A DNA stretch of 64,000 nucleotides from Longibacter salinarum (GTDB taxonomy: Bacteria; Bacteroidota; Rhodothermia; Rhodothermales; Salinibacteraceae), in the NCBI RefSeq assembly GCF_002554795.1, contig NZ_PDEQ01000001.1, positions 248,001 through 312,000 on the forward strand, written 5' to 3'. Below the pieces are notes generated by a model. That model saw only the letters and a list, made by a program, of their open reading frames with translations. It was not told the DNA's origin and did not search any database. Positions 1 to 64,000 of the stretch are shown in pieces (the stretch's first letter is position 1; each line of letters opens with the position of its first letter). Both the position numbers and the translations under genes were made by a program.

Positions 1-1
1 C

Positions 2-250
2 GTCGTTTTCCAGTCCGCGACCTATCGCGGCCAGCCGTTTGAGGCGCACGCCGCCCTCGACGGCCTCGAGGGTCGACACTTCCGGCGCTGGCTCGATCGC
101 TTCGAGACAACCGTCGACGCACGATTCGCGGGGACCAACGCAGATCGAATGAAGCAACGCGCCCGCCAGATTGCGACCATTTTCCAGTCGAAGCTCGGTG
201 TCCTTGACGAGACGGATGTGGCTCGCCGATTTCAGCAGCGTACGTCCTAG
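2..250 (+). CDS. Group III truncated haemoglobin, C-terminal part (5' end outside window)
   Basis: Only the last 83 codons are present; the gene enters from the left edge and stops with TAG. The fragment carries the typical end of group III (P-type) truncated haemoglobins: a QPFEAH segment whose His is the likely proximal haem ligand, then HFRRWLDRFETTVD, and an RARQIATIF helix. Proteins of this family bind O2 or NO and are thought to act in NO detoxification or microaerobic redox sensing in the cytoplasm. The ferredoxin and NnrS-like genes that follow on the same strand fit such a role, but a 568-base gap separates them, so a shared transcript is not shown. Family assignment is from motif recall. 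Confidence 0.75.
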   Translation, partial: VVFQSATYRGQPFEAHAALDGLEGRHFRRWLDRFETTVDARFAGTNADRMKQRARQIATIFQSKLGVLDETDVARRFQQRTS

Positions 251-290
251 TTCGGTAAAGTAGGTTACATTGGCAATACGTGAATCTAAT

Positions 291-305
291 AATGTCAGTG
301 ACATT
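291..305. promoter_or_regulatory. Palindrome AATGTCA-G-TGACATT, possible operator
   Basis: Two perfect 7-base arms flank a single central G, in an AT-rich setting 40 bases after the truncated haemoglobin stop. The symmetry and size suit a dimeric regulator, but I cannot assign it to a known family, and it is over 500 bases from the ferredoxin start. Confidence 0.35.
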
Positions 306-459
306 TTAAGGTCTTGCAGACTTCTACCGACGAATTCTTTCAGCAGATTGCCCGGCTTCGGTTCAAGTAGTCTGTTGCTTTTTGGCTTGATCCAAAAAGC
401 AACCCAAAAAGATCACGCGGCGTGTCGCGCTGCGCCTGATGTTCACTCCCGACGCGCTC

Positions 460-542
460 AAATGCTCAAACTCGACCTCTCTGAAAATTCTGGTGCTTGT
501 AAGATCAGGTGCTCGCTTCGAGGTCTTAGACAGTGAGCATTT
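460..542. repeat. Nested inverted repeat (long stem)
   Basis: AAATGCTCA at 460-468 pairs perfectly with TGAGCATTT at 534-542. Inside it GACCTC (474-479) pairs with GAGGTC (520-525), with CTGA and TCAG closer to the loop. The collinear nesting suggests one long imperfect stem, in RNA or extruded DNA. No T-tract follows, so a terminator is unlikely. Confidence 0.5.
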
Positions 543-710
543 GCCCTTCCGAGCCACCTTGCCATGCGACATCCTATGTAGTGTTTGGGACGCGTGTCGT
601 CCGCGTCCATCCGGGCGGCGCACCGCGAAAGGCCGCGAAAATCGACAGCAAGCCATTGTGAATATGACACCTTTACTGATTCCGAATGCGAAATCCGTGG
701 TGCCGAGAAG

Positions 711-757
711 CTACACCACGATCGACTACAATGGCAGTCGATCGTGTCGTGGTGTAG
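711..757. repeat. Long imperfect hairpin upstream of ferredoxin gene
   Basis: The left arm (711-727) and right arm (736-757) are reverse complements except for five extra bases in the right arm, around an 8-base loop. It ends 61 bases before the ferredoxin start. It could be a 5'-UTR structure, an attenuator or a remnant of a mobile element; no T-tract follows. Confidence 0.55.
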
Positions 758-780
758 TGATAGCCATGTTCAGGAAAAGT

Positions 781-812
781 ACTCACACCCCATCCCTCAC
801 ACCCCAAACCCC
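781..812. repeat. C-rich heptad tract; possible G-quadruplex on minus strand
   Basis: The top strand repeats CACCCCA-like heptads. The complementary strand has four runs of three or more G separated by loops of 2 to 5 bases, meeting the usual quadruplex pattern. It lies only seven bases before the ferredoxin ATG. Bases 796-812 recur exactly at 22367-22383. Confidence 0.55.
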
Positions 813-818
813 ATAGCA

Positions 819-1175
819 ATGCCTTACGTCGTCACCGAACCCTGCATCAACTGCAAGTACACCGATTGCGTCGAGGTCTGTCCGGTCGACTGTTTCTACG
901 AGGGGCCGAACATGCTCGCCATCCAGCCGGACGAGTGCATCGACTGCAATGCCTGCGTGCCGGTCTGCCCGACGGAGGCCATCTACCCGGACGATGAGGT
1001 GCCCGAGGAATGGAGCCACTACACGGAGTGGAACGAGTACCTGGCCAACCAGTGGCGCGATATGGGCTGCAACCTGACGGAGAAGAAGGAGCCCCTGCCC
1101 GACGCACTTGAGTGGGAGGACCGCGAGAAATCCGAAGATGACATTCTCACATGGGATGTCGAGGCATCTGGTTGA
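819..1175 (+). CDS. fdxA: 7Fe ferredoxin (3Fe-4S plus 4Fe-4S)
   Basis: A 118-residue soluble electron carrier that closely follows Azotobacter ferredoxin I from its first residues. By analogy C9, C17 and C50 should bind the [3Fe-4S] cluster and C21, C40, C43 and C46 the [4Fe-4S] cluster; C25 is the usual free cysteine. The family's conserved EDEVPE-like and NLTEKK-like C-terminal segments are present. The start is the ATG opening MPYVVTEPC; the longer upstream frame lacks family similarity. The gene sits 41 bases before the NnrS-like gene on the same strand, so the two probably share a transcript. The partner reductase is not in the window. Confidence 0.95.
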
Positions 1176-1216
1176 CCGTCACGTCCGGCACATAGGATAA
1201 TCGAGGAACGTCAGGG

Positions 1217-2401
1217 ATGGATCGAGAGAGCACGCAGACGGGCATCCGCTTCGCCCTGATGGCGATGGGGATGGTGGCCCTTCTCAGCGGACTCTGGGCG
1301 GGGCTTCTCCGACTTGGGTGGGCTGGGCCGATCCTGCAAACGAACCTGCCCATGGCGCATGGACCGCTGATGGTCTGTGGCTTCCTCGGCACGCTCATCA
1401 GTCTCGAACGTACGGTTGCTCTGGATCGAGCATGGGCGTACGTCGTGCCTGCTCTCGTCGGAGTGGGAGGCATGGTCCTCCTATCCGGTCAACTCGGAAT
1501 GATCGGACCGCTACTCATCCTGCTGGGGAGCGCAGGTCTGGTCGTACTGTTTGGCGTGGTGCTCTCGATTCAGGCTTCTGGATTCGCGTTCGTGATGGCT
1601 GGCGGCGCGGTCGCCTGGGCGGTTGGGAATGGCCTCTGGCTCGCCGGATGGCCGATATCTGATCTCGTGCCGTGGTGGATGGGCTTTCTCGTGCTCACCA
1701 TCGCGGGCGAACGTCTGGAGTTGAGCCGAATGCTATTCTACGCCGAGTACGTCGAAAAGGTGTTCTTCGGCATCGTGGGAGGCCTCGGGATCGGAATGGT
1801 CGCGACACTGTCCTGGCCCGATATCGGACTCCGCACGGTCGGCTTGATGCTGATCGCACTCGCGGCCTGGCTCGCGATCTACGACATCGCGCGGCGCACG
1901 GTGCGGGGCAGGGGGCTGACTCGCTTCATTGCAGTGTGCCTGCTGACCGGATATGCCTGGCTCGCCGTCGGTGGTGCACTCATGATGGTCTACGGTAATC
2001 CCGGCGCGGGGCCTGTCTACGACATCGCATTCCACGCCGTCTTCGTCGGCTTCGTCTTCAGTATGATCTTCGGTCACGCCCCCATTATCTTTCCGTCCGT
2101 TCTGGGCGTGTCGATCCCGTACCGACCACTGTTTTACGGGCACGTCGTGCTGCTTCATGTGGCACTCACCCTGCGTGCGGCGGGCGACCTGACTCTTCAT
2201 CTTCCTTTGCGTGCATGGGGCGGATGGGGAAATGCCGCAGCCATTGTTCTCTTTCTGGATGTGACCGTTTACAGCGTCATCCGGGGAGATGAGCATCCGA
2301 TCGGAGGAGGACCGATGCCGTCCCTCGATCTGAATGAGACGTCTACGGAGAGGCAATCCGACGAGATACCGGACCTCGACCTCTCGGCGACGACGCGGTG
2401 A
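1217..2401 (+). CDS. NnrS-like multi-spanning membrane protein
   Basis: A 394-residue, very hydrophobic protein with about a dozen predicted membrane segments. Two histidine-bearing motifs stand out: PMAHGPLMVCGFLGTLISLER near residues 45-65 and FHAVFVGFVFSMIFGHAPII near 272-292. They resemble haem- or copper-binding helices in NnrS and related NO-associated proteins. The last 45 residues are polar and acidic, probably cytoplasmic. It follows the ferredoxin and precedes two small membrane proteins, supporting a membrane redox or NO-stress function. The NnrS label is by resemblance; a general haem-copper-oxidase relative is equally possible. Confidence 0.6.
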   Translation: MDRESTQTGIRFALMAMGMVALLSGLWAGLLRLGWAGPILQTNLPMAHGPLMVCGFLGTLISLERTVALDRAWAYVVPALVGVGGMVLLSGQLGMIGPLLILLGSAGLVVLFGVVLSIQASGFAFVMAGGAVAWAVGNGLWLAGWPISDLVPWWMGFLVLTIAGERLELSRMLFYAEYVEKVFFGIVGGLGIGMVATLSWPDIGLRTVGLMLIALAAWLAIYDIARRTVRGRGLTRFIAVCLLTGYAWLAVGGALMMVYGNPGAGPVYDIAFHAVFVGFVFSMIFGHAPIIFPSVLGVSIPYRPLFYGHVVLLHVALTLRAAGDLTLHLPLRAWGGWGNAAAIVLFLDVTVYSVIRGDEHPIGGGPMPSLDLNETSTERQSDEIPDLDLSATTR

Positions 2402-2435
2402 TCTTCGTTGTGCCTCTTCACGACAACAGATTTCG

Positions 2436-2849
2436 ATGCCCACGAAAGCCCGATGGCTCATCAAAACCGCCCTCCTGCATCTGCTCCTGGGATTGATCCT
2501 CGCAGGGGTGCGCTCCGCACAGGGCGCCGGATGGGTGCCGGGGAATCCCGGCGTGTGGTGGCTGCCACAGCTTCACCTCATCACCGTCGGGTGGATCACC
2601 CAGCTCATTTTTGGTGTCGCCTACTGGCTGTTTCCCCGCCCGCGATCCGGCATGGAGGCATGGAAGGAAACCGTCGTCTGGGTCGGGTACGTGGCTCTGA
2701 ACGGTGGATTGCTTCTTCGGGTCGTCCTTGAGCCGGCTGAGACGAGCTCCGTCATGGAAGCATGGGGCCTGGGGCTGTCGGCGGCATTGCAGTGGATTGC
2801 CGGCTGTTGCTTCGTGGGACATCTCTGGATACGCGTACGCAAGAAATAG
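2436..2849 (+). CDS. Small membrane protein with haem-copper-oxidase-like motif (paralogue 1)
   Basis: A 137-residue protein with about four membrane segments. The central motif QLHLITVGWITQLIFGVAYW, then LFP, resembles helix II of NorB/cbb3 subunit I, where the His is a haem ligand. A further His sits in TM1 (LLH), and LNGGLLL follows. The start MPTKARW is chosen because the upstream part of the frame is arginine-rich and overlaps the previous gene. The next gene is a clear paralogue starting 10 bases downstream. Its function is not known to me; haem binding is an inference from the motif. Confidence 0.6.
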   Translation: MPTKARWLIKTALLHLLLGLILAGVRSAQGAGWVPGNPGVWWLPQLHLITVGWITQLIFGVAYWLFPRPRSGMEAWKETVVWVGYVALNGGLLLRVVLEPAETSSVMEAWGLGLSAALQWIAGCCFVGHLWIRVRKK

Positions 2850-2859
2850 TCAGCCGCCC

Positions 2860-3267
2860 ATGCCACGCATCAGCATCTGGTTCGTACGTGCCGCTCTCCT
2901 GCACTGCTTCTTTGGGTTCACCGCGGGCGCATGGCAACTCGCCGTGCTCGGCGGGCTGCCGCTGCCATCGATCGGCCCGGTCCGGACGTTTCACGTCGAG
3001 GTCGTTATGCTCGGCTGGATCGTGCAACTCGCTATCGGCGTGGCCATCTGGATTCTGCCATTTTCGCGTGGCGTATCCCGCGACTGGCGTCTCTGGACCG
3101 CCCTGGGCCTGCTGAACGGGGGCGTTCTCCTCGTTATCGCGGGCGCACTCGTTGAACTGGACCTGGCCCATGGCCTCGGCCGCCTCGCGGAGATCATTGC
3201 CGGCGGCTTCGTCGCATGGGTGCTCTGGCCGCGGGTTCGTGCGCTACCGTCGCGTGACCATTCGTGA
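2860..3267 (+). CDS. Small membrane protein with haem-copper-oxidase-like motif (paralogue 2)
   Basis: A 135-residue, four-helix membrane protein with the same plan as its upstream neighbour: AALLH in TM1, FHVEVVMLGWIVQLAIGVAI then WILP in TM2, LLNGGVLL in TM3, and a C-terminal helix ending in LWPRVR. The tandem copies may form a heterodimer building a haem site from two half-size units; this is inference. It is last in the apparent ferredoxin / NnrS-like / mini-protein operon, ahead of a strong hairpin between convergent genes. Confidence 0.6.
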   Translation: MPRISIWFVRAALLHCFFGFTAGAWQLAVLGGLPLPSIGPVRTFHVEVVMLGWIVQLAIGVAIWILPFSRGVSRDWRLWTALGLLNGGVLLVIAGALVELDLAHGLGRLAEIIAGGFVAWVLWPRVRALPSRDHS

Positions 3268-3316
3268 CGTCCGGTTCGGTCTACGTTGGCGCGAGTTTCC
3301 GTGTCTAGAAACGTAA

Positions 3317-3383
3317 AGGGCGTTCCCGCACCTTCCCGCGCAACGATGTAAGTGCGTTGCGGTGGGAGGAGCAGGAACGCCCT
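3317..3383. terminator. Long hairpin between convergent genes
   Basis: AGGGCGTTCC (3317-3326) pairs with GGAACGCCCT (3374-3383), and the interior arms CGCAACG/CGTTGCG continue the stem with mismatches. It lies between the end of the membrane-protein operon and the end of the minus-strand NMO gene, so a two-way terminator is likely. A clear T-tract is missing. Confidence 0.45.
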
Positions 3384-3409
3384 CTCGATGCCGAAAACGT
3401 GTGCTGCCC

Positions 3410-4885
3410 TTAGGAGGCTGCGGCTGCGGGCTGAGCGACCCCGGCGTAGAGATAGTCGATTACGTCCTTCGCCGTGTAGTGTGGTTCATCGACTGAACCG
3501 AGGGGGAGATCCACGAGGGCGTCGCCTCCGGTGAAGAGGGAAAGCTCCTTGCCCGATTTCTTCTGAATCTGTGCCTGCCCGATGTTCGCGGTGAGCGCGT
3601 TGCAGAGGCAACTCCGACCTTCCGTGTCGGCAGCATCGCCCCCTTTGCGCACGTAATCGTCGACCGGCTCACCGGGGCAGCGGCCCTGGAGGCGTCCCTT
3701 CGCATCGACGTACGGCGTTCGCAGGTAGCCAAGATCGCAGATGCGAGTGCGCTCCTCATAGATCTCGGGCACAGCGAGCGTGCCGTCGAGTTCGACCACC
3801 TTGAACGGGAACCCGGTCGGAGAGGTGCGCCCATCGGTGCGAATGGCGGCTTTGCCCGAGTGGAGGGCGCGGATCAGGCGGCGTGTGTAGTCGGTCGGGT
3901 ACCCCGATTCCTCCGTCAGGGAGAAAAGAGAGCCAACCTGTACGCCCGCTGCGCCGCGGTCGAGGGCTTCTTGCAGCTTCTCGGGCGTGCCCCAGCCGCC
4001 TGCGAGATAGAAGGGATAGCCCAGAGCTGCGACCTGATCGAGATTCGCGATATCCCGCTCGTCGTACACCGGGTGGCCGTCCTCATCCGTGTTCTTGTTT
4101 CGCGGTGGCGCGTTGTGTCCGCCCGCGATGGGGCCCTCGATGATCCAGCCGTGGATGAGCCCATCGGGGATCTTCTTGTCGAGGATGCGCGCCAGAAGGT
4201 CCGAGGAGACGATTGGATAAAACTCAGGGGCGTCCAGCTGGGGCGGATTCGAGAGGATGTCGGCTGGATCGAGTTCATAGTAGAACGGGCCGTCCACGTC
4301 ATCGGGGGCTTGCGCCGTGTCCACATCGAGGCGGAGGCGTGCCGATTCGCCCGCGGCGAGTTTCGGGAGTTGCTGTGCCTCCTCCGTCGGGATGCCCGCG
4401 CCTATAAAGACCGCATCGACATCCGCCAGCATCGCTCCATAGCAGCAGGCCAGCGTGTAGCGCTTGAGCTTGCCGAGAAGGTTCATCCCGATCACACCGT
4501 CGTGGCCCTGCTTCGCCAATAGTACCTCGCTGAAGGTCGCCGCACTCAGAATCCGCTGGGAACGAACCTTCGGCTTGTAGCGGTGAATGGGAAGGAGGCG
4601 GTACGGCTCGTCATCTGCTTTCCCGCCTTCGATGTAGAACCGGTCGATGATGTAATCGACGATCTCCTGGTCGGGGTAGGACCGGAGGACCGAGCGTCGG
4701 TCATGCGGGTCGCCGTCCTGTAGCTCGCGCACCACGACCGTGTCGATCGCCGTGCCCGAGATGACGCCGATTTCGCCCAGTTGAGCGACGCGGCGGGCGA
4801 GGCGCCAGCTGGAGACGCTAACCCCCATGCCGCCCTGGATGATGTTCGGTGCATTCGCTCGGAGGAGGGAATCAGAAGAGTCCAC
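3410..4885 (-). CDS. Nitronate monooxygenase-family flavoprotein
   Basis: A 491-residue TIM-barrel FMN enzyme of the NMO/2-nitropropane dioxygenase group. The start IIQGGMGVSVS, the middle GPIAGGH and FYLAGGWGTPEKLQEAL followed by GAAGVQVGSLF are the usual FMN/phosphate-binding segments. The start is GTG; the next Met would cut into the first barrel strand. It is longer than classical NMO (about 320-350 residues) and has a C-terminal extension with four cysteines in the pattern RICDLGY, GRCPGEP, RSCLCN. These might hold a metal or Fe-S centre, which is inference. The true substrate is unknown; some relatives (PfaD) are enoyl reductases. It is transcribed alone. Confidence 0.8.
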   Translation of the reverse strand: MDSSDSLLRANAPNIIQGGMGVSVSSWRLARRVAQLGEIGVISGTAIDTVVVRELQDGDPHDRRSVLRSYPDQEIVDYIIDRFYIEGGKADDEPYRLLPIHRYKPKVRSQRILSAATFSEVLLAKQGHDGVIGMNLLGKLKRYTLACCYGAMLADVDAVFIGAGIPTEEAQQLPKLAAGESARLRLDVDTAQAPDDVDGPFYYELDPADILSNPPQLDAPEFYPIVSSDLLARILDKKIPDGLIHGWIIEGPIAGGHNAPPRNKNTDEDGHPVYDERDIANLDQVAALGYPFYLAGGWGTPEKLQEALDRGAAGVQVGSLFSLTEESGYPTDYTRRLIRALHSGKAAIRTDGRTSPTGFPFKVVELDGTLAVPEIYEERTRICDLGYLRTPYVDAKGRLQGRCPGEPVDDYVRKGGDAADTEGRSCLCNALTANIGQAQIQKKSGKELSLFTGGDALVDLPLGSVDEPHYTAKDVIDYLYAGVAQPAAAAS

Positions 4886-5550
4886 AGAAGGTCAGGTGGT
4901 TAGTGTAGGATGGAATGTCGTGTCGTCGGGTGTTGTGCAGCGCGATCCCGGGGCGCCGGTGGTCGAGGGGCGTCAGGCGACGGCGGAGAATTGATTCAGC
5001 ATGCTCGGTTAAGTACGTGCCAGTTTCTTCTTAAATGGTTTCGTGTCGGACACTCTCTGAAGCACCAAACCAGTCTTGCAAAGTAATGAGTAGTACGTTA
5101 TCCGAATTAGCAAGGTGGGATTTAGTTCCGTACAGGATGCCGGCTTTACCGCCAGCAGGGTACCAATTGGACGGAGGCGTAAGACAGGAGAAGATCCACA
5201 CCGTGCGGTGGTCACGCTCAATTGCGCGCAGCCTTTTAGCGGGAAATGCAGACTAGCTTCGGAGGCCTACCGCGTACCGAAACGGTTTTGTGGCAGTCGT
5301 AAAGACGGTTGACGACACGCATTGGAGGGTGTGGCTCATTCAGTAGTAATGTAGAAACGCGGAAGGCGTGCCGCTTCAGACGAAGAAGGAGGCAATGCTT
5401 CTGCGTCGTTCCACTGCTGGCGATCCCGGAAATTCACTGCTATAATTACGTGACGTGGCCCGCTGGATCGTCTCGATCACTCCGCGCTACCCTGGATGGA
5501 TTCCGGGTTGTGCATTAAAAACTGTCCCGTCTTCGGTACTCATCGCCATC
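4886..5550. other. Gene-free stretch
   Basis: Lower in GC than its neighbours. It holds the divergent upstream regions of the NMO gene and the VOC gene. The short open frames have no recognisable motif, and I see no RNA gene or repeat. Confidence 0.6.
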
Positions 5551-6030
5551 ATGACCTCTCGTCCTATGAGAACCCTCGTTCTCGTTGCGCTTGCTCTTGT
5601 ACTATCTAGCTCCCTCGCTCTCGCTCAACAGTCTTCGGCCTCAACCGACTCTACCATGTTTCAGGGACTGCGTACGACCATCTACGTTGTTGACGATCTC
5701 GACCGCGCGAAAGCATGGTATGCCGAGGCTCTCGGTGCCGAGCCATACTTCGACGAACCCTTCTACGTTGGATTCGATGTCGGCGGATTTGAGCTGGGGC
5801 TTCTGCCGGCGGACGAGCGAAACAGTCCGGGCGCCGGCGGCACGCTGACGTACTGGGGCGTGCCGGACATTGAGGCGGCGGTGGAGCGTCTCGTTGAGTT
5901 AGGGGCGACCGAGCACGATCCAATCCAGGATGTGGGCGATGGCGTTAAGACGGCGACCGTGCTTGATCCATTCGGAAACGTCCTCGGGGTGATCGAGAAT
6001 CCACACTTCCAGCTTCCCGATCAGGAATAA
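5551..6030 (+). CDS. Exported glyoxalase/VOC-fold protein
   Basis: A 159-residue protein with an N-terminal signal peptide (MRTLVLVALALVLSSSLALAQ, cleavage expected after ALA) and one vicinal-oxygen-chelate domain: LRTTIYVVDDLDRAKAWYAEALGAEPYFDE at the start and VLDPFGNVLGVIENP at the end. VOC proteins bind a metal and act on glyoxals, aromatic diols or antibiotics; the substrate cannot be read here. A signal peptide is unusual for the family and predicts periplasmic location. The chosen start gives a proper n-region; the frame opens about 95 bases earlier, but that part looks non-coding. It stands alone. Confidence 0.8.
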   Translation: MTSRPMRTLVLVALALVLSSSLALAQQSSASTDSTMFQGLRTTIYVVDDLDRAKAWYAEALGAEPYFDEPFYVGFDVGGFELGLLPADERNSPGAGGTLTYWGVPDIEAAVERLVELGATEHDPIQDVGDGVKTATVLDPFGNVLGVIENPHFQLPDQE

Positions 6031-6631
6031 TCGCCTACGCGCGAGACCCCACTTCAGACACGCCAACACGGGGAGCCGAAACAAATTACTGCGCTAGAGG
6101 GCACGATGTATTCTGCAGCACGTCGAGTGGGACCTCTGTCGCAGGACCGCGGGAGCGAAGAGACCGTCGATCTCGAGCTGACATCCGTTCATGCAGGAAA
6201 GCGGCACGCTGACGTCGCCCTCATAAACATCAACGTTCGCAGTGCCGTTATCGAGCGGTGTGCGGGCGCGTCCCGTATGTGCCGAAGTATCACCGTGGTC
6301 ATGCTCATCGATTCTCCTCTGGGGACGCTTTCCGCGGAGCGAAACCGTTAGGCCATCTTTCGTCGGTGTCGCCAAATCGTATGATCGCAGGCCGACCTCG
6401 GACGTGGATTTACATAAGGGGTGCGCTTTTCTGACATTCGAACGAGCCATTTGGTGTCACTGCGATACCGGCCCGATCTCTTCTTTTGCTGACACGGACC
6501 CAGATGGACAATCTCGGTATTCGAAGGGATACGCAACATTCGAGTGTGCCAGATAAATCCAGAATCAGGCGTATGCCTCTACTGTCACGTGCTTACGTGT
6601 CGCCCAAATCAACCATACGTCAACAGAGGCC
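6031..6631. other. Gene-free stretch
   Basis: An AT-richer region between the VOC and SnoaL-like genes. Open frames exist on both strands (for example 6094-6450 minus), but their composition is unlike real genes here and no motif is visible. No repeats or RNA genes were recognised. Confidence 0.55.
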
Positions 6632-7039
6632 ATGACCTATCTCGAGCGAGCGAAGGATCTCTATGCCCAGATGGCAGAGGGCAAAATAATGGAAGCATTC
6701 GAACGATACTATCGCGACGATGTCGTCGTAGTGGAGGCCGACGGCCAGGAACGACACGGCAAAGACGCACAGCGGAAGGCGATCGAAGAGTGGCTGGCCT
6801 CCGTAGAGGAAATGCACGGTGGGGCGACCGAGCACGTAACGTCGAATGAAGAGGAGGGAGTCACGATGGTACAGAGCTTCACCGACGTCACGATGCACGG
6901 GGAGCGAATGCCGTTTCGTGAGATTGCGGTCCAAGAATGGGAAGGCGATCAGATCGTGCGCGAGTCATTCTTCTACTTCGTGCCGGCAGAAATGCAGCAA
7001 CGGATGGCTGAAAAGCAAGCCCAGCCGAAGCGCGCATAG
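6632..7039 (+). CDS. SnoaL/NTF2-like protein
   Basis: A 135-residue cytoplasmic protein of the cone-shaped alpha+beta barrel superfamily. It begins with the amphipathic helix LERAKDLYAQMAEGKIMEAF, continues RYYRDDVVVVEADGQERHGKDA and ends with REIAVQEWEGDQIVRESFFY, the normal SnoaL order. Such proteins are small isomerases, hydrolases or ligand binders. No catalytic assignment can be made. It is a single gene, with the two-way hairpin at 7099-7136 after it. Confidence 0.75.
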   Translation: MTYLERAKDLYAQMAEGKIMEAFERYYRDDVVVVEADGQERHGKDAQRKAIEEWLASVEEMHGGATEHVTSNEEEGVTMVQSFTDVTMHGERMPFREIAVQEWEGDQIVRESFFYFVPAEMQQRMAEKQAQPKRA

Positions 7040-7098
7040 TGGCTCGATTCGGTGACCGGCTCGGGAGATAGAAGTAGACAAGAAGTATAAGAGCATAG

Positions 7099-7136
7099 AA
7101 AAAGCCCCGCATACCAGATGGTTTGCGGGGCTTTTG
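7099..7136 (-). terminator. Rho-independent terminator of tmRNA (probably two-way)
   Basis: GCCCCGC (104-110 within the 7000s) pairs with GCGGGGC (125-131), flanked by A and T runs on both sides. It lies just after the tmRNA 3' end on the minus strand and also after the SnoaL-like gene on the plus strand. Confidence 0.85.
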
Positions 7137-7140
7137 TTAT

Positions 7141-7508
7141 TGGTGGAGATGCCGGGAGTCGAACCCGGGTCCGAGTAGCCGCACTTGTCGAACATCTACC
7201 TGCATAGTCACTGTTTTTCATGTCGCGTCTGGCTCCAGCCCAGTGTCGAAGCCAGCCAGATGCCAAGGCTGATCAAATTTTGCCATCTAATCGCTCAGCC
7301 GGAGCAACAGATGACTAGACCTACTAATCGATGTCTCTAGCGGCTCATAGGCCGAAGCCCTCTAGAGACAGATGGGGCGTTTACGCCGCCATCGCGTACG
7401 AATAATCGTCCGCAGTTACATGTTCCTAACGAGATTTACGAGCATATTAGGAAGCTCGGCAGGACAGTCCGCAGCACGTTTACTACCCGTCGAAGCCGTG
7501 TCATCCCC
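7141..7508 (-). ncRNA. ssrA: tmRNA (trans-translation, tag ADDYSYAMAA)
   Basis: The 5' end GGGGATGACACGGCTTCGAC and the 3' end TTCGACTCCCGGCATCTCC followed by ACCA are diagnostic of tmRNA. The acceptor arms pair over seven positions and include the G3-U70 pair needed by alanyl-tRNA synthetase. The tag reading frame lies at 7413-7381 and encodes ADDYSYAMAA followed by TAA; the resume codon is GCG. CCA is encoded. The molecule, about 368 nt, rescues stalled ribosomes with SmpB and marks the nascent chain for proteolysis. It appears to be a one-piece tmRNA. The tag matches what I recall for Salinibacter. Confidence 0.97.
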
Positions 7509-7882
7509 ATAAGTGAAAGAGCGTGAACAGGCACACTCCGGCGGCTGTGAGGGCCACCCGGGTGTTTCCCCTGTTCGCATCATATTAGACACGTGTGTAC
7601 CCTGTGTGTTCCGGTCTCAAGGGCTGTCCTGGGGGCCACGGGGCGCCTGAATCGCGGACACCATTCAGAAGCAGTGAAAGCTGGAGATGACCGTCTATAA
7701 CACGTCCCGGGACTGCGGCCCGGCAGGCGTCTGGCTACAGAGATCACCGGATCGTGAGCATCGGCGACCCCAAGGGCTTGTCTTTTCTTACGACTTCACG
7801 CATTTTGGCGGTCTGCCTGGTACCCGTGCCGTTGTCGCGAGTATCAATTGTGTTCACGCCCGAAGCATAAAACCCTGGCTGC
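7509..7882. other. Upstream region of tmRNA and MazG genes
   Basis: Contains the divergent promoter regions of ssrA (minus) and mazG (plus). On the minus strand, TGCCTGTTC and TTCACTTA just before the tmRNA recur upstream of the cytidine deaminase gene. No coding sequence was recognised. Confidence 0.5.
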
Positions 7883-8758
7883 ATGTCCACGCCTTCGAAC
7901 GGCGCGTCCGCGCCCGCCTTCGATCCGTCCGAGAAAATCTACGACGATGAGTTCGCCGAGTCGAAAGATCGGCTCGAGACGTACGCTGATTTCGCTGCGA
8001 TTGTGAAGCAACTCCGCCGCGATTGCCCGTGGGACCGCGAGCAAACCCACGAGTCGGTGAAGCATCTCCTGATTGAGGAAGCGTACGAAGTCGTCGATGC
8101 CATCGACTCGGGGGATTCAGACGAGCTGAAAAAAGAGCTCGGCGATGTTTTCCTTCACGTCCTGTTTCACAGCCGCATCTCGGAGGAAAACGGCGGGTTT
8201 ACGATCCAGGACGTGATTCAGGCCGAAACGGAGAAGCTGGTGCGACGCCATCCGCACGTGTTCGGTGATGCCGCAGCTGGCGACGCCGATGAGGTCATGT
8301 CCACGTGGGAGCAGATCAAGCAGCAGGAGCGTGATGAGGAGGGAGAGGACGAACCGTCGTCGGTGCTCGATGGCGTGCCCCGTCACCTGCCGGCGCTCCT
8401 CCAGGCTCTCCGTATGCAGGAAAAAGCGGCCGGGGTTGGCTTCGACTTCCCGGACGCCGATGACGCCTGGGAGAAAGTGGAGGAGGAGATCGAGGAATTC
8501 CGTGAGGCTGTCGACTCGGGCGATGAGGCTGAGCGAGAAGATGAGTTCGGCGATGTCCTGTTCGCTTTGGTCAACTACGCTCGCTACGCCGACGTGAATC
8601 CCGAAACGGCTCTGCGAAGCACCAACGACAAGTTCAGTCGCCGCGTCCGCTACATCGAGCAGCGCCTCCGCAAAACGGGTCGCACGCTTGAGGAGGTAAC
8701 GCTGGCCGAGGCCGATGCGCTCTGGAACGAGGCAAAGAACGGCGAAGAGAACGGTTAA
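7883..8758 (+). CDS. mazG: Nucleoside triphosphate pyrophosphohydrolase MazG
   Basis: A 291-residue all-alpha NTP pyrophosphatase that hydrolyses (d)NTPs to NMP and PPi, clearing aberrant nucleotides. Two MazG modules are visible. The first has LRRDCPWDREQTHESVKHLLIEEAYEV followed by ELGDVFLHVLFH. The second has EEEIEEFREAV and EDEFGDVLFALVNYAR. The EExxE and ExxD metal-binding patterns are kept in both. The N-terminal ~25 residues before the first module are longer than in E. coli. The protein ends in LWNEAK, as usual. It appears to be a single gene. Confidence 0.95.
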   Translation: MSTPSNGASAPAFDPSEKIYDDEFAESKDRLETYADFAAIVKQLRRDCPWDREQTHESVKHLLIEEAYEVVDAIDSGDSDELKKELGDVFLHVLFHSRISEENGGFTIQDVIQAETEKLVRRHPHVFGDAAAGDADEVMSTWEQIKQQERDEEGEDEPSSVLDGVPRHLPALLQALRMQEKAAGVGFDFPDADDAWEKVEEEIEEFREAVDSGDEAEREDEFGDVLFALVNYARYADVNPETALRSTNDKFSRRVRYIEQRLRKTGRTLEEVTLAEADALWNEAKNGEENG

Positions 8759-8886
8759 ATGTCAGACGACGAAGAGCGATGAAGCATCTCTATCGAGCAC
8801 CCTAAAATGTACTGCGAGACCGGGCATCAGGCCTGAGTCGACGGCAGCATTCTGTTTCTCCATCTTCTTTTGAACGCCGCTCCAAC

Positions 8887-10020
8887 ATGGCCGTCACGAC
8901 CATAGATGCAATCCGTACGGGGCATCCCCCGCTCCGAAAGCCCCAATCCGACGCGGCTGCCATGATGAAGCAGCTCGACGGCTTTTCCGACCCGCTGCGG
9001 AATCGTCTGCCGATGGTGTACGAACGGTCGGCGATCGACTACCGGCACACATGCATCCCAGACTGGGGCGCGACATCCCCGGACCAGTTTGAGTTCTTTC
9101 CGCAGAACTGGGCGCTCGAACCGGCGCCGTCGACCGGGGAGAGAAATGATTGGTACCGGAAAGCGGTCATCCCGATGGCGGAGGACGTCGGGCGACGAGC
9201 GATCGAGGCGTCGGACTCGGCCCCCAGGGACATCACGCACGTGATTGCGGTGAGCTGCACGGGGTTCTTTGCACCGGGTCTCGACATTGAGCTCGTCAAG
9301 CGCCTGAATCTGCGCCCCTCCACGCAGCGGACGTTCATCGGGTTCATGGGATGCTATGCCGCGTTCAACGCGCTACGCACGGCCCACGCTTTCTGTCAGT
9401 CGGACCCGAACGCACGCGTCCTCATCGTTTGCGCCGAGCTCTGCACCCTTCATTTCCAGATCGAGGACTCGCTGGAGTCGGTCGTGGTGAACTCGCTGTT
9501 CTCCGATGGAGCCGCGGGCGTCGTGATGTCCGCCCGGGACGAGTCGGATGCTGCCGGACGCCTTGCGTACATCGACAACGCCTGCCGCCTGGACGACGAC
9601 TCGATGGGGGACATGACCTGGGACATCGGCGACACGGGATTTCAGATGGGCCTCTCCTCCCGCGTCCCGAAGGTCATCGCCAAACACCTCCCCGATTACG
9701 TGGACGACCTGCTCGGGCGCCACGACCTATCAGCCGATGAGATCGACTTCTGGGCGATCCACCCCGGCGGACGAGCCATTGTCGAGAAGGCGCAGTCGGT
9801 GCTCGGTCTGGAGGACGCCGATGTCGAAGACAGCCTGGAGGTGCTTCGCCAGCACGGCAACATGAGCTCGCCGACCATTCTGTTTGTATTGAAACGCATC
9901 CTGGAGCAGAGACAACAGCAGATCGCCGGCGACGGCGCGCCTCCCTCAAACGACCACGGCGTGGCAATGGCCTTCGGCCCCGGCCTCACGATCGAAGGGG
10001 CGCTGTTTAAATGGTGTTAA
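8887..10020 (+). CDS. Type III polyketide synthase (chalcone/stilbene synthase family)
   Basis: A 377-residue homodimeric ketosynthase that extends an acyl-CoA with malonyl-CoA. The triad is intact: Cys156 in GFMGCYAAFNALR, His292 in WAIHPGG and Asn325 in HGNMSSPT. The C-terminal GPGLTIEGAL loop that shapes the active site is also present. Bacterial relatives make alkylresorcinols, alkylpyrones or tetrahydroxynaphthalene; the product here cannot be read from sequence. Type III PKS genes often sit beside a methyltransferase and an FAD-dependent oxidoreductase. Here a matching methyltransferase lies 9 kb away on the other strand. Termination is probably at the hairpin at 10081. Confidence 0.92.
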   Translation: MAVTTIDAIRTGHPPLRKPQSDAAAMMKQLDGFSDPLRNRLPMVYERSAIDYRHTCIPDWGATSPDQFEFFPQNWALEPAPSTGERNDWYRKAVIPMAEDVGRRAIEASDSAPRDITHVIAVSCTGFFAPGLDIELVKRLNLRPSTQRTFIGFMGCYAAFNALRTAHAFCQSDPNARVLIVCAELCTLHFQIEDSLESVVVNSLFSDGAAGVVMSARDESDAAGRLAYIDNACRLDDDSMGDMTWDIGDTGFQMGLSSRVPKVIAKHLPDYVDDLLGRHDLSADEIDFWAIHPGGRAIVEKAQSVLGLEDADVEDSLEVLRQHGNMSSPTILFVLKRILEQRQQQIAGDGAPPSNDHGVAMAFGPGLTIEGALFKWC

Positions 10021-10026
10021 CCTTTT

Positions 10027-10079
10027 TACGTTATAACGTTTGAACGTTTTAACGTTTTAACGCACCAACGTACCCAACG
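10027..10079. repeat. Degenerate 8-bp tandem repeat, AACG family (array 1)
   Basis: About six units beginning with AACG follow each other at an 8-base step (for example AACGTTTG, AACGTTTT twice, AACGCACC). The array fills the gap between the PKS stop and its terminator. Similar arrays occur at 18802-18889 and 22275-22310. Confidence 0.75.
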
Positions 10080-10080
10080 A

Positions 10081-10121
10081 AAAAGCCCCGCTCCAACCGT
10101 AATGGTCAGAGCAGGGCTTTT
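10081..10121 (+). terminator. Rho-independent terminator (two-way)
   Basis: AAAAGCCCCGCTC pairs with GAGCAGGGCTTTT around a short loop that itself pairs ACC with GGT. It serves the PKS gene on the plus strand and, read the other way, the amidohydrolase operon that ends at 10144. Confidence 0.8.
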
Positions 10122-10143
10122 CTGTATCCGTTTTCGCGGAGTG

Positions 10144-11472
10144 TCATTCTTGAACTCCCGGATTCCGGTTCAGGAACTCGTTGTAGAGCTTCGTGTGGCG
10201 GCTTTCCATCGGGATCTTGTAGCCCTGAATGAACAGGTGGCGCACCTTCGTCTTCGTCTCGAACGGGTCGCCGTCCGTGACGAAGAGATTGGCCTGCTTG
10301 CCGACTTCGAGCGAGCCGAGGCGATCGTCCACGCCGAAGATGCGGGCCGGTTCGATTGTTATGGCCGCAAGCGCGTCATCCTTGCTCATGCCGTAGGCCG
10401 CGGCGAAGCCTGCGTGGAAGGGGAGATTCCGGACATTCTCGGCGTCTCCCGTCCGCAGTGCGACCTGTACACCCGCGTCGTGGAGAAGCGCGGCGTTGCG
10501 GTAGGGCTTGTCGTAGCGGTCGGAGTCGCGCGTCGGAACGGACAGCACCGGGCCCGCGATGACGGGCACGTTGGCGTCGGCAATCTTCTCGGCCACGCGC
10601 CACCCTTCGGCTGCTCCGCTCAGCACGATCTGGTCTGTCAAGCCGCGCTCGTCGGCCCATTCGAGTGCGGCTTCGATATCCGCGGCTTTGCTGGCGCGAA
10701 CGAGGAGCGGCATGTCGCCCTTCACGACACCAGCGAGTGCGTTCATCGCCGGCACGTATTCCATGTCCTGCGTGGACCGGTCGGTGGCTGCGCGGGCGGA
10801 GTCGATGCGGGCGTACAGCTCCGCCTCGTCCCACGTCTCATTCAGCTTGTCCATCGCTTTCTTGGCCGCCTTCTCGATTTCCTCGTTGGAGCGCTGGTCC
10901 CAGCGTCCGCGTCGGCCGGTGGAGGGGAAGTCGAGCACGATGAGTTCGACGCCGCTCTGGTGCATCTGCGACGGCGTGTAGCCATGAAGGTCGATCAGCG
11001 CAGCGGTGCCGGGGAAGAGCCCGCCCGTCGGGGCGGTGAGCACCGTCGTGACGCCGTTGACTCGGGTCACGGGAATGTTGACGGAGTTCGGGTTGACGGC
11101 GGTCAGGGCCTTCATCTGCGGAGTGAGTTCGCCGATCTCGGAAAAGTCCCTCGTTTCATCGAGGGAGCCGACCTCCACGAGACCGAGCCGCGTCCCGCCG
11201 TCGAACAGGCCGGGATAGACGGTCAGACCGGACGCGTCGATCACTTCGGCATCGGATGGTACGGTGACATCGGTGCCGAGGGCGGCGATCGTGTCGGAGC
11301 GGACGAGAACCGTTCCGTTTTCGATGGCGGAAGAGGTCACGGGGACGATGCGCGCGTTGGTGAGCGCGTACGTGCCCTGGCGGCCGGGCCGTTTCTGGCC
11401 GTGGGCAGCATCGGCTACCGGGCCAGCAATGAAAAAGAGCAGGAGCAGATAGCTAAAGAAGCGGATAGGCAT
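10144..11472 (-). CDS. Exported amidohydrolase-fold protein lacking metal ligands (third of trio)
   Basis: A 442-residue amidohydrolase-superfamily protein with signal peptide (MPIRFFSYLLLLFFIAGPVADAAHG). The composite beta-sandwich segments YALTNARIVPVTSSAIENGTVL and LEVGKQANLFVTDGDPF are clear. The metal site is not: where the family has GxxDxHxH this protein has GLFDGGTRLG, so both His are missing. No usual Lys/His ligands are obvious, and the final Asp sits in an altered RTGDA context. It is probably non-catalytic, perhaps a subunit or regulator of the intact paralogue encoded just upstream. The start is the ATG before the signal peptide; the longer frame overlaps the upstream gene. Confidence 0.85.
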   Translation of the reverse strand: MPIRFFSYLLLLFFIAGPVADAAHGQKRPGRQGTYALTNARIVPVTSSAIENGTVLVRSDTIAALGTDVTVPSDAEVIDASGLTVYPGLFDGGTRLGLVEVGSLDETRDFSEIGELTPQMKALTAVNPNSVNIPVTRVNGVTTVLTAPTGGLFPGTAALIDLHGYTPSQMHQSGVELIVLDFPSTGRRGRWDQRSNEEIEKAAKKAMDKLNETWDEAELYARIDSARAATDRSTQDMEYVPAMNALAGVVKGDMPLLVRASKAADIEAALEWADERGLTDQIVLSGAAEGWRVAEKIADANVPVIAGPVLSVPTRDSDRYDKPYRNAALLHDAGVQVALRTGDAENVRNLPFHAGFAAAYGMSKDDALAAITIEPARIFGVDDRLGSLEVGKQANLFVTDGDPFETKTKVRHLFIQGYKIPMESRHTKLYNEFLNRNPGVQE

Positions 11473-11527
11473 CGCAGGTGCAGTCAAGTCGTGCGGCAGG
11501 CGGAAGGAAGGGAGTGGGGCCGAGGGA

Positions 11528-12943
11528 TCAGCGTCCGGATTGCCAGAAGGTCGTTCCCTGGCTGCTGTAGCGGCCCACGTCCTGCAGGCAGCGGCCGTGG
11601 CGCGTACCGGTTTCGGACCAGTCGAACGCGCTCTCAACGGAGGCTTCCGGGTCGAGGCGCAGGCGCATGTCGTCGGGATCGTTCTCGCGGTCGAAGCGCA
11701 CGACGCCGTCGACGTACGTCCGCTGGGCGACGGCGTAAACGGAGAGCGGGTGCGCGTCGAAGATAGCGAGATCGGCGTCCTTGCCCACCTCGATGGACCC
11801 GACGCGGTCGTCGATGCCAAGCTGCTTGGCCGGGTTAATCGTGATGAGAGAAAGCGCCTCCTGATCCGTGAGTCCGCCGTACTTCTGTGCCTTCGCGGCT
11901 TCGTGGTACAGGTGACGGTTCAACTCGGGGGAGTCGGAGTTGATGGAGGTCGTGACGCCGTTGTCCGTCAGAATCGCCGCGTTGTACGCGGTGGAGTAGT
12001 AGACCTCAAACTTGTAGGCCCACCAGTCGCTGAAGACGGAGGCGCCGGCGTTGTGCTTGGCCAGCTCGGGCGCAACCTTGAAGCCCTCGTTCACGTGGTG
12101 GAACGTGAAGTTCTCGACGCCGAAGTCATCGAAGACCTGCATGAGCATGAGAATCTCGTCCGCCCGGTAGGAGTGGCACTGTACGAGAACCTCACCGGCG
12201 AGGATATCTGCGAGAACTTCCATTTTCTCGCTGTGCGGCGGCGGGGCCGGGGCATCGCCGTTCTCGTACGCTTCTTTCTCCGCTGCGTAGCGACGCGCCT
12301 TGGTCAGAGCATCGCGAATGACGCGTTCCACGCCCATGCGTGTTCTGGGTACCACATCGTTGCCTTCGCCGTGCACACGCGTGGGATTTTCGCCAAGTGC
12401 AAATTTTATTGTGCGTGGCGCACCGTCCATTCGAAGCGCGTCTGGGTCGGTTTGACCGTAGCGGTGCTTGATGGTCTCGTTGCGACCGCCGATCACGTTC
12501 GCCGAACCGTGCATCAGGTGGCTGGTGGTGACGCCACCGGCGAGTGCCCGGTAGAGATTGACGTCGTACGGATTGATCACGTCTCCGACACCGACCTCGG
12601 CCGTGACCGGCGCGGTGGCCTCGTTTACGCTGGAGACGGCGATGTGAGAGTGCGCGTCGATGATGCCGGGCATCACGAACATGCCCGAGGCGTCGTACGT
12701 CTCGGTACCGCCGGGAGCGGAGAGGTCGGAGCCGATCTCGTCGATGGTGCCGTCACGAACGAGGATGTCGGTATTTTCGAGCGTTTCGCCCGTCACCGTG
12801 ATCACTGTCGCGTTGGTGATGAGCCAGTCGTCGGGAGCGTTTGCGCGAAGCTTATCGGACTGCGCGTGAGCAGGAGAGCCCAGGAAAAAGGTGGTCAGGA
12901 GGACCGCTAACATAGCACGGGCCCGTGCGGATACGTCGTACAT
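11528..12943 (-). CDS. Exported amidohydrolase with complete metal site (second of trio)
   Basis: A 471-residue member with signal peptide (SARARAMLAVLLTTFFLGSPAHAQ). The metal ligands look complete: His98 and His100 in GIIDAHSHI, then VQCHSYRADE, TFHHVNEG and the catalytic Asp in SINSDSPELN. This is the pattern of imidazolonepropionase-like amidohydrolases or exported peptidases; the substrate is unknown. The start MYDVSARA gives a normal signal peptide. The same frame opens at 13045, where its ATG overlaps the previous gene's TAA (TAATG), so coupled translation from that site, with a 34-residue longer N-terminus, is an alternative. It lies between two paralogues with damaged sites. Confidence 0.88.
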   Translation of the reverse strand: MYDVSARARAMLAVLLTTFFLGSPAHAQSDKLRANAPDDWLITNATVITVTGETLENTDILVRDGTIDEIGSDLSAPGGTETYDASGMFVMPGIIDAHSHIAVSSVNEATAPVTAEVGVGDVINPYDVNLYRALAGGVTTSHLMHGSANVIGGRNETIKHRYGQTDPDALRMDGAPRTIKFALGENPTRVHGEGNDVVPRTRMGVERVIRDALTKARRYAAEKEAYENGDAPAPPPHSEKMEVLADILAGEVLVQCHSYRADEILMLMQVFDDFGVENFTFHHVNEGFKVAPELAKHNAGASVFSDWWAYKFEVYYSTAYNAAILTDNGVTTSINSDSPELNRHLYHEAAKAQKYGGLTDQEALSLITINPAKQLGIDDRVGSIEVGKDADLAIFDAHPLSVYAVAQRTYVDGVVRFDRENDPDDMRLRLDPEASVESAFDWSETGTRHGRCLQDVGRYSSQGTTFWQSGR

Positions 12944-13044
12944 GAGAGAGCAGGTCAGGCCAGAGAAAAATCGGGCAGGCGTGGGTGCAGCAGGGGAGAT
13001 GTGCATATCGGCAGGGTCAACGTCGTGGAGAAGGCGAGAGGGCA

Positions 13045-14832
13045 TTACCGGCCGTCGGGCGATGTCCGGCTTCCGGTAATCGGGAAGGAGCCAAACGCTC
13101 CACTCACCGACCCTTCGAACTGATCGCCTTCCACATCGACCGTGACCGACAGTTGACCTGCATTTTCAGCATTGAGGTCGAACGAAAGCGTCGTTCCGTC
13201 GAACGAAATGTTCTCCAGATCGGTCGTCTCGTCGCCTTCTGCACCGGAAATCGTACCAGAAAGGTTGTCTTCGTCACCTTCCAGCACAATCTCGCCTGTG
13301 GTCGTGCCCTGGGGCGTTTCCAGTTCGTATTTCCAGGTGCCGACGAGGGCTTCGACGGAGCCGGTTACTTCTGCTTCCGACTCATCCGAGGTGTACGGAA
13401 ACCGTTTCCCGTCAACGAAGACGTATTGAATGGACGTGTCCTCGGAGAAGAAATCGCCATCCGTCACGACAAGATTCGCAATCTTCCCGGATTCCACCGT
13501 GCCGAGCTGATCGCTGAGGCCGAGGAGGGAGGCCGCGTTCGTCGTGAGCGCGGCAAGAGCAACGTCTTCGGGCAACCCGTGCTCGATCATCACCCTCAGG
13601 TTGTCGCGGATGTCGCCCGGTTTTGCATCGATCGTCGTAAAGCCGAACTGGAGACCGGCATCGTGCAGCGTGGCCGCGTTGCTCCGGTACTGTTTCAGGA
13701 TCGACTGCTGCCGCGCCTTTAGCACCTGCTCTTCGGATTCGAGGTCATCTTCCGACGTGATCCGAAGATCCGTTTTGAAGAAGCTCGACGGATCATCGGG
13801 TGTAACCGCGTGGCCCGGTGCATCCGCGCGGGTCGTATCGGCGTCGGACGTATCGGGTTCGACACCGTCCGCTGGCTCGGGCAACTTGAGCGTGAGGAAA
13901 AGGGGGACATTGGCTTCCTCGAGGGCGTCTACGGTTTCGAAGGCATCGCCGAGGCCGGCCATCATGATCGGCAGGTCGAGTTCGTCGGCCATGGCGAGGA
14001 TGCGGTGCGTGTCGAGCGCATTTTCCGCGTAAAACGCCACGGGGAACTGTCCGTTGAGGACGGGGACAAACGCCGAGTGGACGGCATCCGATGGCGGACG
14101 ATTGCGTCCACGCGGATCGTCTTCGTATGCTTCCGCGAGCATCTGACGGCGACGCGTCTCGCGAACGAGATCGCGCATCTGTGCGATGACGGCCATTGGC
14201 GTACTCGGCGCGACGACGTTCGGCCATCCGCCCGGAGCGCCTTTCATCTGAGCGAAGAGGGAGGCCCGATCGGCGAGGATCATCTCGTCCGGGTTATCGC
14301 CTGCGAGAAAGATCAGGCCGCCGTGTCCGGGAAGCATGTATCCCTCCGGGGCGACGTGGGCGAGACCGAATCCAGCTTCGCGGAGATCGTCGACCTTGTC
14401 CGGATCGAGCATTGGACGGATGTCGCGCTGCGGCTGGATTCCAGACTCGGCGTAAGAGCCTTCTTCCACGTCTTCCCGATCGTCAGGCGTGTCGACACCG
14501 GCGTGGGAGAGTCCGTCGATGAAGCCGGCGTAAACGGTCAGCGAATCGCCTTCGATAATGCGCGCGTCGAATGGCGGGTCAACGTCACCAACGGCTTCAA
14601 TCAGTCCGTCGCGGATGATGACGGTTGCGCGGTCGATCACGTCGCCGGGCGCCTGGACGACGCGAGCATTTGTGATGGCGACGGTCTGCGTAACCGACGG
14701 GACGTCCTCCTGTGCGAGCGCCTGACCGGGCGGCCATGCGAGCACGATCGCAAAGAGGAGAAGGCTGAGAATCACCGATAGAAGGCCCCGGTCAGCCCGG
14801 GCCGGGGAAGGGAGCAGGGGAGATGGCGTCAT
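13045..14832 (-). CDS. Exported amidohydrolase-fold protein with C-terminal beta domain (first of trio)
   Basis: A 595-residue protein with signal peptide (LLSVILSLLLFAIVLAWPPGQALAQ), an amidohydrolase domain to about residue 480 and a roughly 100-residue beta-rich acidic C-terminal domain (LVGTWKYELETPQG, GEIVLEGDEDNLSGTISG). The usual first metal motif reads GFIDGLSHAG, so the first His of HxH is lost. LESGK-type closing motifs remain as GTVESGKIANLVVTDGDFF. It is probably impaired in catalysis. It starts the three-gene operon and its TAA overlaps an ATG in the frame of the next gene. The start could also be six codons upstream. Confidence 0.85.
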   Translation of the reverse strand: MTPSPLLPSPARADRGLLSVILSLLLFAIVLAWPPGQALAQEDVPSVTQTVAITNARVVQAPGDVIDRATVIIRDGLIEAVGDVDPPFDARIIEGDSLTVYAGFIDGLSHAGVDTPDDREDVEEGSYAESGIQPQRDIRPMLDPDKVDDLREAGFGLAHVAPEGYMLPGHGGLIFLAGDNPDEMILADRASLFAQMKGAPGGWPNVVAPSTPMAVIAQMRDLVRETRRRQMLAEAYEDDPRGRNRPPSDAVHSAFVPVLNGQFPVAFYAENALDTHRILAMADELDLPIMMAGLGDAFETVDALEEANVPLFLTLKLPEPADGVEPDTSDADTTRADAPGHAVTPDDPSSFFKTDLRITSEDDLESEEQVLKARQQSILKQYRSNAATLHDAGLQFGFTTIDAKPGDIRDNLRVMIEHGLPEDVALAALTTNAASLLGLSDQLGTVESGKIANLVVTDGDFFSEDTSIQYVFVDGKRFPYTSDESEAEVTGSVEALVGTWKYELETPQGTTTGEIVLEGDEDNLSGTISGAEGDETTDLENISFDGTTLSFDLNAENAGQLSVTVDVEGDQFEGSVSGAFGSFPITGSRTSPDGR

Positions 14833-15017
14833 GCAGAACGTTGGGTGCAAGACAGACGGGGACGAGTGGATGGTCCATGGTACCGCACGGACGCGACATT
14901 ATCGAATTCACAGTCACCGTTCGTAACGCCCATTCGCCGCTGGTAAAACCAGCAGGTTGTCGGGGCAATCCGGAGCTAGCAAAAGACGCTGTTGTCGGTT
15001 CGTATGATGCGCTGGAT

Positions 15018-16973
15018 CTAGCCGATCTCGTGCTGCAGCTCCTTAACGCGGCGAACGACCTCCGCCCGATCCATGTCGCGATACTTCGTCGGAAGCAGGT
15101 CGCGACTCGTGCATTCGAGGACGGCGGCGAGCTTCTGGAGCTCGATCTCGGTCGGGTACGTGGGCGGAATGAAGTCGCGGACGGTCTCGGCAAGGATGTC
15201 GGCTGTGACGGTGCCATCCTCGCGGCCGGCGGCACGAAAGGAAGCACGGGTGAGAATCGCTTCCATGTCGGCGCCGCTGTACGTTCTATCGCCGTCGAGC
15301 AGTTCTTCCGGGACGTCCTCCATGGGGAGATCCACGTTGGTCCGTCGCATCATGACCTGGAGAAGCTCCTCGCGGTCCGCGCGCGTGTTCGGGTAGAAAA
15401 GGGCAATGTGCTCCTCGGCGCGTCCCTGGCGCTTGAGGTCGACCGGCATCAGGTCCGGGCGGGCGGTGACGAGGAAGAAGATCACGCGGCCGCGATTTTT
15501 CGGGTTGCTCATGAAGGACACGATCTGCGAGAAGACCCGCTGACTCACACCGGAGTCGCCGGACGCGTCGCGATCACCGAGCGCAGCGTCGGCCTCGTCA
15601 ATCATGACCGCAACCGGCGTCATCGCTGACAACAGATTCAGGATCTTCTCCAGGTTGCCCTCGGTCACGCCCTGCCACTGGGACCGAAAGTTCTTGAGCT
15701 TGACCATCGGAATCCCGATCTCGCCGGCAAAGCACGTGATCAAGAACGTTTTTCCGCAGCCGACGGGACCGCTGATAAGGTATCCCATCGGCATCACGTC
15801 GGGGCGACCGGCACGAAGGGCGCGGGCGGCCTGACGTAAATGCTGTTTCGCTTCGTTGTGGCCCGCGACGAGGTCCAGCGAGTAGTCGGTTTCGATAAAC
15901 TCGAGTAGTCCATACGCTTCGGCCTCGATGAACTCCTTTTTGAGCTCTGAAAGCGTCTCAAAGGTGAGCCGGTTTTTGTTTTCCAGCACATCCGCGACGA
16001 TCGAGCGGAGCTGCGTGTAGTTCAATCCGGCCGTGTTTTGAGCGAGATTCGACGGGCTCACGTCCGAGTGCGCGTCGAACGTCGACCGCGAGCCGACGAG
16101 CGACGTGTCGATGAACCGCTTTCTGTCGTCCTCGTCGGGAATCGGGACGTGAATCTCCGCCGTATGCGGGCTCTGAACGAGCTGCTGATTCAGATCCGTG
16201 AGATTTTCTGTGATGAGGCAGATCGTGAGATCGTTCTCGACGAACAGCGGGTCGCGCGACCATTTCTGCAGAAAGACCAGCGCGCGCCGGTCCTCGGCGG
16301 AGTACATCGAGGCCTCCGCCATCGGGGCGATCGTCTCCGCGTAGTCGATTACAAGAGCGATGCGCTTGCCGTCCGACAGTCGGAGCCGCAGGTAGTTTTC
16401 GAGGAGCTGGAAGACCTGGCTGGGCTCCTTCGGCAGCTTGTTCTGGTAGTCGGTCCCAAAGATCGAATCATATCCCGACACGGCCCGGCTGAAGTCGGCC
16501 CGTGATGCGTCGTCGGCGAAGTGAATGCCGGCGCTGCGATCGTAGAACAGGACCGCATCCCGTGCGGCGAATAGATCATCCACCAGGAAGGAGTGCAAAC
16601 CGACGTATGTCGTGTTGCCGTCGCGATCCTTCGTCGGGACGAGATCGCGAACGTCGCCATGCAGGATGAACTCGGCGACCGTTTTCGTGAAGTACTTCCG
16701 CGCCAGTTCCTGCGCCCAGTTTGGGTAGTGGCCGATGAAGGGCTGCAGCGCGTCGGTGACCTCTTGTTCGGACGTCGCGCTCATAACCGACTCGGTCGCT
16801 TCCTCGAACGAAGCCTGCGACGCGTCGCCCGATCCGTCGCCGCCGTCTCGTTTTGGTGACGGTGTGTTCGATGCAGGATTGTTCGACGCATCGGCGTCCG
16901 ATGGCGTCGGCCTTGAGTCGTCGGGGGTAGAGCCGTTGGGGGAGTTGGAGAACGGACGGTCGGACTCAGACAT
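15018..16973 (-). CDS. AAA+ ATPase with degenerate N-terminal ATPase-like half
   Basis: A 651-residue cytoplasmic protein. An acidic, low-complexity N-terminus (about 1-70) leads to a first module with LHGDVRDLVPTKDRDGN and a Walker-B-like RIALVIDYAETIAP but no P-loop. A complete AAA module follows: Walker A GPVGCGKT near residue 395, Walker B VAVMIDEADAAL, sensor FFLVTARPDLMP and a lid with YSGADMEAILTRA. It resembles ring-forming remodelling ATPases of the classic AAA clade, but I cannot name a family or substrate. The start is MSESDRPF; the upstream frame extension has a cysteine-rich non-coding look. Confidence 0.82.
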   Translation of the reverse strand: MSESDRPFSNSPNGSTPDDSRPTPSDADASNNPASNTPSPKRDGGDGSGDASQASFEEATESVMSATSEQEVTDALQPFIGHYPNWAQELARKYFTKTVAEFILHGDVRDLVPTKDRDGNTTYVGLHSFLVDDLFAARDAVLFYDRSAGIHFADDASRADFSRAVSGYDSIFGTDYQNKLPKEPSQVFQLLENYLRLRLSDGKRIALVIDYAETIAPMAEASMYSAEDRRALVFLQKWSRDPLFVENDLTICLITENLTDLNQQLVQSPHTAEIHVPIPDEDDRKRFIDTSLVGSRSTFDAHSDVSPSNLAQNTAGLNYTQLRSIVADVLENKNRLTFETLSELKKEFIEAEAYGLLEFIETDYSLDLVAGHNEAKQHLRQAARALRAGRPDVMPMGYLISGPVGCGKTFLITCFAGEIGIPMVKLKNFRSQWQGVTEGNLEKILNLLSAMTPVAVMIDEADAALGDRDASGDSGVSQRVFSQIVSFMSNPKNRGRVIFFLVTARPDLMPVDLKRQGRAEEHIALFYPNTRADREELLQVMMRRTNVDLPMEDVPEELLDGDRTYSGADMEAILTRASFRAAGREDGTVTADILAETVRDFIPPTYPTEIELQKLAAVLECTSRDLLPTKYRDMDRAEVVRRVKELQHEIG

Positions 16974-17190
16974 GGGGTAAGCGGGGCTGGAGAATGGAGG
17001 TGCTGTAGCCGTACGCCGAGACGGGGGCGCGGATTCCGTAAATGAGTACGCGAGGCCCTCGTTGATCGTTACGGTTTGCGCAGGCGAATCCACGTTGCGA
17101 TCGAAGGAGCGCCGGGCCGGGAAAACAGGGCCGCCGCTTCCGGTGACGTTGATACCACGACACCGACAACATAGAACAGGATCGGTATAC

Positions 17191-17225
17191 AAAAAAGCGG
17201 CCCGCCCCGAAATGGGGCAGGCCGC
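17191..17225 (-). terminator. Rho-independent terminator of aldolase gene
   Basis: On the minus strand GCGGCCTGCCCC pairs with GGGGCGGGCCGC around ATTTC and is followed by six T. It lies 28 bases beyond the aldolase stop. Confidence 0.9.
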
Positions 17226-17253
17226 GATCTGCAGTAGAACGTGGTGTGATTGC

Positions 17254-18333
17254 CTACGCGACGGTAATCTCATCGTCGAGGTACACGTCCTGGATGGCGT
17301 TGAGCAGTTCGACGCCGTCTTCCATCGGTTTCTGGAAGGCTTTGCGTCCGGAGATGAGGCCCATTCCGCCGGCGCGCTTGTTGATCACAGCCGTGCGGAC
17401 CGCCTGGTGCAGATCGTTCTCACCGGAAGAACCGCCCGAGTTGATCAGGCCGCAGCGTCCCATGTAGCAGTTGACGACCTGGTAGCGCGTCATGTCGATC
17501 GGGTGATCGGTCATGAGGTCCGAGTAGATGCGCTCGTCGAGCTTTGCGTACGAGCCGTCTCTCTCTTCGCGCATCTTCTTGAAGCCGTAGTTCACCGTCG
17601 GCTGCTTCGCCTTGATAATATCGGCTTCGATCGTGACACCGAGGTGGTTGGCCTGTCCGGTCAGGTCGGCCGAGGCTTCGTAGTTCGTGCCGTCGATCGT
17701 GAAGTCGGAGTTGCGCACGTAGCACCAGAGGATGGTCACCATCCCGAGCTCGTGAGCATAGGAGAACATCTCCGAGATTTCCTGCAGTTGGCGACGCGAT
17801 TCTTCCGATCCCCAGTAAACGGTTGCGCCAACACCGACGCAGCCCATGTTGTACGCGTCTTCAATGCGCGTGAAGGGCACCTGGTCGTACTGGTTTGGAT
17901 ACGACAGCAGCTCGTTGTGATTGAGCTTCAGGATGAAGGGAATCTTGTGGGCGTATTTGCGCGCCACAGAGCCGAGGACGCCAAAGGTGGAAGCCACGCC
18001 GTTGCATCCGCCCTCGATGGCGAGTTCGACGATGTTCTTCGGATCGAAGTAGGCCGGGTTCGGCGCAAACGAGTTGCCACCCGTGTGCTCGATGCCCTGG
18101 TCGACCGGAAGGATGGAGAGGTAGCCGCTGCCGCCCAGTCGGCCCGCATCGAAGAGCGCCTGCATGTTTCGCAGGACGCGCGGATTACGGTCTGAGTCCC
18201 GCCAGACGCGGTCGACGAAGTCCGATCCCGGTAGATGGAGCTGATCCTTTGATACTTTGCACTCGTGCTCGAGAAGATCTTGGGCCTCATCACCGAGCAT
18301 GTCGGCGATGCGAGAGATGGTTGCTTCAGCCAT
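17254..18333 (-). CDS. fbaB: Class I fructose-bisphosphate aldolase (DhnA/FbaB type)
   Basis: A 359-residue Schiff-base aldolase that cleaves fructose 1,6-bisphosphate to DHAP and glyceraldehyde 3-phosphate in glycolysis and gluconeogenesis. [20 protein letters not shown] is the family signature. Lys241 in ADIIKAKQP is the probable Schiff-base lysine, and phosphate-binding loops NSGGSSG and [14 protein letters not shown] follow. Length fits the bacterial DhnA-type enzymes near 350 residues. It is a monocistronic gene with a strong terminator. The upstream 537 bases hold several repeats. Confidence 0.95.
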
Positions 18334-18540
18334 AGTTACCTGTCCTAATTACAGGGTGAACGAAGAAGTTCGGACGTTGCGACGGGGAAGAGCCGCCCAC
18401 CGGATCCGGGGCGTCCGTACGGTTCTGATTTTCAAGTAAAAGGTGACGCCCATCCGGCTGCGTCGGGTAAGGTACGAAACAGATGGTTGGGTCTCCACAC
18501 CCAAATCATAGCGGTTCGGCGCATCTTTGTTGATTTCAAG

Positions 18541-18591
18541 TTCAGAGTCAACGTTCAGGGTTCAGCGTTCAGAGTTCAAGGTTCACGGTTA
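18541..18591. repeat. Degenerate 7-bp tandem repeat, TTCARNG family
   Basis: About seven consecutive heptads of the form TTCAGAG, TTCAGGG, TTCAGCG, TTCAAGG, TTCACGG, with one shortened unit. A fragment of the same type occurs at 22060-22078. The units are not identical, so it is not a recent slippage product. Confidence 0.7.
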
Positions 18592-18700
18592 GGTACCGGA
18601 CAGTTTGGTTCCACCACGGAATGGTTCCGTGCGACGTCGAGAAACGGACCGCGTCAGCCCCACACGTCTCGGAAACGAGGCGTTATCGTCGAGAAATGAC

Positions 18701-18737
18701 GCACTCTCACACTCCCATACCCACATACTCCCGTCCA
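18701..18737. repeat. C-rich CAC/CCC tract
   Basis: A strand-asymmetric tract of CACTCCCATAC-like words, related in style to those at 781-812 and 22327-22400. It lies between the heptad array and AACG array 2. Confidence 0.5.
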
Positions 18738-18801
18738 TGTCGGAGCAGCCGCGCCGGGGAATGTGGACGTGACGTGGGTACCAGTGAAAGTGTCCGGTAG
18801 C

Positions 18802-18889
18802 TAACGCTCGACGTTCTAACGATTCAACGCCACAACGTCTCAGCGTCCCAACGTTTTAACGTCGAACGTTCTAACGTGTCAACGTTGAC
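18802..18889. repeat. Degenerate 8-bp tandem repeat, AACG family (array 2)
   Basis: About eleven units, mostly AACGNNNN with pyrimidine-rich tails and a few one-base contractions. The array runs into the 3' end of the methyltransferase gene, whose last residues are encoded by it. Confidence 0.75.
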
Positions 18890-19551
18890 AGCGTCCATCG
18901 GAAGGCCCAGTGCCACCGGATGTCGGGAGAGGAGAGGCCGGCTGCCAGGGCGATGGAGCGGAGTTCGTCGGCTCGGAAGCCGCGGCGTACGCTAAGCGGG
19001 GCATCGTGACGGTACATCGATGATGCCGGGAGCAGTCGGCTCAGGGTGAGCACGCCGAGGTAAGCGAGCATGTGCCTGTGCAGGTCGTTGATGATGATAC
19101 CGTGACGGGCGACACGGTCCATTTCGCGCAACAGCGTCGCGGCGTCGTCGGCCTCGAAGTGATGGAGGAAAAGCGAGGCGATTGCGACGTCGAAGTGATC
19201 GTCCGGCATGTCCAAATTCAGCGCGTCGCCCACGCGGACATCCACTCGAGTCCGCATCCGTGGGCTGAGCGTCCGGTCGAGATGGCCGCGAGCGTACTCG
19301 ACGGCACCGGCATTCAGGTCGATTCCCACCACCTCCAGCCGGCAGGCCTGCGAGTGTCCGAAGCGAATGAGGTCGACGAGGCTGTCGCCGCCGCCGGTCC
19401 CGATGTCTAGGACCCGAAGCCGCGAGTGATTCTGTAGCAGCGGGCGCAGGGTGCGCCGAGTCGCAGCATAGCCGCCCAGGAGACGGTTCGTCCAGCGAAG
19501 GTCGCGCAGGGCGCCCTCCAGTCGCTCGTCGGTGATGGAAAAGTCATCCAT
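18871..19551 (-). CDS. Class I SAM-dependent methyltransferase (type III PKS-associated type)
   Basis: A 226-residue Rossmann methyltransferase. Motif I is LRVLDIGTGGGDSLVD; the acidic SAM-ribose residue is in EVVGIDLNAGAVEYAR; motif IV is FDVAIASLFLHHF. The opening MDDFSITDERLEGALRDLRWTNRLLGG and the HRHMLAYLGVLTLSRLL segment are shared with methyltransferases usually next to type III PKS genes. It may methylate a product of the PKS 9 kb away; this is inference. The C-terminal TLSTLTR is encoded by units of the AACG repeat array. The frame is open further upstream but has no start codon there. Confidence 0.82.
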   Translation of the reverse strand: MDDFSITDERLEGALRDLRWTNRLLGGYAATRRTLRPLLQNHSRLRVLDIGTGGGDSLVDLIRFGHSQACRLEVVGIDLNAGAVEYARGHLDRTLSPRMRTRVDVRVGDALNLDMPDDHFDVAIASLFLHHFEADDAATLLREMDRVARHGIIINDLHRHMLAYLGVLTLSRLLPASSMYRHDAPLSVRRGFRADELRSIALAAGLSSPDIRWHWAFRWTLSTLTR

Positions 19552-19938
19552 GATCTCGTCGGCATGGATGCGCTTGCGTAGGTCGGGAATGGAGAAGGCG
19601 ATGGCTGCATGAGCGGTGTGTGATTGGAGACCGGCAAGCTGCCCCTATACTTTTCCTGTGTGGCGTAATGCACGAAGGTGGTAGATCGAGCGGTTGACGT
19701 TAACGGGAGGATAACCTGAAAGTGATCTGGTAGACTATCGGTTTAAAAAAATTTCCCTTAGTCTATTCGCGTACGATTGTAAATTCAGCACTTGGCGCTG
19801 CCGCGATTGAGGGGTTCCCTCCGAAGTTTATCGTTGAGCTGACAACGTGGGCGATATCGATTTGAGTTAAATCACCCTCTTTGCTAGGGGCTGCCAAAAG
19901 AAGCGATTTCACTCCGGTTCATAAACTAGACAAGGCGC
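19552..19938. other. Divergent upstream region
   Basis: Lies between the methyltransferase (minus) and a T9SS cargo gene (plus). It contains an AT-rich run near 19742-19762 that could mark promoters. No RNA gene or coding sequence was recognised. Confidence 0.5.
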
Positions 19939-21903
19939 ATGAGAAGTTCGCTATTATACGTTTTCGCATTCTTAATCATGATCGCCCTGCCGTCATCGGC
20001 GTTGGCACAAACGACGATTGTCGCCAACGATTTTGAACAAGGGCTTGGCACAGCAGCAGGCTGGACGACATTCGATGCCAGCGGTTCGAATAACTGGGTC
20101 GTGGACTCATATAGCGGCAACCAGTTTGCCGAGATGACCGAGTATCAAGGAGATGGCACGCACGACGACTGGTTGATTTCTCCAGAGATCAACCTAGATA
20201 ACTTTACGGGTGAGACGCTCGAATTTGCAACGGCTGTTGGATACAGCAGTGGTCAGGCACTCGAGGTCGTGATATCAACGGACTACCAACCGAGCGTTAA
20301 TTCTGATCCGGCGTCGGCCACATGGACCCCACTCTCGGCTAACTACCCTAGCAATGCCAACGGATTTAGTTCACAGGAGTCATCTGGCACGATCGACCTT
20401 TCGTCCTTCTCTGGCACGGCATACCTGGCCTGGCATTTCGACGAAACAAGCGGTCAGGGCACATGGCAACTCGATGACATTGTCGTAGAGGGATCCTCTA
20501 CGCAACCCGTTCTCAGCTTTGTGAATGAGACAGGCACGATTTCGGAGGACGGCGGGTCCACAACGATTACCGTGGAGATTCAGAACGTAAACGGATCAGG
20601 GGTAAGTGCAGATGTGGCCTTGAGTGGTCTCGGCGGTGCGGAAGCCGCCGACCTCGATGTCTACACGGCGCAGACGGTTTCATTTCCCGCATCCGCAAGT
20701 AACGGCGACACGCAATCGATCACAGTGAATGTCACGGACGACTCCGAGGTGGAAGGCGACGAGGTCGCCATATTCTCGCTTGAGAACGCGAGCGGTGCGT
20801 TCGCCAGTGCAGAAAATTTCAGTCTCACGATCACGGATAACGATGCCGTGCTCGTGATCAACGAGATTCTAGCTGATCCTGCACCGGATGCCGCTGGTGA
20901 TGCCAACGGCGATGGCACACGCGACGGCTCGGAGGATGAGTTCGTCGAGATCTATAACTCTGGAACAGAGAGCGTCGACCTTAGCGGGTATGTAATCCAA
21001 GATGGATACGGTGATCGGCATACGTTCCCAACAGGAACGACGCTGCCTGCGGAAACGGCTGTGGTCGTATTTGGTGGAGGATCGCCATCTGCCTCCATTC
21101 CGGGTGTTGTGCAGACCGCATCTAGCGGGATGCTCGGCTTCAACAACAGCGGCGATACAGTCACGTTGGTCAACGCCGGCGGAGGAACCGTTGGTACAGC
21201 GTCTTACGGGAGCGAGGGCGGAAACGATGAATCGTTGACGCGCGAACCAGACTTCACCGGTTCGTTTGTGCAGCATTCTACTGCATCCGGTTCGGGGGGC
21301 GCGTTGTTCTCGCCCGGTCGCACACTGGACGGATCGGCGCTCCCGGTCGAACTCGCGGCGTTCGATGGTCAGTTCACCGGATCGAGCATCGCGCTGACGT
21401 GGAAGACCCTCTCGGAGACGAAAAACGCCGGTTTCGAGATTCAGCACAAGGCGCCGAGCGCGTCTTCGTTCTCCGGCGTTGGCTTCGTCGAAGGAAATGG
21501 CACGACCAATCAGGCGTCGGATTACCGTTTCATTCTGAACTCGACGCAGCCTGGAACGCATACCTTCCGCCTGATGCAGGTGGATGTGGATGGAGAAGAG
21601 ACGATCCATTCCCCGATTACGGTGCAGGTCACAGGTGACCCCGTTTCGCTCACCGGCCCAAATCCGGCTACGCCGGGGGACCGTGTCGGCGTCTTTGTCC
21701 AGGTCGAAAGCACGCAGCAGGTCGATGTCGCGGTTTACAACCTGCTCGGCCAGAAGGTGGCCACCGTGTACAACGGACCGATCTCGGGCAGTAGCACGCT
21801 GAACAAGTCGCTCGATCTGTCGTCCTTCACCAGCGGTGTGTACTTCGTGCGCGTCATCGGTGAAACGGTGTCTGCGACCGAGCGGCTGTCTGTCGTGCGC
21901 TAG
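19939..21903 (+). CDS. Secreted multidomain protein with lamin-tail domain and T9SS sorting domain
   Basis: A 654-residue exported protein. In order: signal peptide (1-23, ending SSALAQ); a choice-of-anchor-J-type beta domain (about 27-185, with THDDWLISPEI and GTWQLDDIVV); a Calx-beta domain (about 190-300, ending FSLTITDND); a lamin-tail domain (about 302-440, VINEILADPAPD and EDEFVEIYNSG); a linker module beginning LPVELAAFDGQ; and a C-terminal sorting domain (GPNPATPGDRVGVFV, NLLGQKVATVYNG, SGVYFVRVIG, ending VVR). No enzymatic motif is visible. It is probably surface-attached. The downstream gene carries the same anchor-J and linker modules. A 22-bp tandem repeat starts within its last codons. 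Confidence 0.88.
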   Translation: MRSSLLYVFAFLIMIALPSSALAQTTIVANDFEQGLGTAAGWTTFDASGSNNWVVDSYSGNQFAEMTEYQGDGTHDDWLISPEINLDNFTGETLEFATAVGYSSGQALEVVISTDYQPSVNSDPASATWTPLSANYPSNANGFSSQESSGTIDLSSFSGTAYLAWHFDETSGQGTWQLDDIVVEGSSTQPVLSFVNETGTISEDGGSTTITVEIQNVNGSGVSADVALSGLGGAEAADLDVYTAQTVSFPASASNGDTQSITVNVTDDSEVEGDEVAIFSLENASGAFASAENFSLTITDNDAVLVINEILADPAPDAAGDANGDGTRDGSEDEFVEIYNSGTESVDLSGYVIQDGYGDRHTFPTGTTLPAETAVVVFGGGSPSASIPGVVQTASSGMLGFNNSGDTVTLVNAGGGTVGTASYGSEGGNDESLTREPDFTGSFVQHSTASGSGGALFSPGRTLDGSALPVELAAFDGQFTGSSIALTWKTLSETKNAGFEIQHKAPSASSFSGVGFVEGNGTTNQASDYRFILNSTQPGTHTFRLMQVDVDGEETIHSPITVQVTGDPVSLTGPNPATPGDRVGVFVQVESTQQVDVAVYNLLGQKVATVYNGPISGSSTLNKSLDLSSFTSGVYFVRVIGETVSATERLSVVR

Positions 21904-21971
21904 GCGACGCATTGTCGTGCGCTAAGCGACGCATTGTTGTACGCTAGGCGACGAAGTATCGTGCGCTAGCG
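21892..21971. repeat. 22-bp tandem repeat spanning the stop codon
   Basis: Units start at 21892, 21914, 21936 and (partial) 21959. Each contains the GTCGTGCGCTAG-like end of the upstream gene (Val-Val-Arg-stop) followed by GCGACGCATT. The copies have begun to diverge. This is a local duplication of the gene's 3' end. Confidence 0.8.
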
Positions 21972-22018
21972 TCACGAACGTATGGTTCAGGCTCACGGGC
22001 TTTCATCGTGAGTCACGC

Positions 22019-22053
22019 GCGGGATCGGTCTCCGGATCGGTCCCGCTTTTTTT
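22019..22053 (+). terminator. Rho-independent terminator
   Basis: GCGGGA and GTC pair with GAT and TCCCGC around a small loop, followed by seven T. It terminates the lamin-tail T9SS gene, beyond the 22-bp repeats. Confidence 0.8.
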
Positions 22054-22069
22054 AGCTCACGGTTCAGAA

Positions 22070-22277
22070 TTCAGAGCCCGCACGGCGGAGAGCCTTCGTC
22101 GATTCAAAGGTACGGACCTCCCGTTGGTCGGTCCTTGCTGTGCGCGCAATACAAGGCTCGGTTGATCACACGCACTGTGTCTTCTGCGTGATTGCGAAAA
22201 GACCCCCTCCGGTCTGCGAATAGACATGAACGACCGCGCTTACGTTTTCGCGACCATCCGCCAAACGGGTTGTCAAC
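22070..22277. repeat. Conserved ~208-bp intergenic element, copy 1
   Basis: Aligns without large gaps to 29920-30127. Shared blocks include TTCAGA, AGCCTTC, ACGGACCT, CGGTCCT, GTGTCT, TGCGAAT, GAACGACC and CCGCCAAAC-GGTTGT. GGACC and GGTCC can pair near the left side, and ACGACC can pair with GGTTGT at the right. The nature of the element is unknown: structured RNA, MITE relic or other dispersed repeat. Confidence 0.7.
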
Positions 22278-22310
22278 GCCCCAACGTCTAACGACTCAAC
22301 GCCTGACCGA
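22275..22310. repeat. Degenerate 8-bp tandem repeat, AACG family (array 3)
   Basis: Four clear units (AACGCCCC, AACGTCT, AACGACTC, AACGCCTG) and a decayed one, directly abutting the right end of the 208-bp element. Confidence 0.6.
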
Positions 22311-22326
22311 CGCCAATAACTCCGCA

Positions 22327-22400
22327 ATGCCCAATCCCAAATCCATAAACCCGCGTCCCCCCAGACCTCACACCCCAAACCCCGAACCTCACAAACAATT
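22327..22400. repeat. C-rich heptad tract
   Basis: CCCAATC/CCAAATC-like words followed by CTCACACCCCAAACCCC, the same 17 bases that stand before the ferredoxin gene (796-812). The complementary strand is G-run rich. Confidence 0.55.
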
Positions 22401-22491
22401 GTTCATCGAAAATGACGAACGTACATTACGAGATTGGAACGTTTCAGGCCTATTATGAACGAAGTGGCCCCCTCAACCAACCCCCGTTCCG

Positions 22492-24345
22492 ATGAAGCGT
22501 TTTGTCGCCTGGTGTGTCGCTCTCCTCACGATCATTCCGATTTCCGGCGCATCGGACGCGCTCGCACAGACAACCGTGTGCGACGGGCAAACCGGGTTGA
22601 CCTTACTGACGTGCGTTCAATCTGGGTATTCGATGACCAGTCCGCAGGGCTACGGTCCGGCCCGCGACATCCTCTATGGCACGATCGATTCGGACGGAAA
22701 CGAGCTGGAGGGATTCTACACGGGCTACACCATCCAGCTTGATCCCGGGCAGGATCCGTCACAGGATGCTTATGACAAAGACATTAACGCGGAGCATGTC
22801 TACCCGCAGTCGCAGGGGGCCAGCGGAAGTCCGCAGAAAGGGGACATGCACAATCTGCGTCCGACCCTCGTACAGGCCAACAGCGATCGCGGCAGTCTTC
22901 CCTTTGGAGAGAGTCCGGATTCGCAGACGAACGACTGGTATTATCTGACGACGATTACGTCGGCGCAGCCGTCACCGCAGAATATTGATCTGTACAGCGA
23001 ACGCGGTAGCGGCGTGTGGGAGCCGCGCGAGTCGGTCAAAGGCGATATCGCTCGTGCTGTATTTTACTTCTACACAATTCACCGGCAGGAGGCTAACGGC
23101 TCGTTCTTCGACGGCATGAAAGACGTGCTGCTGACGTGGCACACAAACGACCCGGTGACGCAGGTGGAGTTGGATCGAAGCGCAGCTATAGCCAGTCACC
23201 AGGGCAACGAAAACCCGTTCGTCCTTGACGAAACGCTCGCAGACCGGCTGTACAGTGGGGACGGCGGCTCCGATCCGAATCTAATCACATTGATCGACGA
23301 GGACTTCGAAAGCACGCAGTTCGACGCGGCCTGGGAAACCGTCAGCGACGGGGGAAGCAACGACTGGATTGTCGATGAGCATAACGGCGACCACTTCGCC
23401 GAGATCACGGAGTTCCAGGGTTCTGGCTCGCACGACGACTGGCTCATCATGCCGGAAATCGACTTCGATGCTCAGGAAGACGAGCAATTCTCCTTCGACA
23501 CCGTTGCCGGCTACCGGTCGGGAGATGCTCTTTCAGTCCGGATCTCGACCGATTACGACGGCTCCGGCAATCCGTCATCCGCCACGTGGACCGAGCTCAA
23601 TGTGACGCTCAGTTCGCATCAGGGAGAGTACTACGCATCTGCGCCGACGGGGTCGGGCATCGTGGATTTGTCCTCGATTCAGGGGACCGGCCACATTGCC
23701 TTCCACTTCGTCCAAACGGCCAGTGACTACGGAACGTGGCAGGTCGACAATGTTCTTCTGCAGGCAGCCAACCCCATCCCTGTCGAACTTGCATGGATGC
23801 GGGTCCGACCAGACGGGATGGATGCTGCGTCCGTCGAGTGGGCAACGCTCACGGAAACCAATAATGCCGGGTTCGACGTGCTGCACCGGGCGCCGGGCAT
23901 AGAAAGATACCGCGCCGTCGCCTCGGTCAACGGCGCCGGCACGACGACGGAGATGCAGCGCTACAACGTGCAACTGACAGGGCTCGATGCGGGCACGCAC
24001 AGCATTCGCCTCCGACAGGTTGACCTCGACGGCACGGCCACGCTCACGGCTCCGGTCGAGGTGTCGGTTGCGGGCTCGGAGGCGGTTCAACTGGAGGGGC
24101 CGAGTCCAATGCGCGCCGGGCAAACCGCAGCGGTCGTCGTTCGACCCACGGCCACGGGACCCGTTACCGTTGAGATGTTCGACATCATGGGGCGGCGCGT
24201 CCGGACGCTGCACCGCGGCACCGCGCAGGAAGGGAGCAGGGTGAATGTGAAGCTGGATGCGAAGGGACTCGCAAGTGGTTCTTACTTTGTTCGCGTTACC
24301 GGTGGAGGGCTGATGGAAACGATGCGCGTGCCGGTCGTTCGGTAG
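22492..24345 (+). CDS. Secreted endonuclease I with T9SS sorting domain
   Basis: A 617-residue exported nuclease. A signal peptide (1-26) is followed by an endonuclease I (His-Me finger) domain to about residue 250, with NAEHVYPQS, KGDMHNLRPT and NSDRGSLPFG; the His of EHVYPQS is the likely general base and the Asn/His residues of the following motifs bind the metal. A choice-of-anchor-J domain (about 265-420, SHDDWLIMPEI, YGTWQVDNVLL), a linker module (IPVELAWMRV, TETNNAGFDVLHRAP) and a C-terminal sorting domain (PMRAGQTAAVVV, DIMGRRVRTL, GSYFVRVTG, ending PVVR) follow. It probably degrades extracellular DNA for nutrients. The C-terminal half is paralogous to the upstream T9SS protein. Confidence 0.92.
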   Translation: MKRFVAWCVALLTIIPISGASDALAQTTVCDGQTGLTLLTCVQSGYSMTSPQGYGPARDILYGTIDSDGNELEGFYTGYTIQLDPGQDPSQDAYDKDINAEHVYPQSQGASGSPQKGDMHNLRPTLVQANSDRGSLPFGESPDSQTNDWYYLTTITSAQPSPQNIDLYSERGSGVWEPRESVKGDIARAVFYFYTIHRQEANGSFFDGMKDVLLTWHTNDPVTQVELDRSAAIASHQGNENPFVLDETLADRLYSGDGGSDPNLITLIDEDFESTQFDAAWETVSDGGSNDWIVDEHNGDHFAEITEFQGSGSHDDWLIMPEIDFDAQEDEQFSFDTVAGYRSGDALSVRISTDYDGSGNPSSATWTELNVTLSSHQGEYYASAPTGSGIVDLSSIQGTGHIAFHFVQTASDYGTWQVDNVLLQAANPIPVELAWMRVRPDGMDAASVEWATLTETNNAGFDVLHRAPGIERYRAVASVNGAGTTTEMQRYNVQLTGLDAGTHSIRLRQVDLDGTATLTAPVEVSVAGSEAVQLEGPSPMRAGQTAAVVVRPTATGPVTVEMFDIMGRRVRTLHRGTAQEGSRVNVKLDAKGLASGSYFVRVTGGGLMETMRVPVVR

Positions 24346-24392
24346 TATGAGTGCGCCGGATCGACCCACCAACCTTCGTCACATCGCGTCCC

Positions 24393-25184
24393 ATGAGCAC
24401 AGACACCGCCCCGTTACTTTCGGTACGCGATGTTACGGTTGAGCGGGGAGGCAAGACGATCCTTGACCACGTCTCATTCGACGTCCGGGCGGGGGAATGG
24501 CTCGGGGTGATCGGGCCGAATGGTAGCGGGAAGACCACGTTGCTCCGCGTTGTAAGCGGTGCGATGGACGCGTGCGGCAGCGTGGACCTGAAAGGGCGCA
24601 CGATTGACACGTGGGGCGCTCGAGAACGGGCCCAGACGCTCGCCTTCGTTCAGCAATCGACCGGGACGGCGTTCGACTTTACCGTGCGTGATCTCGTTCT
24701 ACTGGGACGTGCGCCTCACCGCGGTTGGCTGTCGTCATTCTCGGCCTCCGATCGTGCGGCGGTGGACCGCGCGCTGGCCGAGGTCGACCTGGAGGGGTTC
24801 GCCGATCGCTCGATCCAGTCGATGAGCGGAGGCGAGGTGCAGCGCGCGTTCTTGGCGCAAGCGCTCGCCCAGGATGCAGACCTGCTGTTGCTCGATGAGC
24901 CGACCACGCATCTCGACGTACACTACCAGTTTCGCCTGCTGGACGCGGTGCGCGCACAAGTCAATCAAGGAAAAACGGTTCTTGCGGTCGTTCATGATCT
25001 CGAAAGCGCAGCCCGGTATGCCGATCGGCTGCTCGTCCTGTCCGAGGGAAAACGGGTTGCCACGGGCGAACCGGCGTCCGTCCTAACCCCCGAATGCATA
25101 CGCGAGGTCTTCGGGATGGAGGCCACCGTCCGTCAGGACAACCCGCTCCGCATCGATTACAGCACGCCGCGATCGCGTGGGTGA
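24393..25184 (+). CDS. ABC transporter ATP-binding protein (iron-siderophore/haem/B12 type)
   Basis: A 263-residue ABC ATPase. Walker A GPNGSGKTT, Q-loop FVQQSTG, signature SMSGGEVQR, Walker B DLLLLDEPTTHLD and the H-loop VVHDLE are all present. The HLDVHYQ and ARYADRLLVLSEG wording is typical of the FecE/BtuD/HmuV group, which powers import of metal chelates. No permease or binding protein is encoded next to it. The following gene makes adenosylcobalamin, so cobalamin is a reasonable but unproven substrate. The start is MSTDTAPL; the frame opens 14 codons earlier. Confidence 0.88.
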   Translation: MSTDTAPLLSVRDVTVERGGKTILDHVSFDVRAGEWLGVIGPNGSGKTTLLRVVSGAMDACGSVDLKGRTIDTWGARERAQTLAFVQQSTGTAFDFTVRDLVLLGRAPHRGWLSSFSASDRAAVDRALAEVDLEGFADRSIQSMSGGEVQRAFLAQALAQDADLLLLDEPTTHLDVHYQFRLLDAVRAQVNQGKTVLAVVHDLESAARYADRLLVLSEGKRVATGEPASVLTPECIREVFGMEATVRQDNPLRIDYSTPRSRG

Positions 25185-25271
25185 AAATACCCGCGTCATA
25201 ATGAAACGGTATCTCCCTGCGCGCGTGCCTATCGCGCCCCGTGTCCTTTCCGTATCCGCTCCGTCCACACG

Positions 25272-25859
25272 ATGAAGAAAATCTACACGCGCACCGGCGA
25301 TGACGGAACGACGTCGTTGTTCGGCGGCGACCGCGTTGGCAAAGGCAATGCACGCATCGATGCGTATGGCACCGTCGACGAAACGAACTCGGTCGTCGGT
25401 CTGGCGCGAGCGCACCTGAACGGTGACCCAGGAGCCGAACGGCTGGATCCCGTCTTGCAGGAGATCCAGGATGAGCTCTTCGTGGTGGGAGCCGATCTCG
25501 CGACTCCCATGGATGCGAAGCCGGTCGTACCGCGCGTCACGGATGACCACGTGAAGGAGGTGGAGAACCGCATTGACGCGTTCGATGAGGAGCTCAAACC
25601 GTTGAAAAACTTTATCTTGCCGAGCGGTACGGTGGCTGCGACGCAGTTGCATCTCGCGCGCACGGTGTGTCGGCGGGCGGAGCGCATCCTGGTGAAAGCA
25701 AGCGCCACAACCACGTTCAACGAGACGGCGGCGCATTATCTGAACCGCCTCTCCGACCTGCTTTTCGTTCTCGCACGCTGGGCCAATAAGCAGTCCGGCG
25801 TTCGTGAAGATACGTGGTCGCCAACATCGGCAACGGACGCCGGCGGGGAGGCCACCTGA
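25272..25859 (+). CDS. Cob(I)alamin adenosyltransferase, PduO type
   Basis: A 195-residue trimeric helical enzyme that transfers the adenosyl group of ATP to cob(I)alamin. The N-terminal ATP-binding motif YTRTGDDGTTSLFGGDRV, the AYGTVDETNS segment and the late CRRAERILVKAS and YLNRLSDLLFVLARWAN helices are diagnostic. It lies 87 bases after the ABC ATPase on the same strand; the pair may serve B12 uptake and activation. No B12 riboswitch was recognised upstream. Confidence 0.94.
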   Translation: MKKIYTRTGDDGTTSLFGGDRVGKGNARIDAYGTVDETNSVVGLARAHLNGDPGAERLDPVLQEIQDELFVVGADLATPMDAKPVVPRVTDDHVKEVENRIDAFDEELKPLKNFILPSGTVAATQLHLARTVCRRAERILVKASATTTFNETAAHYLNRLSDLLFVLARWANKQSGVREDTWSPTSATDAGGEAT

Positions 25860-26057
25860 TGGGTCGCCTTACAAAGGCGTTCTCACCGTCCACAACGAGA
25901 GACTCCGTTCGAGTTTTCGTCGAGTCCTTCACGATTCACCCGGTTCGAACGTGTCTCCGTGGCACGAGCATTGATTTTCATAGATGCTGGGTCGTTTCTT
26001 ACCAGACGACTCCTTCGCGACATCTATGTACCGCTTCACGCGAATTCTCCCACTTCT

Positions 26058-27350
26058 ATGGCTCGCCGTTCCCCAACGGGTCGTCTTCCCGCCGCCGCTG
26101 CCCTCGTCTTCCTCTTTTCGTTGACGCTACTGTCATCGGGGCCGGCGTGGTCGATATCGTCTTCCACAATGTCGTCCACGACCTCGAACGCGGCTCGATC
26201 GGCTACCGATAATGCCTCTGCCGACGCCTTTGGTATTGAGCGAAAGAAGTACACGGTTGAAGAACACCGCGTACGTCGGAATCAGACGTTTGCAGATCTG
26301 CTCTTGAAAGAGGGCGTCGAGTACCAGGACATCGTGCAGCTCGCGGATGAGACCCGGGATGTGTTCGATGTGCGCGACATTAGAGCGGGACGCTCGTACC
26401 GCGTGTACCGGAATCCGTGGCTCGAACGGGCGCGGTACATTGTTTATCGACCGGATGCCGTTCGGTACGTCGTCTTCGACGTGCGATATCCGGAGCGGAG
26501 CCGCGTTGGGGAGCGACCGGTGTCGGTTGCGTGGCGAACGGCCGGTGGCACGATTAAGTCGTCGCTCTATCAGACGCTGATGGAGTCGGGCGGGCGACCG
26601 CAACTCGCCATTCGACTGTCGGAGGTGTTCGCGTGGCAGATTGACTTCTTCCGCATCCAGCGGGGCGATCAGTTTCGCGTGGTGTACGAGGAGCGCACGG
26701 TCGACGGCCAGCAGATTGGGCCGGGCGATATCGTAGCCGCGTACTTCGTTCACCGTGGACGCACCTATTACGCCTACCGATTCAACGATGGGGAGGGAAG
26801 CGAGTACTTCGACGAGAAGGGAAATAGTTTGCGTCGGGAGCTACTCAAGGCGCCACTCCAGTTCTCTCGTATCAGCTCGCGATTTACGAACCGCCGATAT
26901 CACCCCGTACTGAAGCGCTACCGCCCGCACCACGGCACAGACTACGCGGCCCCGACCGGCACGCCGGTTCACTCCGTCGGGGACGGCGTCGTCCTTTTCG
27001 CGGCGTACAAAGGGTACAACGGCAACTACGTCAAGGTGCGCCATAACGCCACGTATACCACGGGATACCTTCACCTCTCGCGCATCGCAAAAGGCATTCG
27101 CCCGGGGACGCGCGTCAAGCAGGGCGAAACGATCGGCTACGTTGGTAGCACGGGCCTGTCCACGGGTCCGCACCTCGACTACCGCTTCTGGAAGAATGGC
27201 CAGGCGATCGACCCATACAGCATTGAGCTTCCCCCCGCACGTCCGGTCGCGCCGCAACACATGACGGCCTTCACACAGGTTGTTGACGGACTGCACAATT
27301 TCCTGCTGAATCACTCGCCGCGTACTACGTTTGCGGACGCCAGGCTCTAA
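26058..27350 (+). CDS. M23 family metallopeptidase (peptidoglycan endopeptidase)
   Basis: A 430-residue exported protein. A signal/anchor segment (about 12-32) precedes a LysM/OapA-like region (RVRRNQTFADLLLKEGV, with VRDIRAGRSYRVYR), a middle domain (SLYQTLMESGG, FAWQIDFFRIQRGDQFRVVYEE) and the LytM/M23 catalytic domain (about 310-405). The zinc ligands are seen in HHGTDYAAPTGTPV and in HLSRI followed by GPHLDYRF. Such proteins cleave peptide cross-links of peptidoglycan in cell division or elongation. The layout matches MepM/YebA-type proteins. The start MARRSPTG was chosen because the earlier frame lacks a plausible N-terminus. Confidence 0.9.
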   Translation: MARRSPTGRLPAAAALVFLFSLTLLSSGPAWSISSSTMSSTTSNAARSATDNASADAFGIERKKYTVEEHRVRRNQTFADLLLKEGVEYQDIVQLADETRDVFDVRDIRAGRSYRVYRNPWLERARYIVYRPDAVRYVVFDVRYPERSRVGERPVSVAWRTAGGTIKSSLYQTLMESGGRPQLAIRLSEVFAWQIDFFRIQRGDQFRVVYEERTVDGQQIGPGDIVAAYFVHRGRTYYAYRFNDGEGSEYFDEKGNSLRRELLKAPLQFSRISSRFTNRRYHPVLKRYRPHHGTDYAAPTGTPVHSVGDGVVLFAAYKGYNGNYVKVRHNATYTTGYLHLSRIAKGIRPGTRVKQGETIGYVGSTGLSTGPHLDYRFWKNGQAIDPYSIELPPARPVAPQHMTAFTQVVDGLHNFLLNHSPRTTFADARL

Positions 27351-27401
27351 GCCCCGTCGTTCGCAGGACCCCTTCCTTTTCTTCGGCTCCTCTGACGTCG
27401 C

Positions 27402-28394
27402 ATGGATGTTTCGGTCTGTAGCGCGGCGTTTCCCCTCGACGGCCCCGGAATTCTCGTTCACGGCGGCGCGTGGGATATCCCGGACGAAGCGCTCGCAGAC
27501 CATCGTGACGGTCTTCGCACCGCCATCGAAGCCGGCCGTGCTGCGTTATCCGAAGGGCAAGCTGCTGCTGACGTCGCAGCCGAGGTCGTTGCTGCTCTCG
27601 AATCCCATGGGGCGTTCGATGCGGGGCGCGGGGCCATGCTCAATCAGGAGGGGCGCGCACAGCTCGACGCCGGCATCATGGACGGAGCATCGCTCTCATA
27701 CGGGTCCGTGATGGCGGTCGAGCGTCTGGCCAATCCGATTCGCGTGGCTCGACGACTGATGGACGCGGGGCGAGGACAGGTGCGCATGCTCGCAGGACGA
27801 GGCGCCGAGCAGTTTGCAGCGGCGGAAGGAATGTCTGTTGTCGATAACGGAGACCTGGTGTGCGAGCGGGAAAAGAGCCGCTACGAGAAGCTGTCCGGAG
27901 AGGCGGGCGTGTACCACACGAGCCAATCGTTTTTGCCCGGCGTGCCCGAAACGCAAACGTCTGGAGGCCACGACACCGTTGGGTGCGTTGTACGGGACCG
28001 CGACGGTCGGTTTGCAGCGGCGACGTCCACCGGGGGCACGCCGTTCAAGCCGCCGGGACGGATTGGCGATTCGCCGTTGCCCGGCGCCGGCTTCTACGCA
28101 AATGAAGACGCAGCCGTAAGCTCAACTGGATGGGGCGAAGCGATCGCCGCCGTCGTTCTTGCGCACTCCGTCGTACGGGCGGTCGAGGAGGGCACGTCCC
28201 TCCAGAACATTGCAACGTCATGTTTGGAGGACATGCATCGGAAGATCCAGAATCCCGACGGGGAGGGAGCGTGTGCGGGATTAATCGCTGTCGACCGGTC
28301 CGAGGTCGTGTGGGCGTTCACGACCCCGCGTATGGCCCGCGCATTCTGGACCCCGGCACGCGGAGATGTTCAGATCGAGATCGAAAGACGATAG
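27402..28394 (+). CDS. Isoaspartyl peptidase / L-asparaginase (Ntn-hydrolase)
   Basis: A 330-residue precursor that self-cleaves before the nucleophilic Thr in GGHDTVGCVVRD, giving alpha and beta subunits. The opening ILVHGGAWDIP and the middle FDAGRGAMLNQEGRAQLDAGIMDG are typical plant-type asparaginase segments, and STGGTPFKPPGRIGDSPLPGAG forms the substrate pocket. It hydrolyses beta-aspartyl dipeptides and asparagine. No signal peptide is apparent. Its stop lies two bases from the end of the convergent SpoIID-like gene. Confidence 0.93.
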   Translation: MDVSVCSAAFPLDGPGILVHGGAWDIPDEALADHRDGLRTAIEAGRAALSEGQAAADVAAEVVAALESHGAFDAGRGAMLNQEGRAQLDAGIMDGASLSYGSVMAVERLANPIRVARRLMDAGRGQVRMLAGRGAEQFAAAEGMSVVDNGDLVCEREKSRYEKLSGEAGVYHTSQSFLPGVPETQTSGGHDTVGCVVRDRDGRFAAATSTGGTPFKPPGRIGDSPLPGAGFYANEDAAVSSTGWGEAIAAVVLAHSVVRAVEEGTSLQNIATSCLEDMHRKIQNPDGEGACAGLIAVDRSEVVWAFTTPRMARAFWTPARGDVQIEIERR

Positions 28395-28396
28395 CG

Positions 28397-29662
28397 TTAC
28401 CAACCGATTCGGCGTGTCGTCTCTTCTTCTTTCTCTTCTTTCTTGCGCTCCTTCGGGGGATTGGAGGCGACGGGACGTGCGGGCGCATCGATCTGTGCTC
28501 CGTCGAACGAGCGGATGTCGACGCCCGAGTAGTAGAAGGAAAGCATATCCTGATAGTCGCGCCCCTGGTCGGACATCTCGTGGATGCCCCACTGGCTCAG
28601 GCCGACGCCATGGCCGAAGCCCCGACCACTGAAGCGATAGGTGTTTCCGTTGCGTGAGGCATCGAACCATGTACTCTTCAGGTCAGCATCAGGCAGCCGG
28701 CGTGTGATAGCCAGTCGAAAGTTGTTGGCGCGAACGGTCATGCGGCCGCCCGGCGTAAGGAGCGTGACGGTTTTGAGGCGGCCCTCTGAGCTGCGTTTCC
28801 CCAGGACGAAGCCGGTAATCCGAGTCCCAAACTCGTTCGACAGCGCGGAAAGCAGTTGAGAGCTCGGGACCGAGGTGCTCCACCTGTGATGGGGCGAGTT
28901 CCGGTCGTACGGGTCGCGCTTGCCGCGGAGATACGGGAGAACGTCTTTCGCATCCCACACGTCCTCGTTATTCGCCGTATGACCGCCACTGGAGGAGAAG
29001 TAGACGGCTTCGATCAGGCTGCCGTCGTAGGTGAGTACCTGGCCGGCGGTTGCCTGTGTAGCGCGTCTCGAGGTTGGCGTGATGGCTCGGACGCCGCGAT
29101 AGACCTGGGAGACGGTGTTGTCGACGTGATCGTAGTCGCCCGAGTTGAACTTATCGGATGCACGAACGCCGTACGTTCTCGCGACAACGGCCATTGCCTT
29201 CGACCCCTCGAGATCCTTGAACCCATATTCTGCGGCGACGACGCTCGCCACGTAGTCGTCGAGCGGGGCGTGGTTGACCAACTGCAGGGACGATCCGTCC
29301 GGTTCAACATGAAGCGGGCCGGTGTACGCACGCGTCACATCGCCGCTCGTCAGGGTCCACGTAACACCCTCGTCGGGCTGAATGTCGAGCGCCGAGGCGT
29401 AGATGCCGTCGGCCGACCGCTCGATGGCCACCTCGGGTCCGCGCAACGAGAGGGTTGCAGACTCGCCGGGGCGCAGGCGCATGACCGGAGAGGAGGTGCT
29501 GGGCAGGTGGATCCGAAGATCGCCTCCGGTCGCTTTCACGCTGACAGATGTGGGTTTCTGGCTGCCGAGCACGCGCACTCGCACGTGAGGGTCGGATTGC
29601 GCCGCGGTGTCCTTGACACAGAAGGACAGCAGTAAGACGGCGATACATACGCGAACGATCAT
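28397..29662 (-). CDS. SpoIID/LytB domain protein
   Basis: A 421-residue exported protein with signal peptide (MIVRVCIAVLLLSFCVKDTAAQ) and a SpoIID domain: LDDYVASVVAAEYGF, EGSKAMAVVARTYGV, HVDNTVSQVYRGV, VYFSSSGGHTANNEDVW and FSGRGFGHGVGLSQWGIHEM. SpoIID is a lytic transglycosylase acting on denuded glycan strands in Bacillus engulfment; in non-sporulating bacteria the relatives are assumed to act on septal peptidoglycan. The catalytic Glu in VAAEYG is retained. The C-terminus is a lysine/glutamate-rich tail. The start is chosen for the signal peptide; the frame opens 20 codons upstream. Confidence 0.88.
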   Translation of the reverse strand: MIVRVCIAVLLLSFCVKDTAAQSDPHVRVRVLGSQKPTSVSVKATGGDLRIHLPSTSSPVMRLRPGESATLSLRGPEVAIERSADGIYASALDIQPDEGVTWTLTSGDVTRAYTGPLHVEPDGSSLQLVNHAPLDDYVASVVAAEYGFKDLEGSKAMAVVARTYGVRASDKFNSGDYDHVDNTVSQVYRGVRAITPTSRRATQATAGQVLTYDGSLIEAVYFSSSGGHTANNEDVWDAKDVLPYLRGKRDPYDRNSPHHRWSTSVPSSQLLSALSNEFGTRITGFVLGKRSSEGRLKTVTLLTPGGRMTVRANNFRLAITRRLPDADLKSTWFDASRNGNTYRFSGRGFGHGVGLSQWGIHEMSDQGRDYQDMLSFYYSGVDIRSFDGAQIDAPARPVASNPPKERKKEEKEEETTRRIGW

Positions 29663-30157
29663 GGCGTCGGGGAGACGTGAAAAACAGGACAACAGGTTTC
29701 GGCTGAATTCGGCTCGTGCCATGTTTGGTATGCGGCGTCATGGCCACCGGCGGTGCACAATGTACAGGCATCTACGGCACGTCCCGCGTGCTGTTGCGTT
29801 CGCATCAGCAGTCGACCGATCTGTAGGCTACAGCCGCGATCGGATCCGGGAACGTCACATCCCAACGCCCGAAAGTGATTTTCATCCTCGGTGTTGGCGC
29901 CCGTGTTGGTCGTACTCGTTTCAGAACCTGTTTGGCGCCAGCCTTCAGCCATCCAAAAGGACGGACCTTCCTAGGGGCGGTCCTCGGGCCGCGTGTCGCC
30001 CAGGCCTCGTTCGTTTCGCGCACCGTGTCTATGGCACACGTGCCATAGGATTACGATCAGGCTTGCGAATCGACAGGAACGACCCCACTTGCGTTTTTGA
30101 GACCCAGCCGCCAAACAGGTTGTTGACTTCTCTTATTCTAATCAATCTCAGCCTTTC
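29663..30157. other. Divergent upstream region containing element copy 2
   Basis: Upstream of the SpoIID-like gene (minus) and tatD (plus). A CTGTAG-G-CTACAG palindrome lies near 29819-29831. The 208-bp element occupies the tatD-proximal part. Confidence 0.55.
29920..30127. repeat. Conserved ~208-bp intergenic element, copy 2
   Basis: Homologous to 22070-22277 over its full length. Here the ends carry perfect 13-bp inverted repeats, AACCTGTTTGGCG (29925-29937) and CGCCAAACAGGTT (30109-30121). Inside, CTATGGCAC and GTGCCATAG form a near-perfect palindrome (30029-30048). It ends 30 bases before the tatD start. Confidence 0.7.
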
Positions 30158-30934
30158 ATGCTCATCGATACCCATGCCCACCTGTACGTAGATGCGTTTG
30201 ATGATGACCGCGACGCCGTTATTGAACGGGCAAAACAGTCGGGCGTCGAACAGATCGTTATGCCGGCCATCGGCGTTTCCTCGATTCAGCAGGCGATCGA
30301 TTTAGCAGATCGGCACGAGGGACTGTATGTCATGGCGGCGCTCCACCCGTCGGAGGTGAAAGGTGCCACGGATGAGGATCTTGAAGCGATTCGGTCGTGG
30401 TGCGAGGATCCCCGTATTGTCGCAGTGGGGGAAAGCGGTCTCGATTATTACTGGGATCGTTCATACGACGACAAGCAGAAGGAGTATTTTCGCTGGCATA
30501 TCCAATTGGCGATCGAGACGGACCTTCCGCTCATCATTCACAATCGGGAGGCGACGGAAGACGTTCTACGTATCCTGGAGGAGGAAAGGGAGGCATCGGA
30601 AACCCCAGAGCGCCTGCGCGGCATTTTGCACTGTTTTGTCGATCCGCCCGACGTTGCCGAGCGAGCGTGGGATCTCGGGTTCTACGTCGGACTCGGTGGA
30701 ATCCTCACGTTTTCGAACAGCGAGGTCGACACGTTCGCGGCCGACATCCCGCTGGAGCACATCGTTGTCGAAACGGATAGTCCGTATCTCGCTCCCGAAC
30801 CCAACCGCGGCGACCGCAATGAGCCTGCGTACGTCCGCCATGTTGCTGAGCGCCTTGCAGACGTCAAGGGGCGATCCTTCGAGGATGTTGCGCGCATCAC
30901 GACGGAGAACGCTCGCACGATCTACGATTTGTAA
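30158..30934 (+). CDS. tatD: TatD family metal-dependent hydrolase
   Basis: A 258-residue TIM-barrel hydrolase. Metal ligands appear in order: DTHAHL at the N-terminus, GESGLDYYW, HNREATED, HCFVDPP and ETDSPYLAPEPNRG. Length fits the family (about 255-265). TatD proteins are 3'-5' DNases or RNases linked to DNA repair and fragmentation. It is preceded by the 208-bp element and followed by the dnaK terminator in the opposite direction. Confidence 0.95.
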   Translation: MLIDTHAHLYVDAFDDDRDAVIERAKQSGVEQIVMPAIGVSSIQQAIDLADRHEGLYVMAALHPSEVKGATDEDLEAIRSWCEDPRIVAVGESGLDYYWDRSYDDKQKEYFRWHIQLAIETDLPLIIHNREATEDVLRILEEEREASETPERLRGILHCFVDPPDVAERAWDLGFYVGLGGILTFSNSEVDTFAADIPLEHIVVETDSPYLAPEPNRGDRNEPAYVRHVAERLADVKGRSFEDVARITTENARTIYDL

Positions 30935-31013
30935 GCGGGAACCAGCGGGAGAGTAGCGCCGCGGGAGGTCGGGCGAGACCGGCCGATGAACGGTAAAACA
31001 GATCTCTGGCACA

Positions 31014-31051
31014 AATAAAAACGCCCCGGTCCGTGGTGGGACCGGGGCGTT
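31014..31051 (-). terminator. Rho-independent terminator of dnaK (two-way)
   Basis: ACGCCCCGGTCC pairs with GGACCGGGGCGT. On the minus strand it is followed by TTTTTATTT, making it the dnaK terminator; it also lies between convergent tatD and dnaK. Confidence 0.9.
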
Positions 31052-31110
31052 CTCGTGCGAGGGTGGATCGCGAGGATCCGTTCGCTCGCGCAGACGTCAC
31101 TGGATGCGAC

Positions 31111-33060
31111 TTACTTGTCGTCGCCTTCATCCACGACTTCATAGTCTGCATCGCGGACATCCTCATCCGAGGACGAGCTGCTGCTCGACGAAGAAGAGGA
31201 GCTGGACGAGCCGTTAGCGGCGCCTTGCGGCTGACCCTGCTGCGCCTCTTGCTGCGCGGCATAGATCTCCTGGCTGGCAGCCGCCCACTTCTCATTCAGC
31301 GTCTCGAGAGCGTCCTCTACGTTGCTGACATCCTGGTCAGCATCGACGTCTTCGAGCAGTCCCTTCAGTTCATCGAGAGCCGACTGGATTCCGTCGCGCT
31401 TGTCTTCCGGAATCTTGTCGCCGTACTCTTCGAGGTTCTGCTCCGTGGTGTACACCATGGAGTTGGCCTCGTTGATCTTCTCGGCACGCTCCTTCCGCTT
31501 CTTGTCTTCCTCGGCGTGCTGTTCGGCGTCCTCGCGCATCTTCTCGATTTCCTCGTCGGTCAGACCGCTCGAGGCCTCGATACGGATGGACTGCTCTTTG
31601 CCCGTGGCCTTATCGGCGGCAGACACGTTCAGGATACCGTCCGCGTCGATGTCGAACGTCACCTCAATCTGAGGCGTGCCACGCGGGGCGGGCGGAATGT
31701 CGGTCAGGTGGAAGCGACCGATCGTTCGGTTATCCTTGGCCATCTCGCGGTCGCCCTGCAGGACGTGGACCTCAACCGAGGTCTGGTTGTCTGCGGCGGT
31801 AGAGAAGACCTCCGACTTCTTCGTCGGGATCGTTGTGTTGGCCGGGATCAGCTCCGTCATCACGCCGCCCAGCGTCTCAATACCGAGTCCGAGGGGCGTA
31901 ACGTCGAGCAGAAGAACGTCGTCGACATCGCCGGAGAGAACACCACCCTGAATGGCGGCACCAACCGACACAACTTCGTCCGGGTTCACGCTCTTATTCG
32001 GTGCGCGGCCGAAGAACTCTTCAACCGTTTCCTGAACGAGAGGCACACGCGTCGAGCCACCCACGAGCAGAACCTCGTCGATATCGCCCTTGCTGTAGCC
32101 CGCGTCGCTCATCGCCTTCTTCATCGGCTCGATGGTCCGGTCGACCAGATCACCGATGAGTTGCTCGAACTTGGCGCGGTTGATGTCCAGGTTCAGGTGC
32201 TTCGGACCTTCATCCGTCGCCGTGATGAACGGCAGGTTGACCGTCGTGGTTGTCGAGCTAGAGAGCTCGATCTTCGCTTTCTCAGCCGCTTCCTTCAGAC
32301 GCTGGAGCGCCATCGGGTCATTGCGGAGGTCGACACCCTGCTCCTTCTTGAATTCGTCGGCAATGTAGTTGATAAGCGTCTGGTCGAAGTCGTCGCCGCC
32401 GAGGTGCGTATCACCGTAGGTTGCTTTGACTTCAAAGACACCATCGCCGAGCTCGAGGATCGATACGTCGAACGTACCCCCACCGAGGTCGTAAACCGCA
32501 ACCACTTGCTCCTTTTCATCGTCGAGACCGTAGGCGAGCGACGCCGCGGTCGGCTCGTTGATGATGCGCCGGACGTTCAGGCCAGCAATCTTGCCGGCTT
32601 CTTTCGTCGCCGTACGCTGCGCATCGTTGAAGTACGCCGGCACGGTGATCACCGCGTCGGTGACCTCCTCTCCGAGGTACTCTTCGGCGGTTTGCTTCAG
32701 CTTCTGCAGGATCATCGCAGAGATCTCCTGCGGCGTGTACTCACGATCACCCAGCTTGACACGGGCCGTGTTGTTGTCGCCTTTGATGATCTCGTACGGA
32801 ACGTCGCCGATCTCGCTCTCCACTTCGCCGTACTTCCGGCCCATGAAGCGCTTGATCGAGGCGATTGTGTTTTCCGGATTGGTGATTGCCTGGCGCTTCG
32901 CAGGCGCACCAACCAGTCGCTCTCCGTCCTTTTTGTATGCAACGACGGACGGCGTTGTGCGGGCACCCTCCGCGTTTTCAATGACCTTCGGTTCACCGCC
33001 CTCCATGACGGCAACGACGGAGTTCGTCGTTCCGAGGTCGATACCAATAATTTTACCCAT
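31111..33060 (-). CDS. dnaK: Chaperone DnaK (Hsp70)
   Basis: A 649-residue ATP-dependent chaperone. The ATPase domain starts [17 protein letters not shown] and contains [14 protein letters not shown] and [11 protein letters not shown]. The substrate domain begins [14 protein letters not shown], and the lid helices end near residue 605. The C-terminus ends [17 protein letters not shown] after a run of 14 serines encoded by mixed codons. The run is unusual for DnaK and not a product of codon slippage. DnaJ, GrpE and HrcA genes are not nearby, and no CIRCE element was found upstream. Confidence 0.98.
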
Positions 33061-33445
33061 AGTAGTGACGTTCTCTTTTTTTCAGTCGAAAAGCGTAACA
33101 GATCGTTCGGTGCGTATCGCACCCTCGCAAGTTGTTTAGTAGAGGATCAAGAACAGTGCCTTGAGGGGAGTCGGCGCGATTCTATGTCAGTGTGTCACAT
33201 TTTGACTGGATCCTTCCCGGGACCTGCAAAAACACTCTGCCGGATCTGACAAAAGATGTTGGTGGCCTTCGATTCAATCTGCCGCTTTCGCCGAATTGGG
33301 TCTCCAGTTGATCTCGGCGAACGAACAAACTGCGACGGTAGCCCACTGCGTCTAGATCGGGTTCGGGTGCAAATTCGGTCAACATCAATGTCCGTCGGGT
33401 AAACCGGGCAGAAATCGTGGATGAGGACACGTATATTATCGTCCT
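33061..33445. other. Divergent upstream region of dnaK and pgsA
   Basis: Presumed promoters for both genes. I looked for the CIRCE inverted repeat and did not find it. No RNA gene or repeat was recognised. Confidence 0.5.
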
Positions 33446-34036
33446 ATGTCTAGACACACGGCCTTACATCACATTCCGAATCTGCTAACGGTGGCGCGTA
33501 TTCTGCTGACGCCGTTGGTGCTCGTCCTTCTGACGGTCGCGTCGTTCGCCGGTCAAGCCGCCGCACTGTTATGTTTTATGGCTGCGGGCATATCGGATTA
33601 CTATGACGGCGTACTCGCCCGGCGGATGAAGGCGCGGTCGCGGCTCGGGCAATTTCTCGACCCGCTGGCGGACAAGATTCTCGTGCTCGGCACGTTCATT
33701 ATGCTCCTGTTCGTCGAACCAGGGGCGGTCACGTGGTGGGGCGTCGCGCTCATAGCACTCCGCGATATCGTGGTGACGGCGGTTCGCTCGTATGCCGAGT
33801 CACAGGGTCGAACACTGAAGACCTTTCGGGTCGCCAAGTGGAAGACGTTGCTACAACTCTTCTTTCTGTGGGCCATCATGCTCCTGCGTACATTAGAATA
33901 CACGGGTGCGGGGCCCACAGTCGACTGGATTCTGCGGGAGAGCGGGATGGCGCTCTTAGCGTTTTACGCGGTGGTCGCGTTCACTCTCTTTACGGGTGCT
34001 CTCTACATTTTCCAACCGCAGGATGACTCTGTATAG
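33446..34036 (+). CDS. pgsA: CDP-alcohol phosphatidyltransferase, probably phosphatidylglycerophosphate synthase
   Basis: A 196-residue integral membrane enzyme with several membrane helices. The CDP-alcohol motif is complete: DYYDGVLARRMKARSRLGQF followed by LDPLAD. NLLTVARILLTPLVLVLL at the N-terminus is typical of PgsA. It condenses CDP-diacylglycerol with glycerol 3-phosphate to begin phosphatidylglycerol and cardiolipin synthesis. Other CDP-alcohol enzymes are possible, but length and N-terminus favour PgsA. pyrE follows 40 bases later. Confidence 0.88.
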   Translation: MSRHTALHHIPNLLTVARILLTPLVLVLLTVASFAGQAAALLCFMAAGISDYYDGVLARRMKARSRLGQFLDPLADKILVLGTFIMLLFVEPGAVTWWGVALIALRDIVVTAVRSYAESQGRTLKTFRVAKWKTLLQLFFLWAIMLLRTLEYTGAGPTVDWILRESGMALLAFYAVVAFTLFTGALYIFQPQDDSV

Positions 34037-34076
34037 ATCGCGCCGTCGTTCTGTCCTACACTCACACGCTTAGCTG

Positions 34077-34880
34077 ATGGATTCTGCAGCGGACGACCTT
34101 CCCGATATGCCCGACCCTCTTCCGGAGGATGACGAAGGCAAAACCGATCAGAGCAATGCGGTGTCTCCACCGAAGCCGACGCGCTCTTCGCGGTTGCCTC
34201 CGGTTGGACCGCCCGAGCATGCTGATCCGCACGACATAAATGCTCGTCGCGCGCTCGCTGCCGACCTGCTTCAGATTGGGGCGGTCAGTTTGTCGCCGCA
34301 GGATCCGTATACGTGGAGCAGTGGAATGAAATCGCCGATCTATTGCGACAACCGGGTCACGCTGGGCTTTCCTCGCATCCGCGGAGCCATCCGGGACGGG
34401 TTTCATCGATTCGTGTACGAAATGGATGTGACGCCGGACGTTGTCGCGGGAACGGCCACCGCGGGCATCCCGCACGCCGCCTGGCTCGCCGATCGCCTTC
34501 ACCTGCCGATGGCGTACATCCGGGGAGAGGCCAAGTCTCACGGCCGCAAGAACCGAATCGAAGGGATCGTTGAGTCGGGTCAGCAGGTCGTTCTCGTCGA
34601 AGACTTGATTTCTACCGGCGGTTCGGCTCTATCTGCGGTGCATGCGATTCAGGAAGCCGGAGCCACCGTTCCGGCGGTCGTAGCGATCTTTTCGTATGAG
34701 CTCGACAAAGCAAAACAAGCGTTTGACGATGCCGGAGTCCCACTCTTCACGCTGACAGATTTCTCGACCTTGATCGACGTGGCCCGGAGGGAGAACGACC
34801 TTCCCGTCGACGCTTTCGATTCCTTGTCGGAGTGGAGAAAGGATCCAGAGGCCTGGTCGTCGGCGCATGGCGGAGCGTAA
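34077..34880 (+). CDS. pyrE: Orotate phosphoribosyltransferase
   Basis: A 267-residue enzyme that joins orotate and PRPP to make OMP in pyrimidine synthesis. The PRPP-binding loop VVLVEDLISTGGSAL, the catalytic-loop segment YIRGEAKSHGRKNRIEG and DVVAGTATAGIPHA are diagnostic. A proline-rich, acidic N-terminal extension of about 50 residues is not normal for PyrE; the Met start at 34077 is the first available. It is in line with pgsA and cinA on the plus strand. Confidence 0.93.
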   Translation: MDSAADDLPDMPDPLPEDDEGKTDQSNAVSPPKPTRSSRLPPVGPPEHADPHDINARRALAADLLQIGAVSLSPQDPYTWSSGMKSPIYCDNRVTLGFPRIRGAIRDGFHRFVYEMDVTPDVVAGTATAGIPHAAWLADRLHLPMAYIRGEAKSHGRKNRIEGIVESGQQVVLVEDLISTGGSALSAVHAIQEAGATVPAVVAIFSYELDKAKQAFDDAGVPLFTLTDFSTLIDVARRENDLPVDAFDSLSEWRKDPEAWSSAHGGA

Positions 34881-34936
34881 TCCCCGGCGCCCTCGACGAC
34901 TGTCTTTCGATATGTTGTTTCAGACCATCTGAATTT

Positions 34937-36202
34937 ATGAAGGCCCATCTCTTAACGATCGGCGATGAACTGCTGATCGGCCAGACGACGAATACGAATG
35001 CGACATGGTTGGGGGAGGCCTTGAGCCGAATTGGCGTTCACGTCGAGCGATCTGTGACCGTCGGTGATGATGCAGACGCAATCACGCGGGAGCTCGACCG
35101 ATCGTACGAGGAAGCGCAGCTTGTTATCACGACCGGGGGACTCGGTCCGACGCATGACGACGTCACGAAGTCGATCGTGAGCGAATACTTCGACGCACCG
35201 CTCGAAACGGACGACGAACTCCTCGAGCGGGTCCGCCAGTATTACGAGCGGCGGGGACGGGAGATGCCGCCGGAAGTGGCGGACCTCGCGACGGTCCCGC
35301 GTGGCTTTGAGAAGCTCGAGAACAAGGTGGGCACGGCGGTTGGCCTGTGGTACGCAGAATCCGGAGACGATGGAGAGCGACTCCTGGCCGTACTCCCGGG
35401 TGTTCCAGATGAGATGCGCTCGATCTACGATAATGGCGTGGAGCCCCGGTTGTCCGAGCGCGCAGACTTACAGGATCTGGTCCACAAGACGCTTCTCACC
35501 ACGGGCGTACCGGAGTCCAGTTTGCAGCAAAAGATCGGAGATCTATCCGACTGGCTCGACGGCGAACTGAAGCTTGCTTACCTGCCGTCGACCAGTGGCG
35601 TTCGCCTGCGACTGACTGCGATGGGACGCGATCGCGATGTGGCAGAACGGCGTATCGAGGCGCTGGAGGAGGAGTTGCGCGACCGCATTGGAAAGTATAT
35701 TTTTGGTACCGGAAAGGACACGCTGGAAGGCGTTGTCGGCGATTTACTTCGTGAGCATGAATGGACCGTCGCAACAGCTGAGAGTGCGACCGGCGGTCTG
35801 ATCGGACATCGCTTAACGAGTATTGCCGGCTCATCCGACTATTTTGTCGGCGGCGTCATTTCGTACGCGAACGAGGTGAAAATCAACACACTCGGCGTGT
35901 CCGCTAGTACACTGAAGGCGCACGGCGCTGTGAGTCAACCGGTCGCTGAAGAAATGGCCGCCGGTGCAGCGACGAAGCTCGGTGCCACGATTGGGATCTC
36001 AACCTCCGGAATTGCCGGTCCGGGCGGCGGGACCGAAGAAAAGCCGGTCGGCACGCTCTGCGTTGGGTTTGCGAGGCGAGAGGACGGCAAAGTTGTCGAT
36101 CTAGACAGCGTCCGTCTCCAATTGACCAATGATCGTGTGCTGAACAAGGAACTGTTCGCAACCTCTGCACTGGAGATGATTCGCCGAAAGATCCTCTGGT
36201 GA
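34937..36202 (+). CDS. cinA: CinA family nicotinamide-nucleotide amidohydrolase
   Basis: A 421-residue protein with an N-terminal MoCF/COG1058 domain (LLTIGDELLIGQTTNTNATWLGEAL, TTGGLGPTHDDVT, LPGVPDEM) and a C-terminal CinA deamidase domain (VATAESATGGLIGHRLTSIAGSS, SYANEVKINTLGV, GISTSGIAGPGGG). CinA deamidates nicotinamide mononucleotide to salvage pyridine nucleotides and is historically linked to competence. recA follows, a common gene order. The start MKAHLLTIGDE matches the family; the frame is open earlier without homology. Confidence 0.94.
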   Translation: MKAHLLTIGDELLIGQTTNTNATWLGEALSRIGVHVERSVTVGDDADAITRELDRSYEEAQLVITTGGLGPTHDDVTKSIVSEYFDAPLETDDELLERVRQYYERRGREMPPEVADLATVPRGFEKLENKVGTAVGLWYAESGDDGERLLAVLPGVPDEMRSIYDNGVEPRLSERADLQDLVHKTLLTTGVPESSLQQKIGDLSDWLDGELKLAYLPSTSGVRLRLTAMGRDRDVAERRIEALEEELRDRIGKYIFGTGKDTLEGVVGDLLREHEWTVATAESATGGLIGHRLTSIAGSSDYFVGGVISYANEVKINTLGVSASTLKAHGAVSQPVAEEMAAGAATKLGATIGISTSGIAGPGGGTEEKPVGTLCVGFARREDGKVVDLDSVRLQLTNDRVLNKELFATSALEMIRRKILW

Positions 36203-36559
36203 GTACCGTCAGGGGAGCAGAAGTGAACTTGGTCCGTTGTTGGCCGTTGCGACATACTGTGTGCAATATGTGATGCCTCGCCATCCAGCGCGGATCTATC
36301 TCAGACGCCTCCTGTTTTTGCCCTGGCGGAGACGGAGGGCGAGCCGGGGCACAGGCAGGTTGCATGGTTATGACACAGGGGTGTCACTCCCGAACGTTAT
36401 GTTCTTGGGTGTCCATGTGTCTTGGAGCATGTATCGTGGTGAGTAAGAATGGAAGATCTCGCCCGGCACGGACAGCGGGGGCCTAGCGGCTCGGCCGCAT
36501 AACATATGTTGCGCAGTCCGCTGCGCACTCAAACGAATTCACGAAGCAACCACCGCATC
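36203..36559. promoter_or_regulatory. recA upstream region with palindromes
   Basis: Contains TGACAC-AGGG-GTGTCA (36371-36386), GAAC-N5-GTTC (36392-36404), AACATATGTT (36501-36510) and a hairpin TGCGCAG-TCCG-CTGCGCA (36510-36527). GAAC/GTTC half-sites resemble the Gram-positive LexA (Cheo) box but with one extra spacer base. Which site, if any, binds LexA is unknown. No other gene was recognised. Confidence 0.4.
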
Positions 36560-37630
36560 ATGGCAGACGATAACGGTCAGAAGAAGAAAGCGCTCGACCT
36601 AGCCGTCAAGCAGATCCATCGCGAGCACGGGAAAGGGTCCATCATGAAGATGGGCGAAGAGCCGGATCGTGCGATCAAGTCGATCCCGACCGGGTCGCTG
36701 ACGCTTGACGCAGCTTTAGGGGTCGGCGGTGTCCCTCGAGGGCGTATTGTTGAAATTTACGGGCCGGAGTCGTCGGGGAAAACGACGCTAGCCCAGCATA
36801 TCATTGCAGAAGCACAGAAGCTGGGCGGGTCCTGCGCCTTCATCGATGCGGAGCACGCACTCGATCCGAACTATGCGGAAGCTCTCGGCATCGACATCGA
36901 TGAGCTCCTGATCTCTCAGCCGGATACGGGTGAGCAGGCACTGAATATTTGCGATACGCTGGTTCGAAGCGGTGCGCTGGATGTGATCGTGATTGACTCG
37001 GTGGCCGCCCTCGTGCCGCAGGCGGAGCTCGAAGGCGACATGGGAGACTCCCACGTCGGTTTGCAGGCCCGTTTGATGAGTCAGGCGCTTCGGAAACTCG
37101 CCGGCACGATCAATCGAACGAAGACGGTCCTGATCTTCATCAACCAGATCCGAATGAAGATCGGCGTGATGTTCGGTAGCCCGGAGACGACGTCCGGTGG
37201 GCGTGCGCTGAAGTTCTATTGCTCTGTCCGACTGGATATCCGGCGAATCGGTGCGGTCAAGGACGGATCCGACGTTGTCGGTAACCGAACTCGTGTCCGC
37301 GTGAAGAAGAACAAGGTCGCCCCGCCGTTCCGTGAAGCAGAGTTCGACATCATCTACGGCGAGGGAATCTCGTCGCTGGGTGAGCTGATCGATCTTGGCA
37401 CTGAGCACGACATTATAGAGAAGCGTGGCTCGTGGTACTCGTACCAGGACGACACCATCGCGCAGGGTCGTGAAGCCACCAAAGAATGGCTCGAGGAGCA
37501 CGACGAGGAACGTGAAGAGATCAAGACGGCGATTCGTCGTGAGCTTGGTATGCTCAGCGAGGAAGAGGAAGCTGCTCTCGCGGCCAAAGAAGAAGGGGAC
37601 GATGAAGAAGAAGCCGACGACGACTCGTGA
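36560..37630 (+). CDS. recA: Recombinase RecA
   Basis: A 356-residue recombinase that forms filaments on single-stranded DNA and promotes strand exchange and the SOS response. Walker [10 protein letters not shown] is at about 68-76. [20 protein letters not shown] contains Walker B and the start of loop L1, and [20 protein letters not shown] leads to loop L2. The C-terminal tail is strongly acidic ([22 protein letters not shown]), which fits a halophile and the usual RecA autoinhibitory tail. The start MADDNG is preferred over an upstream Met in a hairpin-containing leader. It lies downstream of cinA. Confidence 0.98.
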
Positions 37631-37661
37631 TCGTCACCGTGTCTGTTAGTACGACAGGATC

Positions 37662-37696
37662 GAAGCCGCTCTCTCCAACGTGGAAGGAGCGGCTTC
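37662..37696 (+). terminator. Hairpin terminator after recA
   Basis: GAAGCCGCTC pairs with GAGCGGCTTC with an additional CTCC/GGA interior pairing. The following T-content is modest, so efficiency is uncertain. Confidence 0.6.
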
Positions 37697-37757
37697 ACTG
37701 TGTTTGTAGCTGTGAAAACGATTTGTTTTTGCTGGGAAACAGCCAGATGTGACGACG

Positions 37758-38600
37758 ATGAGTAAGACATTGCGACCTAAGGTGCCACGGCACTGGGTGA
37801 TATTGCTTCTATGCGTTTGCAGTACAGTGGACGTTCCGTCGGCGTCGGCTCAGCTGCGGGCTACTGCCGGCAACGGATCGAAACAAGAGTCTGTCGCTGC
37901 CACACCGGCGAAGGCGAGTCACGCACCCGAAGGGAGAGCCCACGGCGGTAAAGCATGTCTTCCCCGGGCGAACCGAAATTCGATCGACGTGCGGGGGCTT
38001 GCGCTCCTCTACTGTGCGGAATCGCCGTTGGTAACCACTCCACTGACGCTCGCTCACAAGAGTGCGTATCCCGTCTTCTACGGCGGGCTGCCCGCTGCGT
38101 GGATTGGAGTCTGGGCGATCCGGGGATCAGATGACTTTACTGATGTTTACCGCCTTACGGTAACGCAGGGAGCCACCTTTCTGACCGTCACTGCGTTGAA
38201 GCGGCTCTTTGGACGGCCTCGGCCGTTCATGACCGTCGCGGGCGTCCGGTCTCGATCAGCGTCATACGGACGGTCGATCGATGATGGCCAGTTTGCCTCT
38301 CTGCCATCGGGGCATGCGTCGTTGTCTGTCGCACTGGCCACGTCCTGGAGTCTGTCTCACCCGTACTGGTACGTGATTGCTCCGGCTGCCGTCTGGGCGG
38401 GAGGCGTGTCGCTAAGCCGTCCCTATCTGGGCGTTCACTATCCGTCCGACATTCTCTTCGGTGCGGTTCTCGGTGCCGGAATTGCCGTGGCGGTTCATCT
38501 ATTGCGGGGCTCGATCACACCGGCGGTGTTCAAACCGAACGACCCCGCTGCCATCAAGGCAACGGGGCCGAAGGTGTCCCTACTGAAGGTGACGTTCTAA
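37758..38600 (+). CDS. PAP2-family membrane phosphatase
   Basis: A 280-residue protein with an N-terminal signal/anchor (WVILLLCVCSTVDVPSASA) and a type 2 phosphatidic acid phosphatase domain. The three signature motifs are KRLFGRPRP, PSGHAS and SRPYLGVHYPSDI, which contain the catalytic His pair. Such enzymes dephosphorylate phosphatidate, undecaprenyl pyrophosphate or phosphatidylglycerophosphate at the membrane. The region between residues 30 and 75 is low-complexity. ATG is preferred over a GTG three codons upstream. It may be co-transcribed with recA if the hairpin between them is weak. Confidence 0.88.
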   Translation: MSKTLRPKVPRHWVILLLCVCSTVDVPSASAQLRATAGNGSKQESVAATPAKASHAPEGRAHGGKACLPRANRNSIDVRGLALLYCAESPLVTTPLTLAHKSAYPVFYGGLPAAWIGVWAIRGSDDFTDVYRLTVTQGATFLTVTALKRLFGRPRPFMTVAGVRSRSASYGRSIDDGQFASLPSGHASLSVALATSWSLSHPYWYVIAPAAVWAGGVSLSRPYLGVHYPSDILFGAVLGAGIAVAVHLLRGSITPAVFKPNDPAAIKATGPKVSLLKVTF

Positions 38601-38646
38601 CGCGAGCGCTGGAGCGAGGCATCCGTCCAGCCCAACTCGCACCGTG

Positions 38647-41007
38647 CTATCGAACGATCGAAATGGGTTGCGTGGCAGCACCTGTTTGCCCGAGTGCGCG
38701 AATGAAATACCGTCCCGAACTCAGCTGGCTCAGGTCGAGATTCATCACCGCGCGTCCCTGATCGGCGTCGATCTCCTCGTTAAACACGACGAAGACGCGG
38801 CGTCCGAGAACGTCGTAGATCGCGACATCGACCGTCTGCTGTTCGGTTGTTGCGACGCGGAAACTGACGGATTCCGTGACGCGCGACGACGATGGCTCGG
38901 TTAGAACGAGGGTCGATGTCGCTACGGCGCGGTTCTCTTCGGTTGTGCCGATCGGAGATACGTTGCCTTTGTTGTCGATGGCACGGACGGCAAAGTAGTA
39001 GGGCGTGTTCGGTTCGACGTCAACCACAACCTCTTCCGTCTGACCGGGACCCACAGGATTGGCCGGGCCGTCGATGCGCTCCGCGGCCTCAAAGTCTGCC
39101 TCGCTCGTGATGGGCGAAACGGACAGTCGAACATCGTACTCGGTAACGGTCCGCATCTTCTGATCATCGCCCGGTGCGGTCCAGGTCAGGCGCACCTGCT
39201 CCGCGTCTCGATCCGCAACCGTTGTCACGAGATCTTCGGGCCGGGCTGGCGGTATTTCATCGGGGAGAGGCGTCGCGGAAGATGTGCTGCTTGCTGTCGA
39301 CGTATTGAAGTTGTCGTCAACCGCTTTGATCGCAAAGTAGTAATCGCGCTCCGGAATGAGTGACAACGTCGTCGTTTCCTGTGTGCCGGGCGCTTGGGTG
39401 TTGCTGGTAAATGGGACGCGCGCGGCTGTGTTAAATTCGCCAGCTGTCGTTATCGGCGATGTGGCGTACCGGATATCGTATGTGTAAACGGGCTCCGTGC
39501 CATTCCCATCATCGCTTGGAGCGATCCATGATAGGGTTACTTCTCCAACCGATGGGTCCGCTGTGGCTGCCAGAGACGTCGGTGCAGACGGCGGGATGTT
39601 GTCGTCGGGATCGAGGCTCTTGCGTCTGCCATCGGTCGTTGTCGCACCCGTACCATCGGGATCGAGCCAGTCGCGTAGTCGCGAGTCCGGAGTGCCTCCA
39701 CCTTGCCAGGCCTCGGAGATGCGACCGTACCAATCCGGGGCGTCGTTCCCGCAGGATGCAAATCCGCCGGAAAGCACACCTACGACACGTTTGTTTAGGT
39801 CGTAAAGCGGTGAACCGGATGATCCACCCTCCGTGGTCCCGTCGTCCCAGTCTTCTATTCGAAGGTGAGATCCGCCGCTCGTGGAATCGGTGTACGGTGT
39901 GATACTGGTTGCGTCGTATTCGAAGCTGATGCGCTTCCCATGTCCTCGCGGGTGATGGATCGTTACCGCTTCTGCTGGTGCGTTGCCTTCAACCGACCAG
40001 CCGCTGAAGAACACTTCATAGGAGAGTGGGATCGAGTTGTTGATCTCCACGAGGGTAACATCCGGTTTCCCCGAAATGGTACCTTGCGACTCAAAATTCC
40101 CGTATGACATGCGGAGTGTTGCCCCGCTCATGGTTTCGTCATTTCGATCATCGCTGGTTACTGTGCCGCTCTGCGTACCGCCGGGTGTGCGGCACGTCGG
40201 GTTCTGATAGTTAAAATAAAACACCATCGAATTGGCCTGGGACTCGGTCGACACGCAGTGTTCAGCCGTCAGAACGTATGGGGGGACTGAGTTCAGATCC
40301 GTCGTGTTAACGAGCGAGCCGGTGCAGACGAAAGACCCCGTGCCATCAGAATACGTGTAACTCATAACCGAGTCGACCTGATCGTTCCAAGGATCAGCGA
40401 TCGAGCAGGCCACGTCGATATTGCATGCACCCGATTTCCCATATCGCCCGGCGAGAGCCTCTTCCAGTGGAATGAAGCCATGCACGACCTTAGAGATTTG
40501 GATCTCAAGATTCTCTCGCTGCATCTGTGGGACGACCGCTTCGATGTAGAGGGCGCTGCCGTCGACGTACGGTGTCCAGTAGAGCTCTTCCCCGAGATCA
40601 GCCGGCTGGATCGGCTTCCGTTTTGTGGAATAATCGGCACCATACACGTACAATTCTGCACCGTCAGGCAGCGTCCCGCGTAGCGCAGCGGACATTGTCA
40701 GCGCCTCGGGCGAGGAGATCTGCACGCGCCAGAGGAAGTCGCCATTCGCAAGTTGGGTCCAGGATCCATTGCGTCGGGGGTGTATGTCCACCGGGCGATT
40801 GGTACCGTACTGCAGAGGCCCATCTACCGACTGCGATTGTGCCAGCTCCACATTTGAACTCGGCATCCCGGTCAGTTGGACCGTCGAGACGTTCTGCTCA
40901 TCCAGTGGATCGGTGAACAGTCGCTCCGATGGTGGCTGCACCGACTGCGCAGCGACACTCATCACGGAAAAAAGTGCGACGGCGAGGAAGAGGGTGAAAC
41001 GCTTCAT
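38647..41007 (-). CDS. Secreted trypsin-like (lysyl endopeptidase-type) protease with Fn3 and T9SS domains
   Basis: A 786-residue exported protease. In order: signal peptide (MKRFTLFLAVALFSVMSVAAQ); a pro-region to about 190; a chymotrypsin-fold domain with the triad His in LTAEHCV (about 249), Asp in KPDVTLVEI (about 316) and Ser in GGSSGSPLYD (about 397); two fibronectin type III repeats (PPSAPTSLAATADPSVGEV and PPARPEDLVTTVADRDAEQV); and a C-terminal sorting domain (VDVAIYDVLGRRVFVVFNEE, SGRYFIRALG, ending SIVR). Paired cysteines (CNIDVAC, CTGSL) resemble Achromobacter lysyl endopeptidase. It probably supplies extracellular proteolysis. Confidence 0.92.
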   Translation of the reverse strand: MKRFTLFLAVALFSVMSVAAQSVQPPSERLFTDPLDEQNVSTVQLTGMPSSNVELAQSQSVDGPLQYGTNRPVDIHPRRNGSWTQLANGDFLWRVQISSPEALTMSAALRGTLPDGAELYVYGADYSTKRKPIQPADLGEELYWTPYVDGSALYIEAVVPQMQRENLEIQISKVVHGFIPLEEALAGRYGKSGACNIDVACSIADPWNDQVDSVMSYTYSDGTGSFVCTGSLVNTTDLNSVPPYVLTAEHCVSTESQANSMVFYFNYQNPTCRTPGGTQSGTVTSDDRNDETMSGATLRMSYGNFESQGTISGKPDVTLVEINNSIPLSYEVFFSGWSVEGNAPAEAVTIHHPRGHGKRISFEYDATSITPYTDSTSGGSHLRIEDWDDGTTEGGSSGSPLYDLNKRVVGVLSGGFASCGNDAPDWYGRISEAWQGGGTPDSRLRDWLDPDGTGATTTDGRRKSLDPDDNIPPSAPTSLAATADPSVGEVTLSWIAPSDDGNGTEPVYTYDIRYATSPITTAGEFNTAARVPFTSNTQAPGTQETTTLSLIPERDYYFAIKAVDDNFNTSTASSTSSATPLPDEIPPARPEDLVTTVADRDAEQVRLTWTAPGDDQKMRTVTEYDVRLSVSPITSEADFEAAERIDGPANPVGPGQTEEVVVDVEPNTPYYFAVRAIDNKGNVSPIGTTEENRAVATSTLVLTEPSSSRVTESVSFRVATTEQQTVDVAIYDVLGRRVFVVFNEEIDADQGRAVMNLDLSQLSSGRYFIRALGQTGAATQPISIVR

Positions 41008-41231
41008 GAGCATGAGGAACGACGAAAGGGGAATGAGGGAGTGACCGGGGGAGATCACTCCAGAGGGCAGAAGAGTCAGGCGGTCACTAGTGCCTCAACG
41101 AACCGGCGATGCGACATCGAGCAGACGGACCAACAGGGGCACTCAGAACAACGGCTTTGGCGGTACTGGCCATTCGAAGCAGCGGGGGGCCGGCGCCAGA
41201 ACCGCGTTCCGTGATGGTTCGTCCGTCCCGT

Positions 41232-41738
41232 CTAGAGAGAAGAGTGCTGGCGTACGCGCTCGTCCATATCGTTGACCTTCTTAATGAGTTTCTGCTTGTA
41301 TTCGAGCATGCGACCCATGAGGTCCGGATCGGCTGTAGCAAGAATTTGAACCGCTAGCAGCGCGGCGTTCTTTGCCCCGTTGATAGCCAAACTTCCGACG
41401 GGCACGCCTCCTGGCATCTGGACGATGGAGAGGAGGGAGTCGAGGCCGTTGAGCTTGCTTGTTTTAACAGGCACACCCAGAACGGGGAGTGGGGTGCTCG
41501 CAGCAATCATGCCGGGCAAGTGAGCCGCTCCGCCCGCGCCGGCAATGATGACCTTGATGCCGCGTTCGTGAGCCGTCTCTGCATATTCCTTCATTGCGGC
41601 GGGGGTCCGGTGGGCAGACAGAACCCGCATCTCGTACGAGAGCTCGAACTCGTCAAGGAGTTCAGCACAATCTTTCATCACGGGCAGGTCGGACTCACTG
41701 CCCATAGCAATTCCGATTCTCGGTGTGGAGTCACTCAT
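41232..41738 (-). CDS. purE: N5-carboxyaminoimidazole ribonucleotide mutase
   Basis: A 168-residue enzyme converting N5-CAIR to CAIR in purine synthesis. [14 protein letters not shown] at the N-terminus, SAHRTP and [17 protein letters not shown] are diagnostic class I PurE motifs, and [22 protein letters not shown] follows. The ATG start is preferred to the TTG one codon upstream. It lies 55 bases after purK, its pathway partner, in the same direction. Confidence 0.96.
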
Positions 41739-41793
41739 CAACTTCGGATTGGCTACTCGGGTGGAAAAATGAACATCCTAGAGGACAGCCGTG

Positions 41794-42945
41794 CTACAGT
41801 TCGATGGCAGCAGCTGCTTCTTCCGCTCGTGCGCGCACGCTCTCAGGGTCGTCGCCGACAACGGTAACGTGGCCCATCTTACGATTCGGGCGCACCTGAG
41901 GCTTGCCGTAGATGTGAACGGCAGCACCTGAAACGGACAGTGCCTCCCGCAAGCCGGTTGTCTTCGGCGGACGCCCATCTCGGTGACCGAGTACGTTGAC
42001 CATCACGGCCGAATTCGCGCGAAGGCCCGGATCTCCGAGCGGCCAATCGAGGATGGCCCGAATGTGATTCTCGAACTGGGACGTATGCGAGCCCTCAATT
42101 GAGTAGTGTCCGGTGTTGTGCGGTCGCGGTGCGAGCTCGTTGACGAGAATATCGTTATCTTCCGTCTGGAACAGCTCGACTGCCGTGAGACCGACCCCGT
42201 CAACCGCATCGACAGCCGCGGCGGCCACCTCTCGCGCGCGCTCGGAAACGTCTTCGTCGATCGGGGCAGGCACGACAACGGCATGGCACCGGTGATCGCG
42301 CTGAACTGTGTACGCTACCGGGTATGTCACCTGCTCACCGCCGGGTCGGCGCGCGACCTGCACGGCCAGTTCGCGTTCGAAGGGGATGAACGCCTCGATG
42401 AGTGCGCCGTCGTCGGCCGCTAGATCTGGCCACGCCTGTCGAAGCTCTGACTCGTCACGCGCTGTTGCATTTCCGTAGCCGTCGTACGAGCCACGGTATT
42501 GCTTCACTACGACGGGGTAGCCGAGCTTAGATGCAGCGTCGACGGCATCGGAAAGCGTATGGCAGCAGGCAAACGGGGGAAGGGGGAGTCCCGCTTCGGC
42601 GAGCGTGCGATTCTGAACGCCTTTGTCTTTGATCAGGTCGAGCGTAGATGGCCCGGGACGAAGAGCGGCATTTTCCGGTAAAACCTCAGCCATTTCAGCC
42701 GCCGGAGCCCATTCGCTTTCGACCGTGATCACATCGCATTCTCGGGCGAAGCGGCGCAAGACCTCCGGATCTCTCCAGTCGCCCGATCGCGAGTCCGCGA
42801 AGAATTGCATGGGGCCGGCATCCTTCGGGGAGAGAAGTCGCGTGTGAACGCCTAGCTGCTGTGCGGCGGCGGCCATCATCTTGCCGAGCTGACCTCCACC
42901 AAGGACGCCGACCGTGGGGAAGGACTCGGATGAAACCGTGGACAT
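41794..42945 (-). CDS. purK: N5-carboxyaminoimidazole ribonucleotide synthase
   Basis: A 383-residue ATP-grasp enzyme making N5-CAIR from AIR, ATP and bicarbonate. GVLGGGQLGKMMAAAAQQLG opens the pre-ATP-grasp domain. YPVVVKQYRGSYDGYGN and the ELAVQVARRPGG segment belong to the ATP-grasp fold, with VNELAPRPHNTGHYSIEGSHTSQFENH as the signature end. It directly precedes purE, and together they carry out the bacterial two-step CO2 fixation of purine synthesis. ftsK ends 27 bases upstream, so all three may be one transcript. Confidence 0.96.
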   Translation of the reverse strand: MSTVSSESFPTVGVLGGGQLGKMMAAAAQQLGVHTRLLSPKDAGPMQFFADSRSGDWRDPEVLRRFARECDVITVESEWAPAAEMAEVLPENAALRPGPSTLDLIKDKGVQNRTLAEAGLPLPPFACCHTLSDAVDAASKLGYPVVVKQYRGSYDGYGNATARDESELRQAWPDLAADDGALIEAFIPFERELAVQVARRPGGEQVTYPVAYTVQRDHRCHAVVVPAPIDEDVSERAREVAAAAVDAVDGVGLTAVELFQTEDNDILVNELAPRPHNTGHYSIEGSHTSQFENHIRAILDWPLGDPGLRANSAVMVNVLGHRDGRPPKTTGLREALSVSGAAVHIYGKPQVRPNRKMGHVTVVGDDPESVRARAEEAAAAIEL

Positions 42946-42972
42946 GATGCAGTTCTGATTAGCGAAAAAAGA

Positions 42973-45900
42973 CTATTCGTCCTCGTCGTCCTCGCCAGAG
43001 AGAAGGCGGTCCAGCTGTTGTTCGTCATCGACAAGGACGTCACGCGCTTTCGTTCCGTTGAAGGGGCCGACGATGCCTGCCTCTTCGAGTTGATCGACGA
43101 TTCGTGCTGCACGTGTGTAGCCTACCGCGAGTTTGCGCTGGAGGAGGGAGACGGATCCCTGCTGGCGTCGGACGATGACGCGGGCGCCTTCTTCAAAGAG
43201 ATCATCGGTGTCTTCGACACCGAGGGTGACGTCGGGGCCATGACCGGCATCGGACAGTGACGGCAACTCGTACGCCCCGTGTCCCGGCTGATCCGCGATA
43301 TAGTCGACGATCCGTTCGACCTCGTCGACGGAGACGAACGGACCCTGCAGACGCCTGAGCGTGCTCCCGCTGAGGTAGAGCAGGTCGCCGTTCCCGACAA
43401 GCCCTTCGGCACCGATCTGGTCGAGAATCGTTCGCGAGTCGACCCGAGAGGCGACCTCGTAGGCAATCCGGGAAGGGAAGTTGGCCTTGATCAGGCCGGT
43501 GATGACGTCGACAGACGGACGCTGCGTGGCGAGAACGAGGTGAATGCCCACGGCGCGCGCCATCTGAGCGAGTCTCGCGATCGGCCCTTCAATCTCCTTC
43601 CCGGCTGTCATCATAAGGTCGGCGAGCTCGTCGACAACGACCACGATGTACGGCATGTGACGGTGGCCGTCGTCGGGGTCGAGCGAGCCTTCCTTGAACT
43701 TGCGATTGTAGGCTCGGATACCGCGGACGCTCGCTTCGGAGAGAAGGTCGTATCGTTCCTCCATCTCTTTCTCGCACGACTTCAGCACGCCCAGTGCTTC
43801 ATCGACATCCGTGACCACGGCATCGGTCAGATCCTCGGGGCGCGCAATAAAGTGTTCGTCGAGGTGGGAGTACTGCTGAAGCTCGATCTTCTTCGGATCG
43901 ATGATGACGAACTTCAGATTCGAGGGATGACACGCGTAGAGAAGCCCCGTAAGTAGTGTGTTCAGACCGACGGATTTACCCGATCCGGTGGCACCCGCGA
44001 TGAGGAGGTGGGGCATCTTGGTGAGGTCGGCCAGGAAAACCTCTCCTTCGATGCTCTTGCCGAGCGGGAAGGGGAGCTCCATATCGGTATCCCGAAACTT
44101 CGCGGTGCCAATCACTTCTCGCAGTCGCACTAGTTCGCGATTGCGGTTCGGGATCTCGATACCCACGGCCGACTTTCCGGGGATCGGGGCGATCATCCGG
44201 ATGCCCTGTGCCGCCATCGCCATGGCCAGGTCATCTTCGAGCGACTTGATCCGGCTCACTTTGATGCCTGGAGCCGGCGTGAGCTCGTACCGTGTGACCG
44301 TCGGTCCGACGACCGCCTTGATATCCTGGATCTCGACGTTGTACGTCTCAAGCTTGTCGAGCAGGATGCGCTTGTTCTCTTCAAGCTCATCGCGGTCAAC
44401 GCTCCGGTCCGACTCCTGCGACTCGTCGAGCAGGGCGATCGATGGCGCCGTGTACGGCAGCTCTTCCGGCACATCAGCGGGTCGCTCGATGTCTTCCGCG
44501 CGCTCTTCCTCGACCTGCTCCTGAACCTGAAGCTCGACATCCTGACTCGTACGGTCCTCCTCGTCCGAATTTTCGGAGTCCAGATCGTCCTCTGGCGAAA
44601 TGTCGTCCGTGTCAGCATCCGAGGTTTCGTTCTCTTGTACAGACGGCTCCAGCTCGATGACAAATGGGTCATCATCGAGCTCTTCGTCGTCGACCTGATC
44701 CTCGACGCGGTCGAACGCCTCGCTGAAATCGGCCTCCATGTCGTCGAGGTCGAAGTCCTCGTCGGACGGGGCTTGATCGTTCCCGGGACGCGCCGAACCC
44801 GACTCCGTCGGGGCGTGATTGTCCGAACGCGTATCCGATCCTTCTACCTCCTCCACCTCGTCATCTGTTGATTCAGACGGCGGCGCATAGGTAGAGTGGA
44901 GGCGATCACGGAAAAGGTCGTTCCGTATGGTCATTCCGGGTGAGGACGAGCGTCCTCCTTCAGCTGCTCCGTCACTCGACGACGCAGATGGACTGGGAGA
45001 AGGGGGGACGGGGGTATTCGCCTCCTCCGGTGCCGAAGAGATCTGATCCGGTGCTTCGGAGTCCGCTTTAGGTGCAGGCGAAGCGGACGATTCGTCCGGA
45101 GTAACGAGACGAGGCGCGGCATCCGAAGCGGCAGCCTGCTCCCTGCTATCGGTTGGGCTTGAACCTGAGGTTGCAGTGGTTTCTTCCTGCTTCTCAAGAC
45201 GCGCCTGGTGCGCCTCGGCTCGCTGGCGTTTTTCTTCTTGCTTGCGTCGTTCCTCTTCAATGGCAGCTTCGCGCTTACGTCGTGCGGCCTCTCGCTCCTT
45301 CTGCCGCTCCGTACGCTGAGATTCCATTTCCAGCTTCCTGCGTGCTCGCTTTTCGTTCCACTCGACGTAGCGGGTGCGTACACGCTCACGGAACGTCTTA
45401 ACGAAGTCGACGACACGGTCGATGGAGCGCTGGATGTCGTGGTCCACGACGAGCAGAAGCATCACCGTGACCGCCAGCAGAAGAAGGATGAAAGATCCGG
45501 TGACGCCGAAAATGCGCTGCATCCAACCGGCCGTGCCGACACCTACGGACCCCGCCCAGGTGAGCAGCCCGTTCTCCGTCTCCAAGGTGTGCCCAAACCA
45601 GCCGATAAGCGTGGCAACGACAAAGGTCGAAATGGCCGTGAGGCCGGTGGCATAGACCAGTCGGCGAGGGTCAAGATGCCGGAAGACGGCAAAACCCCAG
45701 GCGAAGAGCAAACCGGTGAGTGCTATCACCGTGTAGCCGAGAAAGCCCGGGACCATCACCATGGCGAGTTCGGCACCAACGATTCCCAGCGCATTTCGCA
45801 CGCGAAACTGGGCCTGGTGATCAGCCGGGTTCACGATTGCGTCGCCGAGAGACAATGCGCGAGCAATGGCATCGTCACCCGGGTTGTAGGTGACGAACGC

Positions 45901-46026
45901 GAGGGTTAAAAGAATGGCGAATACCATAAGCACGAGGCCTAAGACCTCGAGCTTCCGCCGGGTGGAAATGACGGGGGCGTCGCTAGACGCGTTCTTCTTT
46001 TTCTTTTTTGAGCCCGTGGAGGCCAT
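42973..46026 (-). CDS. ftsK: DNA translocase FtsK/SpoIIIE
   Basis: A 1017-residue membrane-anchored motor that moves chromosome ends through the division septum. Four membrane helices lie in the first ~190 residues ([19 protein letters not shown] and later ones). A long charged linker (about 200-540) is first basic/glutamate-rich coiled coil, then proline-rich, then very acidic. The motor has Walker A [17 protein letters not shown] (about 675) and Walker B FVIIDPKK, plus [26 protein letters not shown]. The C-terminal gamma winged helix ([28 protein letters not shown]) normally reads polar KOPS sites and contacts XerD. The linker acidity suits a halophile. Confidence 0.97.
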   Translation of the reverse strand: [1017 protein letters not shown]

Positions 46027-46233
46027 ACCGCAGTGGGAACCGATTCATTCGACCGACACTCATCCCCGAACATCAGGCAGATAACGCGTCGGCATGTGCG
46101 CTATATGTTAACCTCGCGTCTGGCGTGCAAACTTACAAGCGGGATGCACGGCTGGCGATGGAGATGTAAATCTTAACATGAATCATGAGATGGCGTACAG
46201 GAGGCGATGTTTGCCCGCATACTCGGCCCTTCG

Positions 46234-47001
46234 TCATGCGCTAGATTCCGTCTTATCCGCTAACGGCGCCGGGGAGAGGTCTTCGTACAAGACGAGCCGA
46301 TTGTCGGTATAATAGGGAAGAACGGGCAGAGCGTCGACCTTGAAGCAGTATTCAACGTCGTCGCTGTACCCACGTTCAACCAGGTTTTGCGCGTGGTTGG
46401 CTCGTCTCAGTGCCGAGCCCACATCCTCACGATCGGTGTGAAACAGGGTGAAGGCCGTATGGGCCGAATCGGTCGCATATTCTGGCTCTTGTCCTCCCCA
46501 GAGGCGTTCCAGCATCAGACCTGCGCACAGCGTGTCCTCGAGCGAGAGTCTGTTTTGACGTCCGGCACAGATGATTGCTACGTCCCGTCCGGCTTCCCGG
46601 ATGAAGTCAACAATCCGGCCGGCGTTAAGAAAGCATCCGGCGATGAGGTGGGGGGCGGACTTCGCACGGCTGAGAGCCTTCGTGCCATTCGTCGTGTTAA
46701 GAATCACATCGCGGTCTTCAACCTCCTCCTGCGTGTACTCCAGCGGCGAGTTACCGAGGTGATAACCTTCGATCTTTTCGGCATCGCGCTCACCACCGAG
46801 ACGATAGACGTCCGGGTCGAGGTTTGCGGCGATTTTGCTCGCTTCCGCCATGTCTGGAACGGGCATCACGGCACGAGCCCCATTCTGCAGAGCCGTGGCG
46901 ATGGTCGAGCATGCGCGGAGAACGTCAATGACGATGACAGTTCGATCGCGTACGTCCTCATCAGTGACGTTCGAGTGGGTCAGAAATACTTCTACGTCCA
47001 T
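46234..47001 (-). CDS. comB: 2-phosphosulfolactate phosphatase family protein
   Basis: A 255-residue ComB-family phosphatase. VIVIDVLRACSTIATALQNGA, the NSPLEY segment, TTNGTKALSRA and CAGRQNRLSLEDTLCAGLM are the conserved blocks; the acidic residues bind Mg. The archaeal enzyme removes phosphate from 2-phosphosulfolactate in coenzyme M synthesis. In bacteria the role is less clear and may be sulfolactate production. No ComA or ComC gene is present in the window. It lies in a run of minus-strand genes. Confidence 0.9.
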   Translation of the reverse strand: MDVEVFLTHSNVTDEDVRDRTVIVIDVLRACSTIATALQNGARAVMPVPDMAEASKIAANLDPDVYRLGGERDAEKIEGYHLGNSPLEYTQEEVEDRDVILNTTNGTKALSRAKSAPHLIAGCFLNAGRIVDFIREAGRDVAIICAGRQNRLSLEDTLCAGLMLERLWGGQEPEYATDSAHTAFTLFHTDREDVGSALRRANHAQNLVERGYSDDVEYCFKVDALPVLPYYTDNRLVLYEDLSPAPLADKTESSA

Positions 47002-47169
47002 CGGGGTGAAGATAGGAGTTGAAAAAGCGTCTGCAAACCTCGCGAGTTGCCGGGAGGTCTCGTCGGCACATCAGTTAGACAGAGTAGGGGACAGGGGACC
47101 CGTTGACCATGAACAGGGGGTTAGTTCTGCTACAACCCACCGGTTGGACGCGGATCGGTCCATTCGCGG

Positions 47170-48288
47170 TTATTCGCTCTTGTGGAGCGGCGGTTTGCGG
47201 ACTTCGATGCCGAAGGGGCGCCGACCTCCGATGCGAAGTGCCGTGCCCGGCTCGCTGTACGCGGCGTCGTTGGGCACATATCCGAGTCCGATGCCTGTTT
47301 CGAGCATGGGAGACTGAGAGCCACTGGTAACGACACCGATCTCGTTCCCGTCAGCCGTTTCGATCGGATATCCGCTTCGAGGAATACCACGCTCCGTGGC
47401 GACAAAGCCAACGAGCGTCCGTGCCGGGCCTTCCGTTTTGATCGCCTCAAGAGCCTCGCGTCCGACGAACGGGCCGGCGTCGAGTTTGACAACCCAGCCC
47501 AGTCCAGCTTCGTACGGATTCGTTTCTTCCGTGATATCATTTCCGTAGAGGCAGTATCCAGCCTCCAGACGAAGCGTGTCGCGAGCACCGAGACCGGTCG
47601 GAATGAGGCCGTGCTCTTCACCTGTTTCGAGAAGCTGATTCCATACCGTGACGGCATCGGCAGCAGGGACGTACAGTTCAAGCCCGATTTCGCCGGTGTA
47701 TCCGGTACGCGAGACGATCGCCGTGTCCAGGCCCATGAATGCACCGTCGTGTGCCTCCCGAAAATGGTAAAACTTCAGGTCATCGAGGGAAGCATCGACG
47801 AACGGCTGTGCGATCTCGAACGACTTCGGCCCCTGTAGCGCGAGAAGTGCGAGGTCGTTGCTCAGGTTGATTAGATCAGCATCCATCGGGTTGTTCGCCC
47901 GCATCCAGCTGATGTCCTTCTCGATGTTCGAGGCATTGATGACGAGCAAGTACGACTCCTCCGAACGCCGGTAGACGAGAAGGTCATCCACGATGCCGCC
48001 GTCTTCCTTGCACATCACGGTGTACATCGCGCGGCCGTCATACAGCTTCCCGGCGTCGTTCGTGACCAGGTGCTGCACAAAGTCGAATGCTTTGGGACCG
48101 CTGACCTCTACCTCGCCCATGTGGCTGACGTCGAACAGGCCGGCGGCTTCTCGGACGGCGCGATGCTCCTCGATAATGGAGGAATACTGCACCGGCATGT
48201 CGAACCCGCCGAACGCCATCATTCGGGCATCGAGTTCGAGGTGAGCGTCGTGAAGCGGCGTGTACTGCAACGTGTCAGGTTCGGCCAT
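47170..48288 (-). CDS. gcvT: Aminomethyltransferase, glycine cleavage T protein
   Basis: A 372-residue enzyme that transfers the methylene group from the H-protein-bound aminomethyl arm to tetrahydrofolate, releasing ammonia. FDVSHMGEVEVSGPKAFDFVQHLVTND opens the folate-binding domain, and SRTGYTGEIGLELYVPA and GLGARDTLRLEAGYCLYGND are diagnostic. The end GLGYVPNDAAYSEPGTALRI is the barrel domain. Genes for the H and P proteins are not adjacent. No glycine riboswitch was seen upstream. Confidence 0.96.
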   Translation of the reverse strand: MAEPDTLQYTPLHDAHLELDARMMAFGGFDMPVQYSSIIEEHRAVREAAGLFDVSHMGEVEVSGPKAFDFVQHLVTNDAGKLYDGRAMYTVMCKEDGGIVDDLLVYRRSEESYLLVINASNIEKDISWMRANNPMDADLINLSNDLALLALQGPKSFEIAQPFVDASLDDLKFYHFREAHDGAFMGLDTAIVSRTGYTGEIGLELYVPAADAVTVWNQLLETGEEHGLIPTGLGARDTLRLEAGYCLYGNDITEETNPYEAGLGWVVKLDAGPFVGREALEAIKTEGPARTLVGFVATERGIPRSGYPIETADGNEIGVVTSGSQSPMLETGIGLGYVPNDAAYSEPGTALRIGGRRPFGIEVRKPPLHKSE

Positions 48289-48446
48289 GCGTGGCGTGTG
48301 CGGTTGCGGTGGAGAAGATAGTGGACGAGATCTGGCGAGCGACGCCAGTGTGTATGATAGGCGACGTCCGCGCGCAAGTCAACGAATCCCGTTTGATTTT
48401 AATCGCTAGACCGAGATTCTGACGTTGTCCTTCGCTGGGGGTGGCG

Positions 48447-49559
48447 CTACTCGAGTCGGCGTGCGGCGTAGTCGGCTCCGTTCAATACGTCCACCGCTTC
48501 GTCTGCGTCGTCGCTGTCGTCGAAGCCGAGTCGGAACGTGCCACCCGTCCCTTCGCGAAACTTCAGGAGTTCGACGTCCTGCACGTTCAGGTCGGCACTC
48601 AAAAGGATTCCGGTAATCTCATGCAACTCGCCCGGACGATCCTCTGCACGAACGACGATGTCAAACAGGGGCTGAAGAAACCCTTTTCTGTCGCGGGGAA
48701 TGCGTTCACGTGCCTGGCCCGCCTGCTCGAAGGCGTCGTCGAGTGCATCGATGTCGTCCTCAATCAGCCGGTTGCGCATTCCCTGGATCGAGCGAGCAAA
48801 CCCTGCAAGCGCATCTAGAATGCGACCCTGGTTGCCGACGAGAACGTCTCGCCACATTGAGAAGGGTGAGCTCGCGATGCGCGTCATGTCGCGAAACCCG
48901 CCGGCTGCGAGCTGCCGCGCCATATCGTCGTCGAGGTCGTCGACGACGTTCATGAGCGCGACCGCGAGAAGTTGAGGCAGGTGGCTCACCCAGGCTGCGA
49001 TACGGTCATGCCGATCCGCATCCAGTACGACCGGCTCCGCTCCGGTCGATTCAATCAGATTGACAACGGGATAGAGATTGCCGGAAAGAGCGTCCTGGCT
49101 GGTGCCCTCCGGGAGGCATAGGGCGTAAACGGCGTTCTCGAAGAGAAGCGAATCTGCCGAGTCGATCCCTGAGGTCTCGGCGCCGGCCATCGGGTGTCCT
49201 CCCAGAAAGTGGATATCCTTCGGAAGGACATCGGCCGCCTGCTCCATCACGGGAGATTTGACGGACGCGACATCCGTCACGATCGCACCATCCTTCAGGT
49301 GTTCTGCGACGGACTCCATCAGCTTCACCGTGGCACCGACCGGCGTGGCGAACACGACGATATCCGCACCGGAAACGGCTGTGATCGGATCCGCAGCGCG
49401 TTCATCGATAGCACCACGATCGAAAGCTCGGTCGAGTACCTCGGGTCGGTCATGGCCGACAATTCTACAGTCCGGCTTCCGGTCACTCCAGGCAAGGCCC
49501 AGAGAGCCACCGATGAGACCCGTTCCAATGATTGCGATGCGCGGCGAGAAGTCCGTCAT
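48447..49559 (-). CDS. tyrA: Prephenate dehydrogenase with C-terminal ACT domain
   Basis: A 370-residue enzyme that oxidatively decarboxylates prephenate on the route to tyrosine. The Rossmann motif IAIIGTGLIGGSLGLA binds NAD(P). DVASVKSPVMEQ, FLGGHPMAGAETSGID and HDRIAAWVSHLPQLLAVAL are TyrA signatures. The last ~75 residues (VVRAEDRPGELHEITGILLSADLNVQDVEL) form an ACT domain, which usually gives feedback control by tyrosine. Arogenate specificity cannot be excluded. Confidence 0.95.
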   Translation of the reverse strand: MTDFSPRIAIIGTGLIGGSLGLAWSDRKPDCRIVGHDRPEVLDRAFDRGAIDERAADPITAVSGADIVVFATPVGATVKLMESVAEHLKDGAIVTDVASVKSPVMEQAADVLPKDIHFLGGHPMAGAETSGIDSADSLLFENAVYALCLPEGTSQDALSGNLYPVVNLIESTGAEPVVLDADRHDRIAAWVSHLPQLLAVALMNVVDDLDDDMARQLAAGGFRDMTRIASSPFSMWRDVLVGNQGRILDALAGFARSIQGMRNRLIEDDIDALDDAFEQAGQARERIPRDRKGFLQPLFDIVVRAEDRPGELHEITGILLSADLNVQDVELLKFREGTGGTFRLGFDDSDDADEAVDVLNGADYAARRLE

Positions 49560-49679
49560 TCGTGCGTTAGATATTTGTAGAACTGCGATGCACTCCGGTG
49601 GTACACGTGACCGAACGGATCGTGCCGATCTCTACCTGATCGTATCTTCTCTTCAACGTAGCCGACGCGCCCGCTGTCT

Positions 49680-50459
49680 ATGCTCATTCCGATCGGAGAC
49701 GATGACCGTCGCCTCGCGGGTCCGGCATTCGTAACCGTAGGCCTTGTCATGGCGAATCTCCTCGCCTTTTTTCTATGGCAGGGCGCTGGCGCCAACCAGA
49801 TCGCGATGTACGGGTGGAGCGTGATCCCGGTTGAGATCACGCAGGGCATCGACCTGGTGCAGACGCAGTATGTGGATGCAGGCGGGCGGAGTGTACCCGT
49901 GCCGCAGGCCCCCGGGCCGACGCCTGTATACCTGACGATTCTGACAGCCATGTTTATGCACGGGGGATACGCCCACCTCTTCGGGAATTTGCTGTACCTC
50001 TGGATTTTCGGCGACAACGTCGAGCATCGTCTCGGGGGATGGCGGTTCTTCGGGTTTTACGTCTTCTGCGGGATCGCGGCTACGCTCATCCAGGTGGCGA
50101 CCGCGCCGGACGGGGTGATTCCCAATCTCGGGGCGTCGGGCGCTATTGCAGGCGTTCTCGGGGCGTACATGGTGTTCTTTCCCAAGAATCGCGTGCACGC
50201 GCTGTTTATCTATGCCATCGTGTCGGTGCCGTCGATCGTGGCGATTGGGCTCTGGGTCGCCTTTCAGTTTTTTAACGGATATGGGGCGATTATGGAAACG
50301 CAACAGTTGGGAGGCGTCGCGTATGGTGCACATATCGGTGGTTTTCTGACCGGCGCCCTGCTTGCCGGGGTCGTTCGCCTCGCGGGGATCTGGAGCCCTT
50401 CGAGTTCGTCTCCACCTGAACCGAGAGAACATGCGGGCGACCTCCCACGCCGTTGGTAG
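49680..50459 (+). CDS. Rhomboid family intramembrane serine protease
   Basis: A 259-residue, six-to-seven-helix membrane protease. The catalytic dyad is Ser153 in GASGAIAGVLGAY and His218 in YGAHIGGFLTGALLAG. TAMFMHGGYAHLFGNLLYLWIFGDNVE contains the HxxxN oxyanion motif. These enzymes cleave membrane-bound substrates within the bilayer. It is the class often annotated near GlpG, with the N-terminal signature FVTVGLVMANLLAFF. The gene is divergent from tyrA and in line with the PP-loop gene. Confidence 0.94.
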   Translation: MLIPIGDDDRRLAGPAFVTVGLVMANLLAFFLWQGAGANQIAMYGWSVIPVEITQGIDLVQTQYVDAGGRSVPVPQAPGPTPVYLTILTAMFMHGGYAHLFGNLLYLWIFGDNVEHRLGGWRFFGFYVFCGIAATLIQVATAPDGVIPNLGASGAIAGVLGAYMVFFPKNRVHALFIYAIVSVPSIVAIGLWVAFQFFNGYGAIMETQQLGGVAYGAHIGGFLTGALLAGVVRLAGIWSPSSSSPPEPREHAGDLPRRW

Positions 50460-50524
50460 CTGTCTAACGAGCAGAAACGGACGCGTCTTCATTTCGGCGA
50501 TTCAGACGAGATCAACGCAACGAG

Positions 50525-51196
50525 ATGACATCTGCATCAAGCGTCATTGTACTGTGGAGTGGGGGGAAGGACGCCGCGTGGATGCTGTACGAGCTCCTCA
50601 ATGATTCGAAGGTGCAGGTGGACGGTCTGTTGACCACTGTCATCGAAGGAGCGAACACCGTGACCACACACGGCACGCCAACCGATCTGATCGAGCAGCA
50701 GGCAAACGCGTTAGGTCTGCCGCTTCATCTCATGTGCGTTCCACCCGAACCATCAAACGCAACGTACGAAGAGCACCTGGAGCGAGCGCTTGCCCCCCTT
50801 CGAGCGCAGGGTGTTGCGGCCGTCGCAGCGGGAGATCTGCACCTGGAGGACATTCGCAGGTATCGATCGAACCTCTTTCGTCGTTTTCAAATGACCCCGA
50901 TGTTTCCCATCTGGGGGCGCGACACGCATGTGCTAGCGCAAGATATGCTGGATCGAGGATTCCAATCTGTCGTCTCGAGCGTGGACACCACGCAACTCGA
51001 CGCACGTTATGTGGGACGCGCCTACAACGAAGAATTTCTGAGCGATCTGCCCGATGGCGTCGATCCGTGTGGTGAGAACGGCGAGTTTCACACGTTCACG
51101 ACCGATGCCCCGATGTTTGCCGAGGCGATTCCTGTTTGCGTCACGGAAACGCGTGGCACCGGCCGGATGCGTTACGCTCAGTTGTCGTCGTTGTAG
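50525..51196 (+). CDS. PP-loop ATPase, diphthine-ammonia ligase-like
   Basis: A 223-residue adenine nucleotide alpha hydrolase-like protein. The pyrophosphate loop is LWSGGKDAAWMLYEL. FPIWGRDTHVLAQDMLDRGF and the GENGEFHTFTTDAPMF motif define the ATP_bind_4 (Dph6-like) family. Eukaryotic and archaeal relatives amidate diphthine on EF-2; bacteria lack diphthamide, so the bacterial substrate is unknown. It follows the rhomboid gene by 65 bases. Confidence 0.88.
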   Translation: MTSASSVIVLWSGGKDAAWMLYELLNDSKVQVDGLLTTVIEGANTVTTHGTPTDLIEQQANALGLPLHLMCVPPEPSNATYEEHLERALAPLRAQGVAAVAAGDLHLEDIRRYRSNLFRRFQMTPMFPIWGRDTHVLAQDMLDRGFQSVVSSVDTTQLDARYVGRAYNEEFLSDLPDGVDPCGENGEFHTFTTDAPMFAEAIPVCVTETRGTGRMRYAQLSSL

Positions 51197-51570
51197 TGGA
51201 CTGCTTGTCTCATCAGGCCAGGGCGAATGTAAATGTACGCTCGCTTATCGGATTGGAGATCGAGATGGCATCTTCGGCACTGTTGATTCGAACAATCTCC
51301 TGTAGCTCAACAGTGACACGAAACCGAAATGGTCGTGTCTCGATGCCAGGCCTCAAATATGAGGTCGATTTGATCGAAAAAAGGGGAGGAGACGCAGGAA
51401 TCAACGTTTTCTGATCCACGGCCGTTTGCAGAGACGATTGGTCGTGTTGCAGCCCTTTTCGTCGAGGTTGCCGTACCAGCGGAAAATAAAAAGCGCCCTC
51501 CCGTCGTGAGACGAGAGGGCGCTTCCGGATTTTGGTCGTGCCGGAGGCACGCCGGTGAGAGCGAGAAGAT
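51197..51570. other. Gene-free stretch between convergent genes
   Basis: Lies between the PP-loop gene and clpC. Only the clpC terminator was recognised; the open frames on the minus strand have no family features and are rich in Ser/Arg. Confidence 0.5.
51487..51524 (-). terminator. Rho-independent terminator of clpC
   Basis: On the minus strand AGCGCCCTC and CGTC pair with GACG and GAGGGCGCT, followed by TTTTTATTTT. It lies about 47 bases past the clpC stop. Confidence 0.9.
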
Positions 51571-54168
51571 TTACTCTTCTCCTTCGGCGGCTGGTGTCTC
51601 GGATGATTTCTCTTCCGAATCGTCAGCCTCAGCGGCATCTTCCGGTTCGTCGGCGGCTGTTCCGTCGCCCGATGGGGCCTCGCCATGCTCGATATCAAAC
51701 TCGAGCTCCTCGGCCGCATCTTCATGCGTGAGAATGACGGTGTCGCCTTCTCCGAGGTTCTTGTTGAGCAATGCTTCCGCGAGCGGGTCCTCCACGTACT
51801 TTTGGAGGGCGCGGCGGAGCGGGCGGGCACCGTACTTCGGATCGAACCCTTTGTCCGTGAGGAACTCCTTCGCCGACTCGTCAAACTGGACGTTGAGTCC
51901 AAGCTCTTCGGCTCGATCGAACAGATCCTCCGACATAATGTCGATGATCTCGAAGATGTGCTCCTTGTCGAGTGGGTGGAAGACAATCACATCGTCGATC
52001 CGGTTTAAGAACTCCGGATTGAAGACATTCTTGAGCGCATCCTGGACCGTGGACTTCATCGTGTTGTAGTCCATGTCCTCCGTCTCTTTCTGGGAGAAGC
52101 CGATACCTTTCCCAAGAGACTTAATGTCCTGCGTCCCAATGTTGGACGTCATGATAATGATCGTATTCCGGAAGTCCACACGGCGGCCGAGGCCGTCGGT
52201 GAGCACACCGTCATCGAGCACCTGGAGGAGGATGTTGAAGACATCCGGGTGCGCCTTCTCGATCTCGTCGAGGAGGATCACGGAGTACGGCTTGCGACGC
52301 ACCTTCTCCGTGAGTTGGCCTCCTTCTTCGTAGCCAACGTAGCCAGGAGGTGCACCAACCAGGCGGCTCACACTGAACTTCTCCATGTACTCGCTCATGT
52401 CGATACGGATGAGCGAATCCTGGGAGTCGAACAGGTATTCCGTGAGGACCTTGGCGAGCTCCGTCTTACCGACGCCCGTCGGGCCAAGGAAGATGAACGA
52501 GCCAATCGGTTTCTCCGGATCCTTAAGGCCTGCACGGGTCCGTCGAATGGCCTTCGACAGCTTCTGGATCGCCTCGTCTTGACCGACGACGCGCTCCTTG
52601 AGCGTCTGCTCCATCTGGAGAAGCTTCTTCTTCTCCGGCTCGGAGATTTTGTCGACCGGAATACCGGTCATCATGGCTACGACCTCCGCAATGTTCTGCG
52701 TGGTCACGTCGTGAATCTCCGTGTCAGCTTTCTCTTCCCAGGCCTTTTTCTCTTCTTCGAGCTCTTCCTGAAGGGTTTTCTCCTTGTCACGGAGACGCGC
52801 CGCTTCTTCGAACTTCTGGCTCTTGACGACCTGGTTCTTCTCCTTCTTGACGTCCTCGATTTTTTCTTCGAGGTCGAGGATGGACTGAGGCACCTTAATA
52901 TTGGACAAGTGCACGCGGGCACCCGCCTCGTCCATCACGTCGATCGCTTTATCTGGCAGGAAGCGATCCGTGATGTACCGGTCGGAAAGCTGTACAGCCA
53001 GTTCGATCGCGTCGGTGGAGTACCGGACGTTGTGGTGCGCCTCGTAGTGCTTCTTGATGTTCTCCAGAATGTTAATCGTCTCCTCTGGCGTCGAGGGATC
53101 GACGATAATCTTCTGGAAACGTCGGTCGAGGGCACCGTCCTTCTCAATGTTCTGACGGTACTCATCGAGCGTCGTCGCGCCGATGCATTGGAGATCCCCC
53201 CGGGCAAGTGCCGGTTTGAACATGTTGGAGGCGTCGAGGCTGCCGGAGGCTCCGCCTGCGCCGACGATCGTGTGGATCTCATCGATGAACAAGACGACTT
53301 CCGGGCTCTTCTCAAGCTCCTTCATGACCGCCTTCATCCGCTCCTCGAACTGCCCACGGTACTTCGTGCCAGCGACGAGCGACGCCAGGTCGAGGGTCAC
53401 GATCCGCTTATCATAAAGCACGCGGCTAACCTTGCGCTCTACAATACGCATCGCGAGACCTTCGGCAATGGCCGTCTTACCCACCCCCGGCTCACCGATT
53501 AGGACTGGATTGTTCTTTTTGCGGCGACTCAGAACCTGAGCCACGCGCTCGATTTCCTTCTCACGACCGATGATGGGGTCGAGTTCGCTTTCCTCAGCGA
53601 GTTCCGTAAGGTCCCGGCCGAAGTTGTCGAGTACAGGAGTTTTGCTCTTCTCTGCCATGCCACTGCTTTCTTTTCCGTATCCCGATGACAGGCGTCCGCC
53701 CGAGCCCCCGCTGGTGCTCGACGACGCCTTTCCGCTTATGATCGAGTCGAGCTCATTTCGAACTGCGTCGTACGTCACCGAAAATCCCTGCTGTAGGATC
53801 TGCGCTGCAATATTCTCATTGTCTCGCAGGAGACTGAGCAGCAAATGTTCGGTGCCGATGACGTCGCTCTTGTAGAGCTTGGCCTCCAGGTAAGTAATTT
53901 TAAGCACCTTCTCGGCCTGCTTGGTCAGCGGGATATTTCCCACCGACAGGGCATTGCCCGTACTACGAACCGTATCCTCCACGGCCTTTTTTAGCTTCAG
54001 CAGGTCACACCCGAGGTTGCGTAGAATCTTTACAGCGATTCCCTCGCCCTCGCGGATGATGCCGAGCAACAGGTGCTCTGTTCCGATGTAGTCGTGACCG
54101 AGCCGAATTGCCTCCTCGCGGCTATACGAGATGACTTCTCGAACACGGTTGGAGAAGTTTCCTTCCAT
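51571..54168 (-). CDS. clpC: ATP-dependent Clp protease ATP-binding subunit ClpC
   Basis: An 865-residue Hsp100 unfoldase that feeds ClpP. The N-domain (about 1-145) has both Clp repeats ([30 protein letters not shown] and a second copy). AAA-1 has Walker [10 protein letters not shown] near 226. A UVR coiled-coil module ([16 protein letters not shown], about 429-473) marks it as ClpC rather than ClpB. AAA-2 has GPTGVGKTE near 564. A short acidic tail ([15 protein letters not shown]) ends the protein. The start MEGNFSNRV matches the family; the longer frame does not. Confidence 0.97.
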
Positions 54169-54822
54169 ACTGAATGGTTTTCCAAGGACTCGCGCGCTCG
54201 CAGGGTGCGCAAGCGCGGGCACGAGGGGAAATCTGAACGTTGCAGGTAGCGACTTACGCGCCGTAAGTGCACCATCCTACATACCTGATCACTGAACTTC
54301 CGGACCCGGTGTCCTGGTCGGAAGAGTCGCTTGACGTCGCCGGGAGACCCTGCGCAGGACCGCTAGGTGCGGCGTCTCGTGCGCTCGAATCAGCGCGACA
54401 AGCGAGATGATCAGCGTCATCGCACTAACCATACCCTTCCGCGCACTGTTCCTGCCTCCCCTCGTGCCAGAAGGGGGTGAAAACAACGTTTCGTCGTGCT
54501 TCGACAGGCTGTGTGTGCGGCGTACTGTATGCGACTTTCGTCAGCGTCAACAACCGAAAAAGGGGTTGTAGCCGGTGTCGACGCATTTTATCTACCGGCA
54601 ATGTCCAGGTCTATGTTCAAAAATGTTGCGCCGGTGACATGAAGTCCCTTCCCAAGGTCGGTCAGCATAACGTGTAATAATGTGAATACGTGGCCCGTCG
54701 GGGCGGATGACTGCGCACGTCTATGCCTTCGGAACGTAGAAAGATGACGCGAGCCGGTGCACACCTGTAACGGGGCGCACCGGCTCGTTCGTACCGGTAC
54801 CTTCCAGATGCGAGAACGCTGA
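54169..54822. other. Gene-free stretch between the A-type carrier gene and clpC
   Basis: Contains the clpC upstream region and, at its left-reading end, the hairpin after the Fe-S carrier gene. The GC content drops near 54500-54700. No coding sequence or RNA gene was recognised. Confidence 0.5.
54751..54786 (-). terminator. Hairpin after the A-type Fe-S carrier gene
   Basis: GAGCCGGTGC pairs perfectly with GCACCGGCTC around a 16-base loop, 37 bases past the stop. There is no good T-tract, so function as a terminator is tentative. Confidence 0.5.
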
Positions 54823-55182
54823 TCAGGAGGCGAAGCTGGCGCCACAACCGCAGGTTTCGGTCGCATTCGGATTGTCGAACGTAAAGCCGCGGGCATTCAA
54901 ACCGTCGTGATAGTCAATGGTCGTGCCCATGAGGTAGAGCCCATGGCGCTTATCCATGAAGACGGGGATACCATCGATGTCAAACTCAGAGTCATGCTCG
55001 CGCTGTTTGTCGAATCCGAGCACGTAACTCATTCCTGAGCATCCACCGCCTTTTACGCCGACACGGAGGCCGTAGCCATCGGGAATCTTCTTCGTTCGCA
55101 TAATCTTACGGATCTCCTGCGCCGCAGTCGAGCTCATTTCAATCGGTGCATTCGCCGCAGACTTCGTTGTTGCTTCCGCCAT
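54823..55182 (-). CDS. A-type iron-sulfur cluster carrier (IscA/ErpA/HesB family)
   Basis: A 119-residue protein that receives and delivers Fe-S clusters. The three conserved cysteines are in GGGCSGMSY and the terminal ETCGCGASF. SSTAAQEIRKIM and LRVGVKGGGCSG are typical. The start MAEATTK gives an N-terminus of about 20 residues before the core, slightly long. Whether it is IscA, ErpA or SufA cannot be decided from sequence; no Suf or Isc genes are nearby. Confidence 0.94.
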   Translation of the reverse strand: MAEATTKSAANAPIEMSSTAAQEIRKIMRTKKIPDGYGLRVGVKGGGCSGMSYVLGFDKQREHDSEFDIDGIPVFMDKRHGLYLMGTTIDYHDGLNARGFTFDNPNATETCGCGASFAS

Positions 55183-55310
55183 GACGGTAAGCCGAATCGT
55201 TTGCTTCAGAGGGTGTGCGTGAGACCGGACATAACGTGCCCGATCTTGGCCCACCGATACCAAATATGTACGTCGACTGTTCCGTTTAGAAACCGTGTCT
55301 CGCTACCATG

Positions 55311-57107
55311 TCAGCGCTCACGGGCAACAACCACAGGAGCCCGAGCCGTTTCAAGCGATGCACCGTCCACATCCACCGATTCGAATAAGACAACGTAGAT
55401 TCCCATGCGGACCGCATGTCCGTCATCTGTTCGGCCGTCCCAGAGCAATTCACCCTCTGATCCCGTTCTCTTAGACTGAACGAGGGTGCGGACGAGTCGT
55501 CCGTGCGCGTCATAAATTCGCACCCTGATCGTGCCCGCCGGTCGCTCAAGATGATACTGGATGCGCGTCGCTCCATCCCGGGACCGGCTGAACGGCGAGG
55601 GAGACACCGTGACCGAAGCTGTAACGGCGCTCTGTTCCTGTGGGAGGTGAACACTGTTTTTGTGACCGGGTGTCCCGCCGTCCGGGTGAGCACTCGACGT
55701 CCACGCGACAAGAGATGTACTTTCGGCCGTCAGGCTGATTTTCGCGAGCGAGACGCCGTCCGTTGACGCGAGGTCGTCGGCATGCCAGTCCGGGTCGTAC
55801 AGCAGGCTGTCGATCAGTTCGCCGGCTTCTGATCGAAGGACGATTGAGCGGCCGGAGTTCGTGAGGCGCAGGCTGGATCGGTCTTCTTCGATCAAGACGC
55901 CCCCGCTATTCGCCATGTCCGGAAATGCTTCGTTCAAGGATGATTGGCGCTCTTCAGGTGTCGATCCACGAAGGTCACCGGAGGCGTAGATCAAAGCGTA
56001 CGACTGTGGACTGATGGCCTTCGTTTGCGAAACTGCCGCTAGCTGATCCGTTTCGCCGTGCTCGTCCGTTGCACCCGTCACTTGCAGACCATGAAGCGTG
56101 AGTTGGTACGTGCTAAGGTTTACCATCTCCAGGTATTCCGACTGATCTGGCCAACCGTCGTGACCGTCCGCGCGCGGATCATACATGATCTCCGTCCATC
56201 GGAGGTCACCTTCAGTCGGTTGGAGTGCGACGATGATCTCATCCTTGTCTCGCGCATTTCCCGTTCGGTCGGCTAGGCCCGAAGCGGAAACGAGCGGGCT
56301 ATCTGATTGATCACGGAGGGGGGCTTTTACCGCGAGATCAATCGTGCGCAGATCCTCATGCAACGTCGCGTCGTGGACCGGGCGGCCCCGCACCTCGAAG
56401 TTGTCGGCATGCACAGACTGTGAGGCAACGCCTTCGTCCAGGTAAAGTCGAACCTTTGGCTCACCGCCGGCTTCATCCGGTCTCTCCTCGGCAAACGTGA
56501 TTTTCGGTGCGGTGGTGTCAGGGGCGTACTGTGTATTTCGCCGACCGGGGCTTGCTCCGTTCGTTGACGGTCGGACGTTGAAGGCGGCCGATGGTCCATT
56601 TGGGTCGATCCGTTCGAGGGACGTGTTGCGCGGAAACCAGTCGCCGTCGTACGTCAGCTGGTCCGATAGATTTCCGCCGATCCGGATGTTAACGACGTCA
56701 CCGCCATTGTTTAGGCCTTCCCAGCCCGGGGGCGCAACCACGATGGCGTCGGACGGGGTCTGCGTCCACAGGTCAGGAAAGGCTCGTGCAGCGGCCGTGG
56801 AGTCGCGGACGAGGACGAGGTAGTGTCCCGGCGGCAGGTCGGACGGGAGAGGGGGACCGGACGCCGGCACAACCGGATCGAAGTCCTCATTGGCGTCGGC
56901 ATACGTAAGCTCGCTCAGTGGAAGGGTGCGATCCGAGCGGTTCAGGATTTCGATGAACTCGGCATCGGAGTCGTTCGGCGCAGCGTGCACTTCATTGATT
57001 ACAAGGGGGCCGCTCGGGAAGCGGGAACTGCCCGGTTCACTGGAGGAAGCCGCGAGTCCCGTAGTGATGCAACCAAATGCGATTGCGACGTAGACAAGGC
57101 GGATCAT
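55311..57107 (-). CDS. Exported lamin-tail domain protein with FlgD-like C-terminus
   Basis: A 598-residue secreted protein. A signal peptide (MIRLVYVAIAFGCITTGLAA) is followed by a first lamin-tail domain (LVINEVHAAPNDSDAEFIEILNRS to about 185), a middle Big/Calx-like domain (about 190-300, TTAPKITFAEERP), a second lamin-tail domain (LRWTEIMYDPRADG, SEYLEMVNLS to about 480) and a FlgD/T9SS-like C-terminal module (RIQYHLERPAGTIRVRIYDA and GRLVRTLV, ELLWDGRTDDGH, GIYVVLFE). Its end lacks the short VVR-like tail of the other T9SS cargoes and ends VVVARER. A surface or matrix role is likely. No catalytic motif is visible. Confidence 0.85.
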   Translation of the reverse strand: MIRLVYVAIAFGCITTGLAASSSEPGSSRFPSGPLVINEVHAAPNDSDAEFIEILNRSDRTLPLSELTYADANEDFDPVVPASGPPLPSDLPPGHYLVLVRDSTAAARAFPDLWTQTPSDAIVVAPPGWEGLNNGGDVVNIRIGGNLSDQLTYDGDWFPRNTSLERIDPNGPSAAFNVRPSTNGASPGRRNTQYAPDTTAPKITFAEERPDEAGGEPKVRLYLDEGVASQSVHADNFEVRGRPVHDATLHEDLRTIDLAVKAPLRDQSDSPLVSASGLADRTGNARDKDEIIVALQPTEGDLRWTEIMYDPRADGHDGWPDQSEYLEMVNLSTYQLTLHGLQVTGATDEHGETDQLAAVSQTKAISPQSYALIYASGDLRGSTPEERQSSLNEAFPDMANSGGVLIEEDRSSLRLTNSGRSIVLRSEAGELIDSLLYDPDWHADDLASTDGVSLAKISLTAESTSLVAWTSSAHPDGGTPGHKNSVHLPQEQSAVTASVTVSPSPFSRSRDGATRIQYHLERPAGTIRVRIYDAHGRLVRTLVQSKRTGSEGELLWDGRTDDGHAVRMGIYVVLFESVDVDGASLETARAPVVVARER

Positions 57108-57234
57108 CTGTTCATGCCGTACCGTGGTGTGTAGTAATATGGAATTAATCAAATATAAAGTGCAGTATAGACAGGCACAAATAGTGCATAAGTTTTAGTG
57201 CTCTTTGATGTGACTATACCCGTGGTGTGAATAG

Positions 57235-57265
57235 AAAAAGCCGCCTCAAACGATTCGAGGCGGCT
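57235..57265 (-). terminator. Rho-independent terminator of the M20 gene
   Basis: On the minus strand GCCGCCTC pairs with GAGGCGGC and is followed by TTTTTC. It lies 83 bases after the M20 hydrolase stop. Confidence 0.85.
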
Positions 57266-57347
57266 GTATACATCTGGACGAAATGGGGAGAGGTGCGGGT
57301 TGCGCACCATGTGGCGATTAGTACCGGCTGTCTCCGTTTGGCGACGG

Positions 57348-58709
57348 CTATGATGCGCCGTTGGACGAGTATGCGGGCTGCTGAGCGGAACGCGGTTGTG
57401 TTTCCGGCAGCGGTACGCCGTCCAAGTCATACCCGTCGCGCTGAAACGGCGTCGCGTCCTCCATCAGTTTCTCATTGCCGAGGTGGTTGACCAGCACTCG
57501 GGACATCAGGCGAGCCGTCGGTGCCAAAGGTCGCTCGTCAATGTCAAACTGATGATGGTGTAGCGGGAAGCTGGTTTTTGGGCTCGATGACGTACCGACG
57601 CGAATAAAGGCCCCCGGCAGCTCCTGCAGGTAGTAGGCGAAGTCCTCACCGCCCATACTGGATTGAGGAATGTTGTAGATCGCCTGCTCCCCGAACATGG
57701 ATTTGATGCTGCGAGCAATGTTGCTTACCGCTCGGCCGTCGTTGACGACAGGCGGCGCTCCATCTTCGAATGCGAGCTCGACGTTCGCATCGTACATCTT
57801 ACCGAACTCTTCGGCGGTACGGCGCATGTGCTGGCGAATGGTCTCGCGGTCGGCCTGATTGATGGAGCGGAGGGTCCCACCAAACTGGGCTGTTTCCGGA
57901 ATGACGTTGTGCGCATCGGAGCCCTGCATTTTGCAGACCGTGAGCACGGCCGCGTTCCGCGCATCCGTCACGCGTCCGGCGAGCTGGTAAAACTGATTCA
58001 TGATCTGATTTGCGATCCAGATCGTGTCTGCACCTTCATGCGGACGGGCGGAATGTCCGGTGCCTTCCTGACGAACATATACGTCGAAACGATCCGACGC
58101 AGCGGTCACCGGACCCGTTAGCAGGCCGTATCGACCGACATCGAGCGTTGGGTCGACGTGGATACCGTAGACCGCTTCGAGTCCGTCGAGCACGCCCGAA
58201 CGGATCATCAGCGGGGCGCCGCTAGGGAGGCCTTCTTCATTTGGCTGGAAAAAGACGCGCACCGTTCCCGGAATTTCATCGCGCATCTGGTTGAGCACGA
58301 GGGCGACGCCGATTCCGACCGCCGTGTGTGCATCATGACCACACAAGTGTGCTACGCCCGGATTCTGGGAGCGATACGGGCAGTGCTTCTGGTCCGCCGC
58401 CGGTAGCGCGTCAATGTCCGCTCGGTAGCCGATCTTGTGAGGCTCTCCGTTGACCGGTTCTTTCGTGCCTTCGATATCCACGAACAGGCCCGTTCCTGCG
58501 ACGGGACCCGTCACATCGAGTCCGTATCCCTCGAGCGTCGTTCGGATAAATTGAGAGGTGCTGTGCTCCTGCATTCCAATCTCCGGATTCATATGCAGGT
58601 GCCGCCGAATGGCAATCAGCAATCGTGCAAGCGTCACATCATCTCCGACGACATCAGCAACGTTATCGGGAAGATGAGCAGCATCGACGGGGGATACGCG
58701 AGAAGACAT
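57348..58709 (-). CDS. M20 family amidohydrolase (N-acyl-amino-acid/hippurate hydrolase type)
   Basis: A 453-residue zinc hydrolase. Metal and catalytic residues appear in order: LCGHDAHTAVGIGVAL, FFQPNEEGLPSGA, YGIHVDP, the dimerisation-domain GTGHSARPHEGAD and the late PLHHHQFDID. IRRHLHMNPEIGMQEHSTSQFI is the usual N-terminal helix. These enzymes cleave N-acyl amino acids, hippurate or indole-amino-acid conjugates; specificity is not readable. There is no signal peptide, so it is cytoplasmic. It carries a longer C-terminus than typical (about 30 residues). Confidence 0.92.
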   Translation of the reverse strand: MSSRVSPVDAAHLPDNVADVVGDDVTLARLLIAIRRHLHMNPEIGMQEHSTSQFIRTTLEGYGLDVTGPVAGTGLFVDIEGTKEPVNGEPHKIGYRADIDALPAADQKHCPYRSQNPGVAHLCGHDAHTAVGIGVALVLNQMRDEIPGTVRVFFQPNEEGLPSGAPLMIRSGVLDGLEAVYGIHVDPTLDVGRYGLLTGPVTAASDRFDVYVRQEGTGHSARPHEGADTIWIANQIMNQFYQLAGRVTDARNAAVLTVCKMQGSDAHNVIPETAQFGGTLRSINQADRETIRQHMRRTAEEFGKMYDANVELAFEDGAPPVVNDGRAVSNIARSIKSMFGEQAIYNIPQSSMGGEDFAYYLQELPGAFIRVGTSSSPKTSFPLHHHQFDIDERPLAPTARLMSRVLVNHLGNEKLMEDATPFQRDGYDLDGVPLPETQPRSAQQPAYSSNGAS

Positions 58710-59028
58710 ATGATAGCGCGGTGAATGAGAGAGACAGTCGATTCTGCTTGCGCCGCCGAGTCGATTCGACGGCAGAGCCGCCGCAGCCTGCTTCGACCCG
58801 GAATCATGCTAGCGGCGTTTCAAATTCTACGTGTTAGTACGGTATCTACGACCGGTAGATTCACGCACGCCGTCGGGTTTCCCGAATGATCGAAAGATGC
58901 GGCGTATATCGCTGTGAGCGTCGTCGCCCGTTATCTTAGCGCAAGAATGTTGCCGGGGGACCCGCGTTGGTGGTATCCGCCAGCTGACGTGGACACGATC
59001 CGGTGCTGTCGACGCGTACGTAAGGCGC
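58710..59028. other. Gene-free stretch
   Basis: Upstream of the M20 gene and downstream of the vWA-like gene, both on the minus strand. Nothing recognisable was seen. Confidence 0.5.
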
Positions 59029-61203
59029 TCAGACGAGGCCGAACCGTTTTCTCAGAGTCCACTCACCCGCCAGGCAGGCAAGGATGAGTGCAAGGAAGAG
59101 CAGGGTGCGCCAGAGTTCAGTTTCCTGCTCCTGTTGGAATGTCGTGGCCTTGAACCCTTCGGTCTGTTGCACGACCTCTGACAACCGGTCTGCCTCTGGG
59201 CCGAGCAACGCGACGCCTCCGCTGCGTTCGGCGATCTGACGCATCAGGACAGGATCCGCTCTCGTTTCTCGGTATTCGACGGTCAATTCGCCGACCGAAA
59301 ACTCGCCGGTGTCTGAGCCAACGGTTGTATTTCCCCGCACGGCGGTAGCGGAATACGAATACGTGCCTTCCGGCAGCACGCCCACGTCCAGATTATACTG
59401 GCCGTTGTTTGCCGGCTCCATCGTCAGCGGATATTCGGTTCCATCCTCTGCCGTGATCTCGACCGAGATGTTCGCATCGCTGATGGGCTCCTGGCTTTCG
59501 TTGTACACCTGACCGGTGAACTCGACGCGCTCACTTCCGGCGAACACTTGCTGCACCGGTTGGACGCGAACAGGGCGCGTATCTTGACGGGCGGCCACCC
59601 ACCGGACCAGATTGGAGATGACGCCAGGCCACACGGTTCGTGCGGGCGCGAGATCGTCGGGCAGGTTCGTCCAGCGCCAGGTGCCGGACGCAAGGAGGGC
59701 AGCTGAGCGCTGGCCCACCCGGCTGCGAATGACGAGAGCCGGATCGTCGAGCTCCATGCTCCGAACCTGAATCGTGGCCAGGATGCGGGCATCGGGGGAG
59801 GTTGACCACCGACTCTCGTTGTATCTCAAGGGTGGTAGCTGGTCCCATGGCGCAGTCCCCGCGTTTTCTACGTCCATGATCGGATGCTGCGATCCGCGCT
59901 CGGTCGGCCGAATCAGCGCTTCGATGGAGGAGGAGCGTGCGCGGTCGAGCGACACAGGAAGAGCGTCAGAAAATGCAGATAACCGCCCGAGATCCGCCGT
60001 AGGTTGCATAAAAAAGACCACGGGCGTTCCATCCGACACCGCGTCGGCGACCCGACGCAGATCACCGTCTGAAACGCTTGTGCTCGGATAGCCAACGAGG
60101 GCAAGCACGTCGAACTCGGTCAGGTCCTCAGGCAGCTGGCCATCGTAATACCGACCGTCCTGTCGTACGACGCGCGCCGTCAGTTCCGTATCCGTGTCTC
60201 GGGAGAGAATTCGACGCAATGCCCCGACATCTGGAGATGGTGCACCGGCAAGAAGGAGAACGCGACGCTTGCTTTCGAGGACGCGAACTGTCTTAGATGC
60301 AGCATTATTCCGTTCCGTTGCCTCGCCCTCGATGGACGAGACAGATACCGTCAGGGACTGCAGTCCCGCATTCTCGGGTGTGAATGACAGCTGGACGGTT
60401 CGCTCGGATGTGCCGGACGGAAGGGTGACGGTCGTATTGTCCAGTACATTGCCGTCGCGAGAGAGTCGGACAGTTACCTGTTCTCCGGCTGCCTGTGTCG
60501 CTCGGATGGCTGCCTGGACGGGGAGCTCGGTCCCAACGTAGGCAATGTCATTCGTCGTAACGCGCCGGACTTGAACGTCCCGTGCACCGGTCGTATCGCC
60601 CAGGGTCACCGTATGGATCGGGACCGGGCTGCGCTCGGCTGTGTAGAGCGGGTTCCGGCCGGCATTGTACTGTCCGTCCGAGAGCAGAGCGATGCAAGCC
60701 AGGTTTTCCCCCTGCAATTCCGTTCGTGCGGCGTCGATAGCGGCCGCAAGGTTCGTTCGTGCTCCGTCGAGTCGGAGAGAGTCGGTCGCATTTGGGGACG
60801 TACCGATGGGACGCACATCACGGTCGAACGCAAAGACGCGGACGGCACCGTCGAGGGATTCTACGGATTGCAATGCCGACCGAATGGAAGAACGCGCATC
60901 CAGAGATGGGGACTCGTTATCGCTTGTCCCGTCGCGCTTTGTGGTCACCTGAAGGCTCTCCGAGTTGTCGACGAGCACAGCCAGGATAGGATTCCGTTCG
61001 ATTTCGTCAACGCGGCGCAGCACCGGTTGCGCCAGGAGAAATAGAATCGTTGTGAGTGCGACGAATCGTAATGTCGCAGGCACCGCCTTCCGCCAGCCAG
61101 ACAGCGGGGGGACCGTACGGCGGTAACTCCAGACCGTTAGCGCTCCGGCCGCGAGGATGCAGGCGGCGAGCAGGAACGGCGAGTATCCAAAGGTGAACGA
61201 CAT
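59029..61203 (-). CDS. Membrane-anchored vWA-like protein
   Basis: A 724-residue protein. Two N-terminal membrane helices (about 5-27 and 45-62) flank a short cytoplasmic loop, a von Willebrand A-like domain follows (about 72-200) with the MIDAS start AVLVDNSESLQ, and then beta-rich domains (VRRVTTNDIAYVGTELPVQAAI, PENAGLQSLTVSVSS), a class I glutamine-amidotransferase-like segment (RRVLLLAGAPSPDVGALRRIL, FDVLALVGYPSTSVSDG), a further beta domain (VEFTGQVYNESQEPISDANI) and a final helix (LWRTLLFLALILACLAGEW). The plan matches large Bat-like proteins of Bacteroidota that sit near MoxR/aerotolerance genes, but none are adjacent. The function is unknown. Confidence 0.75.
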   Translation of the reverse strand: MSFTFGYSPFLLAACILAAGALTVWSYRRTVPPLSGWRKAVPATLRFVALTTILFLLAQPVLRRVDEIERNPILAVLVDNSESLQVTTKRDGTSDNESPSLDARSSIRSALQSVESLDGAVRVFAFDRDVRPIGTSPNATDSLRLDGARTNLAAAIDAARTELQGENLACIALLSDGQYNAGRNPLYTAERSPVPIHTVTLGDTTGARDVQVRRVTTNDIAYVGTELPVQAAIRATQAAGEQVTVRLSRDGNVLDNTTVTLPSGTSERTVQLSFTPENAGLQSLTVSVSSIEGEATERNNAASKTVRVLESKRRVLLLAGAPSPDVGALRRILSRDTDTELTARVVRQDGRYYDGQLPEDLTEFDVLALVGYPSTSVSDGDLRRVADAVSDGTPVVFFMQPTADLGRLSAFSDALPVSLDRARSSSIEALIRPTERGSQHPIMDVENAGTAPWDQLPPLRYNESRWSTSPDARILATIQVRSMELDDPALVIRSRVGQRSAALLASGTWRWTNLPDDLAPARTVWPGVISNLVRWVAARQDTRPVRVQPVQQVFAGSERVEFTGQVYNESQEPISDANISVEITAEDGTEYPLTMEPANNGQYNLDVGVLPEGTYSYSATAVRGNTTVGSDTGEFSVGELTVEYRETRADPVLMRQIAERSGGVALLGPEADRLSEVVQQTEGFKATTFQQEQETELWRTLLFLALILACLAGEWTLRKRFGLV

Positions 61204-61377
61204 GAAGGGCGGCGTAGGGAGAGTTCAGTGTCGCCGGTCATACCCGGACACAGTAGTGCAGGTTCAGCGTCGTCGACGAGCACGAGACGCCGTGATTGAC
61301 GCGGTCACCACACATTAGCGATAGATGCTGTACGGGTGGCGAAATTCGGAAAACGATGGTCTTTTCCGAAATGCGAA

Positions 61378-62352
61378 TCAGACCGTCCAGACAACGATGT
61401 ACGTCATGTAGCTGAGGAACGTCGCGAGGAGAACGCCTCCCTCGAGGCGGGTGATTTGGAAGCGGGTCCATGCGATGGGGAGGAGCATCACGCAGATGCC
61501 GAGCATCACGGGAAAATGGACCGTCTGCGTGGTTGGCTCGACGCTGAGCGGGGACATGATCGACACTGTTCCCACGACGAACAGCACGTTGAGCAGGTTC
61601 GAGCCGAGAATATTTCCAACCGATAGATCGGCCTCGTCCTTGATGGCTCCGACCATCGAGGCCGCCAGTTCGGGAAGGCTCGTGCCGATCGCGACGATCG
61701 TAAGCCCGATGGTAATCTGGCTGATGCCCATCACGTTGGCGATATCGACCGCGCTGTCGACCATGAAGTGAGCGCCGACGGCCAGACCAATCGTTCCTCC
61801 GACGAGAAAAAGAGTTTTCTTCAGCAGCGTATCCTGCGGACTCGACGTTTCTAGCGAGTCGTCGTCGACGTCGATCTCGTCGATCATGCTGCTGGCCGCC
61901 GAATTATTCTGCGCATCGTAGAGCAGGTAGCCGATGAAGGCAATGAGGCAGGTGACGAGAAGGCCACCATCCAGTCGGCTGATTGTGCCGTCCAGAGCGA
62001 CGCCATAAAACACAACCATTGCACCGAGCATCATCGGGTACTCCTTCTGCAGAATTTGCGGAGTGACCGCGATGGGAAGGACGAGCGCGCTGGCGCCCAG
62101 AATGAGCGCAATATTAGAGATGTTCGACCCAATGATGTTGCCGAGCGCGAGGTCGTGTTCGCCGCCCAAAGCCGCGATGAAATTGACCAGGAACTCGGGC
62201 ATCGAGGTGCCGAGTGCGACGATGGTGAGGCCGACAACCACAGGTCGGATACCGTAATCGAGGGCAATACCAGATGCACCTCGAATGAGCCACTCGGCTC
62301 CGTAGTACAGAATGATGAGACCGAGGAGGAAGAGTACGGTGTCGAGGATCAT
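61378..62352 (-). CDS. Calcium/sodium antiporter (CaCA superfamily, YrbG-like)
   Basis: A 324-residue membrane protein of about ten helices in two inverted halves. The two alpha-repeats are seen as PVVVGLTIVALGTSMPEFLVNF with LGNIIGSNISNI and ITIGLTIVAIGTSLPELAASM with VGNILGSNLLNV; their Glu and Asn/Ser residues bind the cation. A central acidic loop (DEIDVDDDSLETSSPQD) separates the halves. It exchanges Ca2+ or K+ for Na+ at the inner membrane. It lies 64 bases after the cytidine deaminase gene. Confidence 0.95.
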   Translation of the reverse strand: MILDTVLFLLGLIILYYGAEWLIRGASGIALDYGIRPVVVGLTIVALGTSMPEFLVNFIAALGGEHDLALGNIIGSNISNIALILGASALVLPIAVTPQILQKEYPMMLGAMVVFYGVALDGTISRLDGGLLVTCLIAFIGYLLYDAQNNSAASSMIDEIDVDDDSLETSSPQDTLLKKTLFLVGGTIGLAVGAHFMVDSAVDIANVMGISQITIGLTIVAIGTSLPELAASMVGAIKDEADLSVGNILGSNLLNVLFVVGTVSIMSPLSVEPTTQTVHFPVMLGICVMLLPIAWTRFQITRLEGGVLLATFLSYMTYIVVWTV

Positions 62353-62415
62353 GAAGCGGGGGACGCAGCGATCGCCGGGCGAGGGAAGGCTTCGATGGTG
62401 GGGGCAGGTCAGGCG

Positions 62416-63249
62416 TTAGTCCGATGTCGCCTGCTCGACTGAGGAGGGATCGTCGCCCTGCAGCAGCTTTGTGCCCCTGAAGAATCCGGGCAGTAGCGTG
62501 GCAGGCGCCGATTTCTCTGGTTGTGACGAATGACGATCCATCCAAAGCGCCGCGTCGGGCGTGAGTTCCGCGAGCACCTGCCTGCACGCACCGCAAGGCG
62601 TGCCTTCAGCATCGTCGAGACAGGAGAGGAAGATGCGCCGTGCGCTCGGCTCTCCGTATGTCCGCGCGGTTCCCGCTGCATTTCGCTCCGCGCAGAGGAT
62701 CCGCGACCAGTCTGGGTGTTCGACATTGGCCCCGGGAAACAGGTTGCCGGCTTCGGTTTCAATGACTGCTCCGACGCGGAAGTCCGACGATGGAACGTAG
62801 GCCGCAAGTGCAGCATCTCGCGCGAGTTGAATTCCCTGCCCATGATCGAGGTCGGAGATGGCGCCGTCGGTCCACATCCTCGGATCGAGCACGGATGTGG
62901 GTTCGGGACGCTCGGAGACATGTAGCCACGTATCGTTTGCCACAGGCTCGAGGGATAATCCAGGAAGTGAATCCAGATAATGCGCATCGCCGTCGGTTAG
63001 AGGACGGTTCACAGCAACACCGACCAGACGATGCAGATAGCCCGCAGAGACGGCCGTGGTGAACGCGTTCAACAGGGCGGGGAGGGAGAGGGAGAACGAT
63101 GCACTTTCGACCCGCACACCGGGGATCATGATGCCATCGTCGGCCAGGAAGACAGCGCCAACCGGTTCCTCAGAGAAAGGGGCATAAGATCGGCCGGCGA
63201 AGGCTCGAGCCTGCTCACGGAGGGTCGCAACGATGGCGGACGTACTCAC
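62416..63249 (-). CDS. cdd: Two-domain cytidine deaminase with active C-terminal domain
   Basis: A 277-residue zinc enzyme deaminating cytidine/deoxycytidine to uridine. The C-terminal domain holds the zinc and proton-shuttle residues: Cys186-Ala-Glu188 in ILCAERNAAG and Cys219/Cys222 in TPCGACRQVLAEL. YVPSSDFRVGAVIETEAG is the substrate-binding start. The N-terminal domain repeats the fold (YAPFSEEPVGAVFLADDG) but lacks these ligands (the region reads FSLSLPALLNAF). In the E. coli two-domain enzyme the active domain is N-terminal, so the order here is reversed. The start is GTG. The gene is followed by the antiporter. Confidence 0.88.
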   Translation of the reverse strand: MSTSAIVATLREQARAFAGRSYAPFSEEPVGAVFLADDGIMIPGVRVESASFSLSLPALLNAFTTAVSAGYLHRLVGVAVNRPLTDGDAHYLDSLPGLSLEPVANDTWLHVSERPEPTSVLDPRMWTDGAISDLDHGQGIQLARDAALAAYVPSSDFRVGAVIETEAGNLFPGANVEHPDWSRILCAERNAAGTARTYGEPSARRIFLSCLDDAEGTPCGACRQVLAELTPDAALWMDRHSSQPEKSAPATLLPGFFRGTKLLQGDDPSSVEQATSD

Positions 63250-63884
63250 AGGGATTAATAGACGACGAGAGAGAAAACGGACATCGTCAATCGGTCGACT
63301 TCGCAGAGGTTCCAGTTAACATCGGCTTGGCGCGTCGTATAATCGCCAGGGCTATGGTTTTAGCTGCTGGTTGCGAAAGGTACGTTTTCCTCAAGTTCAT
63401 CTGCGTGTAAGTGAAGGCACGAACAGGCAGTTGGCGATGAGAACTCTGACAGGAATCGCCGGTGAATCCCCTTGTCGTGGATCCTGAAAAACGAGAGGAA
63501 ATAAGCTGGCGTTCGTGGTCTCTAAAAGCTATGTTGTTTTACTGCTGTCAGCTAGCAGGATATCCTTCTCCACGGGTGCGGGAAGGATATGCATGTTGTT
63601 CAGGCGCAAGCTGGGCAGTAGAAGCTTGACGCAAGCTTTCCAGAGTAGGCGTTGATCTATGTGATAAGAAACCGGATACTACGACAGTTCTGGTCGCAGG
63701 TACTTCGATTAGAAAAGAACGGCAAGCTCTGAGGACGATGCGTTCTCGCGCGCCGGACCACCCAATCGACGGGACGAACGTGCGGAGCGACAGCTTGTCT
63801 AACTCGTTATATTTACGACGTATGTTGCCGATCATGGGAGAGGGACTACCGATCCGTGATTAGCAAAACAGACATCTACACCCT
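63250..63884. other. Gene-free stretch before tRNA-Leu
   Basis: AT-richer than its surroundings. A hairpin at 63560-63590 pairs ATATCCTTC with GAAGGATAT. The minus-strand words TGCCTGTTC and TTCACTTA (63429-63408) match those upstream of the tmRNA. An open frame at 63548-63835 (minus) has no recognisable features. Confidence 0.5.
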
Positions 63885-63970
63885 GGCCCGGTGGCGGAAT
63901 TGGCAGACGCAGCGGACTTAAAATCCGCTGGTACTCACGTACCGTGCGGGTTCGAGCCCCGCCCGGGCCA
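63885..63970 (+). tRNA. tRNA-Leu (anticodon UAA)
   Basis: An 86-nt class II tRNA. The acceptor arms GGCCCGG and CCGGGCC pair perfectly. The anticodon stem GCGGA/TCCGC encloses CTTAAAA, giving anticodon TAA. A long variable arm (TGGTACTCACGTACC) precedes the T arm GCGGG-TTCGAGC-CCCGC. CCA is not encoded. Confidence 0.97.
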
Positions 63971-64000
63971 CACGAAAGACGCCCCTCATCCACCTTTCCG

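Follow-up and report, generated by a model that had tools for sequence, protein, structure and literature searches.

Two related elements in the window

The window, by which we mean the whole 64,000-nucleotide stretch of Longibacter salinarum DNA that was analysed, contains two 199-bp elements that are copies of a non-coding miniature transposon (MITE). The second lies between a gene for a SpoIID-domain protein and a gene for a TatD-type DNase. The features of both loci are as follows.

22071..22073, no strand: left target-site duplicate of copy 1, TCA
22074..22272, plus strand: MITE copy 1, 199 bp, with a degenerate left end (placed by the family alignment)
22074..22089, plus strand: left terminal inverted repeat of copy 1, decayed, GAGCCCGCACGGCGGA
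22257..22272, minus strand: right terminal inverted repeat of copy 1, TCCGCCAAACGGGTTG
22273..22275, no strand: right target-site duplicate of copy 1, TCA
28397-29722, minus strand: SpoIID-domain gene beside copy 2
29921..29923, no strand: left TNA flank of copy 2, TCA
29924..30122, plus strand: MITE copy 2, 199 bp, between the SpoIID-domain and TatD-type DNase genes
29924..29937, plus strand: left terminal inverted repeat of copy 2, GAACCTGTTTGGCG
30109..30122, minus strand: right terminal inverted repeat of copy 2, CGCCAAACAGGTTG
30123-30125, no strand: right flank of copy 2, TTG
30158-30934, plus strand: TatD-type DNase gene beside copy 2

The first-pass annotation had described two stretches, 22070-22277 and 29920-30127, similar from end to end and free of large gaps. 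Alignment confirmed this similarity and located the elements there, but with borders a few bases narrower (22074-22272 and 29924-30122). What had been overlooked is that the termini of each element form an inverted-repeat pair: in copy 2, AACCTGTTTGGCG (29925-29937) can pair with 30109-30121 without a mismatch. The two copies are members of two different subfamilies.

Copy 1 has a tandem array and a protein-coding gene as neighbours. At 21891-21969, at and beyond the 3' end of the gene at 19939-21903, a 22-bp unit (TGTCGTGCGCTAGGCGACGCAT) is repeated 3.6 times in tandem. The protein encoded downstream (22492-24345) carries an Endonuclease_1 domain and a Por_Secre_tail-like C-terminal region (residues ~425-617), a region found again in numerous proteins of related genomes. 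Because the protein matches many paralogues through this region, the orthologous surroundings of copy 1 could not be compared.

A dispersed family with inverted ends

The genome comprises 4.4 Mb in 22 contigs, and base-by-base searches covered 1.6 Mb of it (36%; contig C1 and most of C2). With the window copies as queries, at least 49 distinct genomic places were found together, mostly at 70–85% identity. Since either stretch alone retrieves dozens more genomic copies, chance similarity between the two is excluded. The copies are dispersed and not arrayed. A profile built from 45 full-length copies detected 37 copies or fragments in the 1.6 Mb and none in the same sequence reversed.

Once reoriented, the copies have common, mutually inverted termini, GAACCTGTTTGGCGGA...TCCGCCAAACAGGTTC (or G at the last position). 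Matches to a 15-base terminal core with at most two mismatches numbered 252 genome-wide, compared with 4 for the reversed control, and across 48 copies the 15 end pairs of the terminal inverted repeats showed standard pairing in 89.6% of cells. The family is about 200 bp long, with a GC content of 57%. A coding origin was rejected because no single frame is kept open across most copies; open frames overall amounted to 51 of 288 in the copies, above the 24 in base-shuffled copies. At C1:688767-689070, two partial copies adjoin in opposite orientation and form a palindrome-like pair.

Target duplication and empty sites

Directly outside the element ends lies a TNA trinucleotide. For 27 of the 49 copies the two 3-bp flanks match exactly, whereas 10,000 shuffles gave 12.0 such copies on average and never more than 22. 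The free middle base of TNA agrees in 35 of 49 copies (17.4 in shuffles). Nearly half of the copies are without an exact duplication, as expected for old copies. Copy 2 is one of these: its flanks, TCA and TTG, have either lost the duplication or never matched.

Several copies are inserted within another, outer repeat. We excised the element by script and compared the joined flanks with unoccupied copies of the outer repeat. Five occupied copies read, for example, TTTCA|TCAACGG, and the sequence of six unoccupied copies is TTTCAACGG or a close variant of it; in one direct comparison, the occupied site GTTTCA|TCAACGG has two TNA trinucleotides and the unoccupied site GTTTCAACGG has one. These clean empty sites therefore demonstrate insertion with a 3-bp duplication. 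Some near-identical copies with common flanks probably multiplied along with the outer repeat and not by separate transposition.

A second dispersed repeat of ~180-240 bp with ends ATACGTTTTCCGAATG / CGAAACGGTAT (for example C1:855684-855861 and C2:322372-322549) is a frequent host of insertions, and may itself be a MITE with TA targets. A third repeat (CAAATCCAAATGACAATGTCGGGGTCA...) is found in the flanks of L007, L008, L011, L012 and L019; in L019 the MITE is reversed and sits at a different position of the repeat.

Taken together, the ends, the target duplication, the empty sites, the lack of an encoded protein and the many copies identify the family as a MITE. Of the possibilities raised by the first-pass annotation, an old MITE family is the one supported; the inverted ends, the duplicated TNA, the empty sites and the dispersal of copies in several internal-deletion sizes all speak for it. 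Copies 1 and 2 are decayed copies of this element, not a conserved RNA or gene switch.

Conserved blocks and the structured-RNA alternative

The two window copies share sequence blocks and contain a possible GGACC/GGTCC hairpin that is paired in 91.9% of cells, features that could suggest a multi-copy structured RNA under selection, either a small RNA or a riboswitch-like leader. The hairpin loses its force on comparison with controls: pairing is retained in 91.4% of cells after shuffling, its covariation score is matched by 106 of 500 shuffles, and slid versions score equally well. RNAalifold predicted 0 pairs from 48 copies, folding of four single copies gave z-scores of -0.62 to 0.51, equal to shuffles, and Rfam returned no match at two thresholds. 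Covarying base pairs, which had been proposed as a check, were seen at control level only. Among the 200 strongest column correlations, 33 were mostly complementary, below the 20% background rate; strong column correlations mark subfamilies, not base pairs. The neighbouring genes also show no preferred orientation. With no consensus pairs, covariation and folding at shuffle level and no Rfam match, the structured-RNA proposal is already contradicted and almost certainly wrong.

The blocks themselves follow from the subfamily structure. In the full set of 48 copies, agreement with the consensus is 0.90-0.94 for the ends and for columns 17-27 and 41-70, and 0.74-0.80 elsewhere. Within one subfamily of 11 copies, the whole element is about evenly conserved (0.84-0.92). 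Dispersed substitutions around kept blocks had been read as a possible sign of selection; the blocks are instead what two subfamilies share, and decay within a subfamily is even. This pattern is expected if master elements were constrained while mobile and inserted copies then decayed evenly.

Columns 17-27 (CAGCCTTCGGC) and 41-70 (CGGACCT...GGTCGGTCCTCG) are conserved across subfamilies to the same degree as the inverted ends. As a tentative and rather unlikely extension, the transposase or a host factor might bind there, in which case a single missing transposase would have driven several otherwise different MITE families across genera of the bacterial family.

Genomic context and the regulatory alternative

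Both window copies do lie upstream of plus-strand genes, as first described, but no preference for upstream position or orientation is seen over the 34 copies that a simple gene call placed relative to genes. Counts for the four neighbouring-gene arrangements are 8, 7, 12 and 7. Location outside genes is the general rule (29 of 34 copies, compared with 10% of random stretches).

The TatD start codon lies 35 bp beyond the end of copy 2, and MITEs can be a source of regulatory signals (reviewed in PMC10969869). The two window copies could accordingly have been co-opted to regulate the downstream genes, for instance as a promoter or terminator. Against this, nine relatives, among them a congener, retain the SpoIID-TatD gene pair, and the element is absent from the orthologous gap in all nine, which makes the conserved regulatory role once suggested for copy 2 unlikely. 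Copies also occur in all orientations relative to genes, and decay within subfamilies is even. We consider co-option highly improbable. The empty gaps fit insertion of copy 2 in its own lineage after the split from these relatives.

Sister elements and copies in relatives

Elements of 118, 138, 183 and 223 bp are delimited by the same ends. The 118-bp element is an internal deletion of the present family; the other three have other interiors. Two 183-bp elements (C2:364400-364582 and C2:655406-655588), different in interior from the present family, are 98.4% identical and among the youngest copies seen, indicating more recent movement of this sister family. Another genus (genome G006) has a 225-bp relative of the 183-bp family, 79% identical.

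Full-length copies of the present family also occur in the same-genus genome G001, where at least two (L061 and L063) were identified. An exact-motif scan of GTDB contigs gave two matches in a Bacteroidetes MAG from the Great Salt Lake, which is probably G001 itself, as the coordinates match. Other records gave three single matches, where ~0.5 were expected; these are probably chance.

Probable mobilisation by an IS5-type transposase

TNA duplication is a mark of IS5-type elements. In related genomes, IS427-type insertion sequences (L198, L199, L203, L213, L214 and L215 were compared) have TNA duplications and GAG-N-CTGTTTG-like ends, for example GAGGCTGTTTGGTAAG and GAGCCTGTATTCAAAG. The present family, with TNA duplication and GA..CTGTTTG-type ends, shows the pattern of the IS427 subgroup. 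On the basis of the element ends and the TNA duplication, we infer that an IS5/IS427-type transposase acted in trans. Such an enzyme (an IS5-family, IS427-type transposase with DUF4096 and DDE domains) probably recognised the GAACCTGTTTGGCGG ends and would have used TNA trinucleotides as insertion targets, with duplication of each target. Spread as several subfamilies would have followed, each inserted copy decaying evenly thereafter.

No autonomous element with the same ends was recognised in searches with PF01609, PF13340 and PF13359 or in an end-pair scan of 1.6 Mb (36% of the genome). The sole complete IS427-type transposase gene found in the genome, L065 (DUF4096 and DDE domains), has ends, GCTCTGTTTGAAAAGT, that differ from those of the MITE, and it is not supported as a partner. 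The lack of a recognised autonomous partner with the same ends could favour movement by another route (e.g., as a REP-type, integron or phage-borne repeat) and not by an IS5-type transposase. That route is very unlikely, given that the TNA duplication and long inverted ends match IS427-type insertion sequences of sister genomes and that the copies are dispersed rather than arrayed. The best reading, to which we assign a probability of about 0.93, is that the family is an IS5/IS427-type MITE, mobilised in trans by a transposase that is now missing or unrecognised.

Relation to known elements and significance

MITEs of the IS5 family (IS427 subgroup) are likewise short and non-coding, with inverted ends starting GA..CTGTTTG and a TNA target duplication; they are also mostly intergenic, multi-copy and accompanied by internal-deletion variants. 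The present family differs from them in being GC-rich, in lacking a stable fold and in having no recognised parent insertion sequence with the same ends. Prokaryotic MITEs are typically AT-rich with stable stem-loop transcripts (PMC10969869). Neither trait is seen here, where GC content is 57% and folding equals that of shuffles; these traits are not required for a MITE.

By description, the family also resembles elements from other hosts. Chunjie, an intergenic element of 178-235 bp that is bordered by direct repeats and present in tens of copies, intact as well as partial (PMC10969869), is alike in size, copy number, border repeats and location. MITEAba12, a non-autonomous IS-derived element (PMC6382973), is alike in that respect. 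ERIC repeats, also classed as a MITE (PMC10969869), are alike as mostly intergenic multi-copy elements; target duplication and empty sites are clear in the present family, a point of difference from ERIC. No description of the family was found in the literature searched, which does not prove that none exists. We regard it as a new family of a known kind.

The family provides a clean example of a MITE from a little-studied bacterial family, one in which nested empty sites prove insertion. It also carries a warning: two divergent copies of an old transposon can mimic an RNA under selection if attention is confined to the blocks that their subfamilies have in common. Annotation as a mobile repeat is therefore advisable and would avoid a mistaken regulatory-RNA label.
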